Assembly: GCA_902764145.1 (NCBI GenBank)
Contig: CACWUS010000015.1
Coordinates: forward strand, 1 to 34,472
DNA: 34,472 nucleotides
Reading direction: 5' to 3'
Source of the DNA: an uncultured Erysipelotrichaceae bacterium
GTDB lineage: Bacteria; Bacillota_I; Bacilli_A; RF39; UBA660
Made by a program: the position numbers and the translations under genes. Of the stretch, positions 1-34,472 are shown in pieces (position 1 is the first letter of the stretch; each line of letters opens with the position of its first letter). The notes below the pieces were generated by a model. That model did no database searches and was not told where the DNA came from. It saw only the letters and a list, made by a program, of their open reading frames with translations.

Positions 1-8
1 AACTTGAT

Positions 9-1208
9 ATGAATGTTAGAGATGATCTTGAATACTATATAGAAATTAATAGTAGTGGTAAAATTGTTAAATTATATGCTCGTGATAATTCTTATCAATA
101 TAAACATGATGGTGAATTATCTATTAATGATATAGAAAGCGTTGAAGTCATTGCTGATGTTGAAGAACCTATCAAAATTACTTCTTCCGGATTATATCAT
201 AAGCCAGAGATTACATCTTTTTGTTTTTATACAGGTAATGGAAAAAAATATAGTAGTTATAAAATCAATTGCTTAGATAATTTAACTATTAAAGAATGTT
301 TAAATAATTCACAACATATAGAATCACCCGACATTGTTTATTCTTATAGTTCACAATTTGATACTTGTGTTAAAAATGCTATAGTTACAGATGTTTCTTC
401 TGGATGTGGATACTTAAAAGGAGCAGAAAATATTAATGCTTGTTATAATAATTATGCTAATAAGGAATCTATTCCAAGTAGTACAACAGTTTATGATGTA
501 AAGGACAAATGTATATCATTATTAGATAGGGGTACTGTTGTGAATTGTTGTCTTGATGGCGAGAGTGAAATTGAAGTATATGATAGAAAAAAGAAAAGGA
601 AAATTAAGAAGAAACTAAAAGATATAACATATGATGATTTAATTCTTTGTTGGGATTTTGATTTAGGTAAGTTTACATATCAAAAGCCAGTATGGATTAT
701 GAAAGAAAAATTAATCAATAGTTGTTTAGTTCTTAAATTTAGTGATGGAAGTTACTTGAAAGTTCCGTCTAATCCTGGAGATCATAGAATATATAATTTA
801 GATAAAGAAATGTTTACATCATGTAAATCTGATATTGATACTCCAGTTGGAATGAAGACAATTAATAGCAAAAATGAAATAATAACTTTAATTAGCAAAG
901 AAGAAGTAATGGAAGAAATAACAATATGTAATGTTGTAACTTATAAGGATATTAATATGTATGCTAATGGAATATTAACATCACGTGGTTCAAATAATTT
1001 ATATAAAATCAGTAATATGAGATTTATTAAAGATAATAGAGAGACATTATCTAGAGAAGACTTACCAAATGTTTCCAATGAAATTTTCTATGGATTAAGG
1101 CTTGGCGAAAGGGATATTTCAGTATATGGTTCTAAGGAAAATGCTATTAAAGAATTAACTGTATTTGCTAAAGATTTAGAAAATACAAAAAAAGCTAGTT
1201 TATTATAA
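9..1208 (+). CDS. Hint-domain protein, probably 5'-truncated by the window edge
   Basis: The frame is open to the left edge and no ribosome binding site precedes the ATG at 9, so the real start may lie outside the window. In the 399 visible residues, roughly 1-170 match nothing I recognise and carry scattered cysteines. Residues 180-330 look like a Hint (hedgehog/intein) fold. A block-A-like CLDGESEIEV starts at Cys181, a block-B-like PGDHR has His259, and YANGILTS at 318-325 resembles the last Hint strand. The usual C-terminal His-Asn plus nucleophile of a splicing intein is absent, so N-terminal autocleavage is more plausible than full splicing. Such domains occur in phage tail-type, pretoxin and secreted proteins; which applies here is unknown. 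The Hint call rests on motif reading only. Confidence 0.55.
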   Translation: MNVRDDLEYYIEINSSGKIVKLYARDNSYQYKHDGELSINDIESVEVIADVEEPIKITSSGLYHKPEITSFCFYTGNGKKYSSYKINCLDNLTIKECLNNSQHIESPDIVYSYSSQFDTCVKNAIVTDVSSGCGYLKGAENINACYNNYANKESIPSSTTVYDVKDKCISLLDRGTVVNCCLDGESEIEVYDRKKKRKIKKKLKDITYDDLILCWDFDLGKFTYQKPVWIMKEKLINSCLVLKFSDGSYLKVPSNPGDHRIYNLDKEMFTSCKSDIDTPVGMKTINSKNEIITLISKEEVMEEITICNVVTYKDINMYANGILTSRGSNNLYKISNMRFIKDNRETLSREDLPNVSNEIFYGLRLGERDISVYGSKENAIKELTVFAKDLENTKKASLL

Positions 1209-1217
1209 CTAGTTTTT
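1195..1217 (+). terminator. Intrinsic terminator after the Hint protein
   Basis: CTAGTT and AACTAG form a 6-bp stem around a TATTAT loop, followed by five T. The stem overlaps the stop codon of the upstream gene. It separates that gene from the CotH-like operon. Confidence 0.6.
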
Positions 1218-1290
1218 AATTTTGTAAATTTCTAAATTTTGGTAGAATAAAAACTCTATATATAGTATAATAATATAGGAGTTGTTTGAT

Positions 1291-4218
1291 ATGAAGTTTA
1301 ATATAAAGAAGTTTAAAAATAATATTACGTTTTTTATGATATCAGCAATAGTATTGGTAGTATTATCATTACTAAGTTTTTTGATTGACAGAAGTGGTAA
1401 TATTTATGAAAAGAAAGATTTAAATGATAAAGAAATTAATATTAATAAACTTGTATTAAATGAAATAATGACATCGAATAAAGGTGTTATTGCTGATGAT
1501 GAAGGTAAACTATATGATTATTTAGAAATATATAATGGTAATGATAAAGACATTAATTTAAATGGTTATGGTCTTAGTGATGAAGATACTAAAGCAAAAT
1601 TTGTATTTGGTGATGTAACTGTTAAGGCAAAATCATATTTAATAGTTTATTTAAGTGGTACTTCTAAAGGCGGAGTTCATGCTAATTTTAAACTTAAAAG
1701 TGGTGGAGGAGAAATTGTAGCACTACTAAAACCTAATGGTAAAGCTGTTGATGCTGTTGAAACTGTTGAATTAGCTAGTAATACTGTTATGGCAAGGGAT
1801 GAAAATGGTTCATGGGTTATAATGGAAAAACCTACACCAGGTTATTCAAATAATGTAAGTGGTTATAATGCGTTTTTGGATTCTCTAAAGAGTGAAGAAA
1901 AAGGTAGCTTACAAATAAATGAAATACTTGCAGATAATAAGGGTAATTTTAAAAATTTATCTGGTGAATATAGTGGATACATTGAAGTAAAGAATATAAG
2001 TGATAAGAGTATTAATCTTGATGGATATAGCTTATCAAATGATGAAAGTGTTAGTTTTAAATGGCAATTTCCAAGTACAAGCTTGGGTAGTGGAGATGTA
2101 ATTGTTGTTTATACAAGTGGTATTAGTAGTAAAGAAGGGGAACTTAATACTGGATTTAAGCTTAAAAATAAAAATGGTGTGGTAGTATTAAGTAATAATA
2201 ATGGAAAAGTAATTGATAAAATTAAATATGAGAATCTTGGCAATGGAATTGCGTTAATTAAACAAGGCGATAAGTTACTTGAAAATAATTCTATTTCACC
2301 AGGATATGATAATACTGTTGATGGAATAAAGAGTTTCCAAAAGAAATATTTATCTAATCCTAAAGATTTAATGATTAGTGAAGCAATGAATTCTAATTAT
2401 TCATATTTAGCACAAAATGGTGGTAATTATTATGATTGGATAGAACTTTATAATAATAGTGGTAGTACAATTAAACTTAGTGATTATTGTTTAACTACTA
2501 ATACAAATTCTATTTGTATGTATACTCTTCCTGATATTGAACTTGGAAAAGGTGAATATTATGTAGTTATGGCATCAGGCGATGAAAAATTATCTAATAG
2601 TAAATATAAACATACTAATTTTAAACTTTCTGATACTGAAGGTATATATATAACTAAATCTAAAAAAATAATTGATTCTATGTTAATTGCTAATATACCT
2701 ACTGGATACTCAATGGGAAGAGGAGAATCATATGGAATATATTATTTCAGTAAGCCTACTCCTAAAGAGAAAAATGGAAGTGGAACAGAAGCTGTATCAT
2801 ATTTACCAAGTGCTTCGGTTAAGAGTGGAGCATATAATGATAAAAAAAGTATAGAAGTGGCTTTAAATGGCTACGGAGATATTTACTATACAACTGATGG
2901 TAGTAAACCAACAACTTCATCTAAAATATACAGTAGTCCTCTTACTATTAAGAAGACTACTGTTTTAAGAATAATGAGTAAAGAGAGTGGAAAACTTAAG
3001 AGTGACACTGAAACTTATACTTATATAATGAATGAGAATCATAAATTACCAATATTAAGTTTAGCAATTAATAGCAGTGATTTAAGTAATGTTAACTCTC
3101 ATACATCTTTAAATAGTAGTGTAATAGAGCCAGTAAATGTAGAATTAATTGAAAAAGATGGTAGTGGCTTTAATGTAAATGGTGGTCTTAAACTATTTGG
3201 TGGTTCTACTAGAAGTTATAGAAAAAAAAGTTATGAAATTAAATTTAAAAAGAAATATGGAGATGCTCATTTAAATTACAAATTATTTGATACTGTTGAT
3301 AGTTCAGTATTTGAATCAATTGTGCTTAGAACTGGATCTCAAGATGAATTTCAATATTCTAAGAGAGTTATAATTAGAGATATAGTTGCAACGTCTTTAA
3401 TGCATGATTTTACTAAGGTAGATGTTCAAGCATATAAACCAGTTGTTGTTTATATTAATGGTAAATATTGGGGATTATATTTTATTCGTGAAAAAGTTGA
3501 TGAAAATTTTGTCGCTAATCATTATAATGTTAAAACAACAGAAAAAGATACTGATATTTTAAGAATTGATGGAGAAGTTAAAAGTGGTAGTAGTAAAGCA
3601 TATAATTCTATGATGAGTTTTATCAATAATAATTCACTTGCTAATAAGAATAATTATGCTAAGATTAAAGAACAAATAGATATTGAAAACTTATGTGATT
3701 TTTGGATAGCTGAGATATGGACTAATAATTATGATATAGTAAATACTAGGTATTTTAGAAATCCTAAGATAGATAATGGTAAATGGAAATTTATATTTTA
3801 TGATTTAGATAGTGGTTTTTATGTAGACTATGGTAGAGAAGGTAATTCATTTAATTATTATACAAGAACTGGTGGTATAGGATATGGATACTTTAGTACA
3901 GCTTTACTTAGAAACCTTATGAAGAGTAGTGAATTTAAGAAAACTTTCTTAGAAAGATTATCTTATAATCTTAATAATACATGGTCTACTAAGAATATTA
4001 GTAAAAAAATAGACGATGTAATAGCAGAAATAGGAAAAGATGAAATTAAAAGAAATTTAAGTAGGTGGAATGTTTGTTCTTATAGTGAATGGGAAAATCA
4101 TGTTAAGGATTTAAAGTCATTTTCTAAATCAAGAACTGCATCTATCATTAAGGAAGCTAAGTCATATTTTAATTTATCTAGTAGTGATGTTAAGAAGTAT
4201 TTTGGTGATGTGAAATGA
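1291..4218 (+). CDS. Membrane-anchored CotH-kinase-like protein with three lamin-tail domains
   Basis: I chose the ATG at 1291, not the in-frame TTG at 1282, because AGGAG lies 9 nt before it; the product has 975 residues. A basic N-terminus and one membrane segment (about 12-35) point to an extracellular protein. Three lamin-tail-domain-like units follow at about 54-190, 205-340 and 360-495, each opening with a version of 'lNEim' and closing with 'PTPGYSN', 'SPGYDN' or 'PTPKEKN'. A chitobiase-C/FN3-like module with YYTTDGSKPT is at about 509-580. A CotH-kinase-like domain fills about 610 to the end, with LKLFGGSTRSYRKKSYEIKF, IREKVDEN and FYDLDSGF. CotH proteins are atypical protein kinases known from spore coats; this anchored form more likely acts on a cell-surface partner. 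It overlaps the VTC gene by 4 nt. A TATAAT lies at 1266 without a convincing -35. Confidence 0.8.
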   Translation: MKFNIKKFKNNITFFMISAIVLVVLSLLSFLIDRSGNIYEKKDLNDKEININKLVLNEIMTSNKGVIADDEGKLYDYLEIYNGNDKDINLNGYGLSDEDTKAKFVFGDVTVKAKSYLIVYLSGTSKGGVHANFKLKSGGGEIVALLKPNGKAVDAVETVELASNTVMARDENGSWVIMEKPTPGYSNNVSGYNAFLDSLKSEEKGSLQINEILADNKGNFKNLSGEYSGYIEVKNISDKSINLDGYSLSNDESVSFKWQFPSTSLGSGDVIVVYTSGISSKEGELNTGFKLKNKNGVVVLSNNNGKVIDKIKYENLGNGIALIKQGDKLLENNSISPGYDNTVDGIKSFQKKYLSNPKDLMISEAMNSNYSYLAQNGGNYYDWIELYNNSGSTIKLSDYCLTTNTNSICMYTLPDIELGKGEYYVVMASGDEKLSNSKYKHTNFKLSDTEGIYITKSKKIIDSMLIANIPTGYSMGRGESYGIYYFSKPTPKEKNGSGTEAVSYLPSASVKSGAYNDKKSIEVALNGYGDIYYTTDGSKPTTSSKIYSSPLTIKKTTVLRIMSKESGKLKSDTETYTYIMNENHKLPILSLAINSSDLSNVNSHTSLNSSVIEPVNVELIEKDGSGFNVNGGLKLFGGSTRSYRKKSYEIKFKKKYGDAHLNYKLFDTVDSSVFESIVLRTGSQDEFQYSKRVIIRDIVATSLMHDFTKVDVQAYKPVVVYINGKYWGLYFIREKVDENFVANHYNVKTTEKDTDILRIDGEVKSGSSKAYNSMMSFINNNSLANKNNYAKIKEQIDIENLCDFWIAEIWTNNYDIVNTRYFRNPKIDNGKWKFIFYDLDSGFYVDYGREGNSFNYYTRTGGIGYGYFSTALLRNLMKSSEFKKTFLERLSYNLNNTWSTKNISKKIDDVIAEIGKDEIKRNLSRWNVCSYSEWENHVKDLKSFSKSRTASIIKEAKSYFNLSSSDVKKYFGDVK

Positions 4219-4901
4219 AAAAGTATAAATATAGACATGAATTAAAATTTAAAATATCTAATGCTGCTGCTGAAGTATTAAAACAAAAATTATCATTAAT
4301 ATTAGATAAAGATAATAATGCTTACTATGAAGATGGTTCATATTTGATTAAAAGTTTATATTTTGATGATTTGAATTCTAGTTCATATTATGAAAAAATG
4401 GATGGAATATTGTATAGAAAAAAATATAGAATTAGAATATATAATAATGATGATAGCTTTATTAGATTAGAGAAAAAAATGAAGCATAATAATATGACTG
4501 CTAAGGAACAAATGTTGATTTCAAAAGATATATATAGTAAAATATTAAATGGTAAAATAAATGAAATTGATAATGCTAGTGGACTATTACTTGAGTTTTT
4601 AGGAGATTATAAAACTTTGGGTCTTGTTCCTTCTATTGTAGTTGGATATCATAGGATAGCATTTATTTATCCGATAAGTGATGTTAGAATTACATTTGAT
4701 TCTAATATTGAAAGTGGGCTATATAATTATGATTTGTTTGATAATGAAATGCCTACATATAGAGTTGATGAACCTGGTAAACAGGTATTAGAAGTTAAGT
4801 TTAATGAAGTATTACCTTTGCATATTGCATCTATTCTTGCTGATATTCCTTCTTGTAGGGAAGCAGTAAGTAAGTTTGCAATATGTAGGAGTATTAAATA
4901 A
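4215..4901 (+). CDS. VTC-domain polyphosphate polymerase-like protein
   Basis: This 228-residue protein has the charged tunnel signature of the VTC/CYTH-like polyphosphate polymerases: YRHELKFKIS near the N-terminus, SLYFDD, KKYRIRIY, RLEKKMKHN, VGYHRIAF, and VLEVKF with its acidic residue near the C-terminus. In characterised family members alternating Lys/Arg and Glu on a beta-tunnel bind ATP and the growing phosphate chain. It has no signal peptide or membrane segment, so it is probably cytosolic, perhaps docked on the adjacent DUF4956 membrane protein. Its start overlaps the CotH-like stop as ATGA, which suggests translational coupling. Polyphosphate synthesis is inferred from the family; bacterial VTC-domain proteins in this neighbourhood are largely uncharacterised. 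Confidence 0.82.
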   Translation: MKKYKYRHELKFKISNAAAEVLKQKLSLILDKDNNAYYEDGSYLIKSLYFDDLNSSSYYEKMDGILYRKKYRIRIYNNDDSFIRLEKKMKHNNMTAKEQMLISKDIYSKILNGKINEIDNASGLLLEFLGDYKTLGLVPSIVVGYHRIAFIYPISDVRITFDSNIESGLYNYDLFDNEMPTYRVDEPGKQVLEVKFNEVLPLHIASILADIPSCREAVSKFAICRSIK

Positions 4902-4911
4902 GGAGTGAATT

Positions 4912-5598
4912 ATGAGTGCAGTTGATACTATTAAAAAATCTGTTTTGGATAATTTTACAGGAACTGTTTCTGTAGGGAGTATGTTACTTTCATTATTAGT
5001 AGCATTCTTGGTTGGAATATTTATTATTTATGTTTATAGAAAGACATATACTGGAGTTGTTTATTCTAAAGCATTTGCTCTATGTATACTTATGCTTTCT
5101 ATGGTTACTGCGATGATTATTAGAACAATTAGTTCTAACATCAGCCTTTCTTTAGGTATGGTTGGTGCTTTATCTATTGTAAGATTTAGAACAGCAGTTA
5201 AAGAACCAGTTGATACTGGATTTATGTTTTGGGGAATATCTGCAGGTATTATGGCAGGAGCTGGATTATATTTAATAGCTTTAATAGCTTCTTTAGGAAT
5301 TGGTATTTTATATTTTGTAACTTATTTAATGGGATTTAAAGTTGCTAATAGATATTTACTTGTTATAAAGTATGATGCGTCTGCTCATAATGATGTTGTT
5401 AGAAAATTAAAAACTCTTAAGAAATTTAAAATTAGAAGTAAATCAATATTTGGTAATCAAATTGAACTCTCTTTAGAAGTTGATTTAAGAGAAAATAGTA
5501 GAGGAAACATTGATACAAGCATAGTTGATGGCTTTAGTTCAATGAATGGAGTAGTTAATGCTAGTTTAATAGCATATCAAAATGATTTTGGAGATTAA
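4912..5598 (+). CDS. DUF4956 family membrane protein
   Basis: The 228-residue protein has hydrophobic segments at about 22-43, 52-72 and 78-145 (probably four to five membrane passes) and a soluble C-terminal domain of about 80 residues. The stretch GALSIVRFRTAVKEPVD at about 85-101 is the hallmark of DUF4956 proteins. Genes of this family recur beside VTC-domain and CotH-like genes, as here, but have no assigned biochemical role. A membrane partner or channel for the VTC protein is an inference. It starts 10 nt after the VTC stop behind a good AAGGAGTG site and is clearly part of the same transcript. Confidence 0.82.
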   Translation: MSAVDTIKKSVLDNFTGTVSVGSMLLSLLVAFLVGIFIIYVYRKTYTGVVYSKAFALCILMLSMVTAMIIRTISSNISLSLGMVGALSIVRFRTAVKEPVDTGFMFWGISAGIMAGAGLYLIALIASLGIGILYFVTYLMGFKVANRYLLVIKYDASAHNDVVRKLKTLKKFKIRSKSIFGNQIELSLEVDLRENSRGNIDTSIVDGFSSMNGVVNASLIAYQNDFGD

Positions 5599-5601
5599 TA
5601 T

Positions 5602-6984
5602 ATGGCCACAAGAAAAGTACTTAAAATAACACCTGTTTTAGTAGCACTAAATATTTTAGTGTTACTTATTATTGTGGTTTTTTATACTGCAAGATTGATT
5701 AAATACTATAAAATAGAAAACGGGCATAAAAAAGAAGATACTACTATATTAGTGGATGAGATTAAAAAGCATCAAAGTATGCTTGATGAAACTAAAGGTT
5801 TAGTATTAGATGATAAGACTGGTATATATACATATAAGGGAGAAGTAAATGATAATTACTTGTTTTATTCTGGCATGATGTATAGAATAGTTTCTGTTGA
5901 CAAAAATGAGAATATTAAATTAGTTAGTGAAGATAATGTTACATTAATTTATCCTGGTTTTAATAATGGATATGAAAAATCTTATGTTACTAAATGGTTA
6001 AATAGTAGTGATGAAAAGAATAGTGGTATTTATGAAAATAATCTTATGAATGCTGGTGGTATCCTTGAAAACAGTCAGTATTGTGAGGATGCTATTGATG
6101 ATTTATCTAAAATTGAATGTAATAATTCTACTGATAAATATAAAATAACGCTATTATCTTTATATGATTATAAAATGGCAGGTGGAAAAACTAGTTATTT
6201 AAATAATAATACATTATTTAATTTGGGTTCATTAAATAGTATGAATGCTAATTATTATGTTACTGAAGATGGAGAAATAAGTTTAAATCAAAGATCTAGT
6301 AGGGCAATTAGTATAAGACCTGTTATTACAATTAATTCAGGAACTGAGTTAATTAGTGGTACTGGTAAAAAAAGTGATCCATATATAATTGAAAAACATG
6401 ATGTTGATACTCTTGGAGATACTTATGTAAATAGTATTGTTAAAATTGATAATAATACTTATAAAGTAGTTGAATTAGGTGAAGATAAAGTTAAATTGGC
6501 TGGTACTGATGTATTAAAAGATGGTGAATCTAATTTATTAATAGCTTTTTCAAATAAAATAAGTGCCTATCAAGATAATACTATCGTTGGTAAATATTTA
6601 AATGGTACTTTCTTAGATTCATTAAGTGTTAAAGATAGTGTAGTATCTAGTGATTGGTATAATGGAACTTTAACTCTTGCAGATTTAGATTATTCAAGTA
6701 TTAGAAATTCTAAATCAACTGCTAAAGTGGGCATGCTTACTATTGGAGATATGTATGTTAATGAAGTTAGTAATGTATTTACTACTCTTAGAGGTATGGA
6801 AGCAAGTAATATTATTAATGTTATAAATGAGAGTGGAAATTTGTATGCAGATCAAATTTCATCTAAATATAATGTTAGAGCTGCATTTTATTTAAAATCT
6901 GATTTAAAAATAAAGAGTGGTTCTGGAACTATGGATAGTCCATATGAGTTAGGAGTAAATGATGAAAAAGAAAAAGAAGAGTAA
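5602..6984 (+). CDS. Anchored protein with two tandem DUF6273-like repeats
   Basis: The 460-residue protein has one N-terminal membrane segment (about 10-31) and should be mostly extracellular. The outer part appears to hold two related units, about 75-270 and 272-455. Each begins with a short strand pair (YLFYSGMMYRIVSV; IVKIDNNTYKVVEL), contains a 'KWLN' or 'KYLNG' element, and ends with GTGKKSDPYIIE or GSGTMDSPYELG. This resembles DUF6273-like surface repeats of gut Bacillota, but I call that only by eye. It starts 3 nt after the DUF4956 stop behind GGAGA and overlaps the next gene, so it belongs to the cluster. It could be the extracellular target or scaffold of the CotH-like kinase; there is no direct evidence. 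Confidence 0.6.
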   Translation: MATRKVLKITPVLVALNILVLLIIVVFYTARLIKYYKIENGHKKEDTTILVDEIKKHQSMLDETKGLVLDDKTGIYTYKGEVNDNYLFYSGMMYRIVSVDKNENIKLVSEDNVTLIYPGFNNGYEKSYVTKWLNSSDEKNSGIYENNLMNAGGILENSQYCEDAIDDLSKIECNNSTDKYKITLLSLYDYKMAGGKTSYLNNNTLFNLGSLNSMNANYYVTEDGEISLNQRSSRAISIRPVITINSGTELISGTGKKSDPYIIEKHDVDTLGDTYVNSIVKIDNNTYKVVELGEDKVKLAGTDVLKDGESNLLIAFSNKISAYQDNTIVGKYLNGTFLDSLSVKDSVVSSDWYNGTLTLADLDYSSIRNSKSTAKVGMLTIGDMYVNEVSNVFTTLRGMEASNIINVINESGNLYADQISSKYNVRAAFYLKSDLKIKSGSGTMDSPYELGVNDEKEKEE

Positions 6985-8038
6985 GTTTAGTATATTTTTA
7001 ATAACTATTGATGTTATTGCTTTAGTGTGCTTCTTTTTAGCATATGGCCCTATATCATATTTTAGAGACTTACTTGTTACAACTGCGATGACAACGATGA
7101 ATCATAGATATTTTGCATATGTATTATATAGTGAAGATCAAGTTAAAGAAATACTTGATAATAACAAATTAATTGAACCAGAGGAGGACACTAATTCTTC
7201 TGAAATAACATTTAATCCTAATTTTAATGCAGATAGTTATGAATCTGTTTATGAAGAACAAATCCTTAAAAAAGATGAAGGTAATGATATTTATAAAATT
7301 GTAAATATTAAGGGTGACAATTGGAAAGGCTATATGGTTGTTATATATGATCCTTCTGATATAAAGTTGGTATTTGCATCTAATTATGGTAAAGGTGGTA
7401 AATACTTATCTGATATGGCAAAAGAAAATAAGGCATTAGTTGCGATGAACGCATCAGGTGTTAAATCATCTGTTGGTAAAAATCCAGTAACTGGAACTGC
7501 TATATTAAATGGTAAAGTATATGATACAGGTAAAAAAATTAATAAAGGTGGAGGGCTTATCGGATTTACTAAAGATAATGTTTTAATGCTTACTAAGAAA
7601 AGTGCTAAAGAAGCAATTAAAGATGGAATGGATAGAGCTGTAGAATTTGGACCATTTTTAATAGTTAATGGAAAACCCGCTACATTTAAAGGTAATGGTG
7701 GATGGGGTATTGCTAATAGAACAGCTATAGCACAAAGACAAGATGGAATAGTATTATTTGTAGTTATTGATGGAAGACAAGCTGGTTCTATTGGTATATC
7801 AATGCCAGATTTAGTTAAGTTATTTCAAAAGTATGGTGCTTATAATGCAGCTAATTTAGATGGTGGTGGTTCTAGTGCACTATATGCTAGAAAAACTTTA
7901 ACTGCTAAAAGTGGATCTTTACTTAATAAACCAGTAGGATATGGATATTCTGGAGAAAGAAGACTTCCAAATGCATGGATGGTTCTTCCAAGTGCAATTG
8001 AAAAACATAATAGTACGAGTGAGGGTGAAGGTGAATAA
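6959..8038 (+). CDS. NAGPA-type phosphodiester glycosidase family protein, membrane-anchored
   Basis: The 359-residue protein has a polylysine start, one membrane segment at about 10-30 and an outer domain from about 100. That domain matches the phosphodiester glycosidase (NAGPA/DUF2233) family: VAMNASG, FGPFLIVNGKP, NRTAIAQRQDG, FVVIDGR and the conserved AANLDGGGSSALYA near the C-terminus. Family members cleave or rearrange sugar phosphodiesters and occur in exopolysaccharide and wall-polymer loci. The gene overlaps the upstream repeat protein by 26 nt, with AGGAG 4-7 nt before two adjacent ATG codons (6959, 6962). Its presence points to a phosphodiester-linked surface polymer as substrate; that is inference. 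Confidence 0.82.
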   Translation: MMKKKKKSKFSIFLITIDVIALVCFFLAYGPISYFRDLLVTTAMTTMNHRYFAYVLYSEDQVKEILDNNKLIEPEEDTNSSEITFNPNFNADSYESVYEEQILKKDEGNDIYKIVNIKGDNWKGYMVVIYDPSDIKLVFASNYGKGGKYLSDMAKENKALVAMNASGVKSSVGKNPVTGTAILNGKVYDTGKKINKGGGLIGFTKDNVLMLTKKSAKEAIKDGMDRAVEFGPFLIVNGKPATFKGNGGWGIANRTAIAQRQDGIVLFVVIDGRQAGSIGISMPDLVKLFQKYGAYNAANLDGGGSSALYARKTLTAKSGSLLNKPVGYGYSGERRLPNAWMVLPSAIEKHNSTSEGEGE

Positions 8039-8039
8039 T

Positions 8040-8597
8040 ATGGAAACAAAAGATACAAAAGCAAGAGTATATTTAATTTGTGGAAAAGCAAGACATGGAA
8101 AGGATACATTTTCTGCATATTTAAAAAGTGCTTATGAAGAAAATGGTAAGAAATTAATAATAACTCAGTTATCTAAATATATTAAATATTATGCTCGCGA
8201 AATGACTGGATGGAATTTGACTGAAGAAGATAAACCAAGAGAATTATTGCAACAACTTGGCACTAGTGTAATTCGTGAGAAGTTAGGAAAAGAAGACTTG
8301 TTTATTAATAGAGTTATTGATGATATAGATGTTTTCTCATGCTTTTATGATGCTGTTATTATTAGTGATGCTAGACTTAAAAAAGAAGTTGATGATTTTA
8401 GAAAGGCTATACCTAATATAGTTGTTATTCATATTAATAGACCTAACTTTGATAATGGTCTAACACCAGAACAAAAGATGCACAAAACTGAAATTGATCT
8501 AGATGATTATGACAAGTTTGATAAAAAAATTGTAAACACAACATTAGAACAATTAGAAGAAGATGCTAAAAAAATATACACAAAATATGAAGGTTAG
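8040..8597 (+). CDS. Deoxynucleoside monophosphate kinase-like P-loop protein
   Basis: The start chosen is ATG at 8040, one base after the preceding stop and behind GGGTGAAGGTG; a longer frame upstream would only overlap the glycosidase gene. The 185-residue protein opens with a Walker A loop GKARHGKDT (15-23), then an acidic/Arg-rich middle, and VIISDARLKKEVD at about 116-128, resembling the substrate loop of dNMP and adenylate-type kinases including phage dNMP kinases. It probably phosphorylates a nucleotide monophosphate, but the substrate cannot be read from the sequence. It sits between the surface cluster and pgk with 1 nt and 9 nt gaps, so it should be co-transcribed with both. Confidence 0.6.
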   Translation: METKDTKARVYLICGKARHGKDTFSAYLKSAYEENGKKLIITQLSKYIKYYAREMTGWNLTEEDKPRELLQQLGTSVIREKLGKEDLFINRVIDDIDVFSCFYDAVIISDARLKKEVDDFRKAIPNIVVIHINRPNFDNGLTPEQKMHKTEIDLDDYDKFDKKIVNTTLEQLEEDAKKIYTKYEG

Positions 8598-8606
8598 GTG
8601 TAAAAA

Positions 8607-9746
8607 ATGAAGATTATTACTGATGCAAATGTAAAAGGAAAGAAAGTATTAGTAAGAGTTGATTATAATGTTCCTAGAAGTGATGGACATATTATTGATG
8701 ATACAAGAATAGTTGGCAGTCTTAGAACAATTAATTATTTAGTTGAAAATGGTGCCAGAGTTATTTTAATGTCTCATTTGGGAAGGGTTAAGAGTGAAGG
8801 CGACAAGAAAGAAAATTCTCTTGAAATAGTAGCAGAACATTTAAGTTCATTAATTAAATGTCCTGTATATTTTGTCGGAGATACAAGAGGTGAATTACTT
8901 GAAACAACTATAAATAATTTGTTAGATGGTGAAGTGCTTTTAATGGAAAATACTAGATTTGAAGATTTTCCTAGTACTTTAGAGAGTTCATGTGACGAAG
9001 CTCTATCTAAATATTGGGCAAGTCTTGCTGATATATTTGTTCTTGATGCTTTTGGAAGTGCCCATAGATGTCATGCTTCAACATATGGTATTTCTAAATA
9101 TATTCCATCTTATGCAGGATTTTTAGTTAAAGATGAAACAGAAATGTTAGATAAGTCTTTAAAAGAAGAAAAAACTCTAATTTTAGGTGGAGCTAAAGTT
9201 GATGATAAGATTGGTGTAATAAATAATTTGTTACCTACTTCAAAGAAAGTTTTAATTGGTGGAGCTATGTGTTTTACATTTTTAAAAGTGAAAGGGTTTA
9301 ATGTAGGTAAGAGCTTAATTAGTGAAGAAAATATAGAGTATGTTAAAGATTTACTTGAAAAAAATGAAGATAAAATAGTTTTACCAGTTGATTTTGTAAC
9401 TCAAAATGGAGTTAAAGATATATCTGATTTTAGTAATAATGATATTGGTTTTGATATTGGGCCAAAAACTATAGAACTATTTGAAAGTAATCTTAAAAAT
9501 AGTAATTTAGTATTATGGAATGGTCCTCTTGGAAAATATGAAGATAAAGAATATGAAAATGGGACTTTAGAAATAATGAAATATTTAGAAAAAGAAAAAT
9601 TTCCTACTATTTTAGCAGGAGGAGATGTAACAGGAGCAGCTGGTCATTTTGGAATAAAAATGTATTATGTTTCAACTGGTGGTGGATCTACTCTTGAATA
9701 TTTGGAAGGTAAGAAGTTTAAAACACTAGAAAGATTAAATGGTTAG
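8607..9746 (+). CDS. pgk: Phosphoglycerate kinase
   Basis: This glycolytic enzyme transfers phosphate between 1,3-bisphosphoglycerate and ADP in the cytosol. Its 379 residues are slightly short of the usual ~395. Signature elements appear in order: VDYNVP (18-23), DTRI (32-35), SHLGR (56-60), ENTRF (114-118), DAFGSAHRCHAS (147-158), GGAKVDDK (194-201), DIGPKT (283-288), WNGPLGKYE (304-312) and STGGG (356-360). The nucleotide-phosphate loop reads AGGDVTGAAG where GGGDS/T is usual, so the hydroxyl residue is shifted by one. It starts 9 nt after the kinase-like gene with TAGGTG upstream, and its stop is one base from the next start. It probably retains activity. Confidence 0.95.
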   Translation: MKIITDANVKGKKVLVRVDYNVPRSDGHIIDDTRIVGSLRTINYLVENGARVILMSHLGRVKSEGDKKENSLEIVAEHLSSLIKCPVYFVGDTRGELLETTINNLLDGEVLLMENTRFEDFPSTLESSCDEALSKYWASLADIFVLDAFGSAHRCHASTYGISKYIPSYAGFLVKDETEMLDKSLKEEKTLILGGAKVDDKIGVINNLLPTSKKVLIGGAMCFTFLKVKGFNVGKSLISEENIEYVKDLLEKNEDKIVLPVDFVTQNGVKDISDFSNNDIGFDIGPKTIELFESNLKNSNLVLWNGPLGKYEDKEYENGTLEIMKYLEKEKFPTILAGGDVTGAAGHFGIKMYYVSTGGGSTLEYLEGKKFKTLERLNG

Positions 9747-9747
9747 T

Positions 9748-10446
9748 ATGAAAAAGATAATTTTAAATCAAAAAAGTTATTTGTTGTATGATGAAATAGT
9801 TAAATTTAAAAATGATTTTGAAAAAATAAAAAAATCATCATATGAATTTATACTATTTCCACCAATTCATTATTTAGCATTATTTAAAGATAGTAATTAT
9901 AAAGTTGGTACTCAAAATTTTTATACATATAAAACAGGCTCTTTTACTGGTGAAATTAATTTAGAGTCTTTGAAAGATATGGGAATTAATTATACTTTAG
10001 TAGGCCATTATGAAAGAAGAAAGTTTATGGATGAGACTTATGAGTGTGCTAAGGAAAAGTTATATAAGTCTTTAAGTAGTAAATGTAATACAATTCTTTG
10101 TGTAGGTGAAGATAAGAAAACTATAAGACCATTTAGTCATGTTAAAAAAGAAATAAATTATTATTTAAGAAGTATTGAATCATCAACATATAAATATTTA
10201 AGTATTGCATATATTCCAAGTTGGTCAGTAGGTAGTGCTGATAAGGATGTTAATAAAGTAATAGAAATGATTACTAATATTAAAAAGTATATGTTATCTA
10301 AATATAAAATAGATGTTGAAGTATATTATGGCGGTAATATAGAAAATAGTAATATTAAGGAATTATATGATATTAGTGATGGATTAGTACTTGATAAAGA
10401 CAGTATAAATATTAAATTATTAAAAGAATTATTGAAAGAATTATAA
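9748..10446 (+). CDS. Triosephosphate-isomerase-like protein lacking the catalytic Glu
   Basis: I start it at ATG 9748, directly after the pgk stop (TAG-T-ATG); an in-frame ATG at 9739 inside pgk is less likely. The 232 residues follow the TIM barrel order: NQK (7-9, catalytic Lys9), TGSFTGEI, VGHYERR with His87, a loop-6 region AYIPSWSVGSA (154-164) and YYGGNI. The catalytic base, Glu of AYEPVW, is Ile156 here. The Ser of GHSERR is Tyr88, and the last phosphate loop (GLVGGASL) is GLVLDKDSI. The family assignment is firm, but isomerase activity as usually understood looks unlikely. It may be a degenerate or repurposed paralogue, with a normal tpiA elsewhere. It is the last gene of the long operon. 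Confidence 0.8.
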   Translation: MKKIILNQKSYLLYDEIVKFKNDFEKIKKSSYEFILFPPIHYLALFKDSNYKVGTQNFYTYKTGSFTGEINLESLKDMGINYTLVGHYERRKFMDETYECAKEKLYKSLSSKCNTILCVGEDKKTIRPFSHVKKEINYYLRSIESSTYKYLSIAYIPSWSVGSADKDVNKVIEMITNIKKYMLSKYKIDVEVYYGGNIENSNIKELYDISDGLVLDKDSINIKLLKELLKEL

Positions 10447-10455
10447 TTCTTTTTT
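10435..10455 (+). terminator. Weak intrinsic terminator ending the long operon
   Basis: An 18-base perfect palindrome, AAAGAATTATAATTCTTT, is followed by more T. It overlaps the last codons of the TIM-like gene. The stem holds only two G-C pairs, so termination may be partial. Confidence 0.45.
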
Positions 10456-10482
10456 AATTATATACAATATGATATAATTATA

Positions 10483-10514
10483 ATGGTGAAAATTATGAAT
10501 GGTGAAAATTATGA
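10483..10514 (+). repeat. Perfect 16-bp tandem duplication across a start site
   Basis: ATGGTGAAAATTATGA occurs twice in a row at 10483-10498 and 10499-10514. It carries a weak GGTGA ribosome binding site and ATG codons in different frames. The second copy contains both candidate starts (10499, 10511) of the NlpC/P60-type gene. A TATAAT lies just upstream at 10473-10478. Confidence 0.85.
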
Positions 10515-11782
10515 CAGTATTAAATATATGTGATAATGGTGATGTTTTAAGTATTATTAGAATTATTAAAATTGTTATAAATATTATTAGAATAGTAGTA
10601 CCAATTATATTAATAATTTCTATTTCTTTAACTTTGGTTAGTGTAGTTAAGGATAAAGAAAGTGATGCTTTAAATAAATCTTTTAAAGGTATTATTTCTA
10701 AATCAATAGCAGCAATATTAGTATTTTTAATACCAACATTTGTAAATATTCTTGCTAATATTTCTGATAGTGATCAGAGTTACTTGTCATGTATTAAAGT
10801 TGCAACATCTGAAAATATATTAGCAGCTTACAGACTACAAGCTGAAAAATTAATAGATAATGCTTCCGAATCTCTTACTAATTCAGATTATATGTTAGCT
10901 AAGTCCGCTATAAATAAAATTAAAGATGAGAGTGTTAAAAAAGAATTATTAGATGAACTTGATGTAATAGGGGAATATATAGCATTAAGAAATGAAATAT
11001 ATTTGTTAGCTAAAGATTATGATAGAGAAAAATATAATGAACTAAAGAAAAAGTTAGAAGCAATAAGTGATGAAAAGGTTAGAGAAAGATTATTACAAGA
11101 ATTAAAAGAAGCTATTGGCAAAAATGGTTCTATGGATCAATTTATTACTGATCCGAATGATCCATTATACAGAAATCTTAAAAATTTTAGTGGTACTACA
11201 CTTAGTGATGTTTTAGCAAGAAATGGTTCTAGTGTGGAAAAATTAAATTTGCAAATTCAAGAAGCTGTAGAGCAATTTGGTGTTGGTACAAGAGAAGCTC
11301 CTGTTGCTGCAGCATTAACACTTATACAAACTCTTGCAGAATATGGGTATAGAATTAATTACTATTGGGGTGGTAAATGGTATAATATAGGAGTTAATGG
11401 AAGTTGGGGTGCTCCAACTAGTCCAATATCTTGTGATACTCACCCAAATCCTGATGGTTGTAGACAAACTATGATTTGGAAAGGACTAGATTGTAGTGGA
11501 TTTGCTAACTGGGCATTGATTCAAGGATTTCAAGACAATCACATTCCTGTTCAACGTACTAGATTTAATGGAACTGAAATATCATTAGCTGGGCAATCAA
11601 GTGCAGTATGTGATATAGGAGATGTTATGGTTAGTGGTGGTCATATAGTATTAGTAGCAGGAATCGAAGAAGATAACAAGAGATATTTAGTTGCTGAATC
11701 TACTGGTGGTGGAGTAAAGCTATCTTATTATCCATTCAATAGTTATCAATACAAATGTAGAAAAATTGATTATTCAAATTAG
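10499..11782 (+). CDS. Membrane NlpC/P60-type peptidase with TrbC/VirB2-like N-terminus
   Basis: The protein has 427 residues from ATG 10499, or 423 from ATG 10511. Two hydrophobic segments (about 26-50 and 66-86) separated by a short basic loop resemble the TrbC/VirB2 pilin-like hairpin. A charged, helical, probably coiled-coil region spans about 105-210. The C-terminal third is NlpC/P60 or CHAP-like: YYWGGKW, LDCSGFANWAL with nucleophile Cys332, and SGGHIVLVAG with His382. It should sit in the membrane with the peptidase outside and cut peptidoglycan stem peptides, as lytic enzymes of conjugation or secretion systems do. No conjugation genes are nearby. It lies between terminators and directly upstream of spo0A, where Bacilli usually have spoIVB. 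Confidence 0.72.
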   Translation: MVKIMTVLNICDNGDVLSIIRIIKIVINIIRIVVPIILIISISLTLVSVVKDKESDALNKSFKGIISKSIAAILVFLIPTFVNILANISDSDQSYLSCIKVATSENILAAYRLQAEKLIDNASESLTNSDYMLAKSAINKIKDESVKKELLDELDVIGEYIALRNEIYLLAKDYDREKYNELKKKLEAISDEKVRERLLQELKEAIGKNGSMDQFITDPNDPLYRNLKNFSGTTLSDVLARNGSSVEKLNLQIQEAVEQFGVGTREAPVAAALTLIQTLAEYGYRINYYWGGKWYNIGVNGSWGAPTSPISCDTHPNPDGCRQTMIWKGLDCSGFANWALIQGFQDNHIPVQRTRFNGTEISLAGQSSAVCDIGDVMVSGGHIVLVAGIEEDNKRYLVAESTGGGVKLSYYPFNSYQYKCRKIDYSN

Positions 11783-11806
11783 TTATTCTTATGAATAACT
11801 TTTTTT
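11781..11806 (+). terminator. Intrinsic terminator after the NlpC/P60-type gene
   Basis: AGTTATTC and GAATAACT form an 8-bp stem with a TTAT loop, followed by six T. It begins within the stop codon of the upstream gene. Confidence 0.8.
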
Positions 11807-11909
11807 GTAATATAAAGTGTCAATATTTTACAAAAGACTACAAATTTCTGCGTAGAAAAATATATAATAATAGTATTATAATAAAAGAAAAGGAGAAAAA
11901 TTAAAATTA

Positions 11910-12665
11910 ATGAAAATTAAAGTATTGGCAGTAGATGATAATGCAGCACAAGTTAGTATGATTAAGAAGTACTTTAATGGAAGTGAAAAGATAGAGGTTG
12001 TAGATAGTGCATCTAACGGAGAAGAGGCAATATCTAAAATAAAGAGTTTAGATTTTGATATTATACTTTTGGACTTAATAATGCCTAAAAAAGATGGTTT
12101 TGGTGTTCTTGAGTACATGAAAGAAAATGATATTAATAAAAGTGTTATTGTTCTTACCTCTTTTAATGAAGAAGATACAATTAGTACAATTAGTGAGTAT
12201 GGTGTTAAATATTATGCTTTAAAACCTTTTGAATTAAAAAGCCTTGAAAATATTATAATTAAAATAATGAAATCTAAGAAAAGTAATAATGAACTGGTTG
12301 AAATACAAGATAAAGATATGCAAATTCAAATTACTAAGCTATTACATGAACTAGGTATTCCATCTCATATAAAAGGTTATCAGTATATTAGATCAGCAAT
12401 ATTGATGGTATATGATAATCCTAGTTTTATAGGAGGGATAACTAAAGAATTATATCCGGATTTATCTATTAAATTTAATACATCTATTCAAAGAGTAGAA
12501 AGAGCAATAAGACATGCTATTGAAGTTTCTTGGTTAAGAGGTGATATTGATTTAATGGAAGAAATATTTGGACACAGTGTTGATATTGATAGAGCTAAGC
12601 CAACAAATTCGGAATTTATTGTTACAATAGCAGATAAATTAAGACTTGATATGATTAATGTATAA
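11910..12665 (+). CDS. spo0A: Sporulation master response regulator Spo0A
   Basis: Spo0A is the phosphorelay-controlled transcription factor that starts sporulation in Bacillota. The 251-residue length is close to the usual ~265. The receiver domain has Asp9/Asp10, phosphoacceptor Asp55 (LLDLIMP), Thr83 and Lys105. After a short linker, the effector domain from about 145 carries the Spo0A-specific signature: LGIPSHIKGYQYIRSAI, KELYPDLS, RVERAIRHAIEVSWLRG (the DNA-binding helix region) and AKPTNSEFI. The start follows AAAAGGAGAAAAAT. The ~100-nt upstream region has AT-rich -10-like hexamers at 11863 and 11877, but I could not fix a promoter or a good 0A box. Whether this organism sporulates cannot be told from one gene. 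Confidence 0.95.
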   Translation: MKIKVLAVDDNAAQVSMIKKYFNGSEKIEVVDSASNGEEAISKIKSLDFDIILLDLIMPKKDGFGVLEYMKENDINKSVIVLTSFNEEDTISTISEYGVKYYALKPFELKSLENIIIKIMKSKKSNNELVEIQDKDMQIQITKLLHELGIPSHIKGYQYIRSAILMVYDNPSFIGGITKELYPDLSIKFNTSIQRVERAIRHAIEVSWLRGDIDLMEEIFGHSVDIDRAKPTNSEFIVTIADKLRLDMINV

Positions 12666-12717
12666 AAATCATTCAAGTTTTTTTATTTTTGTGATAGAAT
12701 ATTCACAGGAGAAAAAT

Positions 12718-14217
12718 ATGAAAAAAATTATTTTATTAATTTTAGATGGATTTGGTATTAGACAAAATGAAAATGGTAATGCTATAAAAATGTCTAATTT
12801 ACCTAATATAAATAGAATATTAAATGATTATTCTGTTAGTGAATTATCAAATAGTGGTGAAGATGTTGGCTTACCTAAAGGTGTGATTGGTAATAGTGAA
12901 GTTGGACATATGACAATTGGTAGTGGTAGAACTATTCTTCAACCATATACAATAATAAATAATAGTATTAAAGATAAAAGTTTTTTTTCTAATGATATTT
13001 TACTTGATTTAATGGATCATGTTAGTGAAAATAATTCAACATTACATTTAATTGGTATGTTATCAAGTGGTTCTAGTCATTCTAGCATTGATCATTTTTA
13101 TGCTGTACTTGCTCTTGCTAAAATTAGAAAAATTAATAATGTTGTATTCCATTTTATAACTGATGGAAGAGATACGTTACCGGATTCTGCTAAAGTATAT
13201 ATTGAAACATTACTTGAAAAATGTAAGAAACTTAATTTAGGAGTAATAGGCACGTTATGTGGTAGATATTATGCCATGGATAATGATGGAAATTATGATA
13301 GAATTGAAAAAGTTTATAATGCTTTAGTACATGGTGTTGGTAATTATTTTGCTGATTATAATAAATGTATAGACTTGCATTATAAAAGTGGAATAACAGA
13401 TGAATTTATTAATCCAAGCATTATTAATAAAGGATGTAATATAAAAGATAATGATGGAGTTTTATTTGTTGATTTTAGACCAGAAAGAATGGACGAATTA
13501 ATTTCTTCCCTAGTTGATCCATCATTTAATATGTTTAATGTTAAGAAACTTAAGAATGTTAAATATAATGTTTTATATAGTACTAGTGAAAAGATTGAAG
13601 GCTGTTATACAAATGAGCCTATAGCAAATACTTTTGGTAAGTATTTATCTGAATTAGGATTTAAACAAGCTAGAATATCAGAAGCTCCTAAGTATCCTCA
13701 TGTAACATATTTCTTTGATGGTGCTGAAGAATTTAGTGATAAAAACATGTTTAAAATATTAGTTCCTTCACCAAATGTAGCAAGATTTGATATGAAGCCA
13801 GAAATGAATATATTAGAGGTTACTAAAGCTGTTTTAGATGCCATGGAGGAAGATTTTGATTTTATATTAGTTAATTTTGCAAACCCTGATATGGTAGGTC
13901 ATACTGGAAATATACCAGCAACTATTAGAGCTCTAGAAGCATGTGATATTTGTGTAGAAAAAATTTTTGAAAAAGCTAATGAAAATTTTTATGATTTAGT
14001 AATAACATCTGATCATGGTAATGTTGAATTTATGAAGGATAATGATGGCATATTAAATACATCTCATACAGATAATCCGGTTCCTTTTGTAATATGTAAT
14101 GAAAAGTATAAACTTAAAGAAAACGGATCGTTAAGGGATGTAATACCAACAATAATTGATATGTATGAAATAAGTAAGCCTAAAGAAATGAGTGGTGAAA
14201 GTTTAATAATAAAATAA
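12718..14217 (+). CDS. gpmI: Cofactor-independent phosphoglycerate mutase
   Basis: It interconverts 3- and 2-phosphoglycerate using two Mn ions. The start is ATG 12718 with AGGAG 6 nt upstream; a longer frame from 12658 has no such site. The 499 residues are near the family's ~510. Visible elements are LDGFG (metal Asp10), GNSEVGH with the phosphorylated Ser60, DGRDTLP, CGRYYAMD, DFRPERM, NFANPDMVGHTG, SDHGNVE and TSHTDNPVPF, so the active site looks complete. A possible promoter is TTCAAG (12672) with TAGAAT (12695) at 17-bp spacing, just after the spo0A stop. It is the third glycolytic gene in the window but is separated from pgk by two other genes. Confidence 0.96.
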   Translation: MKKIILLILDGFGIRQNENGNAIKMSNLPNINRILNDYSVSELSNSGEDVGLPKGVIGNSEVGHMTIGSGRTILQPYTIINNSIKDKSFFSNDILLDLMDHVSENNSTLHLIGMLSSGSSHSSIDHFYAVLALAKIRKINNVVFHFITDGRDTLPDSAKVYIETLLEKCKKLNLGVIGTLCGRYYAMDNDGNYDRIEKVYNALVHGVGNYFADYNKCIDLHYKSGITDEFINPSIINKGCNIKDNDGVLFVDFRPERMDELISSLVDPSFNMFNVKKLKNVKYNVLYSTSEKIEGCYTNEPIANTFGKYLSELGFKQARISEAPKYPHVTYFFDGAEEFSDKNMFKILVPSPNVARFDMKPEMNILEVTKAVLDAMEEDFDFILVNFANPDMVGHTGNIPATIRALEACDICVEKIFEKANENFYDLVITSDHGNVEFMKDNDGILNTSHTDNPVPFVICNEKYKLKENGSLRDVIPTIIDMYEISKPKEMSGESLIIK

Positions 14218-14239
14218 GAATAGTTTTATATTCTTTTTT
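14216..14239 (+). terminator. Intrinsic terminator after gpmI
   Basis: AAGAATA and TATTCTT pair around a GTTTTA loop, followed by a T-run. It begins at the gpmI stop codon. Confidence 0.7.
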
Positions 14240-14240
14240 A

Positions 14241-14269
14241 TTTACTTTAATATAAATCTATGTTATATT
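14241..14269 (+). promoter_or_regulatory. Likely promoter of the Pro/Ala-rich membrane protein gene
   Basis: TTTACT (14241-14246) and TATATT (14264-14269) are 17 bp apart, with a TG extension just before the -10. This places the start of transcription about 25 nt before the GTAGGGG ribosome binding site. Confidence 0.5.
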
Positions 14270-14299
14270 ATAATATATAATAGAAAGTAGGGGAAAAGA

Positions 14300-16594
14300 A
14301 TGAATGATACTAGTAATGTAGGGGTTAATAGTGTTCCACAGGCAAATCCAGTTCCAGCGACACCAAATGTAGCAGTTCCAACTCCAGCAGCAGCACCTGT
14401 TGCACAGCCTGCTCCTGTGGTTAGTCCAAGTCCTGTTGCACAAAGTGAACCTGTTTTGACAAATCCTATGGCGCAAACTACGACAGTATCAGCAAATGTT
14501 GTACCTCCTGTAGCACCAGCACCAGTAGCTCAACCTGCACAAGTTGCACCAACGCAAGTTGCACCAACACAAGTTGCGCCTGCGCAAACTACTGTTCAAA
14601 CGCCTGCTCCAGTTGCACCTGTAGTTCAAACACCGGTAGTCCCAGCTCCTGCACCACAACAACCTGTGGCTCCAGCTGCTCAAGCACCATCTGTAGTAAC
14701 TCCAGCTGCTCCTACTGTTGAAGCTCCAGTTGCACCAGAACCAGTTGCAGCAAAAGAGGAATCAAAAATAGAAGTACAATTAGCTGATAATATTAAAATA
14801 GATTCTGAAAATAAAAAAGAAAAGAAAAAGAAAAAAGAAAAAAAATCATCTGATGATGAAGATGAAGAAAATACAATTAAAGCAAATAGATATCCAATTA
14901 TTTTAGCAGTTGTTTTTGTTTCATTATTGCTATTAGTCTTTGTTTATTATTATTTAGTTATGACACCATATAATGTATTTGATAGTGCATTATCTTCAAT
15001 GGTTGATGCTGTAAAAGATGGTGTAGATAATTTTGGAGAAGATGATTCAGAAAGAAATACATTTGATTTAAAATTCGATTTACAAACTGATACTAAACAA
15101 TTTGAAAACAATCCTGAACAAGAACCAATTGATTATATTAATGGAGATCATATTCAAGGTATAGTTAATTTTGATACAATTAGCAAAGGCTTTTCTGTTA
15201 ATTTATTAGCTGACAAAGCTATAAAGAATTTACCTGAAGGTGTAACAGATTATAAAAAAAGAGAAAATTTGGCTAATATGCTTGATTTAAAAATTTATAG
15301 TTTTAATGATAACATGTATTTAGGGCCAATATATTATATAGATTATAATGATCCAGAAGAGGCTAAAAAAGCACCTATAAATTCAGATAAAATAGTTCAA
15401 GTTAGTTTTGGAAGTGAAAGTGAAGGAAGAAGCTTTAGTGTTGATTCATTCACATTAGACTCACTTAAATATGCTGCTGATTTAATAGATTTAATTATTG
15501 AAAAGGGTAAAACAACAGTATTTGAAAGTGATTTAGAAAGAGGAATTGTATTCAAAAAAGTTGGTGATAATACAGCAATTGCATTAAAAGCTAACTGTGA
15601 TACAGATTCCAAGATGATTGACAGGGTATTTCATGGTACATTTGATGATGAGTTTATAAATAGAAAAGATGTTATAGATTTAACTCAAAAGGTATTTGGT
15701 TTTTCTGAACAAGAAGCAAAAGACTTCTTACAAGAAATACATGATAGACCTCAAGATATTAATCACTTAGATATTAATCTTTATATGAACTTAGCAAATA
15801 CAGAGTTAATATCATTCGATATGACTTTTGATGAAAAGTATTATATTGAATTAGATTATTTAAAAGGTTTTTATTCAATAATAATTAGAGTTATGACTGA
15901 TGGAAAAGAAGAAAATGATACTTTAAATATCAAAGCTAGCTATGATAGAGATAATGGTATTGTTGATGGTTTAGGAATTATTAATAATGATAATACATTC
16001 CTTGCTGTTAAATTTGATTATAATAGAAAAATAACAACTACCGGTGAAAAAGTAGGTAACTCATTAAAGTTCAAATTCTATAATAATGATAGTTATAAAG
16101 AAACAGATGAGAGTAAACAAAAACCTTTCTGTAGGTTAGATTGTACATTAGATATATATGAAAGCAATGATGATCCAGGAGGTAAAACTAAGTTTGATTT
16201 GAAAGAGGAAATCAAGGATGCACATATTCTTCCGGTTAGTCAGTATAAAACAAGTAGTGGTCTGATTATTAAATCAACGCTCACCGACTTGCCTAAGATA
16301 TCTGTAGCTGAAGGTGTTCAAATCATTAATTTTGAAAAAGGTTTCAATTCTCACATAATGTTCTTAGTAGACCACTTATTGTACAATAAGGAAGGTGCCA
16401 TTGCTAGAAGAGATGCTGATGATAAAGAAGAAACAAAAGTAGAAGATAAAACAGAAGAAGTTACAGATGATACAAGTGAAGAAGTAAGCGAGAATACTCA
16501 AACAACTGAAGAAATAAATGAAAGTACTCAAGTAACAGAAAATAATACCAGTACTACAGAGAATGTAGTTGATACAACTCCTGAAAAAGAGTAA
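14300..16594 (+). CDS. Large Pro/Ala-rich single-pass membrane protein, unknown function
   Basis: I do not recognise this 764-residue protein. Residues 1-150 are low-complexity Pro/Ala/Val/Gln. A Lys cluster followed by an acidic cluster lies at about 172-190. One membrane segment (about 198-220) is next, then a folded-looking region of about 450 residues rich in Asp, Asn and beta-type patterns. The last ~60 residues are acidic and Thr/Ser-rich. With no signal peptide, the Pro-rich part is probably cytoplasmic and the rest outside, though the reverse is possible. Similar layouts occur in sporulation, division and envelope-stress proteins, but nothing fixes a role. The Pro/Ala stretch is visibly richer in G+C than its surroundings because of its codons. 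It has its own promoter and terminator, so it is a single-gene unit. Confidence 0.75.
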   Translation: MNDTSNVGVNSVPQANPVPATPNVAVPTPAAAPVAQPAPVVSPSPVAQSEPVLTNPMAQTTTVSANVVPPVAPAPVAQPAQVAPTQVAPTQVAPAQTTVQTPAPVAPVVQTPVVPAPAPQQPVAPAAQAPSVVTPAAPTVEAPVAPEPVAAKEESKIEVQLADNIKIDSENKKEKKKKKEKKSSDDEDEENTIKANRYPIILAVVFVSLLLLVFVYYYLVMTPYNVFDSALSSMVDAVKDGVDNFGEDDSERNTFDLKFDLQTDTKQFENNPEQEPIDYINGDHIQGIVNFDTISKGFSVNLLADKAIKNLPEGVTDYKKRENLANMLDLKIYSFNDNMYLGPIYYIDYNDPEEAKKAPINSDKIVQVSFGSESEGRSFSVDSFTLDSLKYAADLIDLIIEKGKTTVFESDLERGIVFKKVGDNTAIALKANCDTDSKMIDRVFHGTFDDEFINRKDVIDLTQKVFGFSEQEAKDFLQEIHDRPQDINHLDINLYMNLANTELISFDMTFDEKYYIELDYLKGFYSIIIRVMTDGKEENDTLNIKASYDRDNGIVDGLGIINNDNTFLAVKFDYNRKITTTGEKVGNSLKFKFYNNDSYKETDESKQKPFCRLDCTLDIYESNDDPGGKTKFDLKEEIKDAHILPVSQYKTSSGLIIKSTLTDLPKISVAEGVQIINFEKGFNSHIMFLVDHLLYNKEGAIARRDADDKEETKVEDKTEEVTDDTSEEVSENTQTTEEINESTQVTENNTSTTENVVDTTPEKE
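14540..14584 (+). repeat. Three tandem 15-bp coding repeats (QVAPT)
   Basis: Three copies of a CAAGTTGCACCAACG-like unit lie head to tail, the last one diverged. They encode QVAPT-QVAPT-QVAPA inside the Pro/Ala-rich segment. The repeat is in frame, so copy-number change would alter length without a frameshift. Confidence 0.85.
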
Positions 16595-16603
16595 AAATAC
16601 TGA

Positions 16604-16640
16604 GAAAAGTCAAGAAAATGCTTGATTTTTCTTTTTTTTT
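16604..16640 (+). terminator. Strong intrinsic terminator after the Pro/Ala-rich gene
   Basis: GAAAAGTCAAG pairs with CTTGATTTTTC (11 bp with one G-T pair) around AAAATG, followed by nine T. Its 3' arm contains the -35 hexamer of the ribosomal operon promoter. Confidence 0.85.
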
Positions 16641-16650
16641 GCCATATAAT
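16622..16650 (+). promoter_or_regulatory. Promoter of the S10-spc-alpha operon
   Basis: TTGATT (16622-16627) and TATAAT (16645-16650) are 17 bp apart. Transcription would begin near 16657, giving a leader of about 130 nt before rpsJ. Confidence 0.7.
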
Positions 16651-16660
16651 TAATTGTAAA

Positions 16661-16752
16661 CGACTGGCGATGATGTGCAAGGTTGCTGATACACCAGGTT
16701 AAGTTGAATTATAACTTAATTACAAATCAGGTAATTTGCACTTAGCAAGTCT
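16661..16752 (+). promoter_or_regulatory. Structured S10 operon leader RNA
   Basis: Nested complementarity is visible. GACT (16662-16665) pairs with AGTC (16748-16751), and GC (16667-16668) with GC (16745-16746). GTGCAA (16675-16680) pairs with TTGCAC (16736-16741). An inner hairpin is formed by TTAAGTT (16699-16705) and AACTTAA (16713-16719). The text around GGCGATGATGTGCAAGG and GTTGCTGATACACC resembles a conserved element I recall upstream of rpsJ in other Bacilli. A role in feedback by a ribosomal protein (L4 does this in E. coli with an unrelated leader) is inference. Confidence 0.6.
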
Positions 16753-16785
16753 ATAAAAAAATTATAGGCGAAGGAGGATATTAAT

Positions 16786-17094
16786 ATGTCTAAAGACAAA
16801 GTAAGAATCAGACTTAAATCATTTGATCACAGAAGTGTTGATCAAGCTTGCTCAAAAATTGTTGAGACAGTTAAGAGAACTGGTGGTGTTGTTAGTGGAC
16901 CTGTACCACTTCCAACAGAGATCGAAAAGATCACTATTTTAAGAGCTGTTCATAAGTATAAAGATTCTCGTGAACAATTCGAAATTAGAACTCATAAGAG
17001 ACTAATTGATATTGAATCACCAAGTAAAGAAACAATTGATGCTCTTGCACATATGGATTTACCTAGTGGTGTAGATATTCAAATCAAAAAATAA
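16786..17094 (+). CDS. rpsJ: 30S ribosomal protein S10
   Basis: First gene of the operon, 102 residues as expected. The protein belongs to the 30S head and also serves as NusE in transcription antitermination. The family pattern is clear in [20 protein letters not shown] and [10 protein letters not shown] strong AAGGAGG lies 8 nt before the ATG. It is preceded by the structured leader and followed by rplC after 20 nt. Confidence 0.98.
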
Positions 17095-17114
17095 TTTAAG
17101 AAAGGACAGAAAAA

Positions 17115-17909
17115 ATGAAAGGAATCTTAGGACGTAAAGTTGGAATGACTGAAGTATTCACAACTGACGGAAAATTAATACCTGTTACTGTTATTGAAGT
17201 TGAACCTAATGTTGTAACTCAAATTAAGACTAAAGAAAAAGACGGGTATGAAGCTATTCAATTAGGTGCTTTTGACAAAAAAGAAAAGTCATCTAACAAT
17301 CCTGAAAAAGGACATGCTAAAAAAGCAAATACATCACCTAAGCGCTTCTTAAAAGAAATAAGAGGAGTAGACACTGCATCTTATACTCTTGGACAAGTTA
17401 TTGAAGCTGATGTATTTAAAAAGGGAGACACAGTAGATGTAACTGGTACATCTAAGGGTAAAGGTTTCCAAGGTGTTATTAAGAGATGGAATCAATCTCG
17501 TGGACCTGAAACTCACGGTTCAACATATCATAGACGTGTTGGATCATTAGGTACAATGAGACCAATGAGAGTTTTGAAGGGTAAAAAATTACCAGGACAT
17601 ATGGGTAATGAACAAATCACTATTCAAAATTTAATGATAGTTGATGTTGATACTGAAAACAAATATATATTAGTTAGTGGAAATGTTCCAGGAGCTAAAA
17701 ATTCATTTGTATTCATTAGAGAAGCTATTAAAGGTAGTAAGTATTCAGAAGGTGTTGAACTAATTTCATATGAAGATGTTCAAACAGTAGAAGAATCTCC
17801 AGCAAATGAAGTCGTTAATAATGAAGCTGTTGTAGAAGATAATACTGTAGAAACTCCAGATGAAGTTGAAAAAACAGAAGAAACTACTAGCGAGGAGGTA
17901 TCTGAATAA
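17115..17909 (+). CDS. rplC: 50S ribosomal protein L3 with acidic C-terminal extension
   Basis: L3 is a primary-binding 50S protein near the peptidyl transferase centre. The core is typical: [13 protein letters not shown] at the start, [15 protein letters not shown], and the loop region with [15 protein letters not shown]. The protein has 264 residues against ~209 usual. The extra ~50 at the C-terminus (from about 212) are Glu/Val/Thr-rich and strongly acidic, probably disordered. The frame is clean and the stop overlaps the rplD start by one base (TAATG), so the tail is genuine and not a frameshift product. Confidence 0.97.
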
Positions 17910-18532
17910 TGGCAAAAGTTCAAGTTTTAAACCAAAAAGGTGAAAAAGTTAAGGATTTAACTCTTAAAGACAGCGTTTGGAATGTTGAAATAAATGAAGC
18001 TGTTATGCATGATGCAATTGTACTTGCTCAAGCATCTTTAAGACAAGGAACTGCTAGTACAAAAACTAGAAGTGAAGTTAGTGGTGGTGGACGTAAACCA
18101 TACAAACAAAAAGGAACAGGTAATGCAAGACAAGGATCTACTAGAAGCCCACAATGGCCAGGTGGTGGAATTGTTTTTGGACCTAAACCAAGAAATTATG
18201 ATAAAAAGCAAAATAAGAAAGAAAGAAGATTAGCATTAAAGAGTGCTTTAACTTCTAAATTTAAAGATAAAGAATTAGTAGTAGTTGAAAGTTTAAATAT
18301 GGAAACTAATAAAACTAAAAACTTTAATGAAATGTTAAAGAATCTTAAAATTGAAGGTAAAGCTTTAGTTGTATATTCTGAAGATAATGAAAACTTATTC
18401 TTATCATCAAGAAATAATCAAAATGTTGCTGTATTAAGCTTTGACGAGATTAATGTTTTAGATTTAGTAGCAACTAATTACTTATTAATAGATGAATCTT
18501 CTGTTAAGAAAATTGAGGAGGTGCTTAACTAA
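17909..18532 (+). CDS. rplD: 50S ribosomal protein L4
   Basis: 207 residues, normal length. L4 lines the exit tunnel; its extended loop is visible as GGGRKPYKQKGTGNARQGST and SPQWPGGGIVFGPKPRNY. In proteobacteria L4 also represses its own operon; here that could act through the leader upstream of rpsJ, which is only a possibility. It overlaps rplC and rplW by one base each, so translation is coupled. A GAGGAGG site lies in the end of rplC. Confidence 0.98.
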   Translation: MAKVQVLNQKGEKVKDLTLKDSVWNVEINEAVMHDAIVLAQASLRQGTASTKTRSEVSGGGRKPYKQKGTGNARQGSTRSPQWPGGGIVFGPKPRNYDKKQNKKERRLALKSALTSKFKDKELVVVESLNMETNKTKNFNEMLKNLKIEGKALVVYSEDNENLFLSSRNNQNVAVLSFDEINVLDLVATNYLLIDESSVKKIEEVLN

Positions 18533-18795
18533 TGAATATAATTTTAGCACCAGTTATTACTGAAAAAAGTGAAACTTTAAAAGCACAAAACGTATATGTA
18601 TTTAAAGTTAATAAGAAAGCTAATAAGACTCAAATCAAAAATGAAATTGAAAAAAGATTTGGTGTTAAAGTACTAAATGTTAATACATTAAATGCAGTAC
18701 AAAAGAAAAGAAGAGTAGGAAGATATACAGGTCTTAGCACTGCTTATAAGAAAGCATATGTTAAACTTGCTGAAGGCTCTTCTATAGAATACTAG
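18532..18795 (+). CDS. rplW: 50S ribosomal protein L23
   Basis: 87 residues, slightly short of the usual ~95. L23 sits at the tunnel exit and docks trigger factor and SRP. The family start [11 protein letters not shown] and the central [20 protein letters not shown] are present. GAGGAGG in the end of rplD provides its ribosome binding site, and it is followed by rplB after 10 nt. Confidence 0.97.
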
Positions 18796-18805
18796 GAGGG
18801 AAAAT

Positions 18806-19636
18806 ATGCCAATTAAGAATTTTAAGCCTAATACTCCTGGAACAAGAGGAATGAGTACTTTAATTAATGAAGAAATTACTTCTAGTACTCCTGAAAAAAG
18901 TCTTCTTGTTAAAAAAAGTAAAACAGGCGGAAGAAATAATCAAGGAAAAATAACTGTTCGTCATATTGGTGGTGGCGTAAGACGTAAATATCGTTTAATA
19001 GATTTTAAAAGAAATAAAGATGGTGTTGAAGGAAGAGTTGCTACTATTGAATATGATCCAAACAGAAGTGCTAATATAGCATTAGTAAATTATGCTGATG
19101 GAGAAAAAAGATATATTATCGCTCCATTAAACTTAAAAGTTGGAGATAAAATTGAAAGTGGAGTAAATGCTGATATTAAAGTAGGTAATGCATTACCACT
19201 TGAAAACATTCCTGTTGGTACAACTGTTCATAATGTTGAACTTGCACCAGGCGCTGGAGCAAAACTTGCTAGAAGTGCTGGAAGCAGTGTTCAAATTTTA
19301 GGTAAAGAAGGAAAATATGTAATCATCAGATTAAAGAGCGGTGAAACAAGAAAAGTTCTTGGAACTTGCCGTGCTACTGTTGGTGAAGTAGGAAATACTG
19401 ATTATGAACTTGTTAGTTTAGGTAAAGCAGGAAGAAAAAGACATATGGGAATTAGACCTACAGTTCGTGGATCTGTTATGAACCCTAATGATCACCCACA
19501 TGGTGGTGGTGAAGGTAGAGCTCCTGTTGGACGTGCTCAACCAATGACTCCTTGGGGTAAACCAGCTCTAGGACTTAAGACTAGAAAAACTAAAAAAGCA
19601 TCTGAGAAATTAATCATGACAGGACGTAAGAAATAA
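18806..19636 (+). CDS. rplB: 50S ribosomal protein L2
   Basis: 276 residues, normal. L2 bridges the subunits near the peptidyl transferase centre. The conserved [15 protein letters not shown] with its central His is intact, as are [13 protein letters not shown] and [10 protein letters not shown]. The ATG follows TAGGAGGG. It lies between rplW and rpsS in the standard order. Confidence 0.98.
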
Positions 19637-19655
19637 TTAAGAAAGGAACCGTAAA

Positions 19656-19925
19656 ATGTCAAGAAGTTTAAAAAAAGGACCTTATACATTTCCTAGACTT
19701 TTAAAAAGAGTTAGAGAATTAAATGAAAAAGGTAAAAAAGAAGTAATAAAAACTTGGTCAAGACGTTCTACTATATACCCTGAATTTGTTGGACATACAT
19801 TTGCTGTTCATAATGGACGTGAATTTATTCCTGTATATGTTACTGAGGATATGGTTGGACACAAACTTGGAGAGTTTGCTTTAACTCGTAAGTTTAATGG
19901 CCATGCTGGAAGCGGTAAGAAATAG
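19656..19925 (+). CDS. rpsS: 30S ribosomal protein S19
   Basis: 89 residues. S19 forms a complex with S13 in the 30S head. The family motifs [23 protein letters not shown] and [18 protein letters not shown] are all present. AAGAAAGGA precedes the start, and rplV follows after 10 nt. Confidence 0.98.
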
Positions 19926-19935
19926 GAGGGTATAA

Positions 19936-20286
19936 ATGGAAACATATAGTATACATAAAGGTGCACAAATCGCACCATTAAAAGCAAGAATGACTCTTGA
20001 TCTTATCAGAGGTAAAAAAGTATCTCAAGCTGAAGCAATTCTACTTACTACTAATACTAAAGCAAGTAGATTAATAATTAAAGTTTTAAATTCTGCAGTT
20101 AGTAATGCAGTTAATAATTTTGGAGCTAATAAAGAAGACTTGGTTATTAAAGAAACTTATATTAGTGAAGGAAGAACTTTAAAGAGAAGAAAAGCTGCAT
20201 CTCATTCAAGAGTTGCTAAAAATTATCATAGAACAAGCCATATTTATGTATGTGTTACAGATAATATGGAAAAGAAGGAGGACTAA
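19936..20286 (+). CDS. rplV: 50S ribosomal protein L22
   Basis: 116 residues. L22 lines the exit tunnel with a beta-hairpin, recognisable here around [20 protein letters not shown], followed by RTSHIYV. The hairpin tip differs from common bacterial versions but keeps its length and basic character. It begins behind TAGGAGGG and ends 2 nt before rpsC. Confidence 0.96.
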
Positions 20287-20288
20287 AC

Positions 20289-20966
20289 ATGGGACAAAAG
20301 GTAAGTCCAGTCGGACTTAGAGTTGGTATTAACAGAGACTGGGAAAGTAAATGGTATGCACCAACTAAAGATTTTGCTAAATATTTAAATACTGATTTAA
20401 AAATCAGAAAATATTTAGATAAAGAATTAAAGGGATGTTCAGTTGCTTCTATCTTAATTGAAAGAAATAACAAGAGAACTAATGTTACAATCAATACATC
20501 TAAGCCTGGTATCATTATTGGTAAAGGTGGAGCTGATATTGAAAAACATAAAAAAGCTCTTCAAAAATTAACAGGAGAAGAAATCTATTTATCAATAGTT
20601 GAAGTTAAGAATCCTGATTTAAATGCTGCATTAGTAGCTGAAAATATCGCACTTCAAATTCAAAATAGAGCATCTTTCAGAGCTGTACAAAAAAGAGCTA
20701 TTAGAAACACAATGAAAGCAGGAGCAGTTGGTATTAAAGTTGCTGTATCTGGTCGTTTAGCAGGAGCTGAAATGGCTCGTACTGAAGGATATACTGAAGG
20801 AACTGTACCACTTCATACTTTAAGAGCTGATATAGATTATGCTCATAAAGAAGCTGATACAATCTATGGTAAGATTGGTGTTAAAGTATGGATTTACAAA
20901 GGTGAAATACTTCCTGCTAAGAATACAAAGGGAGGTAATGAAGATGTTAATTCCAAAAAGAACTAA
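20289..20966 (+). CDS. rpsC: 30S ribosomal protein S3
   Basis: 225 residues. S3 is part of the mRNA entry helicase region of the 30S. The start [13 protein letters not shown] is diagnostic, and the KH domain has the loop [14 protein letters not shown]. The Arg-rich mRNA-entry stretch [20 protein letters not shown] follows. Its last 23 nt overlap the start of rplP, and its own start follows GAAGGAGG inside rplV. Confidence 0.98.
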
Positions 20967-21366
20967 ATATAGAAAACCTCATAGAGTAAGCTACGAAGGA
21001 AAAGCTAAAGGTAATACTGTATTAACTCAAGGTGAATATGGTCTTATGGCTAAAGAAGGAGCATACATAACAGCAAGACAAATTGAAGCAGCTAGAATTG
21101 CTATGACTCGTTATATGAAAAGTTTTAAAAGAGGAAAAGTATTCATTAATATTTTCCCACATTTAGCAAGAACTAAAAAACCTGCTGAAGTACGTATGGG
21201 TAGTGGAAAAGGTAATGTTGAAGAATGGGCAGCTGTAGTTAAAGAAGGTAAAATCATGTTTGAAATGACTGATGTTACTGAAGATATTGCTAGAGAAGCA
21301 TTCCGTTTAGCAGGACACAAACTACCAATTAAAACAAAATTTGTTGCAAAGGAAGTGGCTAAATAA
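20944..21366 (+). CDS. rplP: 50S ribosomal protein L16
   Basis: The start is ATG 20944, giving the normal [15 protein letters not shown]-terminus and 140 residues; GGGAGG lies 8 nt before it. A longer in-frame reading from 20839 only shadows rpsC. L16 contacts the A-site tRNA elbow on the 50[23 protein letters not shown] and [16 protein letters not shown] are conserved. It overlaps rpsC by 23 nt and rpmC by one base. Confidence 0.97.
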
Positions 21367-21575
21367 TGAAGATGGCAGATATTAGAAAATTAACCACTGA
21401 AGATTTAAATAAGAGACTTGAAGAAAATAAAAAAGAATTATTTAATTTGAAATTCTCAGCTGCAACTGGTAATTTAGAAAAGCCTCATAGAATTAAGGAA
21501 TTAAGACATGAAGTTGCTAAAATTAAAACAGTTATTAGAGAAAGAGAATTAAGTGAAGTTAAGGAGGCTAACTAA
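21366..21575 (+). CDS. rpmC: 50S ribosomal protein L29
   Basis: 69 residues from ATG 21366 (67 if ATG 21372 is used; both are in frame and start close to the usual MADIR). L29 is a two-helix protein beside L23 at the tunnel exit. [20 protein letters not shown] is the family core. It overlaps rplP and rpsQ by one base each. Confidence 0.96.
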
Positions 21576-21832
21576 TGGAAAAGGCAAAACAAGAATTAGT
21601 TGGAAAAGTTGTTAGTACAGCTTGTAATAAAACTATTACTATTGAAGTTGTAACTTATAAAAAGCATCCACTTTACAAGAAAAATGTAAAAACTACTAAA
21701 AAGTATGCAGTACATGATGAAGAGAATAAAGCTAAAGTAGGAGATATAGTAAAAGTAGTATCTTCTCGTCCTCTATCAAAAACTAAAAGATATGTTTTAG
21801 ATAGTATTGTTGAGGAAGCTGTTATTCTTTAA
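21575..21832 (+). CDS. rpsQ: 30S ribosomal protein S17
   Basis: 85 residues. S17 is an OB-fold protein that binds 16S rRNA early in 30S assembly. The pattern [24 protein letters not shown] and [11 protein letters not shown] is typical. AAGGAGG in the end of rpmC serves as its ribosome binding site. Confidence 0.97.
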
Positions 21833-21850
21833 TTAAGAAAGGAGAGAGTT

Positions 21851-22219
21851 ATGATACAACCAGAAAGCCGTTTAAAGGTAGCTGACAATTCAGGCGCTCG
21901 TGAAATCTTAGTAATCAGAGTACTTGGTGGAAGCAAAGTAAAAAGCGGAAATATAGGAGATGTTGTTGTTGGTACAGTTAAAAAAGCTATTCCAAATTCA
22001 AACACTCCAAAAGGAAAAGTAGTTAAAGCTGTTATTGTAAGAACAGTTCAAGGAGTATCAAGAGCAGATGGAAGTCATATTAAATTTGATGACAATGCTT
22101 GCGTACTTATAAAAGATGATAATAGTCCTGTAGGAACTCGTGTTCTAGGACCTGTAGCTAGAGAACTTCGTGATAAGAACTATATGAAAATTGTTTCACT
22201 AGCTCCAGAAGTTTTATAG
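21851..22219 (+). CDS. rplN: 50S ribosomal protein L14
   Basis: 122 residues, the standard length. L14 contributes to an intersubunit bridge. [19 protein letters not shown] at the start and [16 protein letters not shown] near the end are family signatures. A GAAAGGAGAG site precedes it. Confidence 0.98.
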
Positions 22220-22228
22220 GAGGATAAC

Positions 22229-22561
22229 ATGAAGATAAAAGTTGGAGATAATGTACGTGTTATTACTGGAAGCAATAAAGGAAAAGAAGGAAAAGTTCTT
22301 AAAGTTTTAAGAAGTGAAAACAAAGTTGTAGTAGATGGTATTAATATTGTTAAGAAACATTTAAAACCAAATCGTACTAATGAAACTGGTGGAATTCTTG
22401 AAATTGAAGCACCTATCCACATTTCTAATGTTAAAGTTGCTACTAAAGAAGTAAAAAAAGAAGAAAAGAAAGCTGAAAAAGCTGCAAAAAAAGAGACTAA
22501 AAAGGAAGTAAAAGAAACTAAAAAGACTTCTAAGAAAAAAGAAGAAAAAGAAAGTAAGTAG
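22229..22561 (+). CDS. rplX: 50S ribosomal protein L24 with Lys-rich C-terminal tail
   Basis: 110 residues. The KOW-containing core is normal: [22 protein letters not shown] and [13 protein letters not shown]24 starts 50S assembly at the 5' end of 23S rRNA. The last ~35 residues replace the usual C-terminus by an almost pure Lys/Glu/Ala tail, probably helical or disordered. It starts behind TAGGAGG and ends 7 nt before rplE. Confidence 0.96.
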
Positions 22562-22568
22562 GTGAATT

Positions 22569-23108
22569 ATGGAAACATTAAAAAAATTATATGAAGAAGA
22601 AATAGTTCCAAATTTAACTAAAAAGTTTAACTACACTACTAAAATGCAAGTACCTAGATTAGAAAAAATAGTTCTAAATATGGGTGTAGGTGATGCTACT
22701 ATTGATCAAAAGTATTTAGATGCTGCTGTTAAAGATTTAGAAGCATTATCTGGACAAAAACCAGTTATTACAACTGCTAAAAAGTCAATTGCAGGTTTCA
22801 AACTTAGAGAAGGAAATAAAATTGGTTGTAAGGTTACTTTAAGAGGAGATAATATGTATAACTTCTTAAATAAATTAATTACAATCGCACTTCCAAGAGT
22901 TAGAGATTTTAGAGGAATATCTAAAAATAGTTTTGATGGAAGAGGTAATTATACTCTTGGTATCAAAGAGCAATTAGTATTTCCTGAAGTAGAATATGAT
23001 CAAGTTGTTAAAGTAAGAGGACTTGATATCGTTATGGTTACAACTGCTAATACTAACGAAGAAGCACTTGCTTTATTAACTGAGTTTGGGTTACCTTTTA
23101 GAAAGTAG
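22569..23108 (+). CDS. rplE: 50S ribosomal protein L5
   Basis: 179 residues, normal length. L5 binds 5S rRNA and contacts S13 and P-site t[32 protein letters not shown] and [17 protein letters not shown] are diagnostic. The ribosome binding site is AGTAGGTGA. Confidence 0.98.
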
Positions 23109-23122
23109 GAAAGGAAATATTT

Positions 23123-23308
23123 ATGGCAAAGAAAAGTAAATTAATATCACAACAAAGAGGAAGTAAATTCTCTACTAGAAATTATACTAGATGTACTAGA
23201 TGTGGTCGTCCACATGGTGTACTTAGCAAATTCGGTTTATGCCGTATATGTTTTAGAGAACTTGCTTATAAAGGACAAATACCAGGCGTTAAAAAATCAA
23301 GCTGGTAA
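23123..23308 (+). CDS. rpsN: 30S ribosomal protein S14, zinc-binding type
   Basis: 61 residues, the short zinc-ribbon form of S14. Cys24-x2-Cys27 and Cys40-x2-Cys43 (CTRC ... CRIC) are intact, so it should bind Zn. The protein belongs to the 30S head. A 68-nt AT-rich gap with no recognisable feature separates it from rpsH. Confidence 0.98.
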
Positions 23309-23376
23309 TAAATTAAAAAATAAATTTTATAAACCAATAATTAACCAATGAGTGTTAATAAGAAGGGAGGCCTATA

Positions 23377-23772
23377 ATGGTTAATGACACTATAGCAGAT
23401 ATGCTTACAAGAATTCGTAATGCTAATGCTATGAAGTATAAAACTGTTGAAATACCAGGTACTAAAATGACTAGAGGTATTGCTGATATTTTAACAAAAG
23501 AAGGATTTATTGATGGTTATGACACTAACAAATTAGCTGTTGGTGAAATGCTAGTTTTAAATCTTAAATATTCAAAATCTAAAGAAAGAGTAATCACTGG
23601 CCTAAAAAGAATAAGTAAACCAGGATTACGTGTGTATGCTAAAGCTGATGAAATGCCAAGAGTTCTAAATGGACTAGGAATTGCTATTATATCAACTTCA
23701 GAAGGTCTTATGACTGATAAAGAAGCTAGAGCAAAGAAAATTGGTGGAGAAGTTTTAGCTTATATATGGTAG
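23377..23772 (+). CDS. rpsH: 30S ribosomal protein S8
   Basis: 131 residues. S8 is a primary 16S-binding protein. The start [15 protein letters not shown] and the C-terminal [21 protein letters not shown] are typical. It has a strong GGGAGG site 9 nt before the ATG, which may support re-initiation after the 68-nt gap. Confidence 0.98.
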
Positions 23773-23779
23773 GTGTGTT

Positions 23780-24325
23780 ATGAGTAGAATCGGAAATAGA
23801 ATATTAACTATTCCAGCAGGAGTAGAAGTAAATGTTGAAGGAAACAAAATAACAACTAAAGGACCAAAAGGTACACTTGAATTCAATTTTAAGAGTGATA
23901 GTGTAGATGTTAAGGTTGAAGGAAATGAAGTACATGTAACTCGTAAGAATGATCTTAAAACTTCTAAACAATTACATGGTACTACTAATTCAACAATTAA
24001 CAATATGATGATTGGTGTAAGTGAAGGATTTAAAAGAGAATTAGAAATCAATGGTGTTGGATATAGATTTCAAGTTCAAGGAAATAAGCTAATTATTTCA
24101 GCTGGATATTCTCACAACGTTGAATTAGTGGCTCCAGCAGGTATTAAATTAGAAATGCCTGATAAATCACAAACTGAATTAATTGTTAGTGGATATGACA
24201 AACAAGCAGTTAGTGAATTTGCTGCTAATATTAGAAAAGTAAGAAAACCTGAACCATACAAAGGAAAAGGTATTAAGTTTAAAGAAGAACATATCCGTCG
24301 TAAAGAAGGAAAGAAAGCTGCATAG
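23780..24325 (+). CDS. rplF: 50S ribosomal protein L6
   Basis: 181 residues in two duplicated domains, as usual. L6 lies near the factor-binding site. SRIGNRILTIPAGVEV, GPKGTLEF, and the C-terminal RKPEPYKGKGIKF motif are present. It follows rpsH after 7 nt with a TAGGTG site. Confidence 0.98.
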   Translation: MSRIGNRILTIPAGVEVNVEGNKITTKGPKGTLEFNFKSDSVDVKVEGNEVHVTRKNDLKTSKQLHGTTNSTINNMMIGVSEGFKRELEINGVGYRFQVQGNKLIISAGYSHNVELVAPAGIKLEMPDKSQTELIVSGYDKQAVSEFAANIRKVRKPEPYKGKGIKFKEEHIRRKEGKKAA

Positions 24326-24335
24326 GAGGTAAATT

Positions 24336-24689
24336 ATGATAAGAAAAGAATCAAAAAATGATATGAGATTAAGAAGACATAAGAAAATCAGAAGAACTTT
24401 ATCTGGTACTGAAACAACTCCTAGACTAAGCGTATTTAGAAGTAATGCTGCTATATCAGCACAATTAATAGATGATGTTAAAGGTGTTACATTAGCAAGT
24501 TCATCTTCTAAAGAACTAAAAATCAAAAATAATAATCTTGAAGCTGCTAGTGCAGTAGGAAAAGACATAGCAGAAAAAGCTAAAAAGGCTAAGATCAAAA
24601 CAGTAGTATTTGATCGTAGTGGTTATCTATATCATGGACGTGTTAAAGCATTAGCTGAAGCAGCTCGTGAAAATGGACTAGAATTCTAG
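24336..24689 (+). CDS. rplR: 50S ribosomal protein L18
   Basis: 117 residues. L18 binds 5S r[55 protein letters not shown] are typical. It starts behind TAGGAGG. A long open frame on the opposite strand here has no support of its own. Confidence 0.98.
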
Positions 24690-24699
24690 GGAGGAAATT

Positions 24700-25215
24700 A
24701 TGAACGATAATAGAAAAAATACTCGTGAACCTAAGAAATTATATGAAGATAAAATTATATCTATCGGAAAAGTTACTAAGGTTACACAAGGTGGACGTAA
24801 TTTTAGATTTTCAGCTACTGTTGCAGTAGGAGATAGAAAAGGTAACGTAGGAATTGGTACTGGTAAAAGTAAAGAAATCCCAGTTGCTGTTAGTAAAGCA
24901 ATAAAGGAAGCTGAAAAAAATATTATTCACGTAAATTTAGTTGAAGATAGAACAATTTCACATCAAGTTACTGGTGTATGTGGAGCTGCTAAAGTATTAA
25001 TTAGACCTGCTAAAGCTGGTCGTGGAATTATTGCTGGTGGTGCTTCAAGAATCGTTCTTGAACTTGCAGGTGTTAAAGATGTTGTTGCTAAATCTTTAGG
25101 AAGCAATACTCAAATAAATACTGCTAAAGCAACTATCGAAGCTCTTTCTAATCAAAGAACAATCGAACATGTTGCACAGTTACGTGGAAAAACAGTTGAG
25201 GAGGTTCTAAACTAA
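24700..25215 (+). CDS. rpsE: 30S ribosomal protein S5
   Basis: 171 residues. S5 acts in decoding fidelity and mRNA unwinding. [19 protein letters not shown], the [17 protein letters not shown] segment and [20 protein letters not shown] are conserved. The next gene is rplO with a one-base overlap; the usual rpmD in between is absent. Confidence 0.98.
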
Positions 25216-25658
25216 TGAAATTACATGAATTAAGTGCAGTTGATGGATCAACTCATAGAAGAAAAGTTGTTGGACGTGGACCAGGAAGTGGACATGGTAA
25301 AACATCAGGACGTGGTGAAAAAGGACAAAAAGCAAGAAGTGGTGGAGGAGTACACATTTGGTTTGAAGGTGGACAAACTCCATTATATAAGAGACTTCCA
25401 AGAAGAGGATTCTCAAATGCAAGATTTGCCACAAAATATGCTATAATTAATGTTTCAGATTTAAATAGATTTAAAGATGGAGACACAGTTACTCCAGAAA
25501 CATTAAAAGAAGCTGGTCTTGTTAAAAAAGAATTAAATGGAATTAAAGTTTTAGGAAATGGTAAATTAGAAAAGAAATTAACTGTTAAAGCTAACGTATT
25601 TACTAATAGTGCTATTACTAAAATAGAGGAATTGGGTGGAACTACGGAGGTGATTTAA
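25215..25658 (+). CDS. rplO: 50S ribosomal protein L15
   Basis: 147 residues. L15 acts late in 50S assembly. The Gly/Arg-rich N-terminal half ([36 protein letters not shown]) is diagnostic. It overlaps rpsE by one base and is followed by secY after 1 nt, whose ribosome binding site GGAGGTGA lies in its end. Confidence 0.98.
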
Positions 25659-25659
25659 G

Positions 25660-26916
25660 ATGTTTGCTACATTTAAGCAAATATTTAGATCTTCTAATAA
25701 AGATTTAAGAATAAGAGTTTTATTTACATTAGGAGTTTTATTCATCTTTTCATTAGGTAATGCCATTACTATTCCTGGTATGAACGTTATAAGTGATGAT
25801 ATTGGTTTTTTAGAATTATTTAATGCAATGAGTGGTGGAGGACTTAAACAATTTTCTATTTTTGCATTAGGTGTTATGCCATATATTACAGCATCTATAA
25901 TTGTTCAAATATTACAAATGGATATCATACCATACTTTACAGAACTTAAAGAAATGGGTGAAGAAGGAAGACGTAAGATTGCAAAAATCAATAGATATGC
26001 TGGTTTAGCAATTGCATTTGTTCAAGGATTCTTCTATCCAATGATGTTCTTAGGAAAGGATGCACTTACTACTGCTGGATATTTTAGAGTAGCTCTTATA
26101 TTAACAGCTGGTACAGCATTCTTGTTATGGCTAGGTGATCAAATTACTGATAAAGGAATTGGAAATGGTGTTTCATTGTTGATTATGGCAGGTATTGTAA
26201 ATACTTTACCTAGCATGTTTGTTAGTGCATTTACTTCATTAGTTCCTGATGCTAGTAATGCATTAATTGGATGGTTAAGTTTTGCAGCATTTGTACTTTT
26301 ATATTTAGCTATTATAGTTGGAGTTATATTTGTACAAGAAGCTGAAAGAAGAATACCAATTCAATATTCAAATAGAAGTGCTGGAAGTTATGGTGGACAA
26401 CAAACTTTCTTACCACTTCGTTTAAACTCAGCTGGAGTTATGCCTGTTATCATAGCTAGCGTAATTATGGGTATACCATCAATTCTTACATATTTTGTTA
26501 AGAATGCTAAAGCACTTGCATTTATTAACGGATATTTAACTACTAATAGTACAATTGGATTTATTATCTATATATTATTAATAATTGCATTTACTTATAT
26601 TTATACATTCCTAACAATTAATCCAGAAGAGTTAAGTAAAAATTTAAATAAAAATGGTGGTTACATTCCTGGTATTAGACCTGGAAGTGAAACTAAAAAA
26701 TATATTTCACAAGTTTTAGGAAGAATTACATTTTTAGGAGCTATATTTATTGCTATTATAGCTGCTTTACCAACACTATTTACTAGTTTGACAGGACTTT
26801 CTAATACTATTAAATTAGGAGGTACTTCAATATTAATTGCTGTTGGAGTTATTCTTGAAACTTATAAGCAACTTGAAAGTTCAGTAGCATCAAGAAATTA
26901 TAGTAATAGGAGATAA
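25660..26916 (+). CDS. secY: Protein translocase subunit SecY
   Basis: This is the channel of the Sec system in the cytoplasmic membrane. The 418 residues with about ten membrane segments are near the family's ~430. Visible elements include LFNAMSGGGLKQFSIFALGVMPYITASI, MDIIPYFTELKEMGEEGRRK, GIGNGVSLLIMAGI, EAERRIPIQYSNR, LNSAGVMPVI and GGYIPGIRPGSETKKYI. It sits between rplO and adk in the standard Bacilli order and depends on the ribosomal operon promoter. Confidence 0.98.
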   Translation: MFATFKQIFRSSNKDLRIRVLFTLGVLFIFSLGNAITIPGMNVISDDIGFLELFNAMSGGGLKQFSIFALGVMPYITASIIVQILQMDIIPYFTELKEMGEEGRRKIAKINRYAGLAIAFVQGFFYPMMFLGKDALTTAGYFRVALILTAGTAFLLWLGDQITDKGIGNGVSLLIMAGIVNTLPSMFVSAFTSLVPDASNALIGWLSFAAFVLLYLAIIVGVIFVQEAERRIPIQYSNRSAGSYGGQQTFLPLRLNSAGVMPVIIASVIMGIPSILTYFVKNAKALAFINGYLTTNSTIGFIIYILLIIAFTYIYTFLTINPEELSKNLNKNGGYIPGIRPGSETKKYISQVLGRITFLGAIFIAIIAALPTLFTSLTGLSNTIKLGGTSILIAVGVILETYKQLESSVASRNYSNRR

Positions 26917-26918
26917 TT

Positions 26919-27575
26919 ATGAATTTAATTTTAATTGCACCACCAGCTGCTGGAAAAGGTACTATGGCTAGTCGTCTTCATGATGAACTTGGTCTTGTAT
27001 GTATAAGCGCAGGTGAACTTTTAAGGGGAGTTGACCCAAATACACCTTTGGGAAAACAAATAAGAGATATACAATCTAGAAGAGAACTTGTTAGTGATGA
27101 TATAACTAATGCATTAATGAAAGAAAGACTTATGAAGGATGATATTAAGAATGGATTTGTTCTTGATGGATATCCAAGACATATGCCTCAAGTAGACGCT
27201 GTAAATAAAATGTGTGAAGAATTAAATCTTCATATAGATTATGCAGTATTATTAAATGTTAGTTATGACTTAGCTTTAAAAAGAACTCTTGGTAGACAAA
27301 TTTGTTCAGTATGTAAGGAAACTCACAATGTCTTAACTGGTGTTAATGCACCTAAAGTTGAAGGCAAATGTAATAAATGTGGGGGAGACTTAACTACTAG
27401 AAATGATGATAATGAGGAAACTTTTAAAGCAGGATTTGCAGCATATGAAAAGAATTGTGCTCCTGTAATAGAGTACTATCGTAATAAAGGTATGTTAGTT
27501 GAATTAGATGCTTCAAAAGATCCAGATTATACATTCAACCAATTTAAAGAATTAATAGGAAGTAAAAATGATTAG
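26919..27575 (+). CDS. adk: Adenylate kinase, zinc-LID type, with altered active-site residues
   Basis: Adk equilibrates ATP, ADP and AMP. The 218 residues show SAGELLR (Arg36), LDGYPRH (Arg87), LGRQIC and a zinc LID with Cys129-x2-Cys132 and Cys151-x2-Cys154, so the family is certain. Two positions are unusual. The Walker A loop reads APPAAGKGT, with Ala7 for the usual first Gly. In the catalytic segment RNDDNEETFKAGF, Gly172 stands where the family has an invariant Arg (Arg167 in E. coli). Lys13 is intact. The enzyme may be slower or compensate elsewhere. It overlaps map by 8 nt. Confidence 0.93.
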   Translation: MNLILIAPPAAGKGTMASRLHDELGLVCISAGELLRGVDPNTPLGKQIRDIQSRRELVSDDITNALMKERLMKDDIKNGFVLDGYPRHMPQVDAVNKMCEELNLHIDYAVLLNVSYDLALKRTLGRQICSVCKETHNVLTGVNAPKVEGKCNKCGGDLTTRNDDNEETFKAGFAAYEKNCAPVIEYYRNKGMLVELDASKDPDYTFNQFKELIGSKND

Positions 27576-28317
27576 TATTAAGAGTGAGCAAGAAATAGAA
27601 TATATGAAAGTTGCAGGTAAGATTGCTTATGATTTATTAATGAGTCTTAAGGATATTATTAAACCTGGAATTACTACAAAGGAAATTGATAAATATGCAT
27701 ATGACTTTATTACAAGTCATGATGCAACACCAGCATTTCTTGACTATGAAGGATACCCTGCATCAACTTGTATCAGTATTAATGATATGGTTGTTCATGG
27801 TATCCCAGATGATACTAAAATAAAAGAAGGAGATATAGTCTCAGTAGATACTGGTGCTATATACAAAGGATACTACTCAGATACAGCTTATACCTATATA
27901 GTTGGTAGAGTTGATATGAAAACTGAGAAGTTAGTTAGAGATACAAGAAAAGCTTTATATGATGGTATTTCTAAAGTAAAAGCAGGTGCTAAACTAAATG
28001 ATGTTTGTAAAGCAATTGGTGAAGTTGCCAAGAGAAATGGTTATGGAGTTTTTGAAGTATTAACTGGCCATGGAGTTGGTAAGACACTTCATGAAGATCC
28101 ATATATCCCTAACTATAATAATCATGAGAGTGAGGGAATTATACTGAAGGAAGGAATGACTTTAGCTATAGAACCAATGTTTAGTTTAGGTACTAAAGAA
28201 GTGTGGCTTCTTCCAGATGATTGGGGAATTATTACTAGAGATGGAAGTAATGCAGCGCACTTTGAACATACAGTGCTTGTAACCCATGATGGTTATGAGA
28301 TATTAACAGGAGAGTGA
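27568..28317 (+). CDS. map: Methionine aminopeptidase, type I
   Basis: Removes the initiator Met from nascent proteins using two metal ions. The 249 residues are standard for type Ia. The metal ligands are visible: SVDTGAIYKGYYSDTAYT (both Asp), TGHGVGKTLHEDP (His), EPMFSLG (Glu) and HFEHTVLVT (Glu). The stop is TGA and lies in frame with the infA ATG 3 nt later; reading TGA as Trp would fuse the two proteins, which argues for the standard code. Confidence 0.98.
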   Translation: MISIKSEQEIEYMKVAGKIAYDLLMSLKDIIKPGITTKEIDKYAYDFITSHDATPAFLDYEGYPASTCISINDMVVHGIPDDTKIKEGDIVSVDTGAIYKGYYSDTAYTYIVGRVDMKTEKLVRDTRKALYDGISKVKAGAKLNDVCKAIGEVAKRNGYGVFEVLTGHGVGKTLHEDPYIPNYNNHESEGIILKEGMTLAIEPMFSLGTKEVWLLPDDWGIITRDGSNAAHFEHTVLVTHDGYEILTGE

Positions 28318-28320
28318 GAA

Positions 28321-28542
28321 ATGGCCAAGGAAAAAGACGGTTATATTGAACTTGAAGGAAAGGTACTAGAAGTAATACCTGGAGGAGACTTTAAGGTACA
28401 ACTTGATAATGGGCACATAGTAATAGCTCGTGTTTCTGGGAAAATGCGTTTGAACATGATTCGTATTTATCCAGGTGATACAGTGCTTATGGAAGTACCA
28501 ATATGTGATTTAACACACGGGCGTATAATTTATAGAAAGTAA
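28321..28542 (+). CDS. infA: Translation initiation factor IF-1
   Basis: 73 residues, an OB-fold protein that blocks the 30S A site during initiation. [50 protein letters not shown] and [10 protein letters not shown] fit the family. It starts 3 nt after map and relies on GGAGAGTGAG at the map end as its ribosome binding site. Confidence 0.97.
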
Positions 28543-28555
28543 TGGAGGGATTAAA

Positions 28556-28669
28556 GTGAAAGTAAGACCATCAGTAAAAAAGATTTGCGATAAATGCAAA
28601 ATTATTAAAAGAAACGGAAAAGTTTGGGTAATTTGTGAAAATCCTAAACATAAACAAAGACAAGGTTAA
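28556..28669 (+). CDS. rpmJ: 50S ribosomal protein L36 (GTG start)
   Basis: A short gene with a GTG start, preceded by GGAGGG 6 nt upstream. It encodes [20 protein letters not shown] and onward for 37 residues, the standard L36 length. The zinc ligands Cys11, Cys14, Cys27 and His32 are all present. It stands between infA and rpsM in the canonical position. Confidence 0.97.
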
Positions 28670-28682
28670 GTAGGAGGAAAAT

Positions 28683-29048
28683 ATGGCACGTATTAAAAAT
28701 ATTGACTTACCAAAAAATAAAAGAATTGTAGTAGCACTTACTTACATTTATGGAATTGGTCCTGCTAGAGCTCATGATATTTGTACAGCTGCTAAAGTAT
28801 CAGAAGATACAAGAACTGATAATTTAACTGTTGAAGAAATTAATCGTTTAAGAGCTGAAGCTGACAAGTACGTTTTAGTTGGAGACTTAAAAAGAGAAGT
28901 TGAAATGAATATTAAGACTAAAATGGAAATTAATTCATATCAAGGAACAAGACATAAAAAAGGCTTACCAGTAAGAGGTCAACATACTAGTAGAAATGCT
29001 AGAACTCGTAAAGGTAAAGGTAAGACTATTGCTAATAAGAAGAAATAG
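28683..29048 (+). CDS. rpsM: 30S ribosomal protein S13
   Basis: 121 residues. S13 in the 30S head contacts P-site tRNA and L5. [20 protein letters not shown] and [11 protein letters not shown] at the start, and the basic [18 protein letters not shown] at the end, are typical. The site TAGGAGGAAA precedes the ATG, and rpsK follows after 12 nt. Confidence 0.98.
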
Positions 29049-29060
29049 GAGGGATAACTT

Positions 29061-29444
29061 ATGGCTTATAATAGAAGAAAAAGAAAAGCAAAGAGAGATA
29101 TCACTGAAGGTCAAGCACATATTCACTCTACATTTAATAACACTATCGTAACTATTACTGATAATGAAGGTGGAGTTATTAGTTGGGCATCTTCAGGAAC
29201 AGTTGGTTTTAAAGGTAGTAAAAAGAAAACTCCTTTTGCTGCTGGAATGAGTGCTGAAGCTGCTGGAAAAGCTGCTTATGACACTGGAATTAGAAAAGTA
29301 GAAGTTTTTGTTAAAGGAATTGGTCAAGGTCGTGAAACAGCTGTTAGAAGTTTACAAACTGCAGGATTAGAAATTACAGCTATCAATGATGTAACACCAG
29401 TACCACATAACGGATGCAGACCACCTAAGAGAAGACGTGTATAG
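29061..29444 (+). CDS. rpsK: 30S ribosomal protein S11
   Basis: 127 residues. S11 belongs to the 30S platform. [34 protein letters not shown] and [16 protein letters not shown] are diagnostic. It follows rpsM behind TAGGAGGG. Confidence 0.98.
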
Positions 29445-29468
29445 TAATAAGGAAGGGGAATAATTATA

Positions 29469-30416
29469 ATGTTAAAATTTATTAAACCAGACTATAAAGT
29501 TAATGAATATGTTGAAAGTAATTATTATGGAAAATTTGTTTTAGAACCACTTGAAAGAGGTTTTGGAACTACTATAGGTAATGCTCTTAGAAGAGTTATG
29601 TTATCAAGTTTAGAAGGAAGTGCAATTACTGACATTAAAATTGAAGGAGTAATGCATGAATTCCAAAAAGTAGATGGAATTGTTGAAGATGTTACAGAGA
29701 TAATTCTTAATCTTAAAAAATTAGTATTAAAAAATCATAGTGAAAGTGATCAAGTATTACATTTAAAAGCTAATAAAGAAGGAGAAGTATACGCATCAGC
29801 TATTGAAAAAAATGCAGAAGTTGAAATTATCAATCCTGATTTACTAATTGCTACACTTTCAAAAGGTGGAGTACTTGATATGACTATGACTGTATCAAAT
29901 GGTCGTGGATATGTTGATGGAAAAGAAAATGCTAAGGCTGTTGCTGATGTAGTAGGAGCTATTGGTATAGATTCATTATATAGTCCAATTGAAAGAGTAA
30001 GTTATGAAGTTGAAAGTGCTCGTGTTGGACAAAGCGATAATTATGATAAATTAACATTAAATGTATGGACAAATGGTAGTATTAAACCTGAAGAAGCAGT
30101 TGCAAGAGCAGCTAAGATTATCATTGATCACTTTGAAGTGTTAACTGATAAACATAATTTAACTGGTCTTGAAAGTGTGCTTGCTGATAAAGAAGAAGAT
30201 TCTGTTCAAAAGACATTAGAAACTCCTATTGAAGAATTAGATTTATCAGTAAGAGCATATAATTGCTTAAAGAGAGATGCTATTCATACATTACAAGATT
30301 TAACATCTAAGAGTGAATCTGAAATGATGAAGATTAGAAATCTTGGTAAGAAATCATTAAAAGAAGTATTAGACAAAGTAAGAGATATGGGACTTAAGTT
30401 CCGTGATGAAGATTAG
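29469..30416 (+). CDS. rpoA: RNA polymerase alpha subunit
   Basis: 315 residues, standard. The N-terminal dimerisation domain shows GKFVLEPLERGFGTTIGNALRRVMLSSLEG and IKIEGVMHEF. The C-terminal domain, with LSVRAYNCLKRDAIHTLQDL and IRNLGKKSLKEV, contacts UP elements and activators. The ATG follows AAGGAAGGGG at 14 nt, a rather long spacing, with GGGGAAT nearer. It is followed by rplQ after 9 nt. Confidence 0.98.
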   Translation: MLKFIKPDYKVNEYVESNYYGKFVLEPLERGFGTTIGNALRRVMLSSLEGSAITDIKIEGVMHEFQKVDGIVEDVTEIILNLKKLVLKNHSESDQVLHLKANKEGEVYASAIEKNAEVEIINPDLLIATLSKGGVLDMTMTVSNGRGYVDGKENAKAVADVVGAIGIDSLYSPIERVSYEVESARVGQSDNYDKLTLNVWTNGSIKPEEAVARAAKIIIDHFEVLTDKHNLTGLESVLADKEEDSVQKTLETPIEELDLSVRAYNCLKRDAIHTLQDLTSKSESEMMKIRNLGKKSLKEVLDKVRDMGLKFRDED

Positions 30417-30425
30417 GAGGCAAGA

Positions 30426-30770
30426 ATGGCACTATATAGAAAATTAAATAGAGAGACTCGTGTAAGAAGAAGTATTCTTTCTAGTTTAACTAAAGATGTT
30501 CTTGAAAATGGGCATGTAGAAACTACTGAAGAAAGAGCTAAAGAAGTTCGTAAATTTGTAGATAAAATGATTACATATGCTAAAAAGGGAGATTTAGGTT
30601 CTAGAAGAAAAGCACTTGCATTCTTAAATAACGATAAAGATTTAACTAAAAAATTATTTGAAGAATATGCTGTTACTTACAAAGATAGAAATGGTGGATA
30701 TACTAGAATAATTAAGTTAAAAGAAAGAATTGGAGACGACGCTTTAATAGTACGTCTTGAATTAGTATAA
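30426..30770 (+). CDS. rplQ: 50S ribosomal protein L17
   Basis: 114 residues, last gene of the alpha operon. L17 lies near the tunnel exit. LNRETRVRRSILSSLTKDVL, GHVETTEERAKEVRKFVDKM and NGGYTRIIKLKERIGDDALI are typical. It begins behind TAGGAGG and is closed by a terminator directly after its stop. Confidence 0.98.
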   Translation: MALYRKLNRETRVRRSILSSLTKDVLENGHVETTEERAKEVRKFVDKMITYAKKGDLGSRRKALAFLNNDKDLTKKLFEEYAVTYKDRNGGYTRIIKLKERIGDDALIVRLELV

Positions 30771-30772
30771 TT

Positions 30773-30793
30773 AGGTTGTTTAACAACCTTTTT
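30773..30793 (+). terminator. Intrinsic terminator of the ribosomal operon
   Basis: AGGTTG and CAACCT pair around TTTAA, followed by five T, starting 2 nt after the rplQ stop. Confidence 0.85.
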
Positions 30794-30876
30794 ATTTGTG
30801 TAAAATTATTGTATAATTATTAGTTATAATAATAGATTATGAATAAAAATGTTATAATCAAATTAGGAGGAATACT

Positions 30877-31083
30877 ATGGCATTTAATTTATTTAAAAAA
30901 TCTCTACCTAATAATGATAATAAAAATCCTAAATTTAAGGATGTGGAACAAAAGGATGATGAATTAACTGAAGAAGAATTAGAACATGTAGGCGGAAACT
31001 ACAATGAATTAGAATTTGAAGAAGCACAAAGAGTGGGTAGAAAATTAAAAGAAGAAGAGATTGAAATGTTTAAAAGAAGATAA
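30877..31083 (+). CDS. Small acidic protein of unknown function
   Basis: This 68-residue ORF has a good AGGAGG site 7 nt before its ATG, a TATAAT at 30853 (no clear -35) and its own terminator, so it is probably real. I do not recognise the family. The sequence is highly charged (mostly Glu, Lys, Asp) and has no membrane segment. DELTEEELEHVGGNYN at about 28-43 recalls the double-glycine leaders of bacteriocins and other RiPPs, but is one residue short of the usual spacing, and the remaining 27 residues are charged and lack cysteine or glycine richness. A small regulatory or scaffold protein is just as possible. No exporter or processing gene is adjacent. Confidence 0.6.
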   Translation: MAFNLFKKSLPNNDNKNPKFKDVEQKDDELTEEELEHVGGNYNELEFEEAQRVGRKLKEEEIEMFKRR

Positions 31084-31106
31084 AGGATTACTTAGTAATC
31101 TTTTTT
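31083..31106 (+). terminator. Intrinsic terminator after the small acidic ORF
   Basis: GATTAC and GTAATC pair around TTA, extended by AA/TT and a G-T pair, followed by six T. Confidence 0.8.
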
Positions 31107-31121
31107 GATGATTAAAAATGC

Positions 31122-31150
31122 TTTAAAATAATAATTAAATGTTGTATAAT
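31122..31150 (+). promoter_or_regulatory. Likely promoter of the CtpA-type protease gene
   Basis: TTTAAA (31122-31127) and TATAAT (31145-31150) are 17 bp apart, about 30 nt upstream of the ATG at 31180. Confidence 0.5.
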
Positions 31151-31179
31151 TACATATAGAATAGAAAAGTGGTGAACGT

Positions 31180-32430
31180 ATGAAAGAAACAAAAAATAAA
31201 AAGACAGAGGAAGTTAAAAAGAAAACAATAAAGAAAGCACCTAGAAGAACTAAACAGTCTGAAGAGATAGAAATTGTTAATAAGTCAGTTGATTTCAATC
31301 TATTAGAAGTCGTTATAATTATATTAATAACTGGTATTGTAGTAAGTATTGCTAGTGGATTAATAGTTTATAACAATTATGATAAGTTAAGTATTAAAGA
31401 ATCAACTAATAATAATGAATTATCTGAATTTATTGAAAGTTATAATCATATTGTTGATAGTTATGTAGAAGAAGTTAATAAAAAAGAATTAATAGAGGCA
31501 GCTATTGAAGGTATGTATAATCATTTAAATGATGGATATAGTATGTATTTAGATGTAGATAATACTAATGATTTAGAAGAACAATTAACTGGTGAATATA
31601 CTGGTGTAGGTATTGAGATCAGAACTGATGTAAAAGAAAATAATGTTTATGAAACAGTAATTAATAGGGTATTTGAAGATACTCCTGCTAAGAGAGCTGG
31701 ATTAAAAGAAGGAGACATAATATTAAAAATAGATGGGCAAGATGTAATTGATGCAGCATTCATAGCAGATACAATTAAAAAAGGTAATAAGGAATCATAT
31801 GAAATAACTTATAAGAGAAATGGAAAAGAACATACTGTAACATTAGTTAGAGAAAGAGTATATATAAATTCTGTAACAAGTAAAACATATGATAATATAG
31901 GATATATTAAGGTAGAAACTTTTTCTGCTACTACTGAAGAACAAATTAGAGCATCTATTAATAGTTTTGATAAAAAAGTAACATCTTTAGTAATTGATCT
32001 TAGAGATAATACAGGAGGATATTTAAGTGCTGCTGAAGATGTGTCTGAACTATTTTTAGAAAGAGGTAGTGTAATATATCAATTAAAAGATAAAAATGGA
32101 AAAATAACTAAATATGAAGCTAAGAGTGGAGTGTTAAGAAGTTTTGATAAAATAGCAATTATAATAAATTCAGGAAGTGCTTCTGCTTCTGAAATATTAA
32201 CATTAGCATTAAAAGAAAACCTTAATGCAATAGTAGTTGGTACTAAGTCATATGGAAAAGGAACTGTGCAAGAAACTAATGTATTAAGTAGTGGAGCTAT
32301 GGTAAAATATACAACATCTTATTGGTTAGGGCCAAAAGGCACATCTATTAATAATGAAGGAATAATACCTGATATTGAAGTTAGTGATGTTGATAAACAA
32401 TTAGATTCAGCAATAAAAGCGGTTAAATAA
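31180..32430 (+). CDS. CtpA-type carboxy-terminal processing protease (S41)
   Basis: The 416-residue protein has a very basic cytoplasmic start, a membrane anchor at about 43-68 and an outer part, so it acts outside the membrane. A PDZ domain lies at about 118-205 (LTGEYTGVGIEI, AKRAGLKEGDIILKIDG). The S41 catalytic domain follows with LRDNTGGYLSAA, NSGSASASEI and KSYGKGTVQE. Ser335 and Lys360 are 25 residues apart, as in E. coli Prc, and form the expected dyad. Members cut proteins from their C-terminus; in spore formers related enzymes work in sigma factor signalling, in others in envelope quality control. It has its own promoter and terminator. Confidence 0.95.
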   Translation: MKETKNKKTEEVKKKTIKKAPRRTKQSEEIEIVNKSVDFNLLEVVIIILITGIVVSIASGLIVYNNYDKLSIKESTNNNELSEFIESYNHIVDSYVEEVNKKELIEAAIEGMYNHLNDGYSMYLDVDNTNDLEEQLTGEYTGVGIEIRTDVKENNVYETVINRVFEDTPAKRAGLKEGDIILKIDGQDVIDAAFIADTIKKGNKESYEITYKRNGKEHTVTLVRERVYINSVTSKTYDNIGYIKVETFSATTEEQIRASINSFDKKVTSLVIDLRDNTGGYLSAAEDVSELFLERGSVIYQLKDKNGKITKYEAKSGVLRSFDKIAIIINSGSASASEILTLALKENLNAIVVGTKSYGKGTVQETNVLSSGAMVKYTTSYWLGPKGTSINNEGIIPDIEVSDVDKQLDSAIKAVK

Positions 32431-32439
32431 TCGCTTTTT
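32415..32439 (+). terminator. Intrinsic terminator after the CtpA-type gene
   Basis: AAAAGCGGTT pairs with AATCGCTTTT around AAAT (one G-T pair), ending in five T. It overlaps the last codons and stop of the gene. Confidence 0.8.
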
Positions 32440-32518
32440 ACTTTACACTAAAATATTTAGATTATTTGCAAGTGGAATATATAATATGATAAAATACTAC
32501 TAGGATTGAGGTGTCTTA

Positions 32519-33052
32519 ATGGATAAATTAAAGATTGGAGACACACTTGTAATTCATTGCTATAAACATAATGGAGTAATATATGAGTCATCTAGAGTTG
32601 CATATGTTCTTGATATTAAAGATGATTATATAGTCTTAGGTGATGAAAATGTATTAATTACTAAACAAGATGGAAGAACTTGGCATACTAAGGGTTCCGC
32701 AATAATGTTTTTTTACAAAAGTAGATGGTTTAATGTAATAGCTCAATTAAAGGAAGATGGAATATTTTACTATTGTAATATAGCTAGTCCTTTTGTGATT
32801 GATGACAATGCTCTAAAATATATTGATTATGATTTAGATTTAAGAGTATTTAGTGATGGAGCATTCAAAATACTTGATAGAAATGAGTATAATTATCATA
32901 AAAAACTAATGAATTATCCTGATGAGATTAATTACATAATAAAGGAAGAATTATCTTCATTAATTGAAATGAAAAAAGCAGGTGTATTTCCATTTGATAA
33001 GGAAATAATTAAACATTATTATGATATTTTTCAAGAAATTAAAAAGAAATAG
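32519..33052 (+). CDS. ntdP: DUF402 nucleoside tri-/diphosphate phosphatase (NtdP-like)
   Basis: The 177 residues match the DUF402/NtdP (YgaC) family through most of their length: SYKH-like CYKHNG, DGRTWHTKGSAIMFFYKSRWFNVIAQL, DGIFYYCNIASPFVIDDNALKYIDYDLDLRVF and DEYNYHKKLMNYPDEI. Characterised relatives hydrolyse nucleoside tri- and diphosphates in a divalent-metal-dependent way; the Asp-rich KYIDYDLDLRVF segment would hold the metal. The start has TTGAGGTG upstream. A weak promoter, TTGCAA (32466) with TAAAAT (32490) at 18 bp, is possible. It is a single-gene unit between two terminators, just upstream of the rRNA locus. Confidence 0.88.
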   Translation: MDKLKIGDTLVIHCYKHNGVIYESSRVAYVLDIKDDYIVLGDENVLITKQDGRTWHTKGSAIMFFYKSRWFNVIAQLKEDGIFYYCNIASPFVIDDNALKYIDYDLDLRVFSDGAFKILDRNEYNYHKKLMNYPDEINYIIKEELSSLIEMKKAGVFPFDKEIIKHYYDIFQEIKKK

Positions 33053-33086
33053 TATATTTTTAGAATCAATATCATATAATAAATAG

Positions 33087-33112
33087 AAAAGTATTTTAAA
33101 AGATACTTTTTT
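33087..33112 (+). terminator. Intrinsic terminator between ntdP and the rRNA locus
   Basis: AAAAGTAT and ATACTTTT pair around TTTAAAAG, followed by further T. It shields the rRNA promoters from read-through. Confidence 0.8.
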
Positions 33113-33160
33113 ATTTTGTGAAGAAAGAAGATTTACAAAAAAAGAAATAAAATTCAAAAA

Positions 33161-33204
33161 AAGTTGTTGACAATAAAAAAACAAAGTGTTATATTATTGG
33201 AGCA
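33161..33204 (+). repeat. First copy of a duplicated rRNA promoter unit
   Basis: AAGTTGTTGAC, TGTTATATTAT and GAGCA occur at identical spacing here and at 33320-33363, an offset of 159 bp. The sequence between these blocks differs, so the blocks are conserved by function or the duplication is old. Confidence 0.8.
33167..33195 (+). promoter_or_regulatory. rRNA promoter P1
   Basis: A consensus TTGACA (33167-33172) and TATATT (33190-33195) are 17 bp apart with TG before the -10. The surrounding unit recurs exactly 159 bp downstream as P2. A CACTT-GAGAA-AAGTG hairpin (33203-33217) lies at the predicted transcript start. Confidence 0.8.
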
Positions 33205-33319
33205 CTTGAGAAAAGTGGAAAATTAAATATAGCATGTTTTTTACAGTTAATTTTGTATTTTGAAGGCGTAAAAACCTAAAAAAAACAAATTATGTAAAAA
33301 AAGTAAAAAAATTGTAAAA

Positions 33320-33363
33320 AAGTTGTTGACTTTACAATTTGAAAATGTTATATTATATGAGCA
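33320..33363 (+). repeat. Second copy of a duplicated rRNA promoter unit
   Basis: The same three blocks as in the first copy occur at the same internal spacing, and they frame promoter P2. Confidence 0.8.
33326..33354 (+). promoter_or_regulatory. rRNA promoter P2
   Basis: TTGACT (33326-33331) and TATATT (33349-33354) are 17 bp apart with TG before the -10. The expected start near 33361 falls at a hairpin CAACCGC-GAGAA-GTGGTTG (33362-33380), whose loop is the same as in the P1 hairpin. Confidence 0.8.
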
Positions 33364-33384
33364 ACCGCGAGAAGTGGTTGAAAA

Positions 33385-33399
33385 TGATCTTTGAAAACT
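33385..33399 (+). promoter_or_regulatory. BoxA-like rRNA antitermination site
   Basis: TGATCTTTGAAAACT resembles the boxA element of Bacilli rRNA leaders (TGTTCTTTGAAAACT-like). It would load the Nus factor complex on rRNA transcripts from both promoters. Confidence 0.6.
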
Positions 33400-33442
33400 A
33401 AGTAAAATAATGAGTTTTGTAGACAGGATTAAAAATGAAATC

Positions 33443-33466
33443 AATTCTTTAACAATAAAAAGAATT
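33443..33466 (+). other. Hairpin just upstream of 16S rRNA
   Basis: AATTCTTT (33443-33450) pairs with AAAGAATT (33459-33466), ending two bases before the presumed 16S 5' end. It may be a local fold of the leader or part of the precursor processing region. Apart from the promoters, boxA and this hairpin, I see nothing else in the 33113-33467 gap. Confidence 0.45.
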
Positions 33467-33467
33467 T

Positions 33468-34472
<1,005 letters not shown>

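Follow-up and report, generated by a model that had tools for sequence, protein, structure and literature searches.

Gene content and organization of the locus

The window (the whole stretch of DNA analysed, 34,472 nucleotides) comes from a gut bacterium. Five genes, all real and all on the + strand, fill positions 1291–8038. They encode a CotH-family protein of 975 aa (1291..4218; Pfam CotH, E 1.9e-45), a VTC-domain protein of 228 aa (4215..4901; Pfam VTC, 1e-30), a DUF4956 protein of 228 aa (4912..5598; Pfam DUF4956, 1.2e-10), a membrane-anchored protein of 460 aa with two putative DUF6273/C-type-lectin-like domains, called here gene 4 (5602..6984), and a membrane-anchored NAGPA-type phosphodiester glycosidase of 359 aa (6959..8038; Pfam NAGPA, 5e-39). 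CotH, VTC, DUF4956 and NAGPA had been named in the original prediction, and Pfam confirms all four. The tight packing predicted for the genes is real, but spacing is not 3–10 nt throughout, and ranges from a 26-nt overlap to a 10-nt gap: the CotH and VTC genes overlap by 4 nt, gene 4 and the NAGPA gene by 26 nt, while gaps of 10 and 3 nt separate DUF4956 from VTC and gene 4, respectively.

Order and strand of the five genes are kept in 12/12 intact relatives of the genus, and likewise in three loci outside the genus (L113, L116, L123); the arrangement is therefore not due to chance. A sixth, dNMP-kinase-like gene (8040..8597, + strand), a neighbour conserved within the genus, starts about 1 nt past the NAGPA stop; its start is likely close to 8040, in a reading frame that is open from 7941. 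Because of this proximity the transcription unit may extend past 8038. The gene is probably co-transcribed with the five, and is not judged part of the system. A promoter scan returned 60 sites, as compared to 60.3 in shuffled sequences, and in view of this lack of excess no promoter is claimed.

The VTC and DUF4956 proteins

VTC and DUF4956 genes are adjacent in 117/117 loci. DUF4956 is present in 31 of the 145 genomes of the family, all VTC-bearing, the three exceptions having a fragmentary or broken VTC only; in none of the 145 genomes was DUF4956 found without VTC. Both were detected in the same three control genomes of other phyla. The pair is obligate.

The VTC protein (PF09359, 107.5 bits, curated cut-off 23) has no membrane helix and is predicted to be cytosolic. 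Its invariant residues are K11, R72, R74, K88, K97, Y145, R147, R158, E193, S219 and K220. The counterparts of Vtc4 K200, R264, R266, K281, K294, Y359, R361 and R373 are invariant in 34 diverse VTC sequences; E193 and K220 are proposed counterparts of Vtc4 E426 and K458, two positions lying outside the alignment. PPK1 was not found in this genome. In yeast, the Vtc1/Vtc3/Vtc4 complex synthesizes polyphosphate and translocates it via a channel lined by basic residues, and catalysis is impaired in the R264A/R266A/E426N mutant (PMC9911596). The bacterial protein has a homologous tunnel-enzyme domain, sharing the aligned catalytic residues, and as in yeast the polymerase is partnered with membrane helices. 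Unlike in yeast, two distinct genes encode the polymerase and its membrane partner, an MgtC-like protein stands in place of a Vtc1-type three-helix domain, and the SPX domain is missing.

The DUF4956 protein features MgtC-like membrane helices, a C-terminal ACT-like (ferredoxin-like) domain and the invariant residues R91, R93 and K97. Profile homology to MgtC (hhalign, 97%, E 8e-11) spans both the membrane and the C-terminal domains. For the latter, Z is 9.6–9.9 against MgtC C-domains; an ACT domain gives 10.7, and generic ACT domains score as high. Pfam MgtC was not matched above cut-off; only three DUF4956 relatives match it, all below cut-off, and the protein is therefore described as MgtC-like and not filed as MgtC. 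Unlike MgtC, DUF4956 has a conserved motif of its own (VRFR..K) and a tie to VTC.

The CotH protein

The CotH protein (PF08757, 156 bits, cut-off 23.8) has a single membrane helix at its N-terminus (N-in), together with three lamin-tail (LTD) domains and a CHB_HEX domain, all three kinds confirmed or predicted ahead of a C-terminal kinase domain. A phmmer search with the full-length protein matched no solved structure, but the family profile recovered that of spore coat protein H (5jd9; alignment E 3e-10). The kinase-site residues are E734, N813, D815 and D838; the subset with a catalytic role in 5jd9 is presumed here. An N-terminal membrane helix is found in 79 of 83 relatives, N-in in 76 of these; of the remaining four, two are fragments at contig edges and two have lipobox-like signals. 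The active-site E, N, D and D are kept in 79–81 of 81 sequences. VTC and CotH hence both retain their catalytic residues, a loss of which would have spoken against the original prediction. The kinase domain is predicted to be extracellular. The protein, anchored at its N-terminus and by prediction outside the cell, does not share the spore-coat location of the founding CotH.

The third gene at VTC-DUF4956 loci encodes an exported CotH in 99 loci and an exported Cthe_2159 beta-helix protein in 13, never both. VTC and CotH occur together in 46 genomes, as opposed to 21 with CotH only (odds 36, kinship among genomes being ignored); VTC is thus absent from 21 of 67 CotH genomes.

Genomic context of the trio

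The locus had been proposed as an undescribed system. The VTC-DUF4956-CotH trio is, however, a known set, already described as accessory to Gram-positive Pel polysaccharide loci (PMC7112168; PMC12345266), and according to a 2025 paper not found outside them. Most copies analyzed here stand without Pel: 91 of 99 trio loci have no Pel genes within six genes. None were found among the scanned neighbouring genes of the window. Pel biosynthesis was considered for this genome and rejected, PelG being undetected in the assembly (91.6% complete). Related loci carry Pel, GT2 synthase, RsgI or GT2-GtrA genes; no polymer synthase or glycan substrate was identified near the window.

The Pel accessory CotH-PPP(VTC)-DUF4956 sets (PMC7112168; SIR_1592-1594 in S. 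intermedius, PMC12345266) feature the same adjacent families, an exported CotH and an MgtC/ACT-like DUF4956. The set in the window differs by the absence of Pel genes nearby, the lamin-tail domains of CotH, and the lectin-like/NAGPA pair located downstream. In S. intermedius, deletion of CotH lowers Pel, deletion of DUF4956 raises it, and aggregation is altered; no change has been reported upon deletion of the VTC gene (PMC12345266). The NELoc-2 cluster of C. perfringens similarly combines VTC and CotH with a small membrane protein encoded nearby, and has a sigma factor and a glycosyltransferase alongside; unlike the locus described here, it adjoins a chitin-synthase-like gene and one for a HEAT protein, and no NAGPA is noted (PMC2879425). 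The three trio families have been found in Bacillota, an actinobacterium and an archaeon.

The gene 4-NAGPA pair

The two domains of the gene 4 protein span residues 72–247 and 265–446, approximately. The window protein itself has no Pfam match; 11 of 19 aligned family members match DUF6273 (best 1.5e-6). Foldseek alone gave no fold, while the predicted fold scored by VIA-align Z 15.6 to 9qa6, 7.2 to the Lcl C-domain and 4–5.7 to C-type lectins. The NAGPA protein (PF09992, 134.6 bits, cut-off 25; domain 157–342) has a conserved core made by R254, D271-G-R and N299-L-D-G-G-G-S. The NAGPA domain with the NLDGGGS core is shared with the NAGPA uncovering enzyme and bacterial DUF2233; the form found here is bacterial and membrane-anchored. 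Both gene 4 and NAGPA proteins are predicted to lie outside the membrane.

The pair is not restricted to this locus and adjoins the trio in many genomes, as the original prediction required. In 51 of 54 cases the two genes form an independent module, and they lie mostly far from VTC. Co-occurrence of NAGPA and VTC across genomes is not significant (P 0.056, kinship ignored), yet 5 of 37 VTC places have NAGPA no more than 5 kb away, as compared to 0.36 expected. The tree indicates at least two independent arrivals of NAGPA at VTC loci, where it occurs downstream, divergently upstream, or with GT2-GtrA. Gene 4 and NAGPA are a separate module that joined the trio, and because of their independence a single five-gene system as originally formulated was rejected.

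Function of the locus

A phosphate-linked surface-polymer role is reasonable, given the intact catalytic residues, the obligate VTC-DUF4956 pairing, the predicted outside location of kinase, gene 4 protein and glycosidase, and the polysaccharide-gene context of related loci. We tentatively favour, at less than even chances, a joint action of the two modules at the cell surface, a polyphosphate-fed extracellular kinase being combined with lectin-glycosidase editing. Cytosolic VTC would polymerize phosphate from ATP into polyphosphate; by analogy with the membrane part of yeast VTC, MgtC-like DUF4956 would accept the chain on the inner side of the membrane, then pass or couple it across. The external, membrane-anchored CotH domain may phosphorylate a surface glycan or protein; since little ATP is expected outside, its phosphate could plausibly come from exported polyphosphate. 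The tandem lectin-like protein might bind the surface glycan, and the neighbouring NAGPA-type enzyme might cleave sugar-phosphodiester bonds, editing that same polymer. A bolder version seems quite doubtful. In it, split VTC polymerase and DUF4956 translocase export polyphosphate to power an extracellular protein/glycan kinase, swappable for an acidic-polymer-binding beta-helix protein, and in this lineage the lectin-glycosidase pair edits the phosphorylated surface polymer.

The lack of a phenotype in the S. intermedius VTC deletion, unlike the CotH and DUF4956 deletions, counts against VTC feeding CotH. Also counted against the model are the CotH genomes devoid of VTC (21/67), the replacement of CotH by Cthe_2159 at 13 loci, the insignificant link between NAGPA and VTC presence, the negative outcome for a glycan substrate or polymer synthase near the window, and the fact that MgtC proteins are, to our knowledge, not known as channels.

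Pel-free copies, the obligate VTC-DUF4956 pair and the exported third slot reframe a widespread trio, tied exclusively to Pel in the latest paper, as a general cell-surface phosphate module. How an extracellular kinase obtains phosphate becomes a directly testable puzzle; if the kinase is powered by polyphosphate, phosphorylation would be possible where no ATP exists.

Alternatively, VTC-DUF4956 could be a phosphate-homeostasis unit, controlling cytosolic polyphosphate through ligand sensing by the ACT domain, with no export and a different donor for CotH. Homology of DUF4956 to MgtC and its ACT-type domain fit this hypothesis, as do the unchanged aggregation of the VTC deletion mutant and the ties of Salmonella MgtC to phosphate uptake and ATP synthase, described in work cited in PMC12345266. 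We consider it unlikely, as it leaves unexplained both the exported third protein (CotH or Cthe_2159) and the recurrent polysaccharide-gene context. Slightly less probable is the chance union in one operon of two unrelated modules, the trio working by itself and gene 4-NAGPA being an ordinary surface pair inserted downstream. The independence of the pair and the insignificant co-occurrence with VTC are in line with this, but the excess of NAGPA near VTC and the repeated joining, in different arrangements, are not.

Phosphorylation by CotH might instead regulate a polysaccharide synthase, through cytosolic or synthase-complex proteins, VTC and DUF4956 tuning phosphate supply. Regulation by phosphorylation has been proposed for Pel loci (PMC7112168), and the opposite changes of Pel in the S. 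intermedius CotH and DUF4956 mutants agree with it. This is still less likely, because predictions for essentially all of the 83 relatives place the kinase domain outside the membrane, leaving cytosolic regulators out of reach, and most trio loci lack Pel genes within six genes. A spore-coat role, suggested by the CotH family and by a Spo0A of TIGR02875 level encoded at 11910–12665 of the window, was rejected as highly improbable: CotH is exported, membrane-anchored and fitted with lamin-tail domains, unlike spore CotH, and streptococci that do not sporulate carry the trio (PMC7112168), all three families being detected also in Corynebacterium glutamicum.

The VTC-DUF4956 pair and its neighbourhoods

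Five genes at 1291-8038 on the + strand, with the families first assigned to them, are confirmed: CotH (1291..4218), VTC (4215..4901), DUF4956 (4912..5598), gene 4 (5602..6984) and the phosphodiester glycosidase NAGPA (6959..8038). The CotH, VTC and DUF4956 trio is already known, though unexplained. New points are its independence of Pel, the obligate VTC-DUF4956 pairing, the exchange of CotH and Cthe_2159, and a separate lectin-like/NAGPA pair that has docked repeatedly.

VTC adjoins DUF4956 at every one of the 117 loci, 113 of which are distinct. Among 145 genomes of the family, none carries DUF4956 without VTC, and the three with VTC alone have fragmentary or broken VTC genes. Control genomes matching VTC and DUF4956 are the same three, Bacteroides ihuae, Corynebacterium glutamicum and Methanosarcina acetivorans. 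At eight catalytic positions of Vtc4 (K200, R264, R266, K281, K294, Y359, R361, R373), the aligned residue never varies among 34 diverse VTC proteins from bacteria. The Vtc4 numbers were read off the printed alignment by counting, taking the tunnel lysine as K200. Aligned positions other than R264 and R266 we take to be catalytic after the 2009 Vtc4 work. R264, R266 and E426 have been mutated to impair catalysis (PMC9911596). No membrane helix is found in VTC. DUF4956 combines membrane helices with an ACT-like domain at its C-terminus and shows homology to MgtC in profile comparison. Its invariant R91, R93 and K97 lie at a helix end that probably faces the cytosol, judging from the positive-inside rule and analogy to MgtC. 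A second, divergent VTC-DUF4956 locus resides in genus member G013 (L063:31-6891), with a GT2-like gene and a Desulfosporosinus-type NAGPA gene ahead of it.

Pel genes flank the trio in 8 of 99 loci. At the 91 others neither PelF nor PelG occurs within six genes (67 were read for at least 5 genes on each side), which disagrees with the statement that the three-gene arrangement is not found outside Pel loci (PMC12345266). PelG was not detected in the genome hosting the window (1.45 Mb, 91.6% complete). The window is a 34.5 kb contig, and the assemblies most closely related to it come from gut metagenomes and carry the labels Tenericutes, Bacilli or Erysipelotrichaceae. Other neighbours are chitin-synthase-like GT2 genes with a HEAT protein, RsgI anti-sigma factors, and GT2-GtrA genes. 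At L204-L210, RsgI-type anti-sigma genes stand immediately upstream of VTC-DUF4956-CotH, at several of these loci with a sigma-70 region 2 protein ahead of them, which suggests that an envelope or polysaccharide signal controls the trio.

CotH and Cthe_2159

CotH is found near VTC at 99 loci, and a Cthe_2159-family protein takes its place at 13 others (Pfam-confirmed in 9); the two never coexist at one of these loci. Cthe_2159 proteins are beta-helical and bind cellulose and acid sugars (PMC6712302). An N-terminal hydrophobic helix marks 12 of the 13, the exception lacking its start. CotH aligns to spore coat protein H (5jd9), and its kinase-site residues E734, N813, D815 and D838 are conserved in 79-81 of 81 relatives. 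An N-terminal membrane helix occurs in 79 of 83 relatives (N-in in 76); of the other four, two are fragments and two carry lipobox-like signals. VTC and CotH strongly co-occur (both in 46 genomes, VTC only in 16, CotH only in 21, neither in 261). CotH matches in the small genomes G444 and G494 contain 8-9 in-frame TGA codons, consistent with TGA being read as tryptophan.

Gene 4 and NAGPA

The five-gene arrangement CotH-VTC-DUF4956-gene 4-NAGPA is not peculiar to this genome: order and strand are kept in 12 intact relatives within the genus, and order is identical in L113, L116 and L123. Elsewhere the gene 4-NAGPA pair is divergent and upstream of CotH (L110, L114, L126), DUF4956 is followed by NAGPA alone (L100-L105, L107-L109, L111), or the order is VTC-DUF4956-CotH-NAGPA-GT2 (Desulfosporosinus, L143 and L148).

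Gene 4, originally called an anchored repeat protein, is membrane-anchored and has two domains. DUF6273 is matched by 11 of 19 aligned family members. The AlphaFold model of gene 4 (pLDDT 84) resembles one domain in the structure of the IgA peptidase from Thomasclavelia ramosa (Z 15.6, 2.8 A over 179 residues); it also matches the C-terminal domain of Legionella Lcl (Z 7.2) and, at Z 4-5.7, C-type lectins. Gene 4 is therefore best read, on this model, as a putative tandem C-type-lectin-like surface protein. NAGPA adjoins 51 of 54 full-length gene 4 relatives in 45 genomes, mostly far from VTC; the two form a second pair, independent of the trio. NAGPA lies within 5 kb at 5 of 37 VTC places (0.36 expected), and its tree requires at least 2 independent joinings to VTC loci, so the joining is recurrent; genome-wide, NAGPA-VTC co-occurrence is not significant (P 0.056). 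The gene 4 profile finds ten or more matches in many genomes. Large proteins upstream of the trio, L103:6-3566 (1186 aa) and L088:2414-4588 (725 aa), also match it; the lectin-like domain has therefore been amplified in surface proteins of the lineage.

Possible function

In the best-supported reading, the trio is a cell-surface phosphate module. VTC would make polyphosphate in the cytosol, and DUF4956 would carry or couple it across the membrane, a task that in yeast falls to the membrane part of VTC (PMC9911596). Extracellular CotH would phosphorylate a surface glycan or protein. We propose exported polyphosphate as its possible donor, because a kinase outside the cell lacks an obvious source of ATP and because CotH strongly co-occurs with VTC. 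The same polymer may be bound by the lectin-like protein and trimmed by NAGPA. As an observation, the original five-gene cluster holds; its interpretation as one surface-polymer system is right in part.

In S. intermedius, Pel is lowered by CotH deletion and raised by DUF4956 deletion, and either more than halves aggregation in artificial sputum; VTC deletion has no reported effect, which counts against the mechanism (PMC12345266). These data fit a CotH and DUF4956 role on a surface polymer but are at odds with a VTC step that is essential under those conditions. For a cytosolic target, the alternative idea that phosphorylation controls Pel synthesis (PMC7112168) is at odds with the prediction that the CotH kinase domain lies outside the membrane.

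Other genes of the window

A 399-aa ORF (9-1208) has no Pfam match, resembles a Hint/intein-like segment (CLDGESEIEVYD ... YANGILTSRGSNN), and has a relative at the same place in L059/L096. A 427-aa protein (10499-11782), also without Pfam match, is hydrophobic at its N-terminus, and its C-terminal segment resembles an NlpC/P60-type cysteine peptidase. A 764-aa ORF (14300-16594) with no credible family match separates iPGM from the ribosomal protein operon. A Spo0A equivalog (11910-12665; TIGR02875, 260 bits, cut-off 200) adjoins the glycolytic gene iPGM in this 1.45 Mb gut Tenericutes-like genome.
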